A DNA stretch of 64,000 nucleotides from Verrucomicrobiales bacterium (GTDB lineage Bacteria; Verrucomicrobiota; Verrucomicrobiia; Verrucomicrobiales; DEV007), in assembly GCA_002698785.1 (NCBI GenBank), contig PAAG01000007.1, forward strand, positions 1 to 64,000. The letters are read 5' to 3'. The notes beneath the pieces are model-generated. The model did not search any database. It had not been told where the DNA came from and saw nothing but the letters and a program-made list of their open reading frames with translations. The translations under genes were made by a program, and so were the position numbers. Positions 1-64,000 of the stretch are shown here, in pieces. The first letter of the stretch is position 1. Every line of letters begins with the position of its first letter.

Positions 1-981
1 CCGATTCTCGATCGCATGCCATTGGCCCAGGGCTTTGATACATACTGGGGACCTTTGGGAGCGAATGATGGTGGGTATGTGAAACTCTGGGACCAGAACG
101 AATCCATTGGAGAAAGCAAAGACCTCGCGTCCCTTTCTCGAAAATACACTGATAAATCCATCGATTGGATGAAGCAGCAGGTGGAGACAAATCCAGATCA
201 GCCCTTTCTACTCTACCTGTGCCATACCATGATGCACACTGTTGTCGATGCGTCGCCAGAGTTCCGAGACAAAACAGGGAACGGTCTCTACGCCGATACA
301 TTACAAGAACTCGATCACGAATGCGGTCGACTTCTTAAGGCTATCGACGATTTGTCCATACACGAGAATACTCTGGTAATCTTCACCTCGGACAACGGAC
401 CGTGGTCAAACGACATGGAGCGCCAGAATACCAAGAATGCAAAGCACGTCGAATGGTCGAAAGGGCCGCATTTCTCAGCGGGCAGCAGCGGCCCGCTCCG
501 CGAAGCGAAAGCCTCTGATTACGAAGGCGGTGTACGCGTGCCCTGTCTCGTCCGTTGGCCCGGGAAAGTTCCCGCCGGTCGCGAAAATGACGCCATCTTC
601 GCGACCTTGGACTTTTTACCCACTTTCGCAAATCTTGCCGGATTCGAGATACCTGACGATCGCATCATCGATGGTGTCGATCAGACAGATCTTCTTCTGG
701 GACAAAGCGAAAACGGAAATCGCGAAACTTACTTCTACCATTCCGGAAACCACGGAGTGAGAAAGGGAGACTGGAAGCTGCTCTACGCGAACCGCTGGCC
801 AAAGGAGTTCAAGAACACCTACCCGAAAGACCGAGGTACGAACCAGATCGAACTCTACAATTTGAAAGAAGACATTGGAGAGAAAAACGATCTCTCGAAA
901 GAGCATCCAGACATCGTCAAGAATCTCCGTGCTTTGAAGTTAGTGAGAGAGAAGGAATTGTCGAAAGTGAAATCCCGGTAG
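1..981 (+). CDS. Sulfatase, C-terminal part (5' end outside window)
   Basis: The reading frame is open from the first base, so this is the 3' part of a larger gene; the ATG at 16 is internal. The visible 326 residues match the C-terminal half of secreted arylsulfatase A-type enzymes. They include a metal-site segment (TSDNGPW), a glycine-rich stretch before the EGGVRVP motif, and a C-terminal segment (GDWKLLY ... ELYNLKEDIGE) typical of the family. Such enzymes hydrolyse sulfate esters of glycans or small molecules in the periplasm or outside the cell. The N-terminal C-x-P-S-R site for formylglycine is not in the window, so activity cannot be judged. Two other sulfatases lie at 56221-57792 and 63329-64000. 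Confidence 0.9.
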   Translation, partial: PILDRMPLAQGFDTYWGPLGANDGGYVKLWDQNESIGESKDLASLSRKYTDKSIDWMKQQVETNPDQPFLLYLCHTMMHTVVDASPEFRDKTGNGLYADTLQELDHECGRLLKAIDDLSIHENTLVIFTSDNGPWSNDMERQNTKNAKHVEWSKGPHFSAGSSGPLREAKASDYEGGVRVPCLVRWPGKVPAGRENDAIFATLDFLPTFANLAGFEIPDDRIIDGVDQTDLLLGQSENGNRETYFYHSGNHGVRKGDWKLLYANRWPKEFKNTYPKDRGTNQIELYNLKEDIGEKNDLSKEHPDIVKNLRALKLVREKELSKVKSR

Positions 982-1353
982 TGTGGAGCTACCTTTGGTT
1001 CTGTAATTGCACGTAGAGAATCAATTCAAGCTCCAGTATTTCGCGATTCCAGATTCGGAGATGGCTATTGTTTGGGATCGCTCTCCACTTAACCTCTGAA
1101 CCAAATTAAGCGTCAGAGACTACGTGAGAGGAGCAGAGGCTGAGCAGCAAATTTGTTCTGCTATTCGGCACGGTATCTATTACCATACTATGGGATTATA
1201 CGAAAATTACGGAGTGAATATTAGTACATCGAAACGCTCTCCTCTTTACAGCTTTAGTCACAAAGTTACCGTTGACACTGTCCTCGTATTCTTTAGTCTC
1301 GCATATAACGACGGATACCGAAAAGGTATACCCCCTGGCCGTCTCATACAGTG
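982..1353. other. Intergenic stretch without a convincing gene
   Basis: About 370 bases between the sulfatase and the next gene. A 76-codon frame at 1124-1354 is open, but its product has no recognisable motif and no signal peptide, and it runs into the next gene's start. No terminator-like hairpin was seen. Confidence 0.5.
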
Positions 1354-1986
1354 ATGAGAACAATGGATTACTTCCCAAGCCGGTCGCTTTTGAGCGTTGT
1401 AATTTTTGCCATATTACTCGCCATTTTTGGTGTTCGAACTTCGGAGGCATGTGTATTCACGCATATCGATGAACGGCGAGCCGAGAGAAAAGCGAAAAGA
1501 AAATTTAAACCAGACGACTCCGGATACGGCTCTCTGAAGTTCGAGAAAGCAATGGTTCGTTTCTGGGCGAAGCAGAAAAGAAAAGAGAAAACTGCTACCT
1601 GCAAACGCAAGGCGAAAAAGAACCTCGTGAAGCGCCTGGTGAAGGTGCGGAAGATTGTTCGGCAGAGAGCGGCTAATACCCCACGCGGAATCTGGGAGAT
1701 TACGCTATCTAAAGAGGGCTTTACGGATATTGTCACGAATTTGCACTTCTCCTCCGTGAACGAGCATAACGATAGCTTGGCGGGAACGGTGGAAAGACCG
1801 GTCGGGAATGTCCTTACGACATTCAGTGGGTATGAGAATGGATTGCGAGTGGAGATCGTTACAAGAATCGGAGAGGCGATCGTCATGGTTTACAATCCCT
1901 CGAACTCGAATGCTGCCAGTGGTTTTGCTGTGCTCGCCGATAGAACTGTCATGAGCGTATCCGCCGTTCGGATCCAGGGGCCGTGA
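1354..1986 (+). CDS. Hypothetical secreted, highly basic protein
   Basis: Not assigned to a family. The product (about 210 aa) starts with a short polar stretch, a hydrophobic core (LLSVVIFAILLAIFGV) and a TSEAC junction, so it has a Sec signal peptide, possibly with a lipobox-like Cys. The next 90 residues are extremely rich in Lys and Arg. The C-terminal half looks like a small beta-rich domain. Starts are possible at GTG 1351, ATG 1354 and ATG 1363; all keep the signal peptide. A long antisense frame at 1368-1886 is judged a shadow because only this strand encodes a signal peptide. The gene is convergent with the signal-peptidase-like gene next to it. The basic segment could bind polyanions, but that is a guess. 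Confidence 0.6.
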   Translation: MRTMDYFPSRSLLSVVIFAILLAIFGVRTSEACVFTHIDERRAERKAKRKFKPDDSGYGSLKFEKAMVRFWAKQKRKEKTATCKRKAKKNLVKRLVKVRKIVRQRAANTPRGIWEITLSKEGFTDIVTNLHFSSVNEHNDSLAGTVERPVGNVLTTFSGYENGLRVEIVTRIGEAIVMVYNPSNSNAASGFAVLADRTVMSVSAVRIQGP

Positions 1987-2017
1987 GGTGCCCCATTCGT
2001 AAAATAAGAGATTGGTC

Positions 2018-2638
2018 TTACTCGACCGCCCCGAATCGGTCAGGCGGCCAATAGCGAAACCAAATTTTCCCCCGGAGGTGCCTCTTGTGCACAGATCCCC
2101 ACATGCGGCTGTCATTGCTGTTTCCGAGATTGTCACCAAGGACAAAGTAGGAACCCTCAGGGACCGTATAGAGATTTTTCGCTGAGGACGGGTATTTCGC
2201 CTGATGTTGAAACGCGACGGGATTCGGTTCAGGGGTAAGTTGGCAGGGCTCGCCGTTCACGAGGAGTTGATCGTTGTCGATACTGATTTCATCTCCGGGG
2301 AGGCCGACGACACGAAAGGTGTAGATGGTAGTGGGAAAATGATCCTGCATATCGAGTATCTCATTTACCTCGAACGCGATGATTTCATTCCTCTCAGGGG
2401 GCCTGAACCAATAGGTGATTTTCTCAACGTAAATCATGTCCCCAGGATTGATGGCAGGTGACATGGCGGAGGAAGGTATTTGGTAATTTTTAACAACGCC
2501 AGTGATGGAAAGAATTGTCCAAATTATGAAGGGAGCCGCGATGACTATTCCGAGAACAAGCCACGCACGATTCTGAGTCTTCCGCCTCGGTAGTGGTGGT
2601 GGTGCATCGACAGCAGTGAGTTTTAGGTTGTCAGCCAT
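2018..2638 (-). CDS. Signal peptidase I-like (S26) protein lacking the catalytic dyad
   Basis: A 206-residue protein with a proline-rich cytoplasmic N-terminus, one membrane segment (about residues 26-48) and the S26 fold motifs: PSSAMSP at 55-61, NPGD at 64-67, FRVVGLPGD at 108-116 and a conserved GDN-x-x-NS-x-DSR-x-WG box. In active bacterial enzymes the nucleophile is the Ser before Met in S-M-x-P; here it is Ala58. The general-base Lys precedes the R-V-V-G motif; here it is Phe108. I checked both codons on the strand. The rest of the fold is well kept, so this is either a non-catalytic homologue or one using other residues (Ser57 is adjacent). Normal LepB cleaves secretory signal peptides at the membrane; that role cannot be assumed here. 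Confidence 0.85.
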   Translation of the reverse strand: MADNLKLTAVDAPPPLPRRKTQNRAWLVLGIVIAAPFIIWTILSITGVVKNYQIPSSAMSPAINPGDMIYVEKITYWFRPPERNEIIAFEVNEILDMQDHFPTTIYTFRVVGLPGDEISIDNDQLLVNGEPCQLTPEPNPVAFQHQAKYPSSAKNLYTVPEGSYFVLGDNLGNSNDSRMWGSVHKRHLRGKIWFRYWPPDRFGAVE

Positions 2639-3130
2639 TGCTGTTTTCTATGGTAAGCCCGTTGGCCGGGAAATTGGCAAGGTATTTTGCTCGAAGCCCT
2701 TTGAGAGACGGTCTAGGCACCATGAAGGGCTAGCCAATGGAGATCGACTAAAATCAAGAAATATGGTATTGTTAGTCAGGGTTGCTTCCTAGAGATGGTG
2801 TAATCCGGTTTGCCTCGTTCTATCCATCTCTCTTCGCAGCGAACTGGCTAACGCACAAAGTTGCCCGGAAAAGCGGAGGGGAAGAGGAGAAAATGAGCTC
2901 AAATGCATGAAAATGACAGGCTCTCATCAATTGGTAAATTTTGTAAATCCCTGTTTTTCAATCTGTTATATAATGGTGGCTCCCCGGAATCGCCAAAAAA
3001 CGAAAGCCCCATCTTTTCCCATCATTTTGTCAAAGTATGAACAACTTCCTCAGGTTCATTTCGCGAACGGAAGATTGTTGTTTGCTGCACCGACGTCGCG
3101 GACTATTTATTATTGTTAACCATTCCCTCG
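2639..3130. other. Intergenic region between divergent genes
   Basis: About 490 bases between the signal-peptidase-like gene and dacB, which are transcribed away from each other, so both promoters should lie here. The stretch just before dacB is AT-richer than its surroundings. Short open frames (such as 2907-3119) show no recognisable motif. I see no RNA gene or clear repeat. Confidence 0.45.
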
Positions 3131-4576
3131 ATGATTCGTTTTTCTTTGCCCCTGATTCTCATCCTATTCACTCACGCGATTTATGCGGAAACGGACCCCG
3201 TCATTTCAGTGGCAGAGGGGATCGAGAAACGAGATGGTTTGAAGACGGCTTCGGTCGGCTTCTGCATGATCCCTCTTGATGGTGAGCCAAGTGCCGCGAA
3301 AGGCTACCGGATGGATACAGGGCTCGTGCCAGCCTCTACGATGAAGGCGATTACCACTGCCACAGCGAACGAAGTGCTGGGGCCGGAATTCCGCTTCAAA
3401 ACAGAGATACAACTCGCCGGTAAGCTCGCCGAGGATGGAACGTTGACTGGTGACGTTGTGATTCGTGGTGGCGGCGATCCGACACTTGGGGACTCGGGAA
3501 TTGCGAATGACTTTTCCAAATGGGAATCGGCTCTTCGTGAAGCCGGAGTGAAGAAGGTCGAAGGATCGATAGTAGGTGACGCATCGCTTTTCGGCACGCA
3601 GATGGTGCCCGATTCGTGGCAACGCAACGATATCGGAAACTACTACGGAGCGGGGGCGTGCGGCCTTACGTTTCATCAGAATCTCTTTTACTGTTCGTTC
3701 CGCACACCCAAAGTGGGTGGGATCGCCCCTTTTGTGGGAACGGATCCGAAGTTGCCCGAGGTGGAGTTTTTCAACGAAATGCGCGTGGGCTCTTCGGGTT
3801 CTGGCGACCAGGGGTATATCTACGGAGTGCCGTATGCGAAGGTCTATTACCTGCGAGGAACCGTGCCGGCGGGGAGTGGGTCGTTCACCATTAAAGGCTC
3901 GATACCAGATCCGGCTTTTTTCTGTGCCCGAGCGTTTACGAAGTATTTGAACGAGAACGGTATCGAAGTAAGTGGTGAACCGACAACGGACCGACTGCTT
4001 GGGCACGAGGGAAAGACTCTGTCGGCAAGAAAGGTTATCTCTGAGCAGGAGTCAGACACCTTGGCTTCGCTGATGGTTCTAACGAACCAGAAGTCGAACA
4101 ATCTCCGTGCTGAGTGTATGCACCGTATGGTCGGTGTGGAAAAGGAAGGCAAGGGGACAACCAAGGCGGCATCAGAAGCTGTGACAGATTTCTGGGGCGA
4201 TAAAGGAGTGGATATGTCGGGATACTACATGGCTGACGGATGCGGGCTCTCTCGCGCAAATTCGGTTACTGCTCGCCAGATGGCGGGGATCCTCTATCAC
4301 GCGGCAAAAGGGGAGCACTTTGAATCTTTTCGGAAGTCGCTGCCAGTAGCTGGGCAGTCGGGGACCTTACGCAGCATTGGGCGAGGCACATCGGCGGAAG
4401 GCCGGGTGCGGGCCAAAAGTGGAACCATTGACCGGGTGAAGTGCTATGCGGGGTATGTGACAGCGCGGAGCGGAAAGGTCTACTCGTTCGCAATCTTCGT
4501 AAATAACTACGAGGGATATTCTTCTCAGGCGAAGTCAGCGATCGTGGATGTGTGGGTGAGAATGGTTGGCATGTAG
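3131..4576 (+). CDS. dacB: D-alanyl-D-alanine carboxypeptidase/endopeptidase (PBP4 type)
   Basis: Peptidase family S13. It trims D-Ala from muropeptides or cleaves D-Ala-meso-DAP cross-links in the periplasm. All three penicillin-binding motifs are visible: S-x-x-K as STMK (Ser69, Lys72), S-x-N as SNN (in QKSNNLRAE), and K-S-G-T near the C-terminus. The length (481 aa) is usual for PBP4. The frame opens at TTG 3113, but ATG 3131 gives a clean signal peptide (MIRFSLPLILILFTHAIYA) and is chosen. It stands alone, with about 220 bases to the next gene. Assignment to the family is firm; the balance of carboxypeptidase and endopeptidase activity is not known. Confidence 0.92.
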   Translation: MIRFSLPLILILFTHAIYAETDPVISVAEGIEKRDGLKTASVGFCMIPLDGEPSAAKGYRMDTGLVPASTMKAITTATANEVLGPEFRFKTEIQLAGKLAEDGTLTGDVVIRGGGDPTLGDSGIANDFSKWESALREAGVKKVEGSIVGDASLFGTQMVPDSWQRNDIGNYYGAGACGLTFHQNLFYCSFRTPKVGGIAPFVGTDPKLPEVEFFNEMRVGSSGSGDQGYIYGVPYAKVYYLRGTVPAGSGSFTIKGSIPDPAFFCARAFTKYLNENGIEVSGEPTTDRLLGHEGKTLSARKVISEQESDTLASLMVLTNQKSNNLRAECMHRMVGVEKEGKGTTKAASEAVTDFWGDKGVDMSGYYMADGCGLSRANSVTARQMAGILYHAAKGEHFESFRKSLPVAGQSGTLRSIGRGTSAEGRVRAKSGTIDRVKCYAGYVTARSGKVYSFAIFVNNYEGYSSQAKSAIVDVWVRMVGM

Positions 4577-4794
4577 AAATTTACTTGAGGGCTTCGAATA
4601 GTGAGAATATGCTCCTCCAACGCTTTTTTAGGCTTATGATCGTCTCGGTAAAACTTCGCTGATCGCCCGGTTCGGGTTTTGATGCAGTGATTTGAAAGGT
4701 GCTAACGACACTGGTCGTCGTAGCGCAGTGATCTTTTTAGTGGCAATTGCCACGATTCTTTTGGTGTCGATAGACACGTTTTGATTTTTACGTA

Positions 4795-5712
4795 ATGAAT
4801 GAGAATACGATTTTGCAGGTCGACGGTTTGGTGAAAAGACTGGGCGGAAAACCTGTCGTGAATGATGTCGGTTTTTCCTGCTCGAAAGGCGAAGTGGTCG
4901 GCTTGTTAGGCCCCAATGGTGCCGGTAAGACTACGACGTTGCGAATGTGTTATGGCTTCCTGCGGCCGGACTCGGGAACAGTTCGTGTCGGCGAATGGGA
5001 CATCCAGAAGGATAATGATCCCGCAAGCCGCGCTATCGGGGTGTGCACCCAGGACGAGACTTTTGATGGTGATTTCACCGTAAGAGGAAACCTTGTCCAG
5101 GGGTGCCGATACTATCGTCCGAAGATCGCGGACCGAGACGAGCGGGTAGAGGAAGTATTGGAGCAGTTCGGATTGAAGGATTTTGCAGATGCGAAACCGG
5201 ATACCCTGTCGGGTGGATATCGGCGACGGTTGATGATTGCACGGGCCGTAGTGCACCGTCCGCAAATAGTCTTCCTTGACGAGCCTACGACTGGGCTGGA
5301 CCCGGAAGCTCGGGTTTTGGTCTGGGAATTGGTGGATTCTCTCCGTGCGCAGGGAATGGCGGTTGTCCTGACGACTCACTACATGGATGAAGCAGAGCGC
5401 TTATCGGATCGCCTGATTCTCCTGAAGGGAGGAAAAATTCGAGCGACAGGTACGACGGAAAAGCTTCTAGGAGATGTCGTGGGAGAGCATGTTGTGGTTG
5501 TTTCCCGGACGGGGGCTGACCTGGAAGTGGTCGACGCATGGTTCCGAGAAAGAGGAGGGAAGCATTCCGTTATTCTCACAGACTGGCATGTTCCGATGGG
5601 TAGTGCTGATTTGGCGGAGTTCGTTACGAGCTTTCCGGACCTGCGATACGAGGTGCGACCGCCGACGTTGGACGATCTATTTCTGGCTCTGGCGAAGGAG
5701 GTGGCGCAATGA
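4795..5712 (+). CDS. ABC transporter ATP-binding protein, NodI type
   Basis: ATPase subunit (305 aa) of an ABC-2 exporter. It has a Walker A motif (GPNGAGKTT) near residue 40, the signature LSGGYRRRL, a Walker B with the D-loop (VFLDEPTTGLD), and the switch His in LTTHYMDEAE. The extra C-terminal domain of about 90 residues and the CTQDETFDGDFTVRGNL segment resemble the NodI/DrrA branch. Its stop overlaps the start of the permease gene by 4 nt (ATGA), so the two are translationally coupled. The substrate is not shown by sequence; NodI-like systems export lipids, lipo-oligosaccharides or drugs. Confidence 0.92.
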   Translation: MNENTILQVDGLVKRLGGKPVVNDVGFSCSKGEVVGLLGPNGAGKTTTLRMCYGFLRPDSGTVRVGEWDIQKDNDPASRAIGVCTQDETFDGDFTVRGNLVQGCRYYRPKIADRDERVEEVLEQFGLKDFADAKPDTLSGGYRRRLMIARAVVHRPQIVFLDEPTTGLDPEARVLVWELVDSLRAQGMAVVLTTHYMDEAERLSDRLILLKGGKIRATGTTEKLLGDVVGEHVVVVSRTGADLEVVDAWFRERGGKHSVILTDWHVPMGSADLAEFVTSFPDLRYEVRPPTLDDLFLALAKEVAQ

Positions 5713-6527
5713 AAGGTAATACGTTGTACTCGCCGATGTTCCATTGGCAGAGCTGGGCGGTTGTTGCTCGTCACTTGAGGGTCTTGCTTCTGAACTGGCA
5801 TACGGCATTGGTTCCGCCAATTGCAGAGCCGGTGGTGCTTTTGCTCGCGTTCGGCGTGGGGCTTGGCAGACAGATGGATGACTTCACCTGGAACGGAGAA
5901 CCCATCAGTTATCTGTCTTACCTCGCGCCCGGTATTCTGGCATACACATCGTTCATGATGGCCTTTTTCCAGTCGTTGTTCTCTGCCTTCATGCGGATGC
6001 ACTACCAGCGAACCTGGGAGGGGCAATTGACGACGCAGGTGCGGCTGGAGCATGTGATCTGGGGCGAGGCTCTCTGGGCGGCGAGTTTGGCTTCGTTCTA
6101 TGTGGTGACGATGTGTCTGGTGCTGATAGGCTTTGGTCTCGGCGGCATGCTGACTCTGAATTGGCCTTGGATGCTGGTGGCGATACCGGTCCTTTACTTG
6201 GGATCACTCGCTTTTGCCTTTGTCGGGCTGCTCTTTACGGCGACTCTGCCAAGTATGGATCACATGGGATTACCGTTTTTCCTGGTGATTTTACCAATCG
6301 GGTTTGCAAGTGGGACATATTTCCCGCTGCCGGATATCAAGTGGCTGCATATTCTGGCGGAGGCGAACCCACTGTATCACTTGGCCGAGGGTGTTAGGTT
6401 GTTGTTGATCGACGGCACGCTCTCCTTCCATCTTCCTAAGGCCATAGGGATGTCCCTTGTGATGTTGCTCATACTTGTCCCGATTGTTCGGCGGAAACTG
6501 AGACGACGAATCTTTGGGGAGGACTGA
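5709..6527 (+). CDS. ABC-2 type permease, NodJ type
   Basis: Integral membrane partner of the upstream ATPase (272 aa). It has about six hydrophobic segments and the ABC-2 pattern of a loop before TM1 followed by YLAPGILAYTSFM. A late FFLVILPIGFASGTYFPL-like segment matches NodJ and related lipid or polysaccharide exporters. The start overlaps the ATPase gene by 4 nt. Two such heterodimers would form the transporter in the inner membrane. A hairpin at 6564-6587 follows and may end the transcript. Confidence 0.9.
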   Translation: MKGNTLYSPMFHWQSWAVVARHLRVLLLNWHTALVPPIAEPVVLLLAFGVGLGRQMDDFTWNGEPISYLSYLAPGILAYTSFMMAFFQSLFSAFMRMHYQRTWEGQLTTQVRLEHVIWGEALWAASLASFYVVTMCLVLIGFGLGGMLTLNWPWMLVAIPVLYLGSLAFAFVGLLFTATLPSMDHMGLPFFLVILPIGFASGTYFPLPDIKWLHILAEANPLYHLAEGVRLLLIDGTLSFHLPKAIGMSLVMLLILVPIVRRKLRRRIFGED

Positions 6528-6563
6528 TGCTTCAGCCTTTTCGATCAGAGTAATCTACTGTCT

Positions 6564-6587
6564 CGGAGCGGCTTAGCCCCCGCTCCG
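6564..6587. terminator. Terminator-like hairpin after the ABC genes
   Basis: Perfect 8-bp inverted repeat (CGGAGCGG / CCGCTCCG) with an 8-nt loop, 36 nt after the permease stop. There is no T-run after it, so it is only a possible terminator or mRNA-stabilising stem. Confidence 0.4.
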
Positions 6588-6680
6588 GGGCGAGCCATTG
6601 AGGAAAAAGTGCTTGCCATATCTCTTCGAATAGGCAACATACCAACCAGTCGGTATGTTAAATCTAAACGTGAGATTTCT

Positions 6681-7100
6681 ATGATCATTTCGAGTGAGCG
6701 AGAGTTTCCTGTCTCAATGAGTTCCTTGTATCGGGCATTCTCCGATACGGAAGTCCGAGAAAAGTGGTGGGGGCCGAATGGCTTCTCAAGCGAGACAGAA
6801 AAGTGCGAGCTCAAAAAAGGGGGAGAGTGGATTCTGGATATGATTGGTCCGAATGGGCATCGCTATCCCAACCGCTCTGTGTTCTTGGAAGTCGAGCCGG
6901 AAGCACTTGTGATCTACGATCACGAAGAGCCGTCCTTTGTCATGAAAATGGAGTTTATCTCCACAGAGAATGGATCTCGCTTGAAATGGACGATGGACTT
7001 CAAAGAGAAGGATGAGTCAGACAAGTTTCGTGCCTTCCTGGAGAACGCCAATCAGGAGAATTTCGATCGGCTGGCTCGAGTGCTCGACAACGACGTCTGA
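6681..7100 (+). CDS. AHSA1/SRPBCC domain protein
   Basis: About 139 residues with the START/SRPBCC fold of the Hsp90-activator-like (AHSA1) group. It begins with a short strand (REFPVSMSSLYRAFSD), has the family W-W-G-P motif (EKWWGPNGF), a central GGEWILDMIGPNG turn and a C-terminal helix. Such bacterial proteins bind small hydrophobic ligands; the ligand is unknown. The frame opens at GTG 6609, but ATG 6681 starts the domain directly. It is followed after 5 nt by a TetR gene and may be co-transcribed with it. Confidence 0.85.
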   Translation: MIISSEREFPVSMSSLYRAFSDTEVREKWWGPNGFSSETEKCELKKGGEWILDMIGPNGHRYPNRSVFLEVEPEALVIYDHEEPSFVMKMEFISTENGSRLKWTMDFKEKDESDKFRAFLENANQENFDRLARVLDNDV

Positions 7101-7105
7101 TTTCA

Positions 7106-7714
7106 ATGGCTAGAAGAAGACAGCGTCAGCCAGAGGAAACCAGACGGAAGCTTGTCGAGGCGACGGTTTGTCTCGTCATCGATCAAGGATTCAATGCGAC
7201 GAGCATTGATCAGATTTGTGCTGCTGCAGATGTGACGAAAGGGAGCTTCTTTCACCATTTCCCGAACAAAGATGCCATTGGCGAAGCAGCAATTATGTGG
7301 TGGAGCGAGATGGGGACAAATCTCTATGCCGAAGCGTGGAAAGACTCTAAATCGGATCCACTGGAGCAACTGCATGCCATGCTGGATATCATGGATTCAT
7401 TCACAAGGAGAGAAGGAGAAGCATGTCGGTGCCTGATCGGAATGATGTCGCAGGAACTTGCGGAAACTCACCCCGATATTCGGGAATCCTGCGCAAGAGA
7501 GCTGACGGTGTGGACAGATAACGTGGCGAGACTGCTTCGAGAGGCGAAGAAAACGCACATCGTGAAACGTGATTTCGATCCAGAGCAGGTCGCTTGGTTT
7601 CTAAACAGCCTTTGGCAAGGTTCTATGTTAATTGCCAAGAATCGGCTGTCTCCAGAAATGATCCGGGACAACCTCCGCATAGGAAGGGAATACGTTGATT
7701 CACTTTTTGAGTAG
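7106..7714 (+). CDS. TetR family transcriptional regulator
   Basis: A 202-residue protein with a typical TetR N-terminal helix-turn-helix: a helix starting ETRRKLVEAT, then TSIDQICAAADVTKGSFFHHFPNKDAIGE at about residues 32-60. The C-terminal two thirds is the helical ligand-binding domain, with CRCLIGMMSQELAE in its middle. It sits inside a run of small same-strand genes for ligand-binding-fold proteins (6681-9182) and probably regulates them or the convergent RND efflux operon; this is inferred from position only. Confidence 0.92.
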   Translation: MARRRQRQPEETRRKLVEATVCLVIDQGFNATSIDQICAAADVTKGSFFHHFPNKDAIGEAAIMWWSEMGTNLYAEAWKDSKSDPLEQLHAMLDIMDSFTRREGEACRCLIGMMSQELAETHPDIRESCARELTVWTDNVARLLREAKKTHIVKRDFDPEQVAWFLNSLWQGSMLIAKNRLSPEMIRDNLRIGREYVDSLFE

Positions 7715-7723
7715 ATCCCTAAC

Positions 7724-8209
7724 ATGAAAATAAACACTACAGCCAAAATCACTCCTTTCCTCTGGTTTGACACCCAGGCAGAAGAGGCTGCCCAATTTTA
7801 CACTTCGGTGTTCGAAGGTGGCGAAATTCTACATGTGACCCGATATACAGAGGTTGGCCCTGGCCCGGAAGGCTCGGCGATGACGGTCGTATTCGAAATC
7901 GGAGGCGTTGAATTCACCGCTTTGAATGGAGGTCCACTCTTCACTTTCAACGAATCAGTCTCGTTTGTGATTCACTGCGATGGTCAGGATGAAATCGACC
8001 ACTTCTGGAATGCACTATCTGAAAATGGAGAGGTTCAACAGTGCGGATGGTTGAAAGATCGATTTGGGCTCTCATGGCAAGTTGTTCCCAGTAACCTTGG
8101 AGATTTCTTTGATCCCAATCAGCCGGAGAAGTCGGCGAAAGTGATTAACGCACTAAGAGGGATGGTGAAACTCGATTTGGCTGCTCTGGAAGCGGCTGCT
8201 GACAACTAA
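7724..8209 (+). CDS. VOC superfamily protein, PhnB-like
   Basis: A 161-residue glyoxalase-fold protein of the PhnB / 3-demethylubiquinone-methyltransferase-like group. Family marks are KITPFLWFDTQAEEAAQFYTS at the N-terminus, a GGVEFTALNGG segment in the middle, and WLKDRFGLSWQVVP near the end. Members bind metal or small ligands; reaction unknown despite the traditional 'methyltransferase' name. It follows the TetR gene by 9 nt. Confidence 0.88.
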   Translation: MKINTTAKITPFLWFDTQAEEAAQFYTSVFEGGEILHVTRYTEVGPGPEGSAMTVVFEIGGVEFTALNGGPLFTFNESVSFVIHCDGQDEIDHFWNALSENGEVQQCGWLKDRFGLSWQVVPSNLGDFFDPNQPEKSAKVINALRGMVKLDLAALEAAADN

Positions 8210-8234
8210 CCTGTAACAAGATAAAACTAATATT

Positions 8235-8609
8235 ATGAGTGAATACGTTGATGGATTTGTGATTCCCGTTCCAAAAGAGAACATTGAAAAATATGAGGAA
8301 ATCGCCACGAAGGCAGGTGAAATCTGGAAAGAGTATGGAGCTCTCGATTACCGTGAGACCCTGCTGGATGATCCCACTTCCCCGGACCTTGTCTCTTTCC
8401 TGAACCTCGCTGGAGCTAAGGAAGGTGAAACGGTTGCTTTTTCATGGATCACCTATGAATCCAAAGAGCATCGGGATTCCGTGAATGAGAAAGTGATGGC
8501 GGATCCAAGAATTAACGAGATGTGTGGTGTCGAAGAGGTATTCGACTGTAAGAGAATGGCGTATGGCGGCTTCGAAACGCTCGTGCACATCTCCCGAAAC
8601 AAAATCTGA
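8235..8609 (+). CDS. DUF1428 family protein
   Basis: A 124-residue protein matching the DUF1428 (YbaA-like) family: N-terminal YVDGFVIPVP, a conserved GALDYRETLLDD segment, and a C-terminal KRMAYGGFETLV motif. The fold is a ferredoxin-like dimeric barrel; no reaction is established. It lies in the same small-gene run as the VOC and SRPBCC genes. Confidence 0.88.
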   Translation: MSEYVDGFVIPVPKENIEKYEEIATKAGEIWKEYGALDYRETLLDDPTSPDLVSFLNLAGAKEGETVAFSWITYESKEHRDSVNEKVMADPRINEMCGVEEVFDCKRMAYGGFETLVHISRNKI

Positions 8610-8621
8610 AAGGCTATAGCT

Positions 8622-9182
8622 ATGTGGAAGAAAATCTTACTTGTCCTGGCGATATTGATCGCCGTGTTCATCGCTGTCGTGGCGATGCAGCCTGGGGAAT
8701 TTGAGGTGTCTCGAAGTGCTGTCATCGAAGCGCCGGTGGAGACTGTTTTCCCTCTTGTGAACGATTTTCACGAAAGTGATAAGTGGTCTCCCTGGGCGGA
8801 CCTTGATCCCAATGCGGCTTACGAGTTTTCCGGGGCCGAATCGGGTGTTGGGGCAAAACACTCGTGGAGTGGTAATAAGGAGGTAGGTGTCGGAAGTCAG
8901 GAAATTGTCAAGAGCGAAGAAAACAAGCGGATCAAGATTCTGCTGAAGTTTGAAGAGCCGATGAATGCTACCAGCGATGTGGTCTACACCTTCGAGCCGG
9001 ATGGCGAAAAGACGAAGGTGACATGGACAATGTCTGGGGAGAACAACTTCCTCGGTAAGGCGATGAGTCTGTTCATGGACTGTGATGAAATGGTCGGTAG
9101 TCAGTTTGAGAAGGGGCTTGCCAGTTTAAATGAAGTGGCAAAGAAAAGCTCGGAATCAAAACTGACTCCTGTGGAATCTTGA
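8622..9182 (+). CDS. Membrane-anchored SRPBCC (polyketide cyclase-like) protein
   Basis: A 186-residue protein with an N-terminal hydrophobic anchor (ILLVLAILIAVFIAVVAM) followed by an SRPBCC domain starting at FEVSRSAVIEAPVETVFPLVNDFHESDKWSPW. The W-S-P-W motif and the later TWTMSGENNFLGKAMSLFMD segment are typical of this subfamily. A ligand-binding role at the membrane is likely; the ligand is unknown. It is the last gene of the 6681-9182 run and is convergent with the RND gene, 13 nt away. Confidence 0.85.
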   Translation: MWKKILLVLAILIAVFIAVVAMQPGEFEVSRSAVIEAPVETVFPLVNDFHESDKWSPWADLDPNAAYEFSGAESGVGAKHSWSGNKEVGVGSQEIVKSEENKRIKILLKFEEPMNATSDVVYTFEPDGEKTKVTWTMSGENNFLGKAMSLFMDCDEMVGSQFEKGLASLNEVAKKSSESKLTPVES

Positions 9183-9195
9183 TGTGAAGACTGGT

Positions 9196-12100
9196 CTAGC
9201 TGGAATGTCTTTCTCCGCCTCGGCCACCGAGATCTTCGAAGATGGTGAAAACCGCGGGAATCAATAAGAGGATCACGGCCGTGGAGACCAGGGTTCCAAT
9301 GCCCAGAGAAATGGCCATTGGGACAAGGAAAAGGGCCTGAGTGGAAGTTTCGAAAATCATGGGGCCGAGCCCCAGGAAAGTTGTGATGGCAGTGAGCACG
9401 ATGGGCCGGAAGCGTCGAAGGGCAGACATCCTCGTCACGGTTTCTGGTTCGTCTCCCCGGTCGAGATAGCGATTTCGGGTAACGGCGAGAACGAAGGCTC
9501 CGTTTACGACCATTCCACACAGGGCGATCATTCCAAAGACGCTGAATATACTGAGGTCGAATCCGAGGAGTTCGTGTCCGAAAATGGCACCGGCGATACT
9601 CCATGGAATTGTCAGTAACACAATGCCCGCCTGTACGTAACTCTGCAGGATGGCGGCCATTATAACGTAGATTGCAGCGATAGATCCGATGAGCCCCCAC
9701 ATGAGCTCACGCATGGCGTCGCGTTCTTCGCGTTTCTCTCCCTCGAAGCTGTAGCGCAGGCCGGGATAGCGTTTCAGGATTTCGGGAAGTTCGTTTTTGG
9801 AGAATGCAGAGAGCACGCGATTGCCAGTGGTGATGTCGGCGATGACGTTTGCGGTTACGTTTACGACTCGACCTCCGTCTACGCGCTCGATCCTGACAGG
9901 TGCACTTGTCTCGGTGATTTCAGCGGCTTCGGCAATGGGGATCTCACCTCCGTTGGGGCTGCGAATGAGGAGTTGCTCGAGCCCGCTCATCGAGCGTCGG
10001 TCTTCTTCGGGAAGGCGCACCATCACTCGGACCTCCTGTCGGTCGCGTGGCTGGCGCAGGGCTTCGGCTCCGTAGAAAGAGTGGCGAATTTGCTGGCCCA
10101 ACTCTCGAGCCGTGATGCCGAGGCTGCGACCGGCAGGTTTGATTTCAAAACCCAATTGTGGCATTTCTCGGCCAAAACTTTTTCTCACGTCGGCGACTCC
10201 TGGATATCGAGATACCGCATCGCCTACCTCGGTGGCGGCATGACGAAGTGTTTCGATTTCAGGATGGGCGAGTTGTATGTCGATCTCGGCTTCGCCTCCG
10301 GGCCCAAAGAGCCAGTCGAAAAAGAGGGACTCGATATCAGGGATGGTCCCAATTTCTTCGCGCCAGAGGTTCACGAACTCCGAGCCTGTGATACTGCGCT
10401 GACTTTGTGGGACCAGGACAATACTACTTTCGCCTTCGTTGCTGGATCCTTCGGCGACTTCGGCAAAGTATCCTACGAGAATGTCTTCCTCTCCTGTTCT
10501 CGCAAGAGCCCGTTCGGCTGCTTCCTGGACCTGGAAGACGACTTCGCGAGTGCGGTCAACCGGTGTTCCCGAGGGAAGTTCTATCTCGGCTTGGATAAAA
10601 TCGGTTTCAATGGCGGGTTGAAAGATGAAATCAATTCGTCCGCTGGAAATCCACGCTAACAGAACCATTAATGCTGCGACAAAGAATGTAAGCGTGAGAT
10701 AGCGAAATCGGATCGCTGTGTCGAGTATCGGGCGATAGAGATTTTCCATCGCATTGTCGAGGCGCGTGCGGAATCGAGTTTGTGCGGCATCGAATCGAGA
10801 GAAGAGAGTTTTCTTTCCTTCCTTCGCGTGGGAAAAAGCGAGGTGAGAGGGGAGAATAAGTAAACACTCGACCAATGATACGGTGAAAACTGCGATCACG
10901 ATGGCGGGGAGGATTTCGAAAAACTGTCCGATTTCTCCGGGCACAAAAAGGAGGGGGAGGAAAGCGATGATATTTGTCGAAACAGCAAAGAGCACGGGGA
11001 CAGTCATCTGTTTTGCTCCGGCAATCGCGGCGATTCTACGAGGCATTCCCTGCGAGATCTTGTGGAAGATGTCCTCACCTACGACGACCGCATCGTCGAC
11101 GACAATCCCGAGTGTAATGATGAACCCGAAGAGGGAGATCATATTGATGCTGGCTCCCATGACTGGCATCAACACTAACGAGCCCAGAATCGAAACGGGA
11201 ATTCCGATGGCAGTCCAGAGCGCGACGCGAAGTTCAAGAAAGAATCCAAGAGCAATGAGAACGAGGATGAGACCCGCTGCTCCGTTCTTCAGGAGAAGCG
11301 TGACCCGTTCCTTATAATCGTCGGAGCGGTCTCGGGAAAGGCGAATGTTTACGGAAGGAGGCAGGTTGGGCCGCTGCTTTTTTATGAAGCGTTTCACCGC
11401 CTCTGCGACATCAAGTGGGGCCTGCGTTTCGGAGCTGTAGACGGCAATGGAAACAGCGCGCTGGCTGTTGAAATAGTTTTCTCGTTCTGCTTCTTCGAAA
11501 CCATCTTCGATAGTGGCGATGTCAGAGAGGCGAACGGTGGACCCATCGGGCGTAGAGAGGATAGGGACCTCGGCAAACTCGCTGGCAAAATCACGACGCT
11601 CGGTGGTTCGCAGAAGAATGTCGCCGCTGGGAGTGCGCATCGTTCCAGCGGGAACGTCCTGTGCCGCATCGTCGATCGCTTCGGCGATGTCGTCCAGGGT
11701 GAGGTTGAGAGCTCGCAGTCGCTCTTGTGGAACCTCGACAAGGATTTCGGGACGGCGAACACCCCGGAGTTGGACCAACGCGATTCCGGGTTCAGCGAGA
11801 AGACCGTCTTCCAAGGTTCGTGCGTAGTCGATGAGGGTTTGCTCGTCGAGATCTCCGTAGACAGATATTCGCATGACCTCTCTTCGTCTTCCGGCTCCGA
11901 GAGTGATCACTGGAGGCTCTACTTCGTCAGGGAATAGGCTAACCCGTTGTACGGCCGCAGTAATCTCCTGGAGCGCCCTGTCGCGGTTGTAACCGGGAAT
12001 GACTTCGATTTCGACGGAACCATTTCCTTCGCGTGCGACGGATTCAATTCGGCGAACAAGTTCCATCCCTCGAATTTCGGATTCAATGGGCAGGATGACT

Positions 12101-12303
12101 GAGCGCTCGACTTCTTCCGGGCTGGCTCCCCGGTAGTCCATATCGACCTCGACAGTGTTTAGTTCGTAAACCGGGTAAATTTCCTGACGGATTCCTCGAG
12201 CGGTAAGGACACCCGCAATCACAATGGTGATCATCAGGAGATTTGCCGCCACGTCGTTTCGGGCGAACCAGGAGATCAGTCCCTTTGATTCGCCTTCGAT
12301 CAT
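9196..12303 (-). CDS. RND efflux transporter, inner-membrane pump
   Basis: A 1035-residue AcrB/ACR family protein, the normal length. It has TM1 near the N-terminus (NLLMITIVIAGVLTARGI), two large periplasmic loops, and the proton-relay helix motif GIVVDDAVVVGEDIF in TM4. The second half repeats the topology. Driven by proton influx, it would expel drugs, metals or lipophilic compounds through the adaptor and outer-membrane channel encoded just upstream. The start overlaps the adaptor gene by 4 nt. The substrate cannot be told; the VDDAVVVGED motif favours the multidrug-like branch over the heavy-metal branch. Confidence 0.93.
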   Translation of the reverse strand: MIEGESKGLISWFARNDVAANLLMITIVIAGVLTARGIRQEIYPVYELNTVEVDMDYRGASPEEVERSVILPIESEIRGMELVRRIESVAREGNGSVEIEVIPGYNRDRALQEITAAVQRVSLFPDEVEPPVITLGAGRRREVMRISVYGDLDEQTLIDYARTLEDGLLAEPGIALVQLRGVRRPEILVEVPQERLRALNLTLDDIAEAIDDAAQDVPAGTMRTPSGDILLRTTERRDFASEFAEVPILSTPDGSTVRLSDIATIEDGFEEAERENYFNSQRAVSIAVYSSETQAPLDVAEAVKRFIKKQRPNLPPSVNIRLSRDRSDDYKERVTLLLKNGAAGLILVLIALGFFLELRVALWTAIGIPVSILGSLVLMPVMGASINMISLFGFIITLGIVVDDAVVVGEDIFHKISQGMPRRIAAIAGAKQMTVPVLFAVSTNIIAFLPLLFVPGEIGQFFEILPAIVIAVFTVSLVECLLILPSHLAFSHAKEGKKTLFSRFDAAQTRFRTRLDNAMENLYRPILDTAIRFRYLTLTFFVAALMVLLAWISSGRIDFIFQPAIETDFIQAEIELPSGTPVDRTREVVFQVQEAAERALARTGEEDILVGYFAEVAEGSSNEGESSIVLVPQSQRSITGSEFVNLWREEIGTIPDIESLFFDWLFGPGGEAEIDIQLAHPEIETLRHAATEVGDAVSRYPGVADVRKSFGREMPQLGFEIKPAGRSLGITARELGQQIRHSFYGAEALRQPRDRQEVRVMVRLPEEDRRSMSGLEQLLIRSPNGGEIPIAEAAEITETSAPVRIERVDGGRVVNVTANVIADITTGNRVLSAFSKNELPEILKRYPGLRYSFEGEKREERDAMRELMWGLIGSIAAIYVIMAAILQSYVQAGIVLLTIPWSIAGAIFGHELLGFDLSIFSVFGMIALCGMVVNGAFVLAVTRNRYLDRGDEPETVTRMSALRRFRPIVLTAITTFLGLGPMIFETSTQALFLVPMAISLGIGTLVSTAVILLLIPAVFTIFEDLGGRGGERHSS

Positions 12304-13496
12304 GAGTCAGTGGATTTTTTCTCCTGCTCCAGAGGCTGCGGGTTTACCTCCATACCGGGAGGGGCTGCTTTCAGTTCGCTGATGATGAGGCGCTCACCTT
12401 CTTCGCGAATGTCAGGGACCAACACGGTATTCGGTCGTGTCCACAGGACTTCGGGTTCGGCAATGCGAATGCGATTGTCCGGGCCTACCATCCAGAGACG
12501 ATTTCCTTCGCGGAGAGCAACTCGAGGGATCGACAGAACTCCTTCGAGTCGACCTGCTTCGATTTCTACCCTGACATAGCTTCCGAGAAGGAGCGGGGGG
12601 CGGTCTTCCGACAGCAGGCCCAAAGGGTCTTCCACTGCGACAAGTATTCGTGCCATGCGCCCTGTTTCTTCGAGGTTTGGTAGAAGGCGAACGACTTTTC
12701 CTTCCCACGGTTCGATTTCACCATTTCCTGTGTCGAGATGGATTTCTGCGTGGGCTCCGTCTTCCCCATTCTCCGGCAGTCGGATTCGTTTCAGGTCCGC
12801 CATCGGAAGGGTAGCCTGGACCCAGAAGGTGTCTGTCCCGACGAGGCGGCAGATATCGTCACCTGCGTCGAGTAGTTGCCCGATCTCGACGTTTTCCTCG
12901 ATAACCATTCCGTTGAAGGGTGCCATGACTTCGGTCCGAGAAAGGTCTAGTTCGGCCCTGTCGATCGAGCTTTGTGCCTTGTCGATCATGGCTTGAGTTC
13001 TGCGAAGCTGAGGCTCCCTGAGTGCGAGTGAAGGATCGACGTCGGAATCGGGAAGATCGGCGCGGAGTTGTTCCCATTCGCGCTGTGCGATTTTCTGACG
13101 ACCCTGCTCCAGCTCGAATTCGAATTCTGCTTCTGTCAGGTCCGATTTTCGTTCGATGATGTCGAGCTTGTAGTCAGATGGATCAATCTTTGCGAGGAGG
13201 TCGCCTTCTTTGAATTTTCCGCCTGGCTCAAGCGCTTCGTGCTGTTCTACTACGCGCCCTCCTACTTGTGGGCGCATGGTCACCTCACGTGCTGGAATTA
13301 CTGTGCCCCACGCGTCGACCTCGATCTTTTCGTGGGTGGGAACAAGTTCGGTGACACGGACGATTTTTGCTGCCTGTTTCTCCTCCTCGGGTTCCGTCTT
13401 TGGAGCTGTCTTGATAAGAATAAAAGAGATGAAGCCGGCGCCACCGAGCACGAGGAGTGCTACGAGGGAAGTAATGGCGATGCGGATTCGTTTCAT
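12300..13496 (-). CDS. RND efflux periplasmic adaptor (membrane fusion protein)
   Basis: A 398-residue HlyD/AcrA-type adaptor. It has an N-terminal anchor (IAITSLVALLVLGGAGFISFILI), a lipoyl-like domain with PAREVTMRPQVGGRVVEQ near residue 70, a coiled-coil hairpin at about 110-190, the second lipoyl half (VMAPFNGMVIEENVEIGQ) and beta-barrel domains. It bridges the inner-membrane pump and outer-membrane channel. It lies between the channel gene (33 nt upstream) and the pump gene (4-nt overlap), giving a three-gene operon. Confidence 0.92.
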   Translation of the reverse strand: MKRIRIAITSLVALLVLGGAGFISFILIKTAPKTEPEEEKQAAKIVRVTELVPTHEKIEVDAWGTVIPAREVTMRPQVGGRVVEQHEALEPGGKFKEGDLLAKIDPSDYKLDIIERKSDLTEAEFEFELEQGRQKIAQREWEQLRADLPDSDVDPSLALREPQLRRTQAMIDKAQSSIDRAELDLSRTEVMAPFNGMVIEENVEIGQLLDAGDDICRLVGTDTFWVQATLPMADLKRIRLPENGEDGAHAEIHLDTGNGEIEPWEGKVVRLLPNLEETGRMARILVAVEDPLGLLSEDRPPLLLGSYVRVEIEAGRLEGVLSIPRVALREGNRLWMVGPDNRIRIAEPEVLWTRPNTVLVPDIREEGERLIISELKAAPPGMEVNPQPLEQEKKSTDS

Positions 13497-13529
13497 TGTT
13501 GCGATATGATGGATGGGAGAAATGTGGAA

Positions 13530-14951
13530 TCAAGGCGTCTGTTTCGACATGGGACCTCCAATGGCTCGGTGCAAAGCGATACGCGCGCTGAGTAGTTCGC
13601 GACGGCTCTGAAGGATGTCTCTTTCCAGTTGCTGGACTCGAGCGAGTGCATCGAGGACGGGAAGGTAGTCTGTTGCTCCGAGAGTGTAGCGATTGCGGGT
13701 CTCTGTGAGAAGTTTACGAGCGACTGTTAATTGCGATAGCTGGCGACGAAGGCGTTCTTCGGTTTTCCTTTCTCGGGATAGAGCCGTTTCTGTTTCTCGA
13801 ATCGCGTCGAGGTAGAGTGCGGTGTAGATGTCGATTTCTTCGCGGACGCGTGATTCCCGTCGTTCTACTTCGGCCCGGCGGCGGCCTCCGTCGAGGAGTG
13901 GGCCAACAACTCCTGCGACCGCGTCTCCAATGAGGTTTTCAGGCGTCGGAGATCCTGACAATGCAGCCGATCCGCCTATTGTGAAGCGAGGAAGGCGATC
14001 GGCAATTGCTTCGCCAACCTCGTGGTCGAGGGCGACGATTCTTGCTTGCTGCGCTCGAAGGTCGGGGCGGTTGCGGAGCAAATCACAGGGCACTCCGGGA
14101 TCGGGGAGGGAAGGGGGCGACTGTACGGTGGAAAGAGTGGAAAGCTTCCCTGTGCCCGGAACTTTTCCGGTCAACGCTTCGAGGGCAAGAGCGAGTTCTT
14201 CTACCCGAGCTTCGATATCGGGGATGAGTGTCTCGGTAGCTCGAAGTTGTTGCTGTTGCTGCAAGACATCTACAGAGGAGCCTTGGCCTTGGCCAAAGCG
14301 AAGCCTGGTGAGGTCGAGCAGGGTGCGGTTGACTTCTATCTGCTCATGGGTGAGGCGGAGTTGCCCCCTCTGTTCCACTAGGGTGAACCAGGTTTCTGCG
14401 ACTGATGCGGAGAGAAAAAGTCGAGCCGCGAGCCAATCATCCACCGCGGCTACGGCTTCCTGTTCTCGAGCAGAACGCCCTGACCGTATTCGGCCCCAGA
14501 AATCGATTTCCCAGTCGAGGAGAAATCCTAAAGAGGAACTCTGTGTGCTACTTCCGTCGATTCCCCAGTTCTGGCGAAAATCTCCGGAGGCATCGACTTG
14601 AGGGAACAGGGTGGATCCTGCCTGAACAATAAGAGCGTTTGCCTGATCGATTCGTCTTCCGACGGCTCGGACATCAGGATTTCTTCGAAGGGACTCTTCT
14701 ACCAATTGGGAGAGATACTGATCGCCAAACGTAGTGTACCAGGGCTTCCAATTTGATCGCCGTGCTCCTGCCGAGGGAATTGCATTTGCAAAGGGACGAT
14801 CTCCCGAACCGGACACTAGGGGAGTTGGCGAAACTTCAACGTCATGTACACATCCCTGCAACACGCCAAAGAATGCTATGACCACGAATGGGAATAGATA
14901 CCTCTGGAGAGAGTTGTGAGTTTGAGGTGTTACGCTTCGTCCGGTGCTCAC
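13530..14951 (-). CDS. RND efflux outer-membrane lipoprotein channel, NodT/TolC type
   Basis: A 473-residue outer-membrane factor. An N-terminal hydrophobic stretch ends in a lipobox (GVLQGC), so it is probably a lipoprotein. Two outer-membrane-efflux repeats follow, with long helices and the features NPDVRAVGRRIDQANA and LRNRPDLRAQQARI. The start is GTG 14951, because an in-frame stop lies two codons upstream and no ATG precedes the signal sequence. It is the first gene of the efflux operon. Confidence 0.9.
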   Translation of the reverse strand: MSTGRSVTPQTHNSLQRYLFPFVVIAFFGVLQGCVHDVEVSPTPLVSGSGDRPFANAIPSAGARRSNWKPWYTTFGDQYLSQLVEESLRRNPDVRAVGRRIDQANALIVQAGSTLFPQVDASGDFRQNWGIDGSSTQSSSLGFLLDWEIDFWGRIRSGRSAREQEAVAAVDDWLAARLFLSASVAETWFTLVEQRGQLRLTHEQIEVNRTLLDLTRLRFGQGQGSSVDVLQQQQQLRATETLIPDIEARVEELALALEALTGKVPGTGKLSTLSTVQSPPSLPDPGVPCDLLRNRPDLRAQQARIVALDHEVGEAIADRLPRFTIGGSAALSGSPTPENLIGDAVAGVVGPLLDGGRRRAEVERRESRVREEIDIYTALYLDAIRETETALSRERKTEERLRRQLSQLTVARKLLTETRNRYTLGATDYLPVLDALARVQQLERDILQSRRELLSARIALHRAIGGPMSKQTP

Positions 14952-15097
14952 TGACTAATTCGATTTCGGCGATTGTGTCGCCTTTTTCGAGTGAATAAGC
15001 AAGTTCCGAACCGAGCGCAAAAGGGCGTTGGTGACGAACGGGCAATGGGAAAAAGCGGTTTTGTCCGGAGCAGGTAATGGAGGAGGTTGCACTCACA

Positions 15098-15568
15098 TTA
15101 CTCGGGAAACCCCAAAAGGGATTTCGGCATCCCATACTTTTCGATCCAGATTTCGTAAAAAACATCGCTGTGGCCGAAGGAGAAATCCACGAGCATCCAG
15201 CCTTCTACTGTATTCAGATAGAGGGCGACGGTGTCGGAATTTCCATTTCCTTCGAAAGCGATGGGTTTGCCAGATTTGTCCTGCGATTCTCCCGTAAAGA
15301 GAGCCCAGTTTCGAAACGCTTTTAAAGAGCCTTCGAACTGGATGGGAACCTTTGCTTCTTTCGTGCCGTGAGGACGGAGAAGGTCGAACATCTGTTTTCG
15401 TCCTGGATTGCTTACAGGCACCTCGGTTGGCTTCTCAAATGGCGGTTGATACAGATGAGTCCAGCCATCGCTCCCCGGCAGGGCGTAGTCGTATTTTGTA
15501 TCGGCAGTTGCGAGGGATACGGTAAGGACAAAGAGCGTAGCGAATAGTTGGAATGAATTCATATGCAT
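15098..15568 (-). CDS. Hypothetical secreted protein
   Basis: Not recognised. A 156-residue protein with a clear signal peptide (MNSFQLFATLFVLTVSLATA) and a mature part of about 135 residues with no Cys. ATG 15568 or 15562 could start it. The mature sequence looks globular, with alternating charged and aromatic residues (DGWTHLYQPPFEKP, WMLVDFSFGHSD). It lies upstream of the efflux operon on the same strand, about 150 bases away. Confidence 0.65.
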   Translation of the reverse strand: MHMNSFQLFATLFVLTVSLATADTKYDYALPGSDGWTHLYQPPFEKPTEVPVSNPGRKQMFDLLRPHGTKEAKVPIQFEGSLKAFRNWALFTGESQDKSGKPIAFEGNGNSDTVALYLNTVEGWMLVDFSFGHSDVFYEIWIEKYGMPKSLLGFPE

Positions 15569-15713
15569 TGTCGTTCTCTCATTAGACGCCCTGCCAGGGA
15601 AGGTATGAGATAAATGGAATACCGTGAGAGGTCTGTTTTTACCTTACGACCTTCGATAGCCTGATTTCTATGCGCGTTTCTGCACGCGATTGGGACCATT
15701 GATTCTTCATGCA

Positions 15714-15747
15714 CAAAAAAGGCAGCCGTTTCCGACTGCCTCTTTGT
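15714..15747 (-). terminator. Rho-independent terminator of the YRG genes
   Basis: Read on the minus strand, a stem AGGCAG-x-CG with loop GAAA closes to CG-x-CTGCCT and is followed directly by six T. It lies 26 nt after the stop of the second YRG gene. This is the clearest intrinsic terminator in the window. Confidence 0.8.
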
Positions 15748-15772
15748 GGGGGGAGTTAGATCAAAGGGTTGA

Positions 15773-15976
15773 TCAGACTTCCATCTCCGCAGTAGCGCCG
15801 CGGTAGGTGATGGTCCGCTTTACCTTCGGGTGAGCTCCTACGAGAGCTTCTCCGGTGGTTCCACGATACTGAACGAGGCGAGAAGCCTGCTGTTGCATAA
15901 GCTGATCTACACGACGTCCGGTAACTTCGGACAGATGGGCGCTTGCGCCGCGGTAGGTAACGATAGGATCTTTCAT
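15773..15976 (-). CDS. YRG-repeat microprotein B
   Basis: A 67-residue protein with no signal peptide or Cys. It has three spaced copies of Y-R-G-(A/T)-(S/T): TYRGAS at residue 7, QYRGTT at 36 and TYRGAT at 56. Between the first two copies is a helix-like segment rich in Gln (VDQLMQQQASRL). It is a close paralogue of the gene directly upstream. The layout recalls DUF4278, a family of YRG-containing cyanobacterial small proteins; this is from memory and not tested. A purine-rich ribosome site (GAAAGGAAAA) lies before the ATG, and a strong terminator follows. Function unknown. Confidence 0.75.
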   Translation of the reverse strand: MKDPIVTYRGASAHLSEVTGRRVDQLMQQQASRLVQYRGTTGEALVGAHPKVKRTITYRGATAEMEV

Positions 15977-16038
15977 GGGGTTTTTCCTTTCTTCGTTTTG
16001 AGTTAAATTGAGTAATTCGGGGGTTTTAGAAATGCGTT

Positions 16039-16239
16039 TTACACTTCGAGTGTCGCAGTAGCTCCACGGTAGGAGATCTGGCGAGCTTTTTTCTGGTGGC
16101 CCACAACTGCTTCACCGGTGGTTCCGCGATACTGGACGAGGCGGGTGGCCTGCTGCTGCTGGAGCTGGTCAACGCGCTTTCCGGTAACTTCGGAGAGGTG
16201 AGCACTTGCGCCGCGGTAGGTGATTACTGGGTCTTTCAT
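16039..16239 (-). CDS. YRG-repeat microprotein A
   Basis: A 66-residue paralogue of the next gene, about 75% identical by eye. It shares the start MKDP, the TYRGASAHLSEVTG segment, the Gln-rich centre (QLQQQQATRL), QYRGTTGEA and a C-terminal SYRGATA. An AAAGGA ribosome site lies about 8 nt before ATG 16239. The two genes are 62 nt apart and share one terminator, so they form a two-gene unit. Both the duplication and conservation of every YRG copy argue that the product is real and under selection. Function unknown; possibly a DUF4278-like small protein. Confidence 0.75.
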   Translation of the reverse strand: MKDPVITYRGASAHLSEVTGKRVDQLQQQQATRLVQYRGTTGEAVVGHQKKARQISYRGATATLEV

Positions 16240-16569
16240 GATGTTGTCCTTTCTGGATTGATTGGTTGGTTGAAATTGATTTCTTTTTTCAGGTCTTTAG
16301 TAATGCATTCGGCGTGCCAATAGTTTTCAGTGTGATCGTAACTCCATGATAATGAGTGAGAAAAAAATGTGAAATTTTTTCGGGTTTAAATTCTCATCTC
16401 AATTTCGGTAATGCAATCACCACCGAGTGGTAAGTGATTTATCAGTGGGCGGGGGTGGAGAAAGTGGTTTGCCAATTTTCGAAGGTTTTCTGCTTGGGCT
16501 ATCGCTGTCCCCCTTAATCCGTACCTCTCCACCCCTTGAATTGGCTCGGTTTACGCTCAATGTTGACTC
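16240..16569. other. Divergent intergenic region upstream of the YRG genes and DUF1552 gene
   Basis: About 330 bases between divergent genes. The part next to the YRG genes is AT-rich and holds a short A-rich/T-rich inverted repeat near 16359-16380. Promoters for both directions should lie here, but no precise site can be named. Confidence 0.45.
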
Positions 16570-17853
16570 ATGACACAGCCGATCAATAGACGCCGTTTCG
16601 TTTTGAAAACAGTGGGTGCTTCTCTGGCCCTCCCGGGTTTGCCATCGCTGATGGCGAATTCGGTCGGTGGAAATTCGGCAGTTCAAGCTACCTCTGGTGC
16701 AGGGATTGGCGCCCGTAGATTTGTCGGAATAGGGAATTTACTCGGATTCCAGCGCAAATCCTTCTTCCCCGAAACTACCGGCAAGGGGTATGAAAAAACT
16801 CCGCTTCTTGAGCCGCTGATCGAGAATCGGAAAAACCTTACAGTGTATCGCGGTTTGGATCACGGAGTCAAAGGCGGCCACTTTGCGGTTCACTCTTTTC
16901 TCTCTGGCGTGCTGAACTCGGAAGCGAAGAGCCGTGCAGATGGAAATGTGTCACTCGATCAGTTCATGGCCGAGGAAATCGGAACACAGACGAGATTTCC
17001 CTCCCTGACGGTTGGCTCAGAGGGCGGAATCCACGGCGGTTGCCAGATTGCATGGACGCGCTCCGGGGTGCGGGTGCCACCAATTACCGGGCCTGCAGAT
17101 TTGTTTGAGAAGCTTTTCGTCGACATTCCCCAGGATCAAAAGGCGAGGCGTAAGCACGAAAACCATCTCCAGGCTTCGATTCTTGATTCGATGATGGACG
17201 AGGCGAATTTCCTTTCGCGAAGTGTGAATCGAGAGGACAAGGAGAAGTTAGACGAGTATTTCACGTCCATTCGTGACGTAGAGAAACGCTTGGAGTTTCG
17301 TGAGAAATGGGCCGATTACCCGAAGCCGAAAGCTCCTTTCGAGAAGCCGTCCGATAAGGGGACCGTCGAAGACCTTCCAATGTTGTATGAACTGATTGCT
17401 CTCGCCCTTCAGACAGATTCCACCAGAATTGCGACATTGGAGATTGGCGGCAGTTTTTTACCTCATGACCTTGGTATTAAGAAGTCCTACCATGGATTGT
17501 CTCACCACGGACACGATGAAGAGGCAGTAGGGCACCTGATTACACTGGAGAAGTATCAGATAATGCACTTCAACAAGTTTATCTCACGTCTTGCAGGAAT
17601 CAAAGACGGCGACCGGAGTCTTCTGGACTCGACGACGGTCCTTTTCGGAAGTGGCATGGGTGACGCGAATACTCACAAGAACTCGGACCTTCCGATCGTT
17701 CTTGCTGGTGGCGGCTATCGCCATGGCGAATTTGTAAAAGTCGATGAGAAGGTGAACCACAAAGTGCCTCTCTGTAATCTTTACGTCGATATCGCCCAGA
17801 AGATGGGACTCGAGATCGATCAGTTCGGCACAAGCACGGGAACGTTCTCGTAA
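16570..17853 (+). CDS. DUF1552 secreted protein (Tat signal)
   Basis: A 427-residue DUF1552 protein, common in Planctomycetota and Verrucomicrobiota. It starts with a twin-arginine signal (NRRRFVLKTVGASLALPGLP). Typical family segments follow: KNLTVYRGLDHGVKGGHFAVHSFLSG, a histidine-rich GLSHHGHDEEAVG, and GMGDANTHKNSDLPIVLAGGG. The fold is related to sulfatase/alkaline-phosphatase-like DUF1501 proteins. It lies 79 nt before a DUF1592-type cytochrome c gene; these two are almost always neighbours and are thought to act together in the periplasm. The substrate is unknown. Confidence 0.92.
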   Translation: MTQPINRRRFVLKTVGASLALPGLPSLMANSVGGNSAVQATSGAGIGARRFVGIGNLLGFQRKSFFPETTGKGYEKTPLLEPLIENRKNLTVYRGLDHGVKGGHFAVHSFLSGVLNSEAKSRADGNVSLDQFMAEEIGTQTRFPSLTVGSEGGIHGGCQIAWTRSGVRVPPITGPADLFEKLFVDIPQDQKARRKHENHLQASILDSMMDEANFLSRSVNREDKEKLDEYFTSIRDVEKRLEFREKWADYPKPKAPFEKPSDKGTVEDLPMLYELIALALQTDSTRIATLEIGGSFLPHDLGIKKSYHGLSHHGHDEEAVGHLITLEKYQIMHFNKFISRLAGIKDGDRSLLDSTTVLFGSGMGDANTHKNSDLPIVLAGGGYRHGEFVKVDEKVNHKVPLCNLYVDIAQKMGLEIDQFGTSTGTFS

Positions 17854-17932
17854 TTCTCAACGTGCGAGGAACGCGAGTTTGTCCCGCTTTTTTCGCGAGA
17901 AACCTGCTCTCTCAAGGAGCAGTTGTAAAAGC

Positions 17933-20428
17933 ATGAAATCCCTCCTTACAACTGTCGCTCTGACAACGCTTTACCTTTTTCCTGCAGTCGCGGAAAAGGA
18001 AAAGGCTGATCCCAGACCAGATGATATTGTTTACGATTTTGTCGGCAAGTATTGCCTGGAATGTCACGACTCTGCGGTCGCAAAAGGAGATCGTGACTTC
18101 GAGATGTTCGAGTTGCCACTGAAAGGCGAAGCGGAGCTGATCGAGGCGAAGGATATTGTAGATCAAGTCACCTTGAAGGAAATGCCCCCGAAGAAAGCGG
18201 AACAGCCTTCTGATGAAGAGCGTCTCGCGGTGGTCCGGGCGTTGCGACAGGGGATAGCAGATACGAGGGGGACAATCGACAGCACTGGCGCTCGGACGGT
18301 GATGAGACGTATTTCGACTCGAGAATACGAAAACACACTCGCAACACTGTTTGGTCGACGTGTTGATACGTTAGGGTTGACTGGTGATTTTCCAAAAGAA
18401 AAGACGAGCCACCATGTGGATACGGTAGGGGAGTCTCTTATCACCTCCGGCTTTTTGCTGGATCAATATTTCCGCGCGGCGAACAAGCTGGTTGAACTCC
18501 GCTTGGGAAAACCTGAGACGGAGGTGAAAGAATGGCATTTTACAGACCATTTTGTGCAATACGAGGAGTTGCAGTCCTCCCATAAGGTTGTCTACAACTA
18601 CGACTTTCTCTGCTTGTACGAACAGCCGAACACCGAGACTCGGCAAGGTGGATACGGTCACATTGAAGACTTCAAGGAAGGTGTTCCTGTCTCTGGTTTG
18701 TATGAGATCAAGTTGCTCGCGAAAGCGATGCATCGCGACACGCACTACGACCGGGACATTTTTAAGACCGACTTTTCGGAGCCATTTCAAATGACCGTTG
18801 TGACTGGGGACGCTACAAAAGGGCACATTCACTACCCTCAGTCAGTGGAGCCCGTCTTGGCGCCTGCGCAGATCGTTCCCGATAACGAATACACGTGGAT
18901 GACCTATGAAGTCTGGCTAGAGAAAGGCCAGACCCCTCGATTTATCTTTCCTAATGGGCCTTACGAGTCGCGTGCCTCGATCATGCAGATCAATCGCCGT
19001 TACAAAGATGAATTTTCAGAACCGCCTCCGTATGGGACCAGCCGCACGACGATTTTGCGGGAAGGGAAGCTACCGCACATTCGTATCGACGAGATCAAAG
19101 TGAAAGGTCCTCTCAAAGAAGCCGGAGGATCGAAGGAAGAGGTTGCCGTTTTCGGGAAGGAAGGCTTTCAGCCTGACAAAGCTCTCGAACAGCTCTATGC
19201 CTTCGGAACAAGGGCCTATCGTCGGCCTTTGGAAGAGCGTGATCGAAAACTGATTCGGGCAACCTACGATTCTCGTATCCAGGAAAAGGCTACACCAAGG
19301 CAGGCTGCCCTGGACACATTGAAAATGATTCTCTGCTCGCCTTCGTTCCTGTATTTGAGCGAGATTACTCCGGAAGATGAAACCCAATTGCGACCGTGGG
19401 ACCTCGCATCACGCCTATCGTATGCATTGTGGGCGGCTCCTCCAGATAGCGAGCTTCGACGTGCTGCCGGATCCGGTGAGTTGTCGAATCCAGAAGAGAT
19501 TCGGCAACAAGTTCGGCGCATGCTGAAGGATGAACGATCCGATCAGTTTATCAGTGGTTTTCTGGATGCTTGGCTAAGCCTGCGAGAGATAGGGAATCAG
19601 CCGCCTCCGAGAGACACGGCTGAAGTCTATTATGCGGAGGACCTTCCCGAAGCAATGAAGACGGAAGCGCATCTGTTTTTTCGGAATCTGCTGAACGAGA
19701 ATGGGCCGGTGACAGATTTCATCCAGAGCGATTATGCTTTTGTCGACAAGCGGTTAGCGAATCTCTACCAGTTGCCCGAGAAAGATTCCCTTCGTCAGGC
19801 GGATGGATTTCAGAAGGTAAGTCTCGAAAAGAATTACCAGCGAGGTGGGCTGCTGGGCATGGCAGGGGTGCTCACGGTAAGTGCGAACGGTGTGGAGACA
19901 TCACCCGTGACCCGAGGTGTGTGGGTGATGGAGAACATTCTCGGAACTCCGCCTCCGCCTCCACCTGATGAGGTCCCTGCTATCGAGGCTGATGTCAGCG
20001 GTGCTAAATCGATTCGAGACAAACTGGAACTGCACCGTGCCGACAAAACGTGTGCAGAGTGCCACGTAAAAATAGACCCCATGGGCTTCGGACTGGAGAC
20101 GTTTGATCCGATCGGTCGATGGCGCTGGAGCTATCCGGTAGTAAATAAGAAAGTGAAACCTCTCAGGGTAGACGCTTCGGGAGAGTTTCCTTCTGGCGAG
20201 ACGTACCAGGATTTCAATGAGTTCAAATGGATGCTGTTGAAGACGCGAAAAGAGGTCTTTGCGAAAGCTTTGATCGAAAAACTACTCGTTTACACAGCGG
20301 GGCGGGAAATGGAAACAGTTGATGACTTCGAAATCGAGGACATCCTCGCAACGGTCAAGAAGGATGATTACGGACTGAAGACGCTCGTGGAAGAAGTGTT
20401 TGTTAGCGAGATTTTTCGATCGAGGTAG
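17933..20428 (+). CDS. DUF1592/DUF1588/DUF1585 cytochrome c domain protein
   Basis: A secreted protein of about 831 residues. After a signal peptide comes a cytochrome c-type haem site, C-L-E-C-H (Cys41, Cys44, His45). The planctomycete DUF1587, DUF1595, DUF1592, DUF1588 and DUF1585 modules follow in order, marked by TREYENTL, LASRLSYALW, QRGGLLGMAGVLTVSANG and a second C-A-E-C-H (residues 707-711). The usual partner is the DUF1552 gene just upstream. The frame opens at TTG 17879; ATG 17933 has an AAGGAG ribosome site at 17914-17919 and starts the signal peptide, so it is chosen. Probably a periplasmic redox or polymer-processing enzyme; reaction unproven. Confidence 0.92.
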   Translation: MKSLLTTVALTTLYLFPAVAEKEKADPRPDDIVYDFVGKYCLECHDSAVAKGDRDFEMFELPLKGEAELIEAKDIVDQVTLKEMPPKKAEQPSDEERLAVVRALRQGIADTRGTIDSTGARTVMRRISTREYENTLATLFGRRVDTLGLTGDFPKEKTSHHVDTVGESLITSGFLLDQYFRAANKLVELRLGKPETEVKEWHFTDHFVQYEELQSSHKVVYNYDFLCLYEQPNTETRQGGYGHIEDFKEGVPVSGLYEIKLLAKAMHRDTHYDRDIFKTDFSEPFQMTVVTGDATKGHIHYPQSVEPVLAPAQIVPDNEYTWMTYEVWLEKGQTPRFIFPNGPYESRASIMQINRRYKDEFSEPPPYGTSRTTILREGKLPHIRIDEIKVKGPLKEAGGSKEEVAVFGKEGFQPDKALEQLYAFGTRAYRRPLEERDRKLIRATYDSRIQEKATPRQAALDTLKMILCSPSFLYLSEITPEDETQLRPWDLASRLSYALWAAPPDSELRRAAGSGELSNPEEIRQQVRRMLKDERSDQFISGFLDAWLSLREIGNQPPPRDTAEVYYAEDLPEAMKTEAHLFFRNLLNENGPVTDFIQSDYAFVDKRLANLYQLPEKDSLRQADGFQKVSLEKNYQRGGLLGMAGVLTVSANGVETSPVTRGVWVMENILGTPPPPPPDEVPAIEADVSGAKSIRDKLELHRADKTCAECHVKIDPMGFGLETFDPIGRWRWSYPVVNKKVKPLRVDASGEFPSGETYQDFNEFKWMLLKTRKEVFAKALIEKLLVYTAGREMETVDDFEIEDILATVKKDDYGLKTLVEEVFVSEIFRSR

Positions 20429-20447
20429 GAGTTGTCGAATTTGGGCA

Positions 20448-20870
20448 CTAATCTCCCCAGGTGATTCCTTGATCATCTAAGGCGTCTCGGCATGACTGGC
20501 AAAAATAAACTCTTGTATGTGTTGTGTTAGTGCTTTTGGCAGGGCGCACTTCAAACAAGTTTGCGTTAGGAGCTTCCGGAGTTTTTGGCGGAGGGAAGGA
20601 ACCTTGATTATCGCAATAGACGCGAACTATTCCAGTGCTCAGAGGTACCAAATGCTCTTCGCAAACTAGGAGGTTCTCTCTAATCTGCTCCATCGAAAGT
20701 CCGGCAAACTCTTGCTCTTCTTTCGAAAATCGTTCATACGCTTGTTCCTGCCACCAATACAGACCATTGATTGGGGTGATCGGGTTATTAAGCTTATTGA
20801 TAAAGTGCCGGAACTGTTCATCTCCGAGAAATTCACGAAATCGTTTTGCGAATTTTGATAGGTTCTCCAT
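20448..20870 (-). CDS. Hypothetical small protein with Cys/His pairs
   Basis: Not recognised. From ATG 20870 the product has 140 residues: a helical N-terminal half (ENLSKFAKRFREFLG ... KEEQEFAGLSMEQIREN) and a C-terminal half with spaced C-x-x-H (CEEH), a single Cys and C-x-x-C (CQSC), which could bind zinc. The frame is open back to 20945, but that would overlap the upstream transglutaminase-like gene by 53 nt; ATG 20870 leaves a 22-nt gap and suggests co-transcription. Confidence 0.6.
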   Translation of the reverse strand: MENLSKFAKRFREFLGDEQFRHFINKLNNPITPINGLYWWQEQAYERFSKEEQEFAGLSMEQIRENLLVCEEHLVPLSTGIVRVYCDNQGSFPPPKTPEAPNANLFEVRPAKSTNTTHTRVYFCQSCRDALDDQGITWGD

Positions 20871-20892
20871 CAAATCTTCGGTTGGAAGGTCA

Positions 20893-21762
20893 TTATTTAA
20901 CGGATCGCACATCCACGGAAACTTCCAGCCTCCGTTCTTCTCCACCTCCGATCAGGGAACCCCGAATGGGGGCCACATCATGATAATCACGACCGAAAGC
21001 GACTGAAACGTAATGCTCGTCGACCCACTTCCTGTTTGTTGGATCGATACCGATCCAACCGAGTCTGGGGACATGGACTTCCACCCAGGCATGAGACTGG
21101 CCTGAACCGACAAAAGCTGCATTCTCGGATCTTTCCAGGCCGGGATCATACATGTAGCCGCTGATGTAGCGTGCAGGCATTCCCAATGCTCGACAGTAGC
21201 TGATGAGAAGGTGAGCGAAGTCCTGGCAGGTGCCGACCTTGTCTCGTTGAACATCAACGGACGTCGCTGGAATGTGAAGGATCTGATCACGGAACGTGCA
21301 GCTATCGAAGATGTAATCGTTCAGTGCCTGAATGAGAGCGCCCCAGGTCTTTTCGTGATCGAGGTGGATGTCGATCGCTTCCCTCCACGTTTCTGGATTT
21401 TTTGAGACAAAGTGGCTGTCGACCAGGAACTGATGAAGATCGGCATTCCCGGTTTCACTTTCCATGTTTCGCAAGGGGACGGACATTGCACGCATGGGGA
21501 GGTCGAACTGGCTGATGGTCTCTACTTCCGTGTCCGAACGTATCATGAGAGATTCGTGACGGCCTTCTATCTCGAAGTAATGGACGAGATTGCCGAAGAG
21601 GTCTCGAGACTCGGAGAGCTCTGTGACTGGATCGATAGTGAGTGTGAGAGAACCCGGTTTCTGGCGCGAATTCTCTTCGGGTGCCAACCGAAGCTCGTTG
21701 ATGTTCGAACGCGCGGGAAAGCTGTAGAGGTATCTGGTGGTATGCGATATCGCTAACCTCAT
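20893..21762 (-). CDS. Transglutaminase-like cysteine protease
   Basis: A cytoplasmic-looking 289-residue protein with an N-terminal beta-sandwich (HTTRYLYSFPARSNINELRL) and a transglutaminase-like core. The triad is visible: Cys179 in KVGTCQDFAHL, His224 in GQSHAWVEVH and Asp240 in WIGIDPTN. This is the SCP1.201-like bacterial group, often thought to be proteases or amidases. ATG 21762 starts the domain; the frame is open to 21786. No circularly linked alpha-E or ATP-grasp partner genes, which often accompany this family, are adjacent. Confidence 0.88.
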   Translation of the reverse strand: MRLAISHTTRYLYSFPARSNINELRLAPEENSRQKPGSLTLTIDPVTELSESRDLFGNLVHYFEIEGRHESLMIRSDTEVETISQFDLPMRAMSVPLRNMESETGNADLHQFLVDSHFVSKNPETWREAIDIHLDHEKTWGALIQALNDYIFDSCTFRDQILHIPATSVDVQRDKVGTCQDFAHLLISYCRALGMPARYISGYMYDPGLERSENAAFVGSGQSHAWVEVHVPRLGWIGIDPTNRKWVDEHYVSVAFGRDYHDVAPIRGSLIGGGEERRLEVSVDVRSVK

Positions 21763-21950
21763 GTGCCACAGATAGTAATGTTCCAAGGAGTCGGGTCCCG
21801 TTTGATCTTTTCCGATTCAACGGGGGGCATTTTCTCGCACAGTCTGGGACGTAACGGCAACAACTTTTTTGCCCATATAAAAATTATAATTACAATATTG
21901 ACTGATCGGAAAATGAAAGCTAAGTTTTACGTATATTCATTAATTGTTTT

Positions 21951-22847
21951 ATGGAGCAGGTAAATCATATCTTGATTGTGGACGATTCGGAGGTCGACTT
22001 CGAAGCCATCGTCCGTGAGATCAAGCGAGCCGGCATTGAGGCTGTGACTTGCCGCTGCCAGGACTTAAATAATTTCAATGAGCTCGTGGAGTCTCAGGCC
22101 TGGGATGCCATTATCTGCGACCATTTTCTCCCCGGATTCTCTTCGGAAGATGTACTGAACGAGTTGAAAAAATCTTCTGCGGCCGGGACGCCTTTCCTCA
22201 TTGTGTCCGGGATCATTGATCCGGTATCGGCAGGGGAAATCATTCGACACGGTGCATCCTGCTATGTTTACAAAGACGATCTGGAGCGCCTTGGACCATC
22301 GTTGATTCGAGAATTGCGAGTGTCAGAACTAATTCGGGCAAACTCGAAATTGCGCGAGCAGCTCAGCCTTCAGGATGAGATACTCAGTGAAGCGCAGCGG
22401 GAGATTCACTCTCTCCGTATGGAGTTGCATCGAAAGACAGAGAGCCCACGCGTAAAGAACGGTCTACGTGTGCTTGTTGTGGATGATGAGCAATGGATCG
22501 GCGATCTTCTGGGTAGGACGCTCGAACAAATGGGGCACACACCACATGTGCTCTATGACGCCTGTGAGGCAAAAAAATCGCTCAGCGAAAACAAGTTCGA
22601 TCTTGTCGTGTCGGATCGCGAGATGCCTCGAATGAACGGGGATGAGTTGGCCGTCATGGTGAGAGAAGAGTCTCCTGACACGAAATTTATGATGGTGACC
22701 GCCTATGGCGAGCTAATGACAGAAGCTGACGAAGTTCCCGAAGGAGTCGACCTTGTGATTCCCAAACCGATCTCGACTACGGTGCTCACGGAATCGTTGC
22801 TGGCGTTGTTTCCCGCTGAGCCGGATATCATCGCCATAGCGGGGTAG
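21951..22847 (+). CDS. Dual receiver-domain protein (REC-coil-REC)
   Basis: A 298-residue protein with two CheY-like receiver domains and no output domain. REC1 (about 1-125) has the acidic pair D11-D12 and phospho-acceptor Asp57 (IICDHFLPG). A coiled coil follows at about 125-165. REC2 (about 170-290) has VVDDE and acceptor Asp222 (VVSDREMPRMNG), with the Lys in IPKPIS. The last 40 residues closely resemble the C-terminal receiver of the next gene's kinase. It probably acts as a phosphate relay or sink within the four-gene cluster up to 26164. Confidence 0.88.
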   Translation: MEQVNHILIVDDSEVDFEAIVREIKRAGIEAVTCRCQDLNNFNELVESQAWDAIICDHFLPGFSSEDVLNELKKSSAAGTPFLIVSGIIDPVSAGEIIRHGASCYVYKDDLERLGPSLIRELRVSELIRANSKLREQLSLQDEILSEAQREIHSLRMELHRKTESPRVKNGLRVLVVDDEQWIGDLLGRTLEQMGHTPHVLYDACEAKKSLSENKFDLVVSDREMPRMNGDELAVMVREESPDTKFMMVTAYGELMTEADEVPEGVDLVIPKPISTTVLTESLLALFPAEPDIIAIAG

Positions 22848-22981
22848 GCGTGAGTCGGCGCCCTGATTTGGAGTGAAAACTTTGGATTGGCGCGTGTCTC
22901 GGCGTGCCAATTTTTTGTAGTACACAGAGCCGAGTGAGACTCGGCAACAATAGAAATTTTCAGATTCCCAAGCCCTTTTTA

Positions 22982-24577
22982 ATGACCAACTCCATCCATA
23001 TCCTGATCATTGAGGATTCGGAGGACGACATTGAGATGTTTCTGCGGAGACTCTCGAAAGATGGGTTTGATGTTTCTTTCAGGCATGTTTCAAAACCAAA
23101 TGATCTAGAAGAGGCATTTCAGGAGGGAGGATGGGACGTCATCCTTTGTGACTATTTTCTTCCCGGGGTCACTTGGCAGGAAGTTCTGCAGAGCTGGGCC
23201 ATTAGCTTTTCGAGAAATTGTCCGCTCATTCTCACCTCGGGAATCACGGATTTCGATTCTGCATTAGAGGCGATGCATCAGGGGGCCTCTGATTTTATCT
23301 CGAAAGCGGACCTCTCGCGTCTCTCTCCGGTGATTCGGAGAGAGTTGGAGAAGACAGAGATTCGTCGTCAAAAAGAGAGAGCGGAAGCTGAACTGAAGGA
23401 TTCGAACCTAAAGCTCAAGTTGGCGCTGAAGTCTTTGAAGAACATTCAGGACCAAATGATCGCAGTGGAGAGGTTTCGGGCTCTGGGCGAGATGGCCAGT
23501 GGGATTGCGCATGACTTCAATAATGCGCTTATGATCCTCCAGGGCTCCGTTGAGGAGATTGAATCTCAAAGAGCAGCACCTCAGGAGATCGTCAGGAAAA
23601 TGCGAACGCAGATCGACGATGCTGCCTCTGTCGTGAGACGCCTGAAAGATTTTTACCGGACAAGCCCGGCCTCGGAGGAGACCGCAGTGGACATCGATGC
23701 AGTGCTGCAGGATGTGAAGGAATTTACCAAGCCCAAGTGGGAAAAGACTGTGGCTGAAGGAGGGGAGTCCGTTGTAGTCGAGATTGGAGAAACCTCCGAA
23801 AGTTTTGTCTGGGCCGATCCATCCAAGCTTAGAGAAATCATCACGAATCTTATTTTCAATTCCTGCGATGCGATGCAGGAAACAGCAGGTAAGATTACTC
23901 TGTCCACGCGATCCGCTTCGGGATTTGTCGAGATACGCGTGGAGGATACAGGCCCTGGTATGACCCCCGAAGTGAAAGCAAGGTGTCTGGAACCCCTTTA
24001 TTCTACCAAAGGACCAGATGGCACCGGATTGGGACTCTCGATCGTAAGCGCTGTAGTACAGTCCTTTGGAGGAAAGGTGCTGATTGAGAGTGAACCCGGA
24101 GAAGGAACTGTAGTCAGTCTCTATCTCCGAAGAGCTGAGATTTCCGAATTACCTGAGCCATCCTGCCATCGCAGTATTTCAGAGCTGAGACCAGTTCGCG
24201 TTCTTGTTGTCGATGACGAGCCCGTAATTTCTCGATTGCTCACAAAGCAGTTGAGCAGTCTCGGGCATAAGGCATCTTCCCTAACGAACCCGCTGGATGT
24301 GACCAAGGTAATGGAAACTGAGTGGATAGATCTCGTTCTGACCGATCGCTCAATGCCGGAAATGAGTGGAGATAATCTTGCCAAGCTGGTCAAAGCGTTG
24401 AATCCTGAAACGAAAGTGCTCATGGCAACTGGTTTTGGTGATTTGATGATCGCAAAGGGCGAGACTCCCGAGGGAGTGGATTTGATTGTGCCGAAGCCAA
24501 TTTCGTTGGAGGTTATTGTCGATTCTTTGGAGGCTCTCTTTCCGGTTTGTCCTGACTCAGTAGCTCTAAGCGGATAG
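22982..24577 (+). CDS. Hybrid histidine kinase (REC-HisKA-HATPase-REC)
   Basis: A soluble 531-residue hybrid kinase with no membrane segment. The N-terminal receiver has acceptor Asp57 (VILCDYFLPG). A coiled coil at about 125-160 leads to an NtrB-like H box with His177 (GIAHDFNNAL). The ATP-binding domain has an N box (LIFNSCDAM), G1 (VEDTGPGM) and G2 (GTGLGLSIV). The C-terminal receiver has Asp455 (VLTDRSMPEMSG). The frame opens at GTG 22904; ATG 22982 fits the domain start. Input probably comes through the first receiver from another kinase, perhaps the ethylene-receptor-like kinase encoded next. Confidence 0.92.
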   Translation: MTNSIHILIIEDSEDDIEMFLRRLSKDGFDVSFRHVSKPNDLEEAFQEGGWDVILCDYFLPGVTWQEVLQSWAISFSRNCPLILTSGITDFDSALEAMHQGASDFISKADLSRLSPVIRRELEKTEIRRQKERAEAELKDSNLKLKLALKSLKNIQDQMIAVERFRALGEMASGIAHDFNNALMILQGSVEEIESQRAAPQEIVRKMRTQIDDAASVVRRLKDFYRTSPASEETAVDIDAVLQDVKEFTKPKWEKTVAEGGESVVVEIGETSESFVWADPSKLREIITNLIFNSCDAMQETAGKITLSTRSASGFVEIRVEDTGPGMTPEVKARCLEPLYSTKGPDGTGLGLSIVSAVVQSFGGKVLIESEPGEGTVVSLYLRRAEISELPEPSCHRSISELRPVRVLVVDDEPVISRLLTKQLSSLGHKASSLTNPLDVTKVMETEWIDLVLTDRSMPEMSGDNLAKLVKALNPETKVLMATGFGDLMIAKGETPEGVDLIVPKPISLEVIVDSLEALFPVCPDSVALSG

Positions 24578-24598
24578 GAGAAAAGCAAAGCATTGGTC

Positions 24599-25729
24599 AT
24601 GGAATTTTTTCGCAAACTCTTCGACACCGCTGATTTCCCTGAACGTTGGCACTGTGGTTCCTGGGAGCTCGGGCATGGTTGGCTCCACATCATCTCCGAT
24701 ACCGCAATTTTCGGTGCCTATGTGGCCATCCCCATCGCTCTTCTTCTCGTGGCTTGGCAGAGCAACCGGGGGATATTGAAGGAACCTCTCACTCTCCTCT
24801 TCTCTGCTTTTATTCTCTCCTGTGGAATCGGTCATTTGATTGAGGCATCGATTTTCTGGCACCCTTGGTATCGATTGTCCGGTGTCGTTAAGGCAATCAC
24901 GGCGGTCGTCTCGTGGGCCACCTTTGTTGCCATAGCCCGGAACTTACCGACTGCTTTGCGTGTTCCGGATATGATCCAACAGAATCGACAGTTGCGGAAT
25001 TCGGTGAAGGAGCAGGCGGCCATTGCTGATGAGTTGTCACGAAGTAATGAAGACTTGAACCAGTTTGCCTTTGTCGCTTCTCACGATATGAAAGCTCCGC
25101 TTCGATCTATTCGGAATCTAGCCAACTGGATTTCCGAAGATTCGGGTGACTTGCTTCCAGAAGAGAGCAAGCGACACTTGGACCAGATGCATTCTCGGAT
25201 CGAGCGTCTCGATAACTTGCTGGAGGATTTGTTAACCTATTCAAGAGCTGGTCAAAACCTGAGTGATCCTGAGGAAGTGGACGTGGAAAAATATGTTCTT
25301 CGAATCTTTCAAGATCTGGAAACGATTTCCGGGGACATCGAGCTGAAGACAGCTGGGAGTCTCACTCCTGTTTTCACCTGGGGAGTGCCTCTGGATCAGA
25401 TCCTGCGTAATCTGATTGGGAATGCGGTAAAGCACCACAAGACCAAAAAGGGAGAGGTGATTGTTAGAGGTAGGAAAGTTCCCAGTGGCCTGTGGATTAC
25501 GGTGGAGGATGACGGCCCGGGGATTGAAGAAAAATATTTCGATAGAATTTTCAAAATGTTCCAAACCCTCCAATCTAAAGATGATGTCGAGGGGTCGGGG
25601 ATAGGATTGGCAGTAGTGAAAAAACTGGTAGAGCGTCTCGGTGGTGAAATCGAACTGGAGTCGGAGTTTGGTGAAGGGTCGAAATTTCGAATCTTTATTC
25701 CACATCAGCAATCACCCGTGCTAGCCTAG
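24599..25729 (+). CDS. Histidine kinase with ethylene-receptor-like membrane domain
   Basis: A 376-residue membrane kinase. Three N-terminal helices (about 33-55, 63-86 and 94-115) match the plant ETR1 ethylene-binding domain. Asp34, Tyr41, Ile44-Pro45, Ile72, Cys75 and His79 fall at the spacing of ETR1 Asp25, Tyr32, Ile35-Pro36, Ile62, Cys65 and His69, where Cys and His bind copper(I). A coiled coil joins it to a phytochrome-type kinase core: H box His162 (FAFVASHDMKAPLRS), N box around LIGNAVKHH, G1 (VEDDGPGI) and G2 (GSGIGLAVV). There is no GAF domain, unlike ETR1. ATG 24599 is preferred to TTG 24593. It lies 6 nt before a small response-regulator gene. Ethylene or copper sensing is inferred from conserved residues. 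Confidence 0.9.
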   Translation: MEFFRKLFDTADFPERWHCGSWELGHGWLHIISDTAIFGAYVAIPIALLLVAWQSNRGILKEPLTLLFSAFILSCGIGHLIEASIFWHPWYRLSGVVKAITAVVSWATFVAIARNLPTALRVPDMIQQNRQLRNSVKEQAAIADELSRSNEDLNQFAFVASHDMKAPLRSIRNLANWISEDSGDLLPEESKRHLDQMHSRIERLDNLLEDLLTYSRAGQNLSDPEEVDVEKYVLRIFQDLETISGDIELKTAGSLTPVFTWGVPLDQILRNLIGNAVKHHKTKKGEVIVRGRKVPSGLWITVEDDGPGIEEKYFDRIFKMFQTLQSKDDVEGSGIGLAVVKKLVERLGGEIELESEFGEGSKFRIFIPHQQSPVLA

Positions 25730-25735
25730 CTGCCT

Positions 25736-26164
25736 ATGCCAACCAATCCCGTTTCTATTTTACTTATCGACGACGACGATATCGAAGCCGAAATGGTCGA
25801 ACGGTCCTTGAGAAAGGCCCGAATTGCTAACGACGTCTACAGAGCTCGAGATGGAGAGCAGGGACTAGAGCTGCTTCGCGGAGAAAACGGCAGAACTGTT
25901 CCCAACCCGATTATGGTTCTGCTCGACCTGAATATGCCGCGCATGAGCGGTCTGGAATTCCTCGATATTATCAGGCAAGACGAGAAGCTGAAGGGTACGG
26001 TTGTTTTCGTTCTTACCACTTCAAACGACGAAAGGGACAAGATCGAGGCCTACAGTCGGTTTGTCTCTGGCTACATTGTAAAGTCGAGCGCGGGCCCACA
26101 GTTCACGCAGCTCATTGATATGATCGAACACTTCTGGAAGGTAGTGGAATTTCCAGAGGCGTAA
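25736..26164 (+). CDS. Single-domain response regulator, Rcp1-like
   Basis: A 142-residue stand-alone receiver of the phytochrome-partner (Rcp1) type: an acidic cluster D12-D15, acceptor Asp64 (VLLDLNMPRMSG), the Thr switch (VLTTSN) and Lys in YIVKSS. There is no DNA-binding domain, so it passes phosphate or acts by protein contact. It directly follows the ethylene-receptor-like kinase, whose core is also of the phytochrome type, so they are a likely cognate pair. Confidence 0.92.
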   Translation: MPTNPVSILLIDDDDIEAEMVERSLRKARIANDVYRARDGEQGLELLRGENGRTVPNPIMVLLDLNMPRMSGLEFLDIIRQDEKLKGTVVFVLTTSNDERDKIEAYSRFVSGYIVKSSAGPQFTQLIDMIEHFWKVVEFPEA

Positions 26165-26181
26165 AATCGATTAAGTTCCTG

Positions 26182-27510
26182 TTAGTTTCCGAGTTCTTCC
26201 AGTAGCGCGCGGTTCAATTGGATTCCTGCTTCGAAATTGGTGACGGTAAAGTTCTCATTCGGGGCGTGGATCTGGCAATCTGGAAGGGCCAATCCAAGGA
26301 GGAGAGAATCGACACCAAGAATGTCCTTGATTGCTTGGATGATAGGAATGCTTCCTCCCTCACGGATGAGACGTGGTTCGTCGGAGAATGCTTTTTGTAG
26401 GGCCCTTTGCGCTGCTTTTCCGTATGTGGAATGTGGGTCCATGACGTAGGCAGGTCCTGAGTGTCCAAGTTCTACCTCGATTCGACAGGAATCCGGGCAC
26501 ACCTTCTCAAGGTGGGCTTTTGCGAGTTCGAGAATCTCTTTCGGATTCTGATCGGGAACAAGACGAAAGCTGAGTTTTGCCATCGCTTCTCGCGCGATAA
26601 CGGTTTTTGAACCTTCTCCCTGATATCCACCCCCGATTCCGTTTACCTCGGCGGTGGGGCGACCCCAGCGTTGTTCCAGAGCGGTGTATCCAGCCTCTCC
26701 CCAGAGACCAGGCACCCCTGTTTCCGCAATCGTGGCAGCTTGACCATCCGGCAAAGAGGCCCACATATCGCGCTCCCACTTTTCGAGAGGAATTACTTTG
26801 TCGTAGAAGCCGGGAATCTGAATGACGCCGTTTTCGTCATGCAGAGAGGCCACCATCCTGGCTACCATGGTGGCCGGGTTGGGGACAGCGCCGCCGTAGA
26901 CACCAGAATGAAGATCCAGTGAGGGGCCGTGGACCGTGAACTCGAGACAGGCCACTCCACGCAACCCGTAGGTAAGTGTGGGGATACCGGGGCCTATCAT
27001 TCCTGTGTCGGAAACTGCACAGATATCACACGCTAAGCTTTCTCGATTCTTTTCGAGGAAAGGCGCAAGGTTGGGGCTGCCAATTTCTTCCTCACCTTCG
27101 ATAAGGAAGATCACGTTCACTGGCAGATCGCCGTGTTCTTTGATTGTTTCTTCAACACCCAGCATATGAGCGAAATGCTGGCCTTTGTTGTCTGTAGCCC
27201 CTCGGGCAAAGATTTTGTCGCCCTTCAAAGTGGGTTCGAAGGGTGGGGTGTCCCATTCTGAAACAGGGTCTACAGGTTGAACATCATAGTGCCCGTAGAT
27301 CAGGACTGTTGGTCTGTCCGGCCTGGGCTCGCTTCTCGCGACGACTACAGGATGTCCGGGCGTCTCATGTAGCTCCGGCTTAAGCCCCATAGAATTGAAT
27401 TTCTGCACGAGATAGTCGGCACAGGCTCTTACGTCATCTCGATGGCTGCTATCGGTTGAAATGGAGGGAAAGCGGAGAAACTCAAAAAATTCAGCTAACT
27501 GGGGGCTCAT
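26182..27510 (-). CDS. M20 family metallopeptidase (dipeptidase)
   Basis: A 442-residue M20/M25/M40 peptidase. Metal-ligand motifs are visible: YGHYDVQPVDP (His and the following Asp), GATDNKGQ, and the catalytic GEEEIGSPN. A dimerisation domain sits in the middle (GVACLEFTVHGPSLDLHSGVYGG), and a C-terminal His lies in the segment CQIHAPNE. It hydrolyses dipeptides or small acylated amino acids in the cytoplasm. It is monocistronic and convergent with the receiver gene, 17 nt away. Confidence 0.92.
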   Translation of the reverse strand: MSPQLAEFFEFLRFPSISTDSSHRDDVRACADYLVQKFNSMGLKPELHETPGHPVVVARSEPRPDRPTVLIYGHYDVQPVDPVSEWDTPPFEPTLKGDKIFARGATDNKGQHFAHMLGVEETIKEHGDLPVNVIFLIEGEEEIGSPNLAPFLEKNRESLACDICAVSDTGMIGPGIPTLTYGLRGVACLEFTVHGPSLDLHSGVYGGAVPNPATMVARMVASLHDENGVIQIPGFYDKVIPLEKWERDMWASLPDGQAATIAETGVPGLWGEAGYTALEQRWGRPTAEVNGIGGGYQGEGSKTVIAREAMAKLSFRLVPDQNPKEILELAKAHLEKVCPDSCRIEVELGHSGPAYVMDPHSTYGKAAQRALQKAFSDEPRLIREGGSIPIIQAIKDILGVDSLLLGLALPDCQIHAPNENFTVTNFEAGIQLNRALLEELGN

Positions 27511-27640
27511 TGGGAAATATGTGACGGGATGAGGAGATCGAAAGAGAAATTTCGACTCAGAGAGACATTCTCCCGTAGATCTGGCACCCGGAAAACGAGA
27601 GTTTGCGTCATTGGCAGCCTTCCTTTACCTAGCTTCTGAA

Positions 27641-28639
27641 ATGGTGCCGCTGAGCGAAAAATTTAAAGATGTCATTTTGACTGCGACTGGTGCTTCCTCC
27701 TTGGAGGTCGAAGGCTCCATTCAGGAACTGTGGAGCGGGTATGGGCAGATTTTACGAGTCTTGCTTGATGGAAAGGAGACGGTGGGAGCCATTGTGGTAA
27801 AACATGTTACCATGCCCACGGATTCTACCCACCCACGTGGTTGGAATTCCGACCTCTCGCATCAAAGGAAGATCTACTCTTACCAGGTGGAATCGGAATG
27901 GTATCGCTCGTGGAGTCAGCGTTGCGATGACCAATGCCGGATCCCGAAGTTCCTAGATTTCGCAAGGGATGGGGAGCATGTTCTTCTGATTCTTGAAGAT
28001 ATGGATGCGGCTGGTTACCCCGGAAGAATGGCCTCCGTCTCCAAGAATGAGATGAGCCTATGCCTTAAGTGGTTGGCAGAGTTTCACGCCACATTTCTCG
28101 GCGAGAAACCTGTTGGTTTGTGGGAAAAGGGGACATACTGGCACTTGGAAACTCGCCCTGAGGAGTTGGAAAAGCTGGAGGACTATGAACTGAAAGCAGC
28201 AGCGCACCTGCTTGACCGGATTCTTGGGGAGGCTCGATATCAAACGATCGTTCATGGCGATGCCAAGTTAGCGAATTTCTGTTTTTCTAAAGATGCGGAT
28301 CGTGTCTCTGCTCTCGATTTTCAATACGTTGGGGGAGGCTGCGGTATGAAAGATGTTGCGTATTTTATTGGTAGCTGTCTCGATGAAAGTTCATGTGAGG
28401 AGCAGGAAGCCTTTCTGCTTGATACTTACTTTAATTTCCTGACAGATGCGCTACAGCGAAGGAAGCCGGGCGTTAATGCTGCAAAAGTCGCTGAAGAATG
28501 GCGAACTCTGTTTCCCATCGCTTGGACAGATTTTCACCGGTTCCTGAAAGGGTGGTGTCCCGGGCATAGGAAAATAAACACATACAGCGAGAGGGTTGCC
28601 CGGGATGTGATCGCTAACTTATCAAAATTCACGGAATGA
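27641..28639 (+). CDS. Small-molecule kinase, CHK/ecdysteroid-kinase-like (APH fold)
   Basis: A 332-residue protein of the aminoglycoside-phosphotransferase fold, closest in look to the CHK-like / ecdysteroid 22-kinase group. The catalytic loop is [14 protein letters not shown], with the metal Asp in [23 protein letters not shown]. An N-lobe Lys in VVKHV and a hinge LLILEDMD are also seen. It would phosphorylate a hydroxyl on a small molecule; substrate unknown. ATG 27641 is chosen over TTG 27611. The stop overlaps the next gene (inositol monophosphatase-like) by 4 nt; together they look like a small kinase/phosphatase pair acting on metabolites. Confidence 0.85.
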
Positions 28640-29526
28640 AATTATCAGACACCCAATTTGAATCGCTCTACGAGGCGGCAATGTCAGCGGCCCGTAAAGC
28701 AGGGGAACATATCCAGCGTAAGGTCGGAGAACACCGAGAAACAAATCGGAAAGAAGGCGGTAGCTCTTTGGCTTCTCAGGTAGTTACGGAGGTCGACTTG
28801 GAGAGCCAGGAAATTGTGCTCGATTGCCTGAGCTCAAGTGTCGAAGAGTATTCTTTAGGTATTCTAACAGAAGAAAGTGAAGATGATTCGAGTCGGCTAA
28901 ATTCAGATTACTTCTGGTGTATCGATCCTCTCGACGGTACGTTGCCTTTTGTAGAAGGGACTCCGGGGTATTCGGTGTCAATCAGTTTGGTGGATCGGTC
29001 AGGAATACCTGTGATCGGTGTTGTCTATGATCCGGCGGGAAACGAGATGTTTCATGCAGCGAGTGGCATCGGGTCCTTTAGAGAGAATGTATCCATTGCG
29101 GATCCGGGAGAACTCGGCGGGGGGACTGAATTGTCGTGGTTCATGGACCGGAGCATGAAGAGTGTTCCTGAGTATGAAAAGGTCGTGGCGGACATGGAGG
29201 AACTCGCCGTGGCGACTGGTCACAGCGGACTGAGAATCGTTGATCACGCGGGAGCTGCGTTGAATGGAGTCTGGGTGGCGAGTCAATCACCAGCGATATA
29301 CTTTAAATTGCCTAAGGCGAAGAAGGGCGGTGGGTCGTTCTGGGATTTTGCTGCCTCCGCTTGCTTTGTCTCAGAGTGGGGTAGGCCTCCGGCGGACATT
29401 CACGGCGACCTCCTTGATCTCAATCGCCCCGGTTCCACTTTCATGAATGAGAAGGGCGTCCTTTATTCTTCACACGCGGAATTGTCCGACGCGATTATAA
29501 AGTGGTATCGAGATGGCTATTCTTGA
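28636..29526 (+). CDS. Inositol monophosphatase family protein
   Basis: A 296-residue member of the inositol monophosphatase/CysQ/FBPase superfamily. Metal-binding motifs are TEESED near residue 75, the signature [15 protein letters not shown] at about 95-108, and a C-terminal [15 protein letters not shown]. It removes phosphate from a small sugar or nucleotide such as inositol phosphate or PAP. It is translationally coupled to the kinase upstream (ATGA overlap), which suggests linked metabolism. It overlaps the convergent hydrolase gene by 10 nt at the 3' ends. Confidence 0.88.
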
Positions 29527-30293
29527 GTTGTATTCTGTTCATCGAGCCACTTGAAAAGCTCTGGCGTGGCATAGGCGGCGGACCAGCAGTTGTGTCCAAC
29601 CTCCTCAAGCGTCGTGAATCGGATGTTGTTCCCCCCGGCTTCGCGGATGGCGTTCACCATGTCAACAGAGTGTTGGAAGGGGACGGAAGAATCTTTGTCT
29701 CCATGAAATACCCAGATGGGTAGGTCGACAAGCTTGCTGGCGTCGGTGGGGGCGCCTTTTCCGCAGATCGGGACCACTGCCGCAAACTTCTCAGGGTGAT
29801 CGGCGGCAAGTCGCCACGATCCGTAGCCGCCCATACTGAGGCCGGTAAGATATACTCGAGTTCTGTCGCATTGCAGTTCTGTTAGTGTATGGTCGAGAAG
29901 TGCGAGGATGCCATTCTGTTGCTCTGGATCGATCCAGTTGGTTTCGTTGGGGCATTGAGGCGCGATGACGATGTAGGGCAGATCATCCCCTCTGGCGGCG
30001 AATCTCGGAGGACCCCATTTGGCAACGAGACTAAGAGGCCCTCGACTTTCGCCTCTTCCGTGGAGGAAGAGAATAACGGGCCACTCTCTTTCTGAAGATT
30101 CATCATATCCGTCGGGAAGGAAAAGAAGGTAGGGTATTGTTAGGGTTTCGCTCACCTTAAGTGATTGTTCCACCTGTTTGCCTGCAGCAGGCTCGTCGCC
30201 AAAGGCATCGGAGTGGTCAAGGTGGGAAGCGGTAAACATGATAATTGCCAATCTGGTGATACGAATTGATTCAGCAAAGGGATGTAAAGGCAT
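29517..30293 (-). CDS. Secreted alpha/beta hydrolase (esterase/peptidase-like)
   Basis: A 258-residue hydrolase of the PHB-depolymerase/dienelactone-hydrolase-like group ('predicted peptidase'). The nucleophile elbow is GLSMGG, an early oxyanion segment is FLHGRGESRG, and the late triad residues are Asp in HGDKDSSVP and His in GHNCW. The N-terminus has a hydrophobic stretch that may serve in export. Likely an esterase acting on plant or algal polymers, by analogy. Tail-to-tail with the monophosphatase gene. Confidence 0.85.
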   Translation of the reverse strand: MPLHPFAESIRITRLAIIMFTASHLDHSDAFGDEPAAGKQVEQSLKVSETLTIPYLLFLPDGYDESSEREWPVILFLHGRGESRGPLSLVAKWGPPRFAARGDDLPYIVIAPQCPNETNWIDPEQQNGILALLDHTLTELQCDRTRVYLTGLSMGGYGSWRLAADHPEKFAAVVPICGKGAPTDASKLVDLPIWVFHGDKDSSVPFQHSVDMVNAIREAGGNNIRFTTLEEVGHNCWSAAYATPELFKWLDEQNTTQE

Positions 30294-30489
30294 GGTCTGA
30301 GATGAACAGAAAAGGAAAATTTCGTCAATGACGTGAGTGGTCTAAGACTCAGAATTGGTTGTAACCCGCTCCTTTTCAACTCATACGAATGCTAGCATAG
30401 GGGCGATGCGAGGAGTGAGGCCTTCAGGAAGCCTCTTGGATGGCGGCAATGGCAGTGTTCCTGCTTTCTTAGGTTCTCGATACAGGTTT

Positions 30490-30852
30490 ATGAATTTGGG
30501 GGGAGATATCATTCAATGGGCTACGCAGACGGTCTTCCAGAAAGGTCAGAAAACGTTGTATCTCTATCTTGTGCTCGACGATGAGAACCTTCGTTCTGTT
30601 GACGTGGTTTTTGGCGAGTATTCAAATTTTTCGTTTCGTCTGGAGGATGGACATGGGCTTGTCAGGGCCCCGCTGGAGGAGTTTGAAGATTGTCTTCGTC
30701 CGCTCAAATTAAGCTCACAGGGTTCTTTCAGCGTTTCGATTTCTGACGAGAAGGCGAAGTCTGGGTTTGTCGATGTCTCGTCGATTTCTTTTAACGGTGG
30801 AGTAGGGCTGAGCCCGTTGTTCGGGCTCAGCCATATCGGCAGTGGTGCATAG
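30490..30852 (+). CDS. Hypothetical protein
   Basis: Not recognised. From ATG 30490 the product has 120 residues with a beta-rich look and no signal peptide; the frame is open to 30355. A perfect 11-bp inverted repeat lies within its last 16 codons. Support is limited to an open frame in the same direction as the next gene. Confidence 0.35.
   Translation: MNLGGDIIQWATQTVFQKGQKTLYLYLVLDDENLRSVDVVFGEYSNFSFRLEDGHGLVRAPLEEFEDCLRPLKLSSQGSFSVSISDEKAKSGFVDVSSISFNGGVGLSPLFGLSHIGSGA
30806..30832. repeat. Perfect inverted repeat (stem-loop)
   Basis: An 11-bp perfect inverted repeat (GGCTGAGCCCG / CGGGCTCAGCC) with a 5-nt loop. It is GC-rich and stable, but no T-run follows on either strand. It lies inside the end of the 30490-30852 frame, about 107 bases before the SIMPL gene. 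Confidence 0.7.
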
Positions 30853-30938
30853 TCGTTGATGAGAGGCGAAACAGTTCTTGCCATTTGTCGATAGATGGAT
30901 TCAGGATATCCGAGCATTGCTGCTCATTCTTTCTTTCG

Positions 30939-31628
30939 ATGAAATCTGTTTTGTTCTTGGTCGCCGTTTTTCTTTTTCCATCTTTCATGTGTGCTCAGTC
31001 TATTGATACCCGCCGTTATATCGAAGTTGATGGTACGGCGAAGCTTCTCGCAGAGCCGGATCTTGGCCGCTGGTCGATTCAAATTCGAGGGGAGGCTGCT
31101 ACTTTGGCTGAGGCTTCTGCGAGTTTGGAAAGTTCTGGGCAATCGCTGATTGATGCACTGGATGGTGAGGGGTTTGATCCGTCTATTCTTCGCTTGAGTG
31201 CGATTTCTTCCGGTCGGATTTATGAAAGCACTCGTGAAGGGCGTGTCATGAAAGGATACTATGCGGAGCGGTCTGCCGTGTTGGAGTTGAAGGATCTCTT
31301 AAAGAGGCAGTCCCTGGAATCCCTTCTTCTTCATGATGATCAGGTTGAGATTCGGAATGTTTCAACGGAGTCGACAGAACATGAAGAACTTCGGAGGCAG
31401 GTGCTTTTGAATGCGGCTGCAGCGGCGAAGTCCAAGGCGAAGGCTCTCGCCGAGACGTTGGACGCAAAGCTGGGACCTGTTCTTTCCATTGAGCAGGGGA
31501 ATGCTGAGTTTCGGTTTCAGACGAGTAACATGGTGAACATTGCAGCTTCAGCTCCGGGAATTGAGGAGGCTGAGTTGGAAAAGCTGACCTATCAGGCCAC
31601 TGTCAAAGTGAAGTTCGAGCTACAGTAA
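30939..31628 (+). CDS. SIMPL (DUF541) domain secreted protein
   Basis: A 229-residue protein with a signal peptide (MKSVLFLVAVFLFPSFMCAQ) and a SIMPL/YggE-like domain: YIEVDGTAKLLAEPDLGRWSI at the start, then the long helix LAEASASLESSGQSLIDAL, and a C-terminal TYQATVKVKFEL strand. YggE-type proteins are periplasmic and linked to oxidative-stress defence; their mechanism is unclear. ATG 30939 starts the signal peptide and is chosen over a start at 30885. It is convergent with the next esterase gene, 4 nt away. Confidence 0.85.
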   Translation: MKSVLFLVAVFLFPSFMCAQSIDTRRYIEVDGTAKLLAEPDLGRWSIQIRGEAATLAEASASLESSGQSLIDALDGEGFDPSILRLSAISSGRIYESTREGRVMKGYYAERSAVLELKDLLKRQSLESLLLHDDQVEIRNVSTESTEHEELRRQVLLNAAAAAKSKAKALAETLDAKLGPVLSIEQGNAEFRFQTSNMVNIAASAPGIEEAELEKLTYQATVKVKFELQ

Positions 31629-31632
31629 AGGG

Positions 31633-32370
31633 TCAGAGATAGAGGGGAGCCATCCGCCGCCAGTAGTAGCCGCTATGGGCTCGCTCGTGCCACACATAAA
31701 ATTGGTGGTCGATTTCCTTGTCTTTGAGGATTCGACTGAGTTTCTCGGCATTGTGGAGAAAAGGGTCTTCCTCCCCAATGGTAACAATGATCTCCATCTT
31801 GCGAAGGTGGGCGATCTTTTCCGGGCACCGTAGGTTTGGGAGAAAATGGGTCGGGGTGTGTGAGTAGACGAGATTATTGTAGTAGCCCTCCAATAAATCG
31901 TCGAAGTTCTCGACGGCATGTGTGAGGTCGTAACGACCAGAGAAGGCTGCGAGTTTTTTGAAGAGGTGCGGGTGGCGAAAGGCGATATTGGCGGCGTGAT
32001 AAGCTCCCAGGCTGCACCCGTGAGATACGGTGTAGTCGTGCTGGTTGCGTTCGTTCATGAAGGGAATGACTTCCTTTACAATGTAGTTTTCGTACTGCTG
32101 GTGACGGCGAATGCGGCCACACGGTTTGGCCCAGAAGCAGTAGAAGCTTTCTTCGTCAATGGAGTCGACGCAGAAAAGCTGCATTTCGCCAGCTTCGAGT
32201 TTCGGGCGCAACACCTCGACCATGCGGATGTCCTCATATTCGTAGAAGCGACCTGCTCTGGTAGGAAAAACAAGGACCTTGGTGCCTGCATGGCCGAAGA
32301 TGAGCATTTCCATGTCGCGCTCTAAATGGGGACTCCACCACTTGTGATACTCTCGATTGAGATGCGACAT
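31633..32370 (-). CDS. Esterase of the COG4947 type
   Basis: A 245-residue alpha/beta hydrolase without a signal peptide. The nucleophile elbow is SHGCSLGAYHA, and the C-terminal His lies in WHERAHSGYYWR. The start MSHLNREYHKWWSPHLERDMEMLIFGHAG is typical of this group of cytoplasmic esterases. It lies 12 nt after another hydrolase gene on the same strand and is likely co-transcribed with it. Substrate unknown. Confidence 0.82.
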   Translation of the reverse strand: MSHLNREYHKWWSPHLERDMEMLIFGHAGTKVLVFPTRAGRFYEYEDIRMVEVLRPKLEAGEMQLFCVDSIDEESFYCFWAKPCGRIRRHQQYENYIVKEVIPFMNERNQHDYTVSHGCSLGAYHAANIAFRHPHLFKKLAAFSGRYDLTHAVENFDDLLEGYYNNLVYSHTPTHFLPNLRCPEKIAHLRKMEIIVTIGEEDPFLHNAEKLSRILKDKEIDHQFYVWHERAHSGYYWRRMAPLYL

Positions 32371-32382
32371 TTGATTCAGGCG

Positions 32383-33354
32383 CTACAAGGTTGCGAAAAA
32401 TTCGTCGAGTTCCTGCAACAGTTCCGTTTCCTGTTGCTCTTGTCCTTCGTACTCCGAGTGCCCGGCTTTCAGGACGAACAATTCTTTCTCCCCGGGGAGT
32501 GAATTGTAGATCGAGTATTGGCCGGGGGGCGCGACCATGGGGTCGGACAATGCACAGGCGCAGTGCATGGGGATCGTGATATCGAGGGCGGAATTTGCCG
32601 CGTCGAACCATGGTAGGGTCCGTTCGGCCACGCCGGGGTGCTTTTTCGCAAATACCTGGACACTTCCGGCACTTCCAAAGCTGGGTAGGGTCAGTCGAAG
32701 AAGTTGGTTTCCAAAGCTCGGGACATTGACGTGTCCTTTTGAAACGCGTTTGTCAGAGGCAAGAGCTATTGTCCCGATTCCGCCACCGAAGCTGATGCCA
32801 AGATAGCCGATGCGACCGGCGACTTCGGGGAAAAGCTGGATGAGGCTGCTGACCGAGAGCCAAACGTCTTCCACACAGCCTCGGAAGACGTAGCGGTCTC
32901 GGTCTTGAATGTTGTGGAGGACGTGCCAGACCGGATTGCTGGACATTCGCTTGGTGGCACTACGAGAGATGCCTCGTGCACAGGGGAACAAGAGAACGGA
33001 ATCTTCGAAGGGGAGGTGCTCGTCCGGGCCCGAGCGGCCGCCATATCCGTGGCCTACGACGAAGCCTCGTTTGATGTTTCCCAGCCGGGGAACGAGTGCC
33101 CATCCCTCGATTCTGAATTCGTTGGTGGATTGGAAAGAGAGATCGTAGACTCGCCAGTCCTTGATGTGCTTACCGGTATCGCGGAGTCTGGGGACAGGGT
33201 TTACCCAGAGGGCTTCGTTGTACCATTGTTCCCAAAGCTCAGTAAATCCCTCGGGACGGGCTGGTGTGGGCACTTCGAGAAGTTGCTCGAAGGAATAGCC
33301 GTAGGTGGGGTCGGGGACTCCCGACAGTTGGGAATTGGAATTCGAATCGGGCAA
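32383..33354 (-). CDS. Acetyl-xylan-esterase-like alpha/beta hydrolase
   Basis: An alpha/beta hydrolase of the cephalosporin-C deacetylase/acetyl-xylan esterase group, about 323 residues. It shows GFVVGHGYGGRSGPDEH (oxyanion region), RGISRSA, DRYVFRGCVEDVWLSVSSL, the nucleophile in YLGISFGGGIG and a C-terminal GHSEYEG. The start is uncertain: the frame is open to 33672, but that runs across the neighbouring gene and no ATG precedes the domain. TTG 33354 is the nearest candidate; a frameshift or rare start is also possible. Confidence 0.75.
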   Translation of the reverse strand: MPDSNSNSQLSGVPDPTYGYSFEQLLEVPTPARPEGFTELWEQWYNEALWVNPVPRLRDTGKHIKDWRVYDLSFQSTNEFRIEGWALVPRLGNIKRGFVVGHGYGGRSGPDEHLPFEDSVLLFPCARGISRSATKRMSSNPVWHVLHNIQDRDRYVFRGCVEDVWLSVSSLIQLFPEVAGRIGYLGISFGGGIGTIALASDKRVSKGHVNVPSFGNQLLRLTLPSFGSAGSVQVFAKKHPGVAERTLPWFDAANSALDITIPMHCACALSDPMVAPPGQYSIYNSLPGEKELFVLKAGHSEYEGQEQQETELLQELDEFFATL

Positions 33355-33455
33355 GTCAGGAGGTCGTAAGTGTTGTGGTCTTAGGGCATTGGAAAAGAAA
33401 GATTCGTGCCGATTCTCCAGATAGACAGATAAAAGTGACGCACTTTGTTTGAATG

Positions 33456-33845
33456 TTATTCGGGGGGACTTGTTTTTTTCCGTGGGAAGAGCTTGGGAAT
33501 ACAGCTGGCGAGCCCTGTCGCCCCCATGAGAATGAAGCAGATGCTGAATAGAAGTGTCCGGATTGGGAGCTGATCGCCCACCAACCCTTCTTTGTGGGTG
33601 AGAAAATCGAAGAGCAGCTTTATTCCAAAGGCGATGCCTGCGAGGCAGAAAAGGAGGACAACAATTGCCCATGTGCGAGCAGCTCTTTTCTTTCCCTGAA
33701 AGGCTGATTCAACCAAGCTATCGGCGTCTTCCGGGGAGACGTCGAGTTCGCCAGTTAGCCATTCTCGGACTTCTTCTTCAGAGTAACCGTGGCTGACGCG
33801 AGACTCGATCCTGTCTTCAAGTTGTTTTCGCTTCTCAGAGGTCAT
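33456..33845 (-). CDS. Hypothetical membrane protein, two TM segments
   Basis: A 129-residue protein. The N-terminal 50 residues are charged and helical (EEEVREWLTGELDVSPEDADSLVES), like a small protein-binding domain. Two membrane helices follow at about 58-80 and 94-115. No family recognised. ATG 33845 is a normal start. Confidence 0.7.
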   Translation of the reverse strand: MTSEKRKQLEDRIESRVSHGYSEEEVREWLTGELDVSPEDADSLVESAFQGKKRAARTWAIVVLLFCLAGIAFGIKLLFDFLTHKEGLVGDQLPIRTLLFSICFILMGATGLASCIPKLFPRKKTSPPE

Positions 33846-34119
33846 TGGGGGTGGGGCGAAATTGTTATGTTTTTACAAGGATTTTATTGGGATTTCAGAA
33901 TTGGAAAATGATGGGAAATGATGGGAGTTTCAGGAATTTCCTTGTTTGCTCTGCGTGGGGTGGGGGGAATGATGGCTACGGTGGTTCACGAGTTTCTGTA
34001 TAGCTGAGTTACTCTTGATTCTAACAAACCAACAAAAAACGGTCGAGTGAATTCGATTGGTTTCGGCGTGAAGCAATCAATTAGCTCTAGCAGTGGTGGC
34101 CCAGACGGGTGACGCCTAC

Positions 34120-34659
34120 CTACAGTCCAAACTCGACCGAGATGGTGACGATAGAGCCGTCGGATGGGTCGGTCTCGGCGAGGAAGCTGGCTGTGGGAAG
34201 TTTGTACTGGTAGAGCTTTTTCAGGATTTCGTGTTGTTCGAATCCAAGTTTTTGGAGGTCTTCGGTTGTGGTAGCTGCTGAGATGGTGTCTTTGGACAAG
34301 ATGAGTTTTCCGGTGAAAGGGCTTTTGGCGGCAAGCTTCATGTCCTGTTTTTTGAAGTTAAAGCTGAGGCTGTCGACGGTGGTTCTGCCGTTTTCACTGT
34401 AGGAGCGGACTCCTAAGTCGTCCCAAATGCGGACGTCGTTGGCTAGCTTCTCGACGCGAGAAGGTGTGCCCCATGCGGTGGTGAGGTCGCTGACGGAGGG
34501 ACCAAGGAGGAAGGTTTTTTCTCCGATGGCAAGGCCGTCTTCGGAGATGGTGATGGTTGGGGTAGTTTTCTCGTCCGCTACCGCCGAGAGATTTGCCGAG
34601 AGTAGGAGAGCAGTGGCGATGAAAAGGGAGGAAACAGAAAGTGGTATGATGTGATTCAT
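34120..34659 (-). CDS. Hypothetical secreted protein, DUF7738-like
   Basis: A 179-residue protein with a signal peptide (PLSVSSLFIATALLLSANLSAVA). The mature part has a WGTPSRVEKLANDVRIWDDLGVRSY segment, which recalls the DUF7738 group; that link is from memory. Likely periplasmic. Function unknown. Confidence 0.65.
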   Translation of the reverse strand: MNHIIPLSVSSLFIATALLLSANLSAVADEKTTPTITISEDGLAIGEKTFLLGPSVSDLTTAWGTPSRVEKLANDVRIWDDLGVRSYSENGRTTVDSLSFNFKKQDMKLAAKSPFTGKLILSKDTISAATTTEDLQKLGFEQHEILKKLYQYKLPTASFLAETDPSDGSIVTISVEFGL

Positions 34660-34783
34660 TTGTCTGGGATGGATTGTGTTTGGTGAACTTGAGATACTTT
34701 TCTCAAGTTTTCTTCTGATACAATCCTCTTGTTTGGAATCGTTGTCAGCTTGTGACTGATTGAGAGGCTGTCGACTTACTCAG

Positions 34784-36109
34784 TCATTTGGCTCTGCAGC
34801 TCTCTGTTGTGTCCACGGTTTCGCGGATGAGTGTTTCAATTCGATCCAGCATCGTTCTCTTGTCGCCCCGGTTTTCTATGCGTTGGCGGGCCGAGGCTCC
34901 CATATCCTTTCTTTGAATCGGATTTTGAATGATTGAGAACAGGGCGTCTGCCCATGCTCCCGGGGTGGGATTGGTAACAAGAGTGCCTTCCTTACCGTCC
35001 TCGAACATTTCAGACACTCCTCCTACATCGGATGCGACCACCGGTAGGGCGGCCGCCATCGCTTCCTGTATGGCGAGTGGAGTTACTTCTTGAATTGCAG
35101 GATGAAAGTAAAAGTCTGCCACCTGAAGAAATCGGGAGACCTGGCCAGCATCGGAATAGGGAGCTGTTTCCACTGTGATGCTCTCGGATCTCCAGATTTC
35201 TTCGCGTTTTTTCTCCCCGACTAGAACCAGTCGGACGTGTTCTGTTGGAAGGGAAGAGCGAGACAGTCTCTTTTCCACCTCAGGAAGGCTTCGCTGGAGC
35301 AGGGCAAAATCTTTGTATGGATTGGTGACCGGCTTATTTGCAACGAATACTCCGATGATCTCATGTGGGGCATAGCTCATCTGTACTCTCAACTGTTCTG
35401 AATCTTGATTGGGTGCGTAGTTTTCCAAGTCGATTCCGTAGGGTATTACGGACACTTCTATTGCAGCCTGGTTCAAGACTGACTTTTTGACCATTCGCTC
35501 GAGCCATCGGCAGGGGACGACGATGTGCAGCCTCGATCGATAGTAGATCTTGTTCTTTCGTTTCCAGTTCTTTCTGGTTCCGTCGACGCTCAGAGCGGGA
35601 GGTGAATCCAAGTAGGGGCAGTTCCCGCAACCGGTTATCCACCGGTTGCAATCTCTGGAAAAGGCGCAGTGGCCGGTCATGGGCCATTGGTCGTGAAGAA
35701 ACCAGAAAAAGGGACGATGGCTTGAAATTCCTGGTAGCATTCGGAGGTCGAAGTAGCCGCCGTGGAGATTGTGAGCGAGGATTGCTTTTGGATTTGTTAG
35801 TCCAGAAAGGGTCGTCAGCCATCGTGTATACGGATAGTGAAACGACTCTCGACCGAGGAGGCGATCCCGCTTCAGGTTTGCTTTTTGAAGTAGAACAGGG
35901 GGATGCCTGGCGACGGTTCTGTAGTCGAAATACGGACTCGCGTGCATCGCATGCACATCGGGATCGGTCCCGTTCTTCTCGCCGACCAGCATCCTGGAAA
36001 TCCAGCCTCTTTCCGCAAGACCTCGGTGGATTGAGGTAGCTACGTTCTCGGCGCCTCCACCAACGTCGGAGGTGCTAAGAGATAGAATACTGTTTTCTGC
36101 CGAATCCAC
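34784..36109 (-). CDS. Glycosyltransferase family 4
   Basis: A 441-residue GT-B enzyme. The N-terminal domain begins LSTSDVGGGAENVATSIHRGLAERGW (acceptor side). The C-terminal domain has the sugar-nucleotide site: FHPAIQEVTPLAIQEAMAAALPVVASDVGGVSEMFEDGKEG, with the E-x7-E pattern. A cysteine-rich insert (FSRDCNRWITGCGNCP) is found in some exopolysaccharide transferases. The start is GTG 36109, 11 nt after the stop of the GT2 gene upstream, so the two are probably co-transcribed for a surface glycan. Confidence 0.88.
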   Translation of the reverse strand: MDSAENSILSLSTSDVGGGAENVATSIHRGLAERGWISRMLVGEKNGTDPDVHAMHASPYFDYRTVARHPPVLLQKANLKRDRLLGRESFHYPYTRWLTTLSGLTNPKAILAHNLHGGYFDLRMLPGISSHRPFFWFLHDQWPMTGHCAFSRDCNRWITGCGNCPYLDSPPALSVDGTRKNWKRKNKIYYRSRLHIVVPCRWLERMVKKSVLNQAAIEVSVIPYGIDLENYAPNQDSEQLRVQMSYAPHEIIGVFVANKPVTNPYKDFALLQRSLPEVEKRLSRSSLPTEHVRLVLVGEKKREEIWRSESITVETAPYSDAGQVSRFLQVADFYFHPAIQEVTPLAIQEAMAAALPVVASDVGGVSEMFEDGKEGTLVTNPTPGAWADALFSIIQNPIQRKDMGASARQRIENRGDKRTMLDRIETLIRETVDTTESCRAK

Positions 36110-36120
36110 TCACTCTTGTT

Positions 36121-37602
36121 CTATTGTTTTTCAAAATGGAGCGAAAAGACCGGTAGTGCCAAGTCGCGCGGTTCTTCCGAGGGCTTTCCCGACAGTGGGG
36201 TTGCGCGAATGAGAAGCTCGCCCCATTTTGCCTTTTCTCCTGTCACTCCGAGCCCGGATACTTGGATCTTTCGGTGGTCGATCCAAGTGGTGTCTACTGC
36301 CTTTCCGTTCCACATCGCGGCAATGGTTTTCTGGGTGGTGGGATCGATAATGCCTCCGGTATCTATGGTGACAGTCCAATCACCGTTTCCGAGAGCGAGG
36401 ATCCAGCCGCAGAATGGAGTGCCCCAGCGGAAAGGGTTACCCTCATACTTTTCTGATCCATAAAATCCCAGCCAGCGAATTGTGTCTTTGTGAGTATCTT
36501 TTCTCTCCAGGAAACCAGTGGGTGAAATCGCGGTCTGATCCTCAATTTCGTTTTCCGAAATTCCGCTTCGCAGACAACCGTGAAACGCTTTTGCCCGACA
36601 GAGTTCCACGTAGCTGCGGCATTGTTCACGATACAGTTGAAAACGGTAGTCTGTTCGCCCGAATGCGATGGCAAACCGTGTTTCCCAATAGAGCCATTCT
36701 GCTGTTTGTCGCAGGATGCGCGGAAAGAACCCGAAGATGGCGGAGCCGACCAATGTCGGTGTTCGTCGAGAGATGTATTGATCAAAAGCGCGGTCTCCCT
36801 CTGGACTTGTCAGCCATTTCAGGAGACGTCTCGCTGTCGAGGGCCTTGACTGCCACAGGTCAGTGAGTTCCGGAGGTATATCGAGATACTCGATCCACGA
36901 GCTTTCCGGCAGATCAGCACGGTATTTCATCTCGCCGTCGATGAAACGCTTCAGGTCGTCCCTGTGGAGTGGCATCGTCTCCTGGTTGACGTGGTATACT
37001 TTTGCCCGGTCGTCGAGGCCGACTTTTGCTCCGGCTTTCGCGAGTTCGAGTGAGAGGATCAGTTCGGAGTAGAGGTCGTATTTCGGTTTCAGACCTCCTA
37101 ACCGATGCACCCAATCTCTGCGAATGGCGAAGCCGCGCAGGCGAAGAAGGTTCCATTGGCCCTCAGCGCGAAGTTCTGGCGTGAGGTGGTGAAAGATCTG
37201 CTCTTCCATCCAGGCTACGTCGGTCTTATTGATGTGGCCGGTGTCGACGCTGAAGGCATCGAGGCCGTTGTCTTCTGCTGCGGTGAGGACATCCTGCAGG
37301 GTGGTTTTTGCCGGAATGCAATGCAGCTCCGACACAAAGATCCATTCGGCATCGGCGGCCATGAGAGCGACCTGCCACAGGTCGATTGCAGTAGGGTATT
37401 TCCCGGGGAGGACTTTGTCGCCTGGGGCTAAGTGCTCTTCTATGATGGCCTTTGACTCAGGTTCGTCGTCCGGGTAAGCGATCACGACCTGGAATTCGTC
37501 TCGTGGGAGCGTCTGGCCTTTTACCCATTTCTCCAAATGCAGGAGTTCCTCGCCGCGGGCTTCGCACCAGGGGAGGATGACTGAGATTCTGGGGTGGGGC
37601 AT
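36121..37602 (-). CDS. Glycosyltransferase family 2
   Basis: A 493-residue protein with a GT-A domain at the N-terminus (ISVILPWCEARGEELLHLEKWVKGQTL). The usual D-x-D is represented by an FVSELHC segment and is not certain. The last 140 residues form an extra region with no recognised family. It precedes the GT4 gene by 11 nt and probably acts in the same glycan pathway. Confidence 0.82.
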   Translation of the reverse strand: MPHPRISVILPWCEARGEELLHLEKWVKGQTLPRDEFQVVIAYPDDEPESKAIIEEHLAPGDKVLPGKYPTAIDLWQVALMAADAEWIFVSELHCIPAKTTLQDVLTAAEDNGLDAFSVDTGHINKTDVAWMEEQIFHHLTPELRAEGQWNLLRLRGFAIRRDWVHRLGGLKPKYDLYSELILSLELAKAGAKVGLDDRAKVYHVNQETMPLHRDDLKRFIDGEMKYRADLPESSWIEYLDIPPELTDLWQSRPSTARRLLKWLTSPEGDRAFDQYISRRTPTLVGSAIFGFFPRILRQTAEWLYWETRFAIAFGRTDYRFQLYREQCRSYVELCRAKAFHGCLRSGISENEIEDQTAISPTGFLERKDTHKDTIRWLGFYGSEKYEGNPFRWGTPFCGWILALGNGDWTVTIDTGGIIDPTTQKTIAAMWNGKAVDTTWIDHRKIQVSGLGVTGEKAKWGELLIRATPLSGKPSEEPRDLALPVFSLHFEKQ

Positions 37603-37794
37603 GGAGGAGGGGGCGATTCTTGCGTTTGCACCTTCAGCCTGATGGGAAAGTCAGTCAATTGGGGAAGCGGAAAGGACGTGGAGTTGCTTTGATGGGATAG
37701 TGATGGTCGTATGAGAGTTTGAAGTCGGAGGGCATCGAGAAGAAAAGATGCGTATCTCTGAATTTTGTTCGTCCATAGTGAACCTAACATTCCC

Positions 37795-38940
37795 ATGGAA
37801 GAACTTATCGCAATCATTGGAGCTGGAATTGGTGGCCTTACCTTGGCTGCTCGACTGGAGCGTGAGAAGATTCCGTATCGAGTTTATGAGAAAGCGCCTG
37901 TGCTAGGTGAGGTCGGGGCCGGTCTTGGCCTGTGGTCGAACGCTGTGCTGTGCCTGGAGAAGGTAGGGGTGGATGGAGATTTCTGGTCGCGATCGGGCTG
38001 CGAAGTCTTTCGGGCGGAGATGGCGAACGCCGAAGGGAAAATACTGTCGAGCTGCGATGTGCGGCCGGTAGCGGAGAAGGTGGGTGCGAGCTCGTTTGTC
38101 GTACATCGGGCCGATTTGCACGGTGCGATCTATGGGCAGATCAATCCGGAATCAGTCGTTACCGGCAAGAAGCTTTCAGGTATGGAGGAGAAAGAGAATG
38201 GGGTGCTCCTGCGATTCTCGGATGGTTCCACAGCGAGTGCTTCCATGGTCGTCGGTGCTGATGGGTTGCGATCACAGGTACGGGCCCAGACGTTCGGCGA
38301 CGAGCCTCCCCGGTATTCCGGCCAGACTTGCTACCGAGGAATCGCTCGGTTGAACATTGAGGAGCGACATGCCCTTCGCGAGATCCAAGGGCGGGGCCTC
38401 CGTGCTGCGGTGATTCCTTTGGATGACGAGCGGGTCTACTGGTGGACGACTGAGAATGTCACAGAAGGTGGCCGAAGGGAACCCAGGAAAGAGAAAGACT
38501 ATCTTCTTTCGAACTTTGCCGATTGGGCGTTCGGGGTGCCGGAAGCAATCGAGGCGACCGATGCTGAGGCCATTCTGCGAAACGATCTCTATGATCGACC
38601 ACCTTTGCCAACCTGGTCGAAAGGCAGGGTTACCTTGTTAGGAGATGCGGCCCATCCCACGACGCCGAATCTTGGGCAGGGGGCCTGTATGGCGATTGAA
38701 GATGGGTTTGTACTGGGAGGTCTCCTGGGTGAGAAGTTCGATGCCGAAGCCTTCTCTGAGTATGAAAGCCTTCGGAAGGATCGTTGCGAGGCGATTGTCA
38801 AAGAGTCGCGACGGTTTGGCTGGATCGGCGGATGGGAGAACCCCGCAGCGGTGAAGATTCGTGAATTCCTGCTGGCAACGACTCCGGAGACTTTTGTCCG
38901 AAAATCGATGGAGAAACATATCGCGCCGCAGGGTGGGTGA
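37795..38940 (+). CDS. FAD-dependent monooxygenase, salicylate-hydroxylase-like
   Basis: A 381-residue flavoprotein of the PHBH fold. It has the N-terminal dinucleotide site (IIGAGIGGLTLAARLERE), the mid DG motif (VVGADGLRSQVR) and the C-terminal GD motif (VTLLGDAAHPTTPNLGQGACMAIEDG). Such enzymes hydroxylate aromatic or other rings using NAD(P)H and oxygen. ATG 37795 is chosen over TTG 37765. No pathway neighbours suggest a substrate. A nested hairpin at 38973-39017 follows. Confidence 0.9.
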   Translation: MEELIAIIGAGIGGLTLAARLEREKIPYRVYEKAPVLGEVGAGLGLWSNAVLCLEKVGVDGDFWSRSGCEVFRAEMANAEGKILSSCDVRPVAEKVGASSFVVHRADLHGAIYGQINPESVVTGKKLSGMEEKENGVLLRFSDGSTASASMVVGADGLRSQVRAQTFGDEPPRYSGQTCYRGIARLNIEERHALREIQGRGLRAAVIPLDDERVYWWTTENVTEGGRREPRKEKDYLLSNFADWAFGVPEAIEATDAEAILRNDLYDRPPLPTWSKGRVTLLGDAAHPTTPNLGQGACMAIEDGFVLGGLLGEKFDAEAFSEYESLRKDRCEAIVKESRRFGWIGGWENPAAVKIREFLLATTPETFVRKSMEKHIAPQGG

Positions 38941-38972
38941 GAGGGCAAAAACCGAATATTAGAATACGAAAC

Positions 38973-39017
38973 CGGCTCCCTGAACGGTTCGTGTTATCGA
39001 ACCGTCCGCTGGAGCCG
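38973..39017. terminator. Nested hairpin, probable bidirectional terminator
   Basis: An outer 7-bp stem (CGGCTCC / GGAGCCG) and an inner 8-bp stem (ACGGTTCG / CGAACCGT) with a 6-nt loop. It lies between the convergent monooxygenase and csbD-like genes. T-runs on either side are short. Confidence 0.6.
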
Positions 39018-39044
39018 TTCGTTGTGCGGTGGATGCTCTTCTTA

Positions 39045-39242
39045 CTAGAGAGAGTTGGCGAACTCGTCTACTTCGCGTTCGGCCTCTTCTCGTGCGCAAC
39101 CGTAGCGCTCCTGAACTTTGCCGACGAGTTGGTCTCTCTTTCCTTCGGCGACGTCGAGGTCGTCGTCTGTGAGCTTTCCCCATTTTTCTTTGGCTTTTCC
39201 TTTTGTCTGTTTCCAGTTTCCTTTTACTTGGTCCCAATTCAT
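39045..39242 (-). CDS. CsbD family stress protein
   Basis: A 65-residue CsbD-like protein: MNWDQVKGNWKQTKGKAKEKWG at the start, DDDLDVAEGKRDQLVGKVQERYG in the middle and a short acidic tail. The frame is open to 39413, but MNWDQ at 39242 is the conserved family start. CsbD proteins are small, hydrophilic and induced in general stress; their exact role is unknown. Confidence 0.9.
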   Translation of the reverse strand: MNWDQVKGNWKQTKGKAKEKWGKLTDDDLDVAEGKRDQLVGKVQERYGCAREEAEREVDEFANSL

Positions 39243-40109
39243 ATTTTTAAGTGTGTTAGGTTTTTTGCTCAAACGGTTGTCGTTTGATGTATCCATTACT
39301 TTTGCAGGTTCTACGCCACGCCTCGATTCCCGTTCCAGAGGCCTAAGTGCAGTCGTTTTGCCAAAATTCGATTGCATAGAGCGCAGATCACTATGCAGGC
39401 TGCATGGACGCAAACCGAAGAGGGCGGTTCCCTTCCGTACTTCGTCGACGACGAAAGGAGAACCTACCTAACCACTTCGAAACTAGCTGAAATGTAAATT
39501 TCCGTGGATAAGGCTAAGGATTCGCGATCTCATCGATTCGGACAACGGCAACTGCTGTTTCCGATACAACCAAGCCGATGATCAAGTAACTAAGGCACAA
39601 TCGACTGAACTCGCCGCATCGTAGGCACGGCATAGTCTGGACCGTTCCGAATGATGTCGTTCAAGCTGAGGTTAGGTCTCGTTTGCAGAGGAAGGGGGTG
39701 CAAAGCATAGATGATGTCTTCCCGTCGTTGGTTTCTCGTTAACTTGCGGTTCAAGCCAGTCCGGAAACGATTGGGCATCAGGGCGTTTGAAATTCGTTGT
39801 AATCGGTAAACAGTGACCCGGTTGGCTGTGTTAGGGGGGGACGGTTTTTTCGCAGTTCAGTATTGCGGAGAATAAGTAGAATAAACCTTCAAACCGGTTA
39901 GCTCTGTTTTGTAGAGGCAAATCGAGCCGTCGAGAAGCCGGTAAGGAATGGTTCTTTTTTAACACTCTACCTATACTCTTGCCGCGCTCTCCCGGTACTT
40001 TTCTTCTGCACGTTGCGCGACGGGCAAGGCCTTTATCTAAATGGCGTTCTCGATTGACCCTTTCTATTTCGGCTGAAATTGTTACCCTTGTCGGTGGTTC
40101 GTATCAGTG
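39243..40109. other. Gene-poor stretch of about 870 bases
   Basis: No convincing gene. A 62-codon minus-strand frame at 39590-39778 has no recognisable motif. There is no tRNA, no good terminator and no long repeat. It may hold promoters for csbD and the gene at 40110, an unrecognised RNA or a decayed gene. Confidence 0.5.
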
Positions 40110-40625
40110 ATGAGTGAAATTATTCAAAAAATAGATAGAGAGCATCGTTTCCTGGTAAATAAGTTTCACTACAAATATACTTTCAATGGGCAGAGGTTCG
40201 TTCGGGTGTTAACCGGGGTTTATTGGACGTCCATACTTGTAATCTGGGGGATTACATCAATCTGGTTCGGACTCTCATGGTTCATTCCTTTTTTCCTGTT
40301 TGCTTTCCTTATGGACCTAGCCATTCATGGTGTTTTCGGCAAAAGACGTTCCCTAGTATCGGCATGGGAGAAAACACTCAAACAGGGGCATGAAGTTCGA
40401 ACGGTTCGCTGGGTAATTGGAAATGGGAAGGTCATTCTACGAGATGAGTCGAACGGGATAGAGCATGAGCTTTTGGAGGACAAAATCGAGGGGGTTCGTA
40501 ACTTTGAAGGTAGGCAAATTATAGAATGGAGGATGATTGATAACGAAGGACCTCGACTCCTCGTTGTTCCAGAAGGCGTCTTTGCCAAAGTAACTTTGTG
40601 TGAATTTCCTTTAGAAGAGGATTGA
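40110..40625 (+). CDS. Hypothetical membrane protein, YcxB-like
   Basis: A 171-residue protein with two close membrane helices (about 35-53 and 56-75) and a C-terminal soluble part with alternating strands. The general layout (short N-terminal strand, two helices, PH-like C-terminus) resembles YcxB-like proteins. GTG 40107 and ATG 40110 are adjacent; ATG is chosen. Function unknown. Confidence 0.65.
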   Translation: MSEIIQKIDREHRFLVNKFHYKYTFNGQRFVRVLTGVYWTSILVIWGITSIWFGLSWFIPFFLFAFLMDLAIHGVFGKRRSLVSAWEKTLKQGHEVRTVRWVIGNGKVILRDESNGIEHELLEDKIEGVRNFEGRQIIEWRMIDNEGPRLLVVPEGVFAKVTLCEFPLEED

Positions 40626-40822
40626 TGGTGCTGAGTGCCGGGGGCGAATCGATCCCGTGATCTCGCTGCAGAAGAACTCGGAGTTTTCTACCGCGCAGTC
40701 CAATGGGAAATTCAATTGGATAGGAGCGAAGAAGTTTGCACACGAATGCGCTACGCTTCACGAATGAAACGAATTTTCACGAAGCAGGGCTTCTAGCCGC
40801 GAAAATACTATTTCTTACAAAG

Positions 40823-42241
40823 TTACAAAATCCCCCCCGCCACATACTCTTTCGATCCATCCACCCCATCGGCGAAGATGTGGGCTTCGCGGATGAAGCG
40901 GTCGATCTGGGCTTTCACGGCTCCGGCGTTGGCTTTGCCTTCGTCGAGGCAGGCCTGGAGTTCTTCTTTGGTCATGCCAAGGCTGCCGTCTTCTGCTAGG
41001 CGGTCGATGGTGTCGTTCTCTTTGCTCTCTCCTGTGCGGTAGGCTTTGGCGGCGGCTACGGCGTGCTCTTTGATGGCTTCGTGGGCGGTCTCGCGACCAA
41101 TGCCGTTTTTGACGGCGGTCATCATGATGGTGGTGGAGAGAAGGAAGGGCAAATAATGCTGGTTCTCGCGCTCAATTACGGCGGGGTAGACGTCCATCTG
41201 GTCGAGGATGGTGATGAAGGTCTCCAGCAAACCATCGGCGGCGAAGAAGGCATCGGGCAGCATGACGCGACGGACGACTGAGCAGGAGACGTCGCCTTCG
41301 TTCCACTGGTCGCCAGCGAGGCTGCTGGCCATGGTGAGGTAGCCGCCGAGGATGGTCTTGAATCCGTTGATGCGTTCGCACGAACGGCTATTCATTTTGT
41401 GCGGCATGGCGGAGGAGCCGACCTGTCCTTTGGCGAAGCCTTCGCTGGCGAGTTCGTGCCCGGCCATGAGGCGGAGGGTCTTGGCGAAGCTGCTGGGTCC
41501 GCTGGCGATACCGTTGAGCACCGCTACAGTTTCGAGGTCTAGGCTGCGTGGGTAGACCTGCCCGACGTTGGTAAAGATACGGTGGATGCCGAGGTGCCCG
41601 GCGACGCGGTTTTCGAGGTCGAGGACCTTTTTGGAATCGCCTTCGAAGAGGGAGAGTTGGTCGAGTTGGGTTCCGACGGCGCCTTTGAGCCCGCGAACGG
41701 GGTAGTTCTCGATGAGTTGGACGAGGCTCTGGGCAGCGAGTTGGAGCTCTTCGCCGAACATGGCCATGCGTTTGCCGTAGGTAGTGATCTGGGCGGCGAC
41801 GTTGTGGGTGCGAGCGGTGATGATGAGGTCGCGATACTGGTCAGCGAGTTTGGCGAGGCGGTGGAGGCAGGCGGCGGTTTTGAACTGGATGACGTGGAGG
41901 GCTCGGTAGACCTGAAGCTGCTCGACGTTTTCGGTAAGGTCGCGCGAGGTCATTCCTTTGTGGATGTGCTCGTGCCCGGCGAGTTCGCAGAATTCTTCGA
42001 TGCGGGCTTTCACATCGTGCCGGGTGGTCCGTTCGCGTTTGTCGATGGATGCTACGTCGATGTTGTTGATGACGGATTCGTAGTCGTCGATGGCCTGCTG
42101 AGGGATGGGAAGACCGAGGTCTTTCTGCGCCTTCATGACGGCGACCCAGAGTTCGCGTTCGAGGCGGATTTTACCTTCGGGTGACCAGACGTCTTTCATG
42201 TCTGGAGTGGCGTAGCGTTCGGCGAGGACGTTGGGAATCAT
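40823..42241 (-). CDS. purB: Adenylosuccinate lyase
   Basis: A 472-residue fumarase/aspartase superfamily enzyme that makes AMP from adenylosuccinate and AICAR from SAICAR in purine synthesis. It has the signature GSSAMPHKMNSRSCE, the catalytic region HIHKGMTSRDLTENVEQ and a THNVAAQITTYGKR segment. The N-terminus (PNVLAERYATPDMKDVWSPEGKIRLER) is typical of PurB. The start at 42241 lies only 5 nt from the left inverted repeat of the four-helix-bundle cassette, so its upstream region appears to have been replaced by that repeat; no ribosome site is visible. Confidence 0.93.
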   Translation of the reverse strand: MIPNVLAERYATPDMKDVWSPEGKIRLERELWVAVMKAQKDLGLPIPQQAIDDYESVINNIDVASIDKRERTTRHDVKARIEEFCELAGHEHIHKGMTSRDLTENVEQLQVYRALHVIQFKTAACLHRLAKLADQYRDLIITARTHNVAAQITTYGKRMAMFGEELQLAAQSLVQLIENYPVRGLKGAVGTQLDQLSLFEGDSKKVLDLENRVAGHLGIHRIFTNVGQVYPRSLDLETVAVLNGIASGPSSFAKTLRLMAGHELASEGFAKGQVGSSAMPHKMNSRSCERINGFKTILGGYLTMASSLAGDQWNEGDVSCSVVRRVMLPDAFFAADGLLETFITILDQMDVYPAVIERENQHYLPFLLSTTIMMTAVKNGIGRETAHEAIKEHAVAAAKAYRTGESKENDTIDRLAEDGSLGMTKEELQACLDEGKANAGAVKAQIDRFIREAHIFADGVDGSKEYVAGGIL

Positions 42242-42246
42242 AGTCA

Positions 42247-42275
42247 GTAATCGGTGATCAGTAATCCGTAATCAG
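42247..42275. repeat. Left inverted repeat of the four-helix-bundle cassette
   Basis: A 29-bp repeat made of four tandem heptamers of the form GTRATCN. It matches the reverse complement of 42774-42802 at 27 of 29 positions. It contains the stop codon of the four-helix-bundle gene and lies directly before the purB start. Confidence 0.85.
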
Positions 42276-42727
42276 TTTTCCGAATCTGCGTTCAAGCGTG
42301 AATCGGAGGTTGGGAGGTAAGGGAGTTCTTCTTCTTGGAGTTTGTAATCGGGTTTTGCGAAAGTGTCGGCTTTTTTGATCATCGCTCCGAGCATTCGGCC
42401 GATTTCAGTGCAGAGGGTGGCTAGATCTTCTGCGGTTTCGAGGGAAATGTAGCTGCAATCGGCGGCTTCGGTGATCCAGTGCTGAGTTTCCTGTTGCTCG
42501 CCGTCTGCGTCGCTTAGTTTGGCGACGAAGTGCTTTGGGTAAAGGCGTTTTGCCCAAGCTTCTGCAATTTGCGCTCCAATAGAACGGGAAGAACGTCGAA
42601 TCTGGTCTGTCAGAGAAAATCTTTCTTCTTTCGGAAATGTCTTGGTCACATCAAATACAGCCCGCGCCAGTTCTCGTTGTTTTTGGTAGACTTTCAGTTC
42701 ACTGAAATGCTTCACGTAGCTACTCAT
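42272..42727 (-). CDS. Four-helix-bundle protein (23S rRNA IVS type)
   Basis: A 151-residue protein of the four-helix-bundle family first found in intervening sequences of 23S rRNA genes. Typical features are FSELKVYQKQRELARAVFDVTKTFPKEERFSLTDQIRRSSRSIGAQIAEAW and the later helix of ETQHWITEAADCSYIS. The frame is open to 42772, but ATG 42727 fits the family start. The whole gene lies between two 29-bp inverted repeats, so it resembles a cassette inserted between DUF971 and purB. Function of the family is not settled. Confidence 0.9.
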   Translation of the reverse strand: MSSYVKHFSELKVYQKQRELARAVFDVTKTFPKEERFSLTDQIRRSSRSIGAQIAEAWAKRLYPKHFVAKLSDADGEQQETQHWITEAADCSYISLETAEDLATLCTEIGRMLGAMIKKADTFAKPDYKLQEEELPYLPTSDSRLNADSEN

Positions 42728-42773
42728 ATCCGCGAGATGAGCTGAGTTTTGGCGGTGTGCGGTCTCATACAAT

Positions 42774-42802
42774 CTGATTACGGATTACAGATCACTGATT
42801 AC
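42774..42802. repeat. Right inverted repeat of the four-helix-bundle cassette
   Basis: The partner of 42247-42275 in inverted orientation (27/29 identical). It covers the last codons and the stop of the DUF971 gene. Confidence 0.85.
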
Positions 42803-43103
42803 CGTCTTCTGCGATTTTTTTGAGGTATTCGAAGGAGTAGATTCCGGTGTTGTGACCGTCGGAAAATTTGAACTGGAGGGCGTAGCCGCCGACGGGAGCC
42901 CAACCGGTGACGCGAACGCCGGTGAAGTCTTTGTCCTTTTGGTTTCCGGTGATGTCGTTGCCCAAAAGGTCGCGCTCGCCCTGGGTCTCGGCGCTGGGGG
43001 AGAGGGCGCGAAGGCGATCCATTGCGTAGAAGGACTCGGTGTCGTCCTGCCAGCGGATGGCGATTTCGTTTCCGATAATCTGTATGTCGGCGATGCCTGT
43101 CAT
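42792..43103 (-). CDS. DUF971 family protein
   Basis: A 103-residue DUF971 protein, related to the N-terminal domain of gamma-butyrobetaine hydroxylase and found in iron-sulfur cluster carriers. Marks are IRWQDDTESFYAMDRLRALSPSAE and a C-terminal GGYALQFKFSDGHNTGIYSFEYLKKI. Its stop lies inside the right repeat of the cassette, so the repeat may have altered the last few residues. It was probably the upstream neighbour of purB before the insertion. Confidence 0.88.
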   Translation of the reverse strand: MTGIADIQIIGNEIAIRWQDDTESFYAMDRLRALSPSAETQGERDLLGNDITGNQKDKDFTGVRVTGWAPVGGYALQFKFSDGHNTGIYSFEYLKKIAEDGNQ

Positions 43104-43187
43104 TTGGAGGGGGCATGATTAGCACGTAGCGTTGTGCGTGGCAACCGGGTATGGTTGGCGGGGTTTTGTATTTTGAATGCGTTTCTG

Positions 43188-43952
43188 ATGAAGTTGTTTT
43201 TTCTTACCGGCTGTTGGGTTGTTCTCTTTCTGGGAGGAGTTGTGGGGAGTTTTGCCCAGGATGAGGGTGAGCAATTAGCGGAACCAGAGCCATTTGCGCA
43301 GGATGAGTTTTCGGGAAAGCGGGTGGAGAACGTGGAAATGGCGAAGGAACTGGTGCTGGGACGATTTTTTAATGCGCCCAAGTATGGTGATCGTGCACCG
43401 GGGTTTGCTCTGATTGATGTGGATTCGGGGAGTACGGTGACGTTGACGGAGTTGCGTCTGGATAAGCCTGTGGTGCTGTTTTTCGGCAGCTATGGGTGTG
43501 ATGTGATGCGAGGGAGTTTTGAGAAGCTTCTGGCGGTGTATGAAGAATATCAGGATAAGGTGAATTTTGTCATGATCTATGTCCGGGAGGCACACTCGCT
43601 GGACGGCTTTGGGGCGGATCGGGCACGAGTGACGGACCCGAAGTCGACGCAGGAACGGATCGATGTGGCGAAGGCGTGCCGGGATGAGATGAATATTCCT
43701 TTCCGAATCCTCGTGGATCCAGTGGACGATCGTGTGGCGACAAGATGGGCGGCCTGGCCGATACGGCTTTTTGTCGTCGATCGTGGGGGGACGGTGGTGT
43801 ATTCGGGGCGACCGGGCCCGTGGGGGTTCAGTCCAGGTGGGGGATTCAAGGCGCAGCATGCGGATAAGATCAATCCGCATCCGGATCGTTTCAGCCAAAT
43901 GTCGCTGGAGGATTTTCTGGGGGATTATCTTGAAAAAGTAAGTCCAGAATGA
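43188..43952 (+). CDS. Deiodinase-like secreted redoxin
   Basis: A 254-residue protein with a signal peptide (MKLFFLTGCWVVLFLGGVVGSFA) and a thioredoxin-like fold of the iodothyronine deiodinase-like group. Family marks are PVVLFFGSYGCDVMRGSF, with Cys104 at the position where deiodinases have selenocysteine, then FVMIYVREAHSLDGF and a C-terminal WPIRLFVVDRGGTVVYSGRPGPWGF. There is no C-x-x-C, so it is not a classical thioredoxin. ATG 43188 is chosen over GTG 43134. Substrate unknown; halogen chemistry should not be assumed. Confidence 0.8.
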   Translation: MKLFFLTGCWVVLFLGGVVGSFAQDEGEQLAEPEPFAQDEFSGKRVENVEMAKELVLGRFFNAPKYGDRAPGFALIDVDSGSTVTLTELRLDKPVVLFFGSYGCDVMRGSFEKLLAVYEEYQDKVNFVMIYVREAHSLDGFGADRARVTDPKSTQERIDVAKACRDEMNIPFRILVDPVDDRVATRWAAWPIRLFVVDRGGTVVYSGRPGPWGFSPGGGFKAQHADKINPHPDRFSQMSLEDFLGDYLEKVSPE

Positions 43953-44031
43953 TTTTTCGATCCCGTTCTGCCGAGGGAGAGAAGTTGAATTGCTTTTTGC
44001 ATTTTCCCAGATCCCTGCTCAGACTCCGGCG

Positions 44032-45249
44032 ATGAGAATCGCAAAGGACGGAATTCGATCCATCGTAAAGGTGGGCTACGACGGCAGGGTGTACAAGACT
44101 TTTCGCGGCACGGGCCGGGAGGAGAGGTATGCGAATGAGGTCCGTGTTTTAAAGGTCCTGGAGGCGCGTGGTTGCACTTTTGTGCCTCGTTTGCTCGATG
44201 AAGATCCTGAGGATCTGACGATTGTAACGACGAATTGTGGTGCTCCGGCGGAGAAAACGATTTCTGAGGAGAAGTCGAAGCAACTTTTCCAGCGTCTGGA
44301 GGATGAATACGGGGTGGTGCACGACGATCAGTTCCCGAGGAACATCACGTATAATGCTCGTGTGGGGCAATTCTGCGTGATTGATTTTGAATTATCGGAG
44401 GTTAAGGACGCGCCAGGGGAGTGTTCGAAAGAAGAGGAAGCGCATCGGAAACTGGAATGGTGTGGGCTGACGAGGGAGGGGCGGCGGCGTTTTGGAAATC
44501 AGGATGCTCTTTCTGTTTTCTGCTCGCGATCAGGTTGGGCGAACAATGAGGAACTGACTGGTGAGCGGTCTATTGACGAAAACGGTCTTATCTTTGCCGT
44601 GAGTGACGGCATGGGCGGTCCGAAGGGGGGAGATGTTGCGAGCACATTGGTTGTGCGGGAGCTACGCCGATTTCTCCCGGCGATGTTGGGCGATTTTCAT
44701 GGTGCACCGGATCCTGAGGATCTGCTCGAGAAGGCGATGAAGTCGCTGCACGATTATGTGACGCGGACGGGAAATGCGCGTCCGGATCTGGAAGGGATGG
44801 GAGCGACTGTGGTATGTGGCCTTTTCTATCGGACGATGGTGTATTTTGGCCACGTGGGAGACAGCCGTTTTTATCGTTTTCGTGACGGAGAGCTGAAGCA
44901 GTTGACCTTTGACCACACTTTTCTCGGTAGGCAGTTTCGCGAAGGAAAGCTGAATGAGAGGGAAGTAAGAATGAATCCGCGGAAGAACATTCTCAATCAG
45001 GCGATCGGTGCGGGATGCCAGTTTTTGAAACCGCAGGTGGACTCCTCAACGCTCGAGCCGGGGGACTGGTTTCTGATTTGTTCAGATGGAATTGTCGACG
45101 GTCTTTGGAACAAGAACATCGCGACCTGCTTTGAGGAAGCGATCGATAAAGGCGAGGGGGCAGAAGAGGTGGCCGACCGCATGCTGGAATGGGCCTGCCG
45201 GGAGGCGGGGAGCGATGATACGACCCTGTTTGTAGTGAGGGTGTTGTAG
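44032..45249 (+). CDS. Kinase-like domain fused to PP2C (PPM) phosphatase
   Basis: A 405-residue fusion. Residues 1-125 look like a minimal protein/LPS-kinase-like fold: Lys in VYKTFRG, Glu in YANEVRVL, a catalytic loop HDDQFPRN (97-104) and a metal site IDFE (117-120). From about 150 a PPM phosphatase follows with its Asp residues conserved: NQDALSVF, AVSDGMGGPKGGD, HVGDSRFYRF, CSDGIVDGL and GSDDTTLF. ATG 44032 is chosen over TTG 43990. The two activities would be opposite, so the kinase part may instead be a sensor. The targets are unknown. Known bacterial kinase/PP2C fusions usually have the phosphatase first. Confidence 0.85.
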   Translation: MRIAKDGIRSIVKVGYDGRVYKTFRGTGREERYANEVRVLKVLEARGCTFVPRLLDEDPEDLTIVTTNCGAPAEKTISEEKSKQLFQRLEDEYGVVHDDQFPRNITYNARVGQFCVIDFELSEVKDAPGECSKEEEAHRKLEWCGLTREGRRRFGNQDALSVFCSRSGWANNEELTGERSIDENGLIFAVSDGMGGPKGGDVASTLVVRELRRFLPAMLGDFHGAPDPEDLLEKAMKSLHDYVTRTGNARPDLEGMGATVVCGLFYRTMVYFGHVGDSRFYRFRDGELKQLTFDHTFLGRQFREGKLNEREVRMNPRKNILNQAIGAGCQFLKPQVDSSTLEPGDWFLICSDGIVDGLWNKNIATCFEEAIDKGEGAEEVADRMLEWACREAGSDDTTLFVVRVL

Positions 45250-45460
45250 CGCTCGGGGCTGAAAACGGCTTGGAGGGGTATCCCTCCCGCCCGGCTTCTT
45301 CTTCCGCTTCTTCAGAATGTGAGCTCGCGGTGTCGGCGATCTCCGCAGCGTCGTCTTTGTCGTAACCCTCTTCTCGGAGTGCTTCGAACTCTTCTTTGTT
45401 CTTCAGGGAACTGTGCTCTGTGTCGGAGTCAATGTGAGATTTTTGGTCTTGGCTGTTCAT
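44993..45460 (-). CDS. Hypothetical hydrophilic protein, overlapping the PP2C gene
   Basis: The first 70 residues (45250-45460) look like a real small acidic protein: KNKEEFEALREEGYDKDDAAEIADTAS resembles a family of small Rho-termination-factor-like stress proteins. After that the frame continues for about 85 residues antisense to the PP2C domain, with a Ser/Pro/Arg-rich composition expected of a shadow. Either the gene runs tail-to-tail over its neighbour or its stop was lost to a frameshift. Confidence 0.5.
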   Translation of the reverse strand: MNSQDQKSHIDSDTEHSSLKNKEEFEALREEGYDKDDAAEIADTASSHSEEAEEEAGREGYPSKPFSAPSATTPSLQTGSYHRSPPPGRPIPACGRPPLLPPRLYRSLPQSRSRCSCSKDRRQFHLNKSETSPPARALRSPPAVSKTGIPHRSPD

Positions 45461-45635
45461 TTCCCCCTTTTTCGGTGCGAGAAGGATGCCAGCTCTTCCC
45501 TGTTTTCTGGAACATATTGAAATTCAGTGGTTTGTGAGTTGATTTTACTGTTTTAATATCTGCTTTTGTTTTGCAGAATCCGTTTCGATGTTGGCTTTGT
45601 TTTGCAGGATGCAATAGCTTGAGGGAAGGTAAGGG

Positions 45636-46109
45636 ATGGGGAGACGCGACCTTATTGAATTGCCTCGCTGTTTGAAGCCTGTTCGAGATATTTTCGACCG
45701 AAAGGGCCGATTCAAGAGTGGGCTCTACTTTCTCAAGATCGCTCACCGCTTCAGTCCTCTGATGGAGGAGATGCCGACGAGGGAGCGACAAGGGATCTAC
45801 ATGGATGAGATTCCGATGGGGTATAAGGTGCTCTACGATATGGAGGCGGTGTATACGGCCTTCGGGAATGAAGAGGGTAGTCGCCCAGACCTTCGGCCGG
45901 TTGCTGATTTCTGGCGTGCAGAGACGGGTGATTTCGTCGTGATGTATGAGAGGCCGATGGAATTTGCTTCGGGAGGAAAACCTCAATTTCGGCAGTCGCA
46001 CTATCGCGATCGAAAGAGCAAGGCGATCGATGATGCTGATGAGCTATCGAAAGCGTGGGGGTGCAAGGTAGCTGTCGCCAGGGTCGAGTGGCTGATGGAC
46101 TGGCATTGA
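45636..46109 (+). CDS. Hypothetical protein
   Basis: Not recognised. A 157-residue protein with no signal peptide or membrane helix. It has a balanced globular composition (ERQGIYMDEIPMGYKVLYDME, GDFVVMYERPMEFA). It is convergent with argA, 7 nt away. Confidence 0.65.
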   Translation: MGRRDLIELPRCLKPVRDIFDRKGRFKSGLYFLKIAHRFSPLMEEMPTRERQGIYMDEIPMGYKVLYDMEAVYTAFGNEEGSRPDLRPVADFWRAETGDFVVMYERPMEFASGGKPQFRQSHYRDRKSKAIDDADELSKAWGCKVAVARVEWLMDWH

Positions 46110-46116
46110 GGCCGAT

Positions 46117-47391
46117 TCAAGGTGCCTTTGTCAGCAATACTGCGTTACGACCGCTGTTGTCGTACTTTTCTTTCCTCTGTGGTGGGAGGCTAGAGATGTC
46201 TTTGGCTCGATTGAAGCCGTATTTTTCCAAGTAGGAAGCGGCCTGGGTAGAGAGGGCGAAGAGTTCTTTCGCCCCGATTTCTGTGGCGCGGCGTCCGGCT
46301 GCTTCAACCAGAACGCTGCCGTAGCCCTGCCCGGTATGGCCACGTTTTACGAATAGACAGGCGAGCTCGGCTTTGCCTTCGTCTGGAAAAGGGTGGAGGG
46401 CAACACAGCCGACGATGTTTTCGTCGATTTCGAGGACAATGTAGTCGTCGATGGAGGAGAGGATCTCGACTCGAGTCCGGGGGATGAGCTGTTCGTCTTC
46501 GACGGCGCGGTGGATGAGGAGGTGCAGTTCGTCGACGTCGGTTTTGGTGGCGGGACGCACTTTCTGGTAGGCGTCGGCATAGACCATGACGCCTACCCCT
46601 TCGTTGCTGAATAGCTCGGCAAGGAGGGCGTCGTTGTTCTGACTGCCGACAACGTGCACGCGGGGGACACCGTCGCGGGTGGCGTCTGCTGCGTGTTTGA
46701 GTTTTGACCGAAATCCTGACGGGAGATCGGCGTTCGCTTCGAGAAAGGCGAGGGCATCGTCACTTGAAAACTGACGTTCGCGGTTCTTGATGTGGGGAAG
46801 GGGCTCGTCTTCGGATACAAATAAGATTTTCGTCGCGCCGAGGGCTGTAGCGACTTCCCGGGAAACGGCGTCGGAGTTGACTCGCAGGATCTGGCCATCG
46901 GCGTCGAAGCCTAGTGGGGGGACGACGGGTAGGATTCCCTGTTCGAGGAAGCTTTCGAGGACTTCTGCGTCGATGCGCTCGATCGCTCCGGTGAAACCAG
47001 TGTCGATACCCTTCAGGATTCCGGCGGGATGGGCATGGATGGCGTTGGCCGTGGCGGCTCGGAGTTTTACGGTGGTCAGGCTCTGGAGCAGGGCGTTGCT
47101 GAGACGCGAGATGGCATCCATGCTGACTTCCAGAGTGGTCTCGTCGGTGATGCCTGTGCCGTCGATGTTCGATAGTTGTAGGCCACGTTTTTCTCCGAGC
47201 GCTTGAATCTGGTGTGCTGCACCATGAACGAGCACGACCTTGATATTCAGAGAACGAAGGACCGCGAGGTCGAGAAGGATGTTGGAAAAGTCTGGTGAAT
47301 CGATGACGGCGCCGTCCAAAGCCACGACAAACGTGCGGTCGCGGAATTGCGGCACGTATTGTAGAATTGCCCTGAGGTCACTGAAATTCAT
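46117..47391 (-). CDS. argA: Amino-acid N-acetyltransferase (N-acetylglutamate synthase)
   Basis: A 424-residue ArgA with an N-terminal amino-acid-kinase-like domain (FVVALDGAVIDSPDFSNILLDLAVL, then VVLVHGAAHQIQAL) and a C-terminal GNAT domain (IVGCVALHPFPDEGKAELACLFVKRGHTGQGYGSVLVEAA). It acetylates glutamate, the first step of arginine synthesis. The N-terminal domain lacks activity in this family and binds arginine for feedback inhibition. It is divergent from the men cluster. Confidence 0.92.
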   Translation of the reverse strand: MNFSDLRAILQYVPQFRDRTFVVALDGAVIDSPDFSNILLDLAVLRSLNIKVVLVHGAAHQIQALGEKRGLQLSNIDGTGITDETTLEVSMDAISRLSNALLQSLTTVKLRAATANAIHAHPAGILKGIDTGFTGAIERIDAEVLESFLEQGILPVVPPLGFDADGQILRVNSDAVSREVATALGATKILFVSEDEPLPHIKNRERQFSSDDALAFLEANADLPSGFRSKLKHAADATRDGVPRVHVVGSQNNDALLAELFSNEGVGVMVYADAYQKVRPATKTDVDELHLLIHRAVEDEQLIPRTRVEILSSIDDYIVLEIDENIVGCVALHPFPDEGKAELACLFVKRGHTGQGYGSVLVEAAGRRATEIGAKELFALSTQAASYLEKYGFNRAKDISSLPPQRKEKYDNSGRNAVLLTKAP

Positions 47392-47602
47392 CGGAATGTG
47401 AAAGAAGCAGTGAATGTACCCGATGGTTGGATATTTTCCATTCGTGAATGACGGGAGTGTAAGGAAGGTGACGCTGGCATGCGTCTTTGGGTGGTACTGA
47501 AATGGTGATTTTTCTGCGACTTTGTAACCTGCTGCTTTTCAAACGACCATCCACGTGGTTGCCATTTTCGTATACTCTGCTTTAGGAATACTAAGAGTTT
47601 CC

Positions 47603-48619
47603 ATGGGGGATTTTGCGTTCATCAAGATTGGTCAGGGTCGATACCTTTGTGGTGTCGGGCCGTTCGAAGCGTCTGCGAATGCGCCAGAGGATGGACGAAG
47701 TGCATTTTACCGGAATAATTTTGAGCTGTCGGACCCCAAGCCGTGGAAAACCCCGGAGAGAACGTTTGAGACGGGTGATTTGCGTGTTCTCTTGGCGCAG
47801 AATGGCTCGACTCCACTGCCCGAGATTGCATGGTCTGGGCTGGGTGATACGGATGTTCGTGGAATTTTTGACGAGATTCTCGGCCAGATTGAGAAGGGCG
47901 AGTTAAAGAAATCGGTGCCAGTGCTGACGGAGCGAGGAATTCTTCATCGGGGGGACCCTTCTGCGCTGGTCAAGGCGATTGCAGCCGCTCCCGAAACTCT
48001 TTGGGGATATGGCTACCAAGAGGGCGATGCCGGGGTGATCGGAGCGACTCCGGAACAGCTATTCACGGTGAAGGATGGAGTGCTGGAGACGATGGCGCTG
48101 GCCGGAACGGCGCCCCGCCATGAAGTGAATGATTTTCCGACCGACCCGAAAGAGATTCGTGAACATGAACTGGTCGCGGATTATCTGGAGGAGCTGCTTG
48201 CGCCTCTGGGTAAGGTAGAGCGAGGGAGTAGGGAATTGATGGATCTTGGGTCGATCGTGCATTTTCTGACGCGGATCCGGGTGCAATTGCGCGAGGGGGA
48301 AGAAGCAAATTTGAGCGAGCTGGTGCGACGGATGCACCCGACACCGGCATTGGGTGCCTGCCCTCGCGGAGAAGGTGCTTTGAGGCAGTTGATCGAGTAT
48401 CGTCGCAGGTTGAATGTGCCAGAAGATTTTGGAGCACCGTTCGGACTGTTCCACGAAGGAGAGTTTCGTGCCCTAGTAGCCATTCGAAATGTTTCCTGGA
48501 ACGGGCGCGATGTTTTTCTGCCGAGCGGGGTGGGGCTCGTTGAGGGGAGTCGTTTTGATCGGGAGTGGCGTGAACTCGCGTTGAAGCGTAACTCGGTGAA
48601 GTCGCTGCTTGGGGTATGA
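47603..48619 (+). CDS. menF: Isochorismate synthase
   Basis: A 338-residue chorismate-binding enzyme, shorter at the N-terminus than most MenF proteins. It has GVIGATPEQLF, the ALAGTA motif with its base, EIREHELVADYLEELL, the MHPTPALGACPR substrate site and a C-terminal GVGLVEGSRFDREWREL. It converts chorismate to isochorismate. ATG 47603 is chosen over a start at 47555. It overlaps menD by 4 nt and opens the men cluster. Confidence 0.9.
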   Translation: MGDFAFIKIGQGRYLCGVGPFEASANAPEDGRSAFYRNNFELSDPKPWKTPERTFETGDLRVLLAQNGSTPLPEIAWSGLGDTDVRGIFDEILGQIEKGELKKSVPVLTERGILHRGDPSALVKAIAAAPETLWGYGYQEGDAGVIGATPEQLFTVKDGVLETMALAGTAPRHEVNDFPTDPKEIREHELVADYLEELLAPLGKVERGSRELMDLGSIVHFLTRIRVQLREGEEANLSELVRRMHPTPALGACPRGEGALRQLIEYRRRLNVPEDFGAPFGLFHEGEFRALVAIRNVSWNGRDVFLPSGVGLVEGSRFDREWRELALKRNSVKSLLGV

Positions 48620-50181
48620 CGGAAAACGCTCAGCTTGCCGCCTCGACTTTGGCAAATCTGGTGGCGTTGGGTGTGAAGAAGGTAGTCGTCTGTGCCGGTG
48701 CGAGAAATGCTCCCATTGTCGCTTCTCTTTTATCGGTGAGGGAGAAAGCCGGATTTGAAGTCTTTCATCATTTCGATGAACGTTCGGCCTCGTTTTTTGC
48801 GTTGGGCCTGGCGAAGAGGGATTGGCAGCCTGTCGCGGTGATCACCACTTCCGGAACGGCGGTGGCGGAGTTGCTGCCAGCTGCGGTTGAGGGCTATTAT
48901 TCTGGTATTCCACTGGTATTGGTGACAGCCGATCGACCAATTCGATACCGGGGTAGCGGTGCTCCTCAGGCCATAGAGCAGAAAGAACTTTTCGGTCCAT
49001 ATACTCCGATTTCTCTGGATTTGGAGAGAGTGTGGGATCTCGATGATCTTGGAGATTGGGACGGTGCTTCTCCCGTTCACCTGAATGTTTGCCTGGAAGA
49101 ACCCCGGCCCGATGATGTGGTGACGGAGCTTCCGGAGTCAGTCTTTTCTCCGCCTAGAACCGGAGAAATCAAGAGTGTGGGGGACCGTCTTACTGATTTT
49201 TTGCAGGATGGGAATAACGGAGTGGTGGTTTTGCTCGGTGAACTTGCTCCCTCGTGGCGAGCGGGGGTAGAATCGTTCCTGGTCAATTTGGGAGCACCGG
49301 TTTGGGCGGAGTGCACTAGCGGGCTCCGAGAGAGTGTAGCACTAGGTGAGTTCCTGGTTCCTTTTGAACAGAATGTTTCTCAATTCGATATCAGGAAAGT
49401 GATACGAATCGGGGGAGTGCCGAGTCTTCGTTACTGGAGAGATCTGGAAGATGCCCGCGACATCCGAGTCCTTTCGATTTCGAGAAGGCCTTTCTCTGGT
49501 TTGTCACGCGACTCTGAACTGATCGTAACGGATGAGTTTCCGGAGGTGGCTTGTTCGACTCACGAGATTTTGGATGAACGAATTGATGTCAGCGGAGGAG
49601 ATCGATTTGAGCAGCTTCTGGAGAAATACCCCACTTCAGAGGCTGCTCTGGTGAGGAAATTAGGAGCTACGATTCCTTCCGATGCTCTTGTATTTCTAGG
49701 AAATAGTCTTCCTGTGAGAGAGTGGAATTTGTCCGCTCCTTACGGGAGACCTCACCCCCGATGTTTTGCTAGTCGTGGAGCAAATGGGATTGACGGGCAG
49801 GTGTCGACATTCCTTGGCCTTTCCCATGGAGAAGAGGAAAGCTGGGGCATTTTTGGTGACCTGACCACGCTGTATGACTTGAATGCTCCGGCTCTTTTGG
49901 AACAAACAGGTGAGGGTAAGCGCCGGATCGTCGTGATCAACAACGGAGGGGGTAGGATTTTTTCTCGTCTTCCGAGCTTGTCAAAACTTCCTGAATCTCA
50001 TAAAGAAGTGACTGAAAACAGACACGAGAGGCATTTGGAGGATTGGGCGAAGATGTGGGGAATGGAATACGTAAGCTGGACAGGAACAGAAGATTTTTTG
50101 CTTTCTGATAGTAAACGTATAGTGTTAGAGTTGCTTCCTGACATTGACGCTACTGAATCTTTTTGGTCAGAGTGGAAATAA
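48616..50181 (+). CDS. menD: SEPHCHC synthase (MenD)
   Basis: A 521-residue thiamine-diphosphate enzyme, slightly shorter than usual. It joins 2-oxoglutarate to isochorismate. Marks are the N-terminal VVVCAGARNAPIVASLL, HHFDERSASFFALGLAK and TTSGTAVAELLPAAVEGYYSGIPLV, and the C-terminal ThDP site GDLTTLYDLNA with INNGGGRIFS. It overlaps menF by 4 nt at the start and menH by 1 nt (TAATG) at the end. Confidence 0.93.
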   Translation: MTENAQLAASTLANLVALGVKKVVVCAGARNAPIVASLLSVREKAGFEVFHHFDERSASFFALGLAKRDWQPVAVITTSGTAVAELLPAAVEGYYSGIPLVLVTADRPIRYRGSGAPQAIEQKELFGPYTPISLDLERVWDLDDLGDWDGASPVHLNVCLEEPRPDDVVTELPESVFSPPRTGEIKSVGDRLTDFLQDGNNGVVVLLGELAPSWRAGVESFLVNLGAPVWAECTSGLRESVALGEFLVPFEQNVSQFDIRKVIRIGGVPSLRYWRDLEDARDIRVLSISRRPFSGLSRDSELIVTDEFPEVACSTHEILDERIDVSGGDRFEQLLEKYPTSEAALVRKLGATIPSDALVFLGNSLPVREWNLSAPYGRPHPRCFASRGANGIDGQVSTFLGLSHGEEESWGIFGDLTTLYDLNAPALLEQTGEGKRRIVVINNGGGRIFSRLPSLSKLPESHKEVTENRHERHLEDWAKMWGMEYVSWTGTEDFLLSDSKRIVLELLPDIDATESFWSEWK

Positions 50182-50876
50182 TGTATCCTCCTATCATTGC
50201 ACTACACGGTAATTTCGGATCGCCTGAGATCTGGGATGAATTTCCGATTCAAGGGATCGTTCCGGTAGATTTGTGGCAGTATTCGGGGCTGTCATACCCA
50301 AAGTTCGCAGATCAGCTTGTGGAGGACTTCGCGAGCAATGGGAGGAAACCGATTCTCATGGGCTATTCGCTGGGCGGACGACTCGCGATGAATGTACTGT
50401 CTCTGTATCCCGAGAACTGGTCGGGCGCGGTTCTGCTTTCCGCCCATTCTGGTATTGCTGATATTTCAGACAAGGACGCTCGATTGGAGTCAGATCTAGA
50501 ATGGGCCCGACGGGTGAGAGAAGAGCCCTGGGATGAGGTGCTGCGGGCATGGAATGAGCAGACTGTGCTGGCGAATAGCCCTGTTTGGCCATGTGTAGAG
50601 CAACTGGAGTCGCGAAGAGAACAGATTGCGGAAGCTTTCGACAATTGGTCCTTGGGTCGGCAGGTTGACCTGAAAGCCTCGCTGGGTCGGTTTACTGCTC
50701 CGGTGCTCTGGATTACAGGCGAGGACGATGAGAAATTCACCCAAGTGGGTCGAGAGATGGATGGAATTTTCCGCGATTTTCAGCACGTGATTGTTCCCAA
50801 TTGCGGGCACCGAGTCGTGACGAAAGATGTGGCTGCGACGGTGAGCGCGTGGTTGGAAGACCGTGAATTACGGTGA
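50181..50876 (+). CDS. menH: SHCHC synthase-like alpha/beta hydrolase (MenH)
   Basis: A 231-residue alpha/beta hydrolase with ALHGNFGSPEIWDEF (oxyanion part), the nucleophile in GYSLGGRLAMN, Asp in GEDDEKF and a late His in NCGHRV. MenH removes pyruvate from SEPHCHC to give SHCHC. The position between menD and menB, and 1-nt coupling to menD, support the assignment. ATG 50181 is chosen over TTG 50163. Confidence 0.87.
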   Translation: MYPPIIALHGNFGSPEIWDEFPIQGIVPVDLWQYSGLSYPKFADQLVEDFASNGRKPILMGYSLGGRLAMNVLSLYPENWSGAVLLSAHSGIADISDKDARLESDLEWARRVREEPWDEVLRAWNEQTVLANSPVWPCVEQLESRREQIAEAFDNWSLGRQVDLKASLGRFTAPVLWITGEDDEKFTQVGREMDGIFRDFQHVIVPNCGHRVVTKDVAATVSAWLEDRELR

Positions 50877-50946
50877 AATCGGCAGTTTCTCGTCTCAGCG
50901 AACTGCGGTTGACGTAAGTCTATTCTGACAACAGGCTACAGCGCTC

Positions 50947-51765
50947 ATGAACTGGATTTCTGCTCACGACTTCGAAGACCTGAAATACGAAAAATCGGAA
51001 GACGGTCAAATCGCCAAAATCACTATCAACCGCCCTGAGGTGCGTAATGCGTTTCGGCCTCAGACGGTAAAGGAAATGCTCATCGCTTTCGAAAAAGCCC
51101 ACGAGGATCCCGAGGTGGGTGTGGTAATTCTGACCGGAGAAGGTGACCTTGCTTTCTGTTCCGGTGGTGATCAGAAGGTACGTGGCCACGCTGGTTATGT
51201 CGGTGATGACGGGGTGCCACGATTGAATATTCTCGATGTGCAGAAAAAGATTCGATCAATACCGAAGCCGGTGATCGCGATGGTTGCTGGCTATGCGATT
51301 GGGGGCGGACATGTGCTACATGTGGTCTGTGATCTTACGATTGCGGCGGAGAATGCACGTTTTGGTCAGACAGGGCCGAAAGTCGGGTCTTTTGATGGAG
51401 GCCTCGGTTCCAGCTATCTCGCCCGCATTGTGGGGCAAAAGAAGGCTCGAGAAATCTGGTATCTCTGTCGCCAGTACGATGCTGCGCAGGCTCTCGATAT
51501 GGGGTTGGTGAATACGGTAGTCCCACTTGAGAAACTCGAAGAAGAGACGGTGCAATGGTGCCGCGAGATTCTGGATCACTCTCCTCTCGCGATTCGCTGT
51601 TTGAAGACGGCTTTGAATGCTGATTGCGACGGACAGATGGGTCTTCTCGATCTGGCAGGAAATGCGACTTTGCTTTACTACATGTCTGAAGAGGCGAAAG
51701 AAGGGAAGAACGCTTTCGTTGAAAAGAGGAAGCCGGACTTCTCGAAGTTTCCCAGAGTCCCTTAG
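50947..51765 (+). CDS. menB: 1,4-Dihydroxy-2-naphthoyl-CoA synthase
   Basis: A 272-residue crotonase-fold enzyme that closes the second ring of the naphthoquinone. It has [24 protein letters not shown], the oxyanion segment [19 protein letters not shown] and the conserved [12 protein letters not shown] with the catalytic Asp region. The length is usual. It follows menH by 70 nt and precedes menA. Confidence 0.95.
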
Positions 51766-51838
51766 CGTTTGAGTGACGGCTTTAGCCGTTATTCGAAGCT
51801 TTTTCCGTCAGGAAGGCCTGAAGGCCTCACTCCAGCAG

Positions 51839-52720
51839 ATGAAAGCGTGGTTACTGGCAGCAAGACCCAAGACTCTACCGGCTGCGATTGTTCCGGTCTG
51901 GGTCGGTTCGATGCCTTTGTTAGTCGACGGAAACCCGGAGACAGGATCCTGGATGCTTTTCTGGTTCACTCTCGTGAGTTGTATCTGCATCCAGATTGCG
52001 ACCAACCTTTTCAATGACGCGATCGATCATAAGAAGGGGGCTGATACAGAGAAGCGACTGGGGCCGAGGCGCGTGACGGCATCCGGTTTGCTCTCGCAGA
52101 AAGCTGTCATGGGAGGTGCCCTGTTTTTTTGCCTTCTTGCGGCCGGGATTTCGATTCCGCTGATTTTGGAGCGCGGTTGGCCCATTGTGGCAATCGGGCT
52201 GGTATCCCTGTTTTTCGCCTATGGATATACCGGGGGACCTTTTCCCTTGGCCTACCGTGGAATGGGAGAACTGTTTGTGATTCTCTTTTTTGGTTTCGTG
52301 GCGGTGCTGGGTTCGTTTTTTGTCCAGTCCGGGCTTGTGGGAGATATCCAGATCTGGACTCTGGGCCTCCAATGTGGGCTGTATTCGAGCGTGCTCATCG
52401 CGATTAATAATCTGCGGGATATCGAGGAGGACAGGGGAACCGGGAAAATGACCTTGGCAGTGAGGTTCGTAAAGACCTTTGCGAGGTGGGAGATTGCGGT
52501 TTTTTGCCTTTTGCCGATTCTGTTGGGGGTGGGACTGTCATTGGCCGGATATTTCCATCTGGGCAACGGATTGCTGTTTTTGCTCTTGCTGATCATAGGC
52601 GTCCCTATTGTCCTGGGGGTATCTCGGACGGAGCCGAGTGAAAAGTACAATAAGTTCCTCGCAATGGGAGCGCTTCAATTGCTCGGCTTCGCGGCTTTGG
52701 TATCCTTCCTTTTCTCATAG
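51839..52720 (+). CDS. menA: 1,4-Dihydroxy-2-naphthoate polyprenyltransferase
   Basis: A UbiA-family membrane enzyme of about 293 residues with roughly eight helices. The first Asp-rich motif is NLFNDAIDHKKGADTEKRLGPRRVTASG (NDxxDxxxD pattern), and the second is NNLRDIEEDRGTGKMTLAVRFG-like. It prenylates the naphthoate ring. The frame opens at GTG 51773, 7 nt after menB, adding 22 residues; ATG 51839 before AWLLAARPKTLPAAI is the usual start and is preferred. The hairpin at 52745-52770 follows. Confidence 0.93.
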   Translation: MKAWLLAARPKTLPAAIVPVWVGSMPLLVDGNPETGSWMLFWFTLVSCICIQIATNLFNDAIDHKKGADTEKRLGPRRVTASGLLSQKAVMGGALFFCLLAAGISIPLILERGWPIVAIGLVSLFFAYGYTGGPFPLAYRGMGELFVILFFGFVAVLGSFFVQSGLVGDIQIWTLGLQCGLYSSVLIAINNLRDIEEDRGTGKMTLAVRFVKTFARWEIAVFCLLPILLGVGLSLAGYFHLGNGLLFLLLLIIGVPIVLGVSRTEPSEKYNKFLAMGALQLLGFAALVSFLFS

Positions 52721-52744
52721 CTTCGGTGCCTTGAGATTTCTCAA

Positions 52745-52770
52745 CTTTCGGCGAGCCGTTTGGCCGAAAG
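52745..52770. terminator. Hairpin between menA and menC
   Basis: An 8-bp perfect stem (CTTTCGGC / GCCGAAAG) with a 10-nt loop and no T-run. It lies in the only larger gap of the men cluster (about 130 bases), so it may attenuate or end the first transcript. Confidence 0.45.
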
Positions 52771-52853
52771 CTTGCTAAACGTGAGTTAATGCAATTCAGG
52801 GCATACATAAGGCCTGTGTTTTTGGAGCTACTTTTGATTCGGTAAACGGGTGT

Positions 52854-53765
52854 ATGGAGATCTATCGATACACCTTGCGCTCAGCCGAGAGTTTGAATGC
52901 ACAAAGCGAAAGGCAGGAGCATGAAGGAGTTCTGGTTCGCTACAAAAGAGGAGTCGGCTGTATTCATCCTTGGCCGGAGCTTGGGGATCTGTCTCTTTCC
53001 CAGCAAATCGCCTGCCTTCAATCCGGCACTCCAACTCCGTTGATCGATCAAGCGTTGCGATGTGCCGAAATCGATGGGCAGGCTCGAGAACGTGGTGAGA
53101 GTCTTTTTACTGACCCGATTCCGAGAAGCCACTGGCTGGCACTTCCCGGCGACAATCCGCAGGAAGTGAAGAGCTACGGGTTTGACCGGGTGAAAATTAA
53201 AATCGGAAAGAACCTTGTCGAGGAGGAGCGTATTATCGCGGGGTGGGCTTCAGAGGGCTTCAGCATTCGCCTCGACTGCAATGACAGCCTTTCGGTAACT
53301 GCGATGGTGGAGTTCTGGTATTCCATCCGGTTTCACTGGCCTCGGGTCGAGTTGATAGAGGATCCTGTGCCGTGGAACCCCGAGGACTGGCGAGTCCTGC
53401 GTGAGGTGGGGATTCCGCTGGCCGTTGATAGGGATGCAGAAAACCGGTTCAGGCCGGATTTTGTTGCTGTACTGAAACCTGCCGTTTCCGACTGGTTGCC
53501 GGAAACGCCTGCGCGGTATTTTGTGACTTCTTATATGGACCATGCCATTGGTCAATATTGGGCTGCTTACAAGGCGATGTCTCTTAAGAATAGCGACTAC
53601 GAAGGGCTTCAGCTGGCGTGTGGTTTGCTCACGCATCGGTGTTTTGAATCTGACCCATTTTTTGATCGAATTGATTGTGATGGATGCAGGTTACTTCCGG
53701 TCGGTGGGACTGGACTGGGCTTTGACGATCTGTTAGATAGTCTGCCGTGGAAACATCTGGATTGA
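52854..53765 (+). CDS. menC: o-Succinylbenzoate synthase
   Basis: A 303-residue enolase-superfamily enzyme that dehydrates SHCHC. It has a catalytic Lys pair in VKIKIGKN, metal ligands in RLDCNDSLS, ELIEDPVP and AVDRDAEN, and a second Lys in VAVLKPAVS. In the third ligand motif the usual D-E is D-R here, though the metal-binding Asp is kept. It overlaps menE by 19 nt. Confidence 0.88.
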   Translation: MEIYRYTLRSAESLNAQSERQEHEGVLVRYKRGVGCIHPWPELGDLSLSQQIACLQSGTPTPLIDQALRCAEIDGQARERGESLFTDPIPRSHWLALPGDNPQEVKSYGFDRVKIKIGKNLVEEERIIAGWASEGFSIRLDCNDSLSVTAMVEFWYSIRFHWPRVELIEDPVPWNPEDWRVLREVGIPLAVDRDAENRFRPDFVAVLKPAVSDWLPETPARYFVTSYMDHAIGQYWAAYKAMSLKNSDYEGLQLACGLLTHRCFESDPFFDRIDCDGCRLLPVGGTGLGFDDLLDSLPWKHLD

Positions 53766-54871
53766 GATCAGCAGCTTATTGGGAGTCGGATGCCGTAGGT
53801 GTTCGATTGAATCCTAAGCGCGATCTCGATGCGATGGGATTGATTCCATTCCTCTGTGATCAGTGCGGGATCAGGCACTCGATCGTGATGGCGACCTCTG
53901 GATCGTCTGGAGAGCCCAAATTTGCCGTACTTTCGAAGGGGGCGATCCTTGCTTCGGCAGCAGCGGTAAATGAGCATTGTGGTATTACGAGCGAAGATGT
54001 CTGGTTGGCGGGGCTGTCAGACTTTCATGTCGGAGGGTTGGGCATTCATGCTCGAGCCTTTCTAAGTGGGAGCGAAGTCGTGCGAATGTCTGGATCAAGA
54101 TGGGACCGGACAGGTGAGATCTTGGTGAACGACATTTTGGAAGCAAAGGCGACTCTAACATCACTGACTCCAACCCATTTATTTGATCTCGTGAGGCATG
54201 ATGTGAAAGCTCCGGATTCATTGCGTGGAGTGCTTCTGGGTGGGGGGCGTATGGATCCGGAAATCATCTCTAGAGCGAAGGACCTGGATTGGCCGGTGTG
54301 GCCCAGCTATGGAATGACGGAAGCGTGCTCGCAGATCGCGACGAGTCTCGATGGCGAGTGCGAGTGGTTATCCATTCTGTCGCATTGGGAAACGAGAGTT
54401 ACGGAAAATGAGCGTCTGGCGATTCGAGGCGCTGCTTTGTTTTCCGGCTATGCTCAGCGGTCCAAAGGAAAGTGGATGTATCACGAAGCGACCGGTTCGG
54501 ATGGGTGGTATGAGACGGGTGACCTTTGTGAAGTGAAAGAGGGGAAGCTTCGATTCCGTTCAAGAGCAGATGACTTGATTAAAATATCCGGAGAGTTGAT
54601 TTCACTTTCTTCATTGGATTCTACTGCCATGGAGATCGCTCGCTCCCTCGGCGTAGAGGCTGCCATGGTATCTCGACCTGACCCAAGAAGAGAAAACGAG
54701 CTCGTTTTGATTGTAGAAGGTGTTGAAGAATTGGCGGAGAGCGTGCGAACCAAATTCAATGAACGTGTCGGTGGCCTTGAATCGGTGAAGCGAGCCATCG
54801 CCGTGCAATCCCTGCCAAGAACGGAGATTGGTAAAGTGAACCGGGCAGAGCTGAACGCGATAGTGAGCTGA
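53747..54871 (+). CDS. menE: o-Succinylbenzoate-CoA ligase, short form
   Basis: A 374-residue ANL-family ligase, well below the usual 450 or more, because the N-terminal domain is trimmed. Core motifs remain: the P-loop (ATSGSSGEPKFA), the WPSYGMTEACSQIA motif, the hinge with YETGDLCEVKEGKLRFRSRADDLIKISGE and the C-terminal Lys in RTEIGKVNR. It adenylates o-succinylbenzoate and forms its CoA ester. The start GTG 53747 lies inside menC, showing translational coupling. Confidence 0.88.
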   Translation: METSGLRSAAYWESDAVGVRLNPKRDLDAMGLIPFLCDQCGIRHSIVMATSGSSGEPKFAVLSKGAILASAAAVNEHCGITSEDVWLAGLSDFHVGGLGIHARAFLSGSEVVRMSGSRWDRTGEILVNDILEAKATLTSLTPTHLFDLVRHDVKAPDSLRGVLLGGGRMDPEIISRAKDLDWPVWPSYGMTEACSQIATSLDGECEWLSILSHWETRVTENERLAIRGAALFSGYAQRSKGKWMYHEATGSDGWYETGDLCEVKEGKLRFRSRADDLIKISGELISLSSLDSTAMEIARSLGVEAAMVSRPDPRRENELVLIVEGVEELAESVRTKFNERVGGLESVKRAIAVQSLPRTEIGKVNRAELNAIVS

Positions 54872-54907
54872 TCCAGGTTTTTCTTAAATGCCCAACTGGG
54901 GCTCCTT

Positions 54908-56143
54908 CTATTTTTCCCAACCCACTGGTTGCACCCAGGCTTGAGCTTTCTGCTCTGGGTAGGAAGGGTTTTCGGGACGAACACTGGACGTGATTGTGGC
55001 TCGCATGTAGAGCGCGTCTTCGGGAATCTGGAAGCTCGCTTTCGTTCCTTCCATGGTCGCAAATACTTCTCCGATACCTGTGTTTTCAGCGGTGGCGTCG
55101 TAGCTCTTTCGAGTGCCGATGAATTCTATGGTGTAGTTGGCGTCTTTGTCAGGAATGACGGATATTGAAAGTATTCTGTCCTCTTGATCGAATGTGATTC
55201 TTTCGAGTTCGACACCTGAGCTGGAGTAGAACTTCCCTTTCTGTAAAGCGTTAACGATCTCGTCGCCGTTGAGTGAATCGGCTCCCACTACCACCCAGCC
55301 TTTTCCTGGGGATACATCACCACCGTGGTAGGTATGTGAGTCATCGGTTGCGACGCCTAGAAGGGGAGGGTAGTCGAGCTCTGCGAGGCGAATCGTGTTG
55401 GCGATGTCCCAGATTTCTTCATCTCCGGGGCGGGTGTCATCGCCATAGTGGTTGATACCGGGGTGGCCATTGTAGACTTCGAAAAAGCGGCCTTCGGCAA
55501 CGTTTGCCAGATCTTCCGCAGTCAATGCCCATTGGAAATTGGGATGATTCAAGTGGGCCAAAACTGGCACTCCGGATTTCTCTCCATACTCTCGAATCGC
55601 GCCGAGACTGCGCTGCATGACGTCACGGGGAGAAGCATTGTCATCCTTTATCGCCGGGATCACCTCTTTAAGATTGATCGCATTAATGTGAACGGGAAGT
55701 TTGCTGCCGCTGTTGGATACTTCTTCTGCACGCAAGAGGTAAAACTCGCCGGGCTTCTCCAGTGCCTCTCTACATTGGGCGAGTGTTTTCAGGATGATGC
55801 CTTGTTTTCCGTCTCGCGTTTCCCATTGGATCCATTCTTTTCCCCAGCGAGCTTCGCATTTGGAAATGGCATCTCTACCGATGGCTCGCTGACGTTTCTT
55901 GATCGCTTCCACAGTCATCCATTTCTCACCTTCCTGGAGGACGTTGTGGTCGCTCAGTCCAATAAAATCGTATCCGTGGTCGCGATACCACGAGAAGATC
56001 ATCTCTGGGAAATCATTTCCATCGCTCCAGAGCGAATGGGTGTGGGTATTGCCCTTGAACCACGCGGTCGTGTCGTAGTCGAAGGCGCTGGCACTGAAGG
56101 AGAAGAGAAGAAGCGAAGTCGCGGTCGCGCAGAATTTCGTCAT
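54908..56143 (-). CDS. PHP-domain metallohydrolase, CehA/McbA-like
   Basis: A 411-residue secreted protein with a signal peptide (ATSLLLFSFSASA) and a PHP domain: FKGNTHTHSLWSDGNDFPEMI (metal His), DFIGLSDHNVLQ, LAHLNHPNFQW and a late ATDDSHTYHGGD. The CehA/McbA group are periplasmic hydrolases of esters or phosphate-type bonds; substrate unknown. It follows a sulfatase gene on the same strand, 77 nt away. A perfect inverted repeat occupies the place of its ribosome site. Confidence 0.85.
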   Translation of the reverse strand: MTKFCATATSLLLFSFSASAFDYDTTAWFKGNTHTHSLWSDGNDFPEMIFSWYRDHGYDFIGLSDHNVLQEGEKWMTVEAIKKRQRAIGRDAISKCEARWGKEWIQWETRDGKQGIILKTLAQCREALEKPGEFYLLRAEEVSNSGSKLPVHINAINLKEVIPAIKDDNASPRDVMQRSLGAIREYGEKSGVPVLAHLNHPNFQWALTAEDLANVAEGRFFEVYNGHPGINHYGDDTRPGDEEIWDIANTIRLAELDYPPLLGVATDDSHTYHGGDVSPGKGWVVVGADSLNGDEIVNALQKGKFYSSSGVELERITFDQEDRILSISVIPDKDANYTIEFIGTRKSYDATAENTGIGEVFATMEGTKASFQIPEDALYMRATITSSVRPENPSYPEQKAQAWVQPVGWEK

Positions 56144-56146
56144 GCG

Positions 56147-56174
56147 CCCAATGTGACAGGTCTGTCACATTGGG
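56147..56174. repeat. Perfect 13-bp inverted repeat next to the PHP gene start
   Basis: CCCAATGTGACAG and its exact reverse complement, separated by 2 nt. It lies 3 nt before the ATG of the PHP gene and 46 nt after the sulfatase stop (minus strand). No T-run follows. It could be an operator with dyad symmetry or an RNA stem that blocks ribosome access. Confidence 0.8.
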
Positions 56175-56220
56175 TTCAATCCCTGTCTTTGGCTCGATCA
56201 GGTGAGACGGGGTTTTGGGC

Positions 56221-57792
56221 CTACTTGCCTTCCAGCGGTTCCTTTTCAAAATCAGTAGGCCTTACCCAGCCCGATTTTGTTGGCTCGCCCTTCATGTAAC
56301 GCTCGTAGAATTTCGCTGAATCAGTGGCGATAGGGTAGTTGTCGAAGATTTCTCCGTTGCCTTCCATGCGAGGATCTTCCTCCTGGAGAAGCCGTTCTTC
56401 CATCTTGGTGGACAATTCCTTCTTAATTTCTTCGTGTGCTGCGGAAGCGGCCAAATTGGTGACGCAGTCTGGATCTCTTTCGATATTGAACAGCTCCTCA
56501 GGCGGCAGTTTGCCGAAGTTCAGATCCCAGTAGTGGGTGTTTGTCCCATTGCGTCGAGCATCGAGAATCCACGTTTTGGTTGGGCTGCCGTCGGTGTTCA
56601 GGTATCCGGTGACCGGATTTCCTGCAGGCCAGCGATCAGGCTCGTAGTTTCTGAGATAGAGAAATTCGTGGGTGACGATGCCACGAATCGGATAGCCCCA
56701 GTCGTTCGGGCGACCCGCATCGTGGCGCTCTTTTCCGATCAACACATGATCTCGCTCTGGGATGACTTGACCATCTTTCTCCGATTGGAAAATGGGGACG
56801 AGGCTTTTTCCAGTGATGGAAGCCATAGTGGAATTCTCTGGGGCAAGTTGTGCTACCTCAAGATACGTGGGAGCGAAATCGATGAAGCTCACGAAGTCTT
56901 GGATATCACGGCCGGGATTTTTAATTCCCTTCTTCCACATGACTGCGAGGGGAAGGTGATTTGAGAGTTCGTATTCGTTTCCTTTCACGCGAGGAAAGGG
57001 CATGCCGTTGTCAGAAGTCACGAGAATGAGGGTATTTTCGAGGAGTCCCTTTTCATCGAGCGACTCGATCATTCGGAGGAGATGACTATCAAAGTGCTCA
57101 ATTTCGAAGGCATAGTCGAGCATGTCGTTTCTCACGATCTCATTGTCTGGCCAGAAGGAGGGAACTTTGTCGATGTCCGTGATCTTCTTTCCGCCTTTCT
57201 TCACGCCGGCTTCATATTCGTAAGCGCGGTGGGGCTCGGTAGCGCCATACCAGAAAGCCCATGGGCCATCCTTTTTCTGCGCGTCTGCGAGGAAGTCTTC
57301 GAAGTTAGCCGCGTAGTCGTTGCTCGAAATAAATTTCGCCGGAGGGGTGAGTGTTCTTTTGCCGTATGGCTTGCCTGCCATGTTGCGGCGCTTTCCGTTC
57401 TCGTCTTCAGCGATTCCTGGAGCCCAGGTTTTTCCGGTCGACCCGACGAAGTATCCAGCTTTTCTTTCGAGTGCCTCGGCGTAGGAAACAAATTCAGTCG
57501 GGAAGAACGGCATGTGGTTGGCCGCTTCCTTGAGCTGCCAGGAATTGCGACCCGTAAGGATGCATGCACGTGAGGGAGCACATTTTGCGTTCGGCGTGTA
57601 GGCATTGTGGAAGAGAAGCCCTTCCTTCGCGACGCGGTCGAATCCCGGAGTCTTTACCCATTCCGTTCCGTAGGCAGATGTGTGAGGCCACGATTGGTCG
57701 TCGGAAATCGCGAAAAGGATATTGGGGCGGTCGTCGGCGAGTAGCGACGCTGAGACGCTGATAAGTGACAGAAGGAGATAGGGGACTTTCAT
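56221..57792 (-). CDS. Sulfatase (N-sulfoglucosamine sulfohydrolase-like)
   Basis: A 523-residue secreted sulfatase with a signal peptide ([17 protein letters not shown]). The early metal site is [12 protein letters not shown] and the formylglycine motif is C-A-P-S-R with Cys71. It has [10 protein letters not shown], a second metal site [14 protein letters not shown] and a C-terminal ELFNIERDP. The DDQSW variant and overall layout resemble heparan-type sulfamidases. It would remove sulfate from glycans after conversion of Cys71 to formylglycine. Confidence 0.92.
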
Positions 57793-57880
57793 GTGTTTGT
57801 GAAACAGTCTTTAATCAATGCATGGCAATGATCAAGAGCGACATTTGAGAAGGAGTTGTTGTGGGAAAATTGATAGGAGA

Positions 57881-58705
57881 CTACTCAATCACCACAGAAT
57901 TCGGATCGTAGTCGATCGATGGATATTCCATGTCGAGGCCTTTCAGGGTCTTTGCCAGGATATCGCCAACGATGAGGTTGCGATACCATTTGCGGTCGGC
58001 TGGGACGACATACCATGGGGCATTCTCCGTGCTGGTCTTGGAAAGCACATCGCCGTAGGCGTGCATGAACTTCGGCCACAAGGCGCGGTCGTCGAGGTCT
58101 CCTGGATTGAACTTCCAGTTCTTTTCGGGTTCGTCTAGGCGGGCCTGGAGGCGTTCTTTCTGTTCGTCGTGGGATATGTGGAGAAAAATCTTAACGATCG
58201 TTGTTCCTTCATCGGTGAGCATTTTCTCGAAGTTTACGATGTGATCGTATCGTTTGGTCCAAACGGATTCGGGATAAATCTCACGGACTCGAACGGCCAC
58301 GATATCTTCATAATGACTGCGATTGAAGATGACCGTTTCTCCGGTTTTTGGGACTTCTTTGTGTATACGCCAGAGGTAGTCATGAGCGAGTTCCAGGCTG
58401 CTCGGTTTTTTAAAGGAAGCGACGCGGATTCCCTGTGGATCCATTTTCTCGAACACATTTCGAATCGTTCCGTCTTTTCCTCCGGTGTCCATGGCCTGGA
58501 TGACAAAGAGGAGTTTGTGTTTTCCCTCTGCATACATGAGTTCCTGAAGAACGTCGATCTGGTGCTCGATGCGCTTGAAGAGATCTTTCCCCTCCGGTTT
58601 GGTGACAGGATATAGTTCTTCGTCTCGGGTAGGCCAGGATTCCAAGTCGACCTTCTGGCCGGGGGACACGCGAAATGGATGGTCGGAGAGGGTTATTTCG
58701 GACAT
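57881..58705 (-). CDS. Polyphosphate kinase 2 family protein
   Basis: A 274-residue PPK2 that moves phosphate between polyphosphate and nucleotides. It has a Walker A-like AMDTGGKDGTIRNVFEKMDPQG, the lid FNRSHYEDIVAVRVRE and the conserved KFMHAYGDVLSKTSTENAPWYVVPADRKWYRNL. The length and single domain fit the class that phosphorylates NMP or NDP. It lies 5 nt after hemW on the same strand. Confidence 0.92.
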   Translation of the reverse strand: MSEITLSDHPFRVSPGQKVDLESWPTRDEELYPVTKPEGKDLFKRIEHQIDVLQELMYAEGKHKLLFVIQAMDTGGKDGTIRNVFEKMDPQGIRVASFKKPSSLELAHDYLWRIHKEVPKTGETVIFNRSHYEDIVAVRVREIYPESVWTKRYDHIVNFEKMLTDEGTTIVKIFLHISHDEQKERLQARLDEPEKNWKFNPGDLDDRALWPKFMHAYGDVLSKTSTENAPWYVVPADRKWYRNLIVGDILAKTLKGLDMEYPSIDYDPNSVVIE

Positions 58706-58710
58706 GGAAC

Positions 58711-59799
58711 TTACACTAGAGCAGCGGCAATGGGGTCGGCAAGTGCTTTGCCTTCTTTCGTGAGAATGAGGCGGTCGCCGTTTTGGCGTAGCAAATCTCG
58801 AGAAATGAGGTCATCGAGTGTTTCCTGATCCTGAATCAGGTCGAGTGGAATACCTTCTCTTGTTCTAAGCTGAAGGGCGATCGCCTCGATGCGTCGGTCT
58901 TCAGCCGTAAGCGTTTCGATCTCGGTTCTCGTATCGATTCCCGATTGTGTTGCTGAGACGTATGCCGCGGTGTCGGGACGCGTTTTCCAGCGATATTCAC
59001 CGATCGTTGAGACTGCTCCCGGACCCAGGCCAAGATAGTTGGCGCCCGCCCAGTAGGCTCGGTTGTGCTGCGACTCGTAGTCGTCTCGTGCGTAGTTGGA
59101 AATTTCGTAATGGAAGTAGCCTGCCGATTCGAGTTTGTCGATGGCATGGTAGAAGAGGTCCGCGTCTCGATCTTCGTCTGTGTCCAGTTCTCCGGATTGA
59201 TGCCGCTCAAGAAACTCGGTATCCTCCTCGTAGGTGAGGTTGTAAGCGGAAATGTGATTGGGATTCAGCGAAATGGCCTTCTCAAGATCGCCATCCCAGG
59301 AAGCCATATTTTGACCCGGGATGGAGAACATTAGATCGATGCTAATGTTTTGAAAACCGGCATCCTGAAGGGTTCGGTAGGCGTTTTCTGCCTCTTCGGG
59401 AGTGTGATCGCGACCCAAAGTCGCCAGCGTTTCTGAGTCGAAAGATTGGGTGCCGAGGCTGATGCGTGTAACACCAAGTTCTCTCATCAGCTCCGCTTTC
59501 TTGAGGTCGTAAGTGGCGGGATTTGCTTCCAGTGTCCACTCCTCTACGTTTGAGAGATCGAAGGTCTCCTGAAGACCGCGGCAAAGACTTTCGAGGTGAG
59601 TCGGGGAGAGAAGACTGGGAGTTCCTCCGCCAAAGTACACTGTGCGGATCGGATCTTTGACATCGCCAGATCGCATCTTCGCTTCTGCTAGGATTGCCTC
59701 AACAAATTCACGATTGGCCAGCTTTCCCGGTTTGTGTTTGTAGAAGCCGCAATAGGGGCAGATGTGGTGGCAGAAAGGGATGTGGAGGTAGAGGTGCAA
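58711..59799 (-). CDS. hemW: Radical SAM protein HemW
   Basis: A 362-residue HemN-like protein with the radical SAM cluster site C-x3-C-x2-C (CHHICPYC), YFGGGTPSLLS, ISLGTQSFDSETLATLGR and a C-terminal winged segment. It lacks the extra N-terminal Cys of the oxygen-independent coproporphyrinogen oxidase HemN, so HemW, a haem chaperone, is the better name. The start is near the caspase gene, which is divergent. Confidence 0.92.
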   Translation of the reverse strand: MHLYLHIPFCHHICPYCGFYKHKPGKLANREFVEAILAEAKMRSGDVKDPIRTVYFGGGTPSLLSPTHLESLCRGLQETFDLSNVEEWTLEANPATYDLKKAELMRELGVTRISLGTQSFDSETLATLGRDHTPEEAENAYRTLQDAGFQNISIDLMFSIPGQNMASWDGDLEKAISLNPNHISAYNLTYEEDTEFLERHQSGELDTDEDRDADLFYHAIDKLESAGYFHYEISNYARDDYESQHNRAYWAGANYLGLGPGAVSTIGEYRWKTRPDTAAYVSATQSGIDTRTEIETLTAEDRRIEAIALQLRTREGIPLDLIQDQETLDDLISRDLLRQNGDRLILTKEGKALADPIAAALV

Positions 59800-59862
59800 G
59801 GGGATTCTGGTCGCAAGGATTGAATAGGTCGGTTACCGTATTCGTCAGAGTCCCGAACCGCC

Positions 59863-61554
59863 ATGTTTTTTCTTCGTTCCTGCATCGTCTCTATCTTGGG
59901 GCTTTTTTCTCTTTCCCAGGGCGCAGATCGCGTTGCTCTAGTGATCGGTGTCGATTCCTATGAGAACCTTCCGACCGAGGCGCAATTGAGTGTTGCGGTG
60001 AGCGACGCGGAGTTGATGGCGAAAACTCTGAAGAGCCTCGATCCTCCTTTTGACGTCGACCTTCAGACAAATGTGAAGCAAGACGATGTGGAAGAGGCCT
60101 TGGACCGATTCATCGACAAGTCTGACGGTGCCACTTGTGCTTTGATTTATTTCGCCGGCCATGGAGTCGAGTATCACGGCGAGAATTTCCTTTTGGTGAA
60201 CGACACAGACATCGGAAAAATCAGTGCAGATGTTCCTCGCATGAAACGTCGTCTTGGGAATGAGGCGTTGTCGATGCAGGCAATGGTGGATTCTCTGGAT
60301 GTCACCGGGGCTCAAGTGAAAGTTGTGATTCTAGATGCCTGTCGAGACAATCCGCTTGAGGCTGAGGATACGTCCGGGACTCGCAGCTTGGTGGGGGCCT
60401 CTCGCGGTCTCGCCCAAGTGACGCCTCCCTCGGGCACATTGATCGCCTATTCCGCCGATGCCGGACAACAGGCAAATGACGGTCTTTTCACCGCTGTGCT
60501 CGCAGAAAAAATGATCACGCCGGGATTGCCTCTGCTTCAGGTTTTTGCGGCCACTCGAGAGGAAGTGCTGAAAGTTTCGAGCGATCTTGCTTCGCAGAGC
60601 AAAGGCGTTCGCCATGAGCCCGCTGAGTACACCAAGCTCAATCTGGCAGGAACGAAGTTTGCCTTTACGGGGAAGACGGGAAGTGGGGCGGAGTCGAAGG
60701 AGATGGAACAACTCCGCCGTGAGCTTGAGAACATGCGAAAGCAAATGGAGAGCGGCGAGGGAACTTTACCTGCGACGGTTTCGATGGAGGGAGGCGAAGC
60801 GGGGCAGTCACGGGACTTCTCCGGTGTCGAGATGGTCTGGATACCGGCCGGTGAGTTTCTCATGGGGAGCCCTGATACGGAAGAGGGACGACGGGACAAT
60901 GAGCAGCAGCATCGTGTTACCCTGTCAAAAGGATTCTGGATGGCACGGTACGAGTGCACGCAATCTCAATGGGTGAAAGTCAAAGATATCGATATGGAGC
61001 GAATCCAGAAGGGAAGTCTGGGAAGCAATTACCCGATCAATGGTGTGACGTGGTATGAATGCCAGGATTGGGTGAAGCAGATGAATGAGAAGTTTCCGCC
61101 GTCTCCCGGCTGGCAGTGGGCTCTACCGACCGAAGCTCAGTGGGAATACGCCTGCCGGGCAGGTACAACGACTGTATTCTCTTTCGGAGACTGGCTCAAT
61201 GTCGACCTGGCAAATGTGAACTGGAGCTGGCCATACGGAACGGACGATACGGGAAAAAGAAAACAAAAAACGGTTTTCCAAACGATCGATAAGGTAGGCG
61301 GGTTGGAGGCGAACCAATGGGGGCTCTACGATATGCATGGCAATGTCGGAGAGTGGTGTGCGGACTGGTATGGCAACTATCCCGATGGAGATGCTTCGGA
61401 CCCGGCTGGACCTACCACCGGAACTCATCGCGTCGTGCGCGGTGGGCGGTTTGGCTACGGGGCGGTGGAGGCAAGGTCAGCGCAACGCAAAGCAGAGAAG
61501 CCAAACTGGATAGGCTATCACGATGGCTTCCGGCCTGTTATTGTACCAAGATAA
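59863..61554 (+). CDS. Caspase-FGE fusion protein 1
   Basis: A 563-residue secreted protein. After a signal peptide (residues 1-20) comes a C14 caspase-like domain with the catalytic His100 (YFAGHGVEY) and Cys160 (VVILDACRDNP). A short coiled coil (about 278-295) leads to a C-terminal FGE/SUMF1-like domain (about 320-560): GVEMVWIPAGEFLMGSP, LPTEAQWEYACRAGTTT, GLYDMHGNVGEWC and RVVRGGRFG. The FGE catalytic Cys pair after R-G-G is absent, so the domain is likely a binding module. Adjacent is a second copy. It is related to orthocaspases, which cut after Arg or Lys. Confidence 0.9.
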   Translation: MFFLRSCIVSILGLFSLSQGADRVALVIGVDSYENLPTEAQLSVAVSDAELMAKTLKSLDPPFDVDLQTNVKQDDVEEALDRFIDKSDGATCALIYFAGHGVEYHGENFLLVNDTDIGKISADVPRMKRRLGNEALSMQAMVDSLDVTGAQVKVVILDACRDNPLEAEDTSGTRSLVGASRGLAQVTPPSGTLIAYSADAGQQANDGLFTAVLAEKMITPGLPLLQVFAATREEVLKVSSDLASQSKGVRHEPAEYTKLNLAGTKFAFTGKTGSGAESKEMEQLRRELENMRKQMESGEGTLPATVSMEGGEAGQSRDFSGVEMVWIPAGEFLMGSPDTEEGRRDNEQQHRVTLSKGFWMARYECTQSQWVKVKDIDMERIQKGSLGSNYPINGVTWYECQDWVKQMNEKFPPSPGWQWALPTEAQWEYACRAGTTTVFSFGDWLNVDLANVNWSWPYGTDDTGKRKQKTVFQTIDKVGGLEANQWGLYDMHGNVGEWCADWYGNYPDGDASDPAGPTTGTHRVVRGGRFGYGAVEARSAQRKAEKPNWIGYHDGFRPVIVPR

Positions 61555-61568
61555 CTCACTTTGATTTC

Positions 61569-63323
61569 ATGAAGAGATTTCGTCTAGCTGCATTCGCATT
61601 CACTCTTGGCTTCAGTTGCCTGTCGTATTCCGCGGACAGGGTAGCTCTTGTCATTGGGGTAAATCAATATGATCACCTCGGTCCAGAGAGTCAGCTAGAG
61701 GTATCTGTTAGTGATGCAGAACTGATGGCGAAAACGCTGGGGGCGTTGGAGCCGACCTTTGATGTGACTTTGCTCACTGATGTCAATCAGGACGATGCGG
61801 AGGACGCTCTCGATACGTTTATTGATAAAGCGGATGGAGCGGAGTGCGCCTTACTTTACTTTGCCGGACACGGGGTGGAATACTACGGGGAGAACTTCTT
61901 GCTCGTGCGAGACACGGATATCGACAAGATCAGTTCGGACGTTCCTCGAATGAAGCGTCGATTGGGAAATGAAGCTCTTTCACTCCAGGCCTGGGTGGAT
62001 TCTCTCGATACGACGGGTGCTAAAGTGAAAGTCGTGATCCTGGATGCCTGTCGGGATAACCCTCTGAAGGCAGAAGACGGCTCGGGCACTCGTAGTCTCG
62101 TAGGGAGTAAGGGAGGCCTCGCTCAGGTGACTCCACCCTCTGGCAGTTTGATTTCTTATTCTGCCGACGCGGGGCAGCAGGCGAACGATGGTCTATTCAC
62201 CATGATACTGGCAGAAAAGTTGACCACGCCGGGATTGCCGCTTTTACAGGTCTTTGCTGCGACTCGGGAAGACGTCTTGAAGATCTCTACGGAAATGGCG
62301 TCAAAGAGCATGGGTGTCCGCCATGAGCCTGCCGAATACACCAAACTCAATCTCGCGGGGACCAAGTTTTCCTTCATGCCGAATGCGGATGGATCTACCA
62401 ACCCAGGCGCTGCGCCGCCTTCCTCCGACGCCGAAATGGTACTGCTGAAAAAAGAGTTGGAGATGCTCCGAAAGAAACTGGAGGGAGGGGACAGCATGCC
62501 CGCTGATCGAGGAGAGGAGCCTGAGTTTTCTCCCGCCTATCGCAGTCTTGCCGGTGAGAAGGCGGGGGAGATACGGAACTTTGTCGGGAATATTGAGTTC
62601 GTTTGGTGTCCGCCGACCGGACCAGACGGATTTCTGATGGGGAGCCCGGAGGATGAATACAAGCGGCGTTCCAATGAGCCTCAGCGGCGCGTCATTTTGA
62701 CCAAAGGATTCTGGATGGGGCGATATGAGTGCACACAGGGAATGTGGAAGAGTGTAATGGGGAGCAATCCGAGTCATGTCCAAGGCCCGTCATGGGGACC
62801 GCACATACCTGTGGAGAAAGTGACTTGGAACGATGCGCAGGAGTGGTGCAGAAAAATGAACCAGAAATATCCATTGGGTGAAGGCTGGGAATGGGCGCTG
62901 CCAACGGAGGCACAATGGGAATATGCCTGTCGGGCAGGAACAACGACTCCCTACTACACGGGAACTACCCTGACAAAGGAACAAGCCAATTTTGATACGA
63001 CAATCCCGGCGGAAGGAAAGCCACCCACTACTCACGGAAACATCACCAAAAAGGTTGGCAGTTATCCTCCAAACCCGTGGGGCATCTACGACATGCACGG
63101 GAATGTCGCGGAGTTCTGCTACGATGCGTATCAGGATGCTGGATTTATCGATGGCGCAAAGGATCCCGTCGGGCCAGCGGACGGTGAGAATCGAGTTCTC
63201 AGGGGAGGCTCTTTCTACGAGGGGTTCTTTATGCTGCGTTCGGCACAGCGGGGATACATCTCGAAGGATATGGGGCTGCTGACTTCCGGCTTTCGCCCTG
63301 CCATTGTTCCCAAGAGGGACTAG
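61569..63323 (+). CDS. Caspase-FGE fusion protein 2
   Basis: A tandem paralogue of the previous gene, 584 residues from ATG 61569 (the frame is open to 61317). A signal peptide is followed by a caspase domain with His101 (YFAGHGVEYYGENF) and Cys161 (VVILDACRDNP). The sequence PRMKRRLGNEALS is shared with copy 1. A coiled coil and an FGE-like domain follow (LPTEAQWEYACRAGTTT, YDMHGNVAEFC, RVLRGGSF), again without the catalytic Cys pair. The caspase parts are much more alike than the FGE parts. It starts 14 nt after copy 1. Confidence 0.9.
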   Translation: MKRFRLAAFAFTLGFSCLSYSADRVALVIGVNQYDHLGPESQLEVSVSDAELMAKTLGALEPTFDVTLLTDVNQDDAEDALDTFIDKADGAECALLYFAGHGVEYYGENFLLVRDTDIDKISSDVPRMKRRLGNEALSLQAWVDSLDTTGAKVKVVILDACRDNPLKAEDGSGTRSLVGSKGGLAQVTPPSGSLISYSADAGQQANDGLFTMILAEKLTTPGLPLLQVFAATREDVLKISTEMASKSMGVRHEPAEYTKLNLAGTKFSFMPNADGSTNPGAAPPSSDAEMVLLKKELEMLRKKLEGGDSMPADRGEEPEFSPAYRSLAGEKAGEIRNFVGNIEFVWCPPTGPDGFLMGSPEDEYKRRSNEPQRRVILTKGFWMGRYECTQGMWKSVMGSNPSHVQGPSWGPHIPVEKVTWNDAQEWCRKMNQKYPLGEGWEWALPTEAQWEYACRAGTTTPYYTGTTLTKEQANFDTTIPAEGKPPTTHGNITKKVGSYPPNPWGIYDMHGNVAEFCYDAYQDAGFIDGAKDPVGPADGENRVLRGGSFYEGFFMLRSAQRGYISKDMGLLTSGFRPAIVPKRD

Positions 63324-63328
63324 TCCCT

Positions 63329-64000
63329 TTATTTCGTGACTTCGTCCTTGAGGCCGTCCATTTTGCTGGCGTTCACTCCTTCTGGGGCTTTCGGCCACGG
63401 TGTTTCCCCTGGAGCCCACTCGGTGGGCTGTGTAGCTCTGACAGCCTCGACGTGCTTTACCAGCCATTCAGGAGTTTCGTCCTGTTCTTCCTGTCCGTAG
63501 ACGTAGGGAAGGGGAGGGTCCATGAGCAGTGGCTTGTCGCCAAGTGGAGGACGCTCGGCGCCAATTGCTTCGAGGCGTTTGCTGAGCTTTGAGACGATTT
63601 CCGGGTAGTTGTCTGCGACGTCCGTTTTTTCACTGGGGTCATTAGCAATGTCGAAAAGCATATCGCCCATCAGCTTGTAGTCACCGCTGCGGATGGTGGG
63701 GACTCGGACACTTCCGGTTACATCGTAGACGATTTCGTTGCGTGGACTTTCGTTTGCTTCGCCAAAGAGGCGATCCGTCATATCGATTCCGTCGATGGGG
63801 CGCTCCTGCTCGTGTTTGCCACCCGCGAGCGTGATGAACGTAGGGAAAAAGTCGGAGATGAACATCAATCCATCCTTCGTTGATCCTGCTTCGGTGTGTC
63901 CGGGCCAGCGAAGTATAGCGGGCTGTCTCACCCCACCTTCGAAGGTGGTGTTCTTGGTGCCTCGAAAAGGGGCGCTCATCTCTTCCAGCACTGGACCATT
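63329..64000 (-). CDS. Sulfatase, C-terminal part (5' end outside window)
   Basis: The frame remains open to the window edge, so the N-terminal part with the active-site Cys is missing. The visible part has FRGTKNTTFEGGVRQPAILRWPGH, a conserved arylsulfatase segment, then DFFPTFITLAGG, PIDGIDMTDRL and a C-terminal LFDIANDPSEKTDVADN. Secreted sulfatase acting on sulfate esters. It is convergent with the caspase-FGE genes, 5 nt away. Confidence 0.9.
   Translation of the reverse strand, partial: NGPVLEEMSAPFRGTKNTTFEGGVRQPAILRWPGHTEAGSTKDGLMFISDFFPTFITLAGGKHEQERPIDGIDMTDRLFGEANESPRNEIVYDVTGSVRVPTIRSGDYKLMGDMLFDIANDPSEKTDVADNYPEIVSKLSKRLEAIGAERPPLGDKPLLMDPPLPYVYGQEEQDETPEWLVKHVEAVRATQPTEWAPGETPWPKAPEGVNASKMDGLKDEVTK

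Follow-up and report, generated by a model that had tools for sequence, protein, structure and literature searches.

A histidine kinase with an ethylene-binding-type membrane domain, inherited together with a hybrid kinase and a receiver-only regulator, in a Verrucomicrobiales genome

We analyzed a 64-kb stretch of DNA from a Verrucomicrobiales bacterium, hereafter the window, centered on a gene for a histidine kinase with an N-terminal domain of the ethylene-receptor type (ETR1_N). The genes and residues on which the analysis relies are as follows.

21951..22847, + strand: REC-REC protein, a paralogue of the hybrid kinase lacking the kinase core (Pfam, sequence comparison)
22904..24577, + strand: REC-HisKA-HATPase-REC hybrid kinase, upstream of the ETR1_N kinase (Pfam; the part compared with relatives begins at 22982)
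24599..25729, + strand: ETR1_N histidine kinase of 376 amino acids, with an ethylene-binding-type membrane domain, a helical stalk, HisKA and HATPase_c (Pfam; model mean pLDDT 92)
24653..24655, + strand: Cys19, N-terminal of the Pfam match, kept in 102 of 103 distinct domains (domain alignment)
24674..24961, + strand: ETR1_N domain, residues 26-121, with three predicted helices (Pfam; structure model)
24698..24700, + strand: Asp34, aligned with ETR1 Asp25 (residue check; ETR1 numbering as given in PMC12643061)
24821..24823, + strand: Cys75, aligned with ETR1 Cys65 (same sources)
24833..24835, + strand: His79, aligned with ETR1 His69 (same sources)
24890..24892, + strand: Lys98 in helix 3, a lysine in 97 of 103 distinct domains (domain alignment)
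25082..25084, + strand: His162, expected phospho-acceptor of HisKA, in ASHDMKAP (Pfam and motif)
25736..26164, + strand: Rcp1-like single-receiver response regulator of 142 amino acids, with Asp64 as expected phospho-acceptor (Pfam, PDB matches)

The kinase reading frame opens with ATG, an alternative TTG start lying two codons upstream at 24593. Its match to the Pfam ETR1_N profile (E 1.7e-28, 99.2 bits against a cut-off of 27) bears out the ethylene-receptor N-terminal domain claimed in a preliminary description of this DNA, and is followed by HisKA (residues 153-219) and HATPase_c (residues 264-370). A Pfam scan of the whole protein returned no GAF, PAS, phytochrome or photoreceptor domain, so that the sensor is joined straight to the kinase, as had been described; nor is there a built-in C-terminal receiver, the receiver being encoded by a separate gene. 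All seven ethylene-binding residues, reportedly identified by Wang et al. 2006, are present exactly where they had been placed: D34, Y41, I44, P45, I72, C75 and H79. Ethylene binding is reported to require seven residues (PMC11819568). When 25 to 27 residues are allowed between Pro and Ile, the seven-residue motif occurs a single time in the six frames of the window (127,996 codon positions) and never in 200,000 shuffles of kinase residues 1-121. Its spacing had been equated with that of plant ETR1, which holds for the four residues from Cys to His, whereas Asp and Cys are 41 residues apart against 40 in ETR1 (Asp25, Cys65 and His69 in PMC12643061), one residue having been added.

A structure model built from an alignment of 49 sequences (mean pLDDT 92, pTM 0.72) predicts helices at residues 24-55, 63-84 and 91-120 and a helical stalk at 123-185, that is, three N-terminal helices, as in the ETR1_N family, which would presumably be inserted in the membrane. 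In the model, Asp34 falls within the first third of helix 1 and Lys98 close to the beginning of helix 3; Cys75 and His79 sit near the end of helix 2. An up-down-up bundle would set D34, C75/H79 and K98 near one side, helix positions that would fit the earlier expectation of Asp, Cys and His coming together. A single-sequence search at E 10 found no solved structure of an ETR1_N domain, and the two weak matches of a profile search (E 0.017 and 0.71), a synthetic protein and a hormone receptor, were set aside. Foldseek returned 347 matches to the kinase model at E 0.001 or better; the best 50 of these are histidine kinases and related proteins, with none described as an ethylene receptor, and the match to 8g3a_D (BceAB-S complex), aligned over 347 columns, may include membrane helices. 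By sequence, the best solved match of the kinase is the kinase domain of the bacteriophytochrome RpBphP2 (8f71, 107 bits), followed by HK853 entries at about 89-91 bits; the kinase core, previously called phytochrome-type, thus resembles phytochrome kinases best, but not exclusively.

Relatives were sought across 84,980 species genomes by means of a pair of degenerate peptide patterns; with tblastn confirmation, this led to 555 relatives, of which the best 80 were kept. By record title, the majority of these best 80 of 555 belong to Verrucomicrobiota or Planctomycetota, and a few to Polyangia, Bacteroidota, Hydrogenedentota, Acidobacteria and cyanobacteria, the best named match among them being locus L015 of a Verrucomicrobiales genome. 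Within the order of the window the domain has a patchy distribution, being found in 40 of 288 genomes (38 over the cut-off) and in 6 of the 33 genomes of the genus. Matches to plasmid records (18 with an ETR1_N domain, all under 60% identity) were not retained as a sign of plasmid origin. A single-protein query, which reaches close relatives only, found no relative in viral contigs; 149 of 50,697 phage records matched, the five listed being unannotated records with 23.5-27.4% identity over 82-98% of the query, and these were taken for general kinase similarity rather than a sign of viral origin.

The residue alignment comprised 128 full domains, 103 of them distinct, six partial matches in L079, L083 and L090 being left out. 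In these three loci the domain is spread over two open frames, and some copies may be inactive or hold sequencing errors. All seven residues are kept in 93 of the 103 distinct domains and changed in the other 10. Cys75 and His79 are present in all 103, a constancy that, like that of Asp34 and Ile72, is partly built in because the search patterns contain these four residues. The patterns contain none of Cys19, Tyr41, Ile44, Pro45 and Lys98. Cys19 is absent from one domain only, that of L007, which also differs at Tyr41 and Pro45, and a cysteine was seen by eye at the same position in AzoEtr1, the ethylene receptor of Azospirillum brasilense. The L007/L129 protein, from the same genus as the window (Y to F, P to S and C19 to S), is a naturally occurring variant in which ethylene binding may have been lost.

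Layouts were assigned with home-made kinase and receiver profiles, taking the best kinase match per protein. The 103 domains divide into 30 joined directly to a kinase, 28 with a kinase and a receiver, 19 with a linker or PAS, 15 without a recognized kinase and 11 cut by the end of the locus. The direct layout comprises 29 full kinases, the one in the window included, and L057, a short frame; L048 and L077, with about 156-170 residues between domain and kinase, fall outside this class. With 29 of 103 domains placed directly before a full kinase, the sensor-kinase layout of the window protein is common, and the absence of GAF, correctly noted before, is a frequent trait of bacterial members rather than a special one. 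Among other layouts, a protein recorded from an uncultured Gimesia (L045, 4794-6335) has ETR1_N fused to HDOD, a kinase-free output. In L017, L042 and L060, a histidine kinase gene starts within 150 nt of a kinase-less ETR1_N protein; such a next-gene kinase accompanies 3 of the 13 proteins classed as kinase-less by first kinase-profile match, and these are possibly receptors split in two.

The regulator gene starts at 25736, 6 nt after the kinase gene, and Pfam recognizes Response_reg alone in its product, with no output domain. Its PDB matches include 5ic5 and 6xvu, the top two, which bear general names, as well as the bacteriophytochrome-regulator chain 8avv, RcpB (1k66) and Rcp1 (1jlk and 1i3c), upholding the earlier identification of an Rcp1-like partner at this distance. 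Lacking an output domain, the regulator would have to bind a target or relay phosphate, the hybrid kinase being a possible recipient or donor. Among loci that extend 420 nt or more beyond the gene, 14 of 29 direct kinases and 5 of 17 linker/PAS kinases are directly followed by a receiver-only gene, as are none of the 27 kinases with a receiver and none of the 14 kinase-less proteins. A separate regulator thus tends to stand in for the missing built-in receiver, a pattern expected if the regulator is the phosphate acceptor; about half of the direct kinases (15/29) have no receiver-only regulator directly downstream. Over 19 pairs, evolutionary distances correlate at r 0.79 between kinase and regulator (permutation p 2e-4), at 0.50 between sensor and kinase and at 0.36 between sensor and regulator, noise being added by some upstream frame residues in the regulator sequences. 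These correlations suggest that kinase and regulator coevolve more tightly than the sensor does. In the receiver, the conserved Lys is followed by Ser in the window (26081-26086) and in the regulators of L015, L115, L117 and L058 (Thr in L043); most other regulators of the alignment, inspected by eye, have Pro at this place.

In a tree of 31 proteins, which takes in L048 and L077, L015 is the first to group with the window protein (support 96/88); L115 and L117 join next (100/99), and L058 of a planctomycete after them (100/99). The kinases of L115, L015 and L117, the three closest, share 56% identity with that of the window over 368-373 residues, and the regulators downstream of them share 64-65% with its regulator. 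The gene immediately before the kinase encodes a REC-HK-REC hybrid in the window as well as in L015 and L115. When twelve genes of the window were compared with six loci, matches were found for the hybrid and its REC-REC paralogue, the ETR1_N kinase and the regulator, and for none of the other eight.

This linkage was extended to the 288 genomes of the order, with 5 or 14 candidates scored per genome, so that orthologues may have been missed. Hybrid orthologues were found in G077, G028, G006 and G044 in addition to the genome of the window (444-474 bits, 44-46% identity, the next match at 306 bits), and regulator orthologues in G028, G044 and G077 in addition to the same genome (188-199 bits, the next at 111 bits). 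Both occur together in 4 of the 288 genomes, from three genera, the hybrid being found in one further genome, G006; with the hybrid in 5, the regulator in 4 and both in 4, Fisher's test gives p 1.8e-8, relatedness being ignored. The orthologous ETR1_N kinase was found in the same four genomes as hybrid and regulator, in a survey of the 44 places in the order that hold the domain, three of which (G100, G219 and G225) were left out. What is new here is this co-inherited module of hybrid, ETR1_N kinase and regulator.

Two genomes depart from the arrangement. G077 carries the hybrid on a different contig, and the gene immediately before its kinase encodes a transposase (DDE_Tnp_1, DUF4096). In G006, the gene after the hybrid codes for a kinase that lacks ETR1_N, and no regulator orthologue comes after that kinase. 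This neighbor is 37% identical to the window kinase over 213 amino acids (E 1.5e-41), against 27-34% for five other kinases, and is likely its orthologue, judging from sequence; its lack of ETR1_N suggests that the circuit can do without the ethylene domain. G006 has a single-REC gene in place of the REC-REC protein. In the window, this last protein matches both receivers of the hybrid (37% and 47%), as if it were a duplicate whose middle has been lost.

Several known systems offer points of comparison. The nearest is AzoEtr1, which binds ethylene and whose gene is followed by that of a receiver-only regulator, Azorr-etr1 (PMC11819568). It resembles the window kinase by an N-terminal domain with all seven residues, a histidine kinase and the regulator directly downstream; it differs by a PAS domain between sensor and kinase, which the window kinase lacks. 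Azorr-etr1, described as 135 amino acids long and encoded with a slight overlap with the AzoEtr1 gene (PMC11819568), shares only about 22% identity with the window regulator (18 bits), and the upstream genes given in the same source include no hybrid kinase, unlike those of the window. We placed the AzoEtr1 gene in an Azospirillum Sp7 plasmid record by similarity, its 525-aa frame agreeing with the length in PMC11819568; the protein scores 132 bits against Pfam ETR1_N, and the window domain matches the Sp7 record with 37.5% identity over 94% of its length. SynEtr1 of Synechocystis (slr1212, UirS) likewise combines an ethylene-binding domain, a histidine kinase and a response-regulator partner, but has a cyanobacteriochrome light-sensing domain (PMC6682694), whereas Pfam finds no photoreceptor domain in the window protein; phosphorylated slr1213 is reported to enhance CsiR1 and slr1214 transcription (PMC6682694).

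Plant ETR1 shares with the window protein the Asp, Cys and His of the copper site (PMC12643061), the three helices and a kinase region, and differs by its GAF domain and built-in receiver (PMC12643061), neither of which the window protein has. Bacteriophytochrome-Rcp1 pairs are comparable through the matches of the regulator to RcpB, Rcp1 and chain 8avv, and also through the next best regulator of the source genome (42%), which lies beside a PAS_2-GAF-PHY kinase of phytochrome layout; the window sensor differs in being ETR1_N, with no phytochrome photosensor. Genes for predicted ethylene-binding-type domains with varied outputs have been reported from many proteobacteria and cyanobacteria (PMC7700396). 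Similar proteins had been said to be known in cyanobacteria, which SynEtr1 substantiates, but proven receptors are not confined there, AzoEtr1 being described from Azospirillum (PMC11819568). A search of titles and abstract starts of open-licence papers found no literature on such receptors in Verrucomicrobiota or Planctomycetota.

We propose, with a probability of about 0.6, that the kinase is a membrane-bound protein of the bacterial ethylene-receptor kind, in which a putative Cu(I)/ethylene site drives a relay from His162 to Asp64, with the hybrid in the same pathway. The three helices would hold Cu(I) via Asp34, Cys75 and His79, probably helped by Lys98 and Cys19, and ethylene, or a similar small unsaturated gas, would bind at the copper. 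The signal would then travel down helix 3 and the adjoining stalk into the kinase, where a change would alter both autophosphorylation at His162 and the transfer of phosphate to Asp64 in the neighboring receiver-only regulator; the upstream REC-HK-REC hybrid would act in the same pathway. The analysis itself shows the domain family, the residues, the predicted helices, the catalytic motifs, the linkage of the genes and their co-inheritance, whereas copper, ethylene, the direction of the signal, phosphotransfer and the part of the hybrid are inferred. Copper holding, ethylene binding and the His162 to Asp64 route are expected by analogy with AzoEtr1 and SynEtr1, as ethylene binding by the same domain is reported for the first 130 residues of AzoEtr1 (PMC11819568) and for residues 1-130 of SynEtr1 (PMC6682694). 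Copper P-type ATPases were considered as support and rejected: the source genome has three over the cut-off, but 14 of 14 control genomes also match, 13 of them over the cut-off.

The kept copper ligands would equally suit a domain that binds copper yet senses the copper level, redox state or another ligand (oxygen, carbon monoxide, other alkenes), ethylene binding being incidental, a reading that we consider doubtful though worth keeping in view. In its favor, the open reading frame lists of window positions 10000-40000, read by eye, hold nothing related to ethylene or plants, and an RND-type efflux pair is encoded on the opposite strand, about 7 kb upstream of the module.

9196-12303, strand opposite to the module: AcrB-family pump (profile match)
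12300-13496, strand opposite to the module: membrane-fusion protein matching HlyD_3 and a CusB/HlyD barrel model (profile match)

Cus pumps of the same kind export copper. The pump, however, finds its best match in the general AcrB family and does not adjoin the module, the residues kept extend beyond the copper ligands to Y41, I44, P45 and I72, with the full set of seven in most domains, and two bacterial members are reported to bind ethylene (PMC11819568, PMC6682694). A TolC-like reading frame, noted by eye, follows the efflux pair at 13530-14951.

That the domain is a relic or a structural membrane anchor, the kinase being under control of hybrid and regulator with no ligand, is improbable: the G006 kinase without ETR1_N and the domains with changed binding residues, that of L007 in the same genus included, would fit it, but Cys19, the seven residues and Lys98 are intact in the window protein and its three closest orthologues, whose domain shares 65-69% identity with that of the window, compared with 49-51% over the remaining residues, unlike a pattern of decay.

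The ethylene-receptor reading, if true, would carry functional ethylene sensing into Verrucomicrobiota, distant from both organisms in which such sensing has been demonstrated, a cyanobacterium and a plant-associated proteobacterium. Until AzoEtr1, direct evidence of any specific microbial ethylene receptor is described as scarce (PMC11819568); the same source already reports a receptor kinase whose gene adjoins that of a receiver-only regulator. The window kinase is not a rarity but one more good representative of a sensor type already known, and the added value lies in the co-inherited module and the conserved Cys19: the hybrid is a concrete candidate partner, and Cys19 a candidate addition to the seven known residues. 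The window protein is also among the simplest layouts (sensor, kinase and regulator), and since no light or PAS domain lies in between, the ethylene input could be studied alone. More tentatively, and with the odds against it, the hybrid, the ETR1_N kinase and the Rcp1-like regulator might form one dedicated three-protein phosphorelay, an undescribed bacterial ethylene circuit whose ethylene domain is a plug-in input that one lineage has lost or never gained, with C19 as an unnoticed fourth element of the binding site.

The source genome encodes a second ETR1_N protein (L128, 4954-7362, G000:C22, and L158), an 803-aa frame with PAS, HisKA, HATPase and a receiver. About 13 kb from it lie genes for a heme oxygenase, a PAS_2-GAF-PHY kinase and an Rcp1-like regulator.
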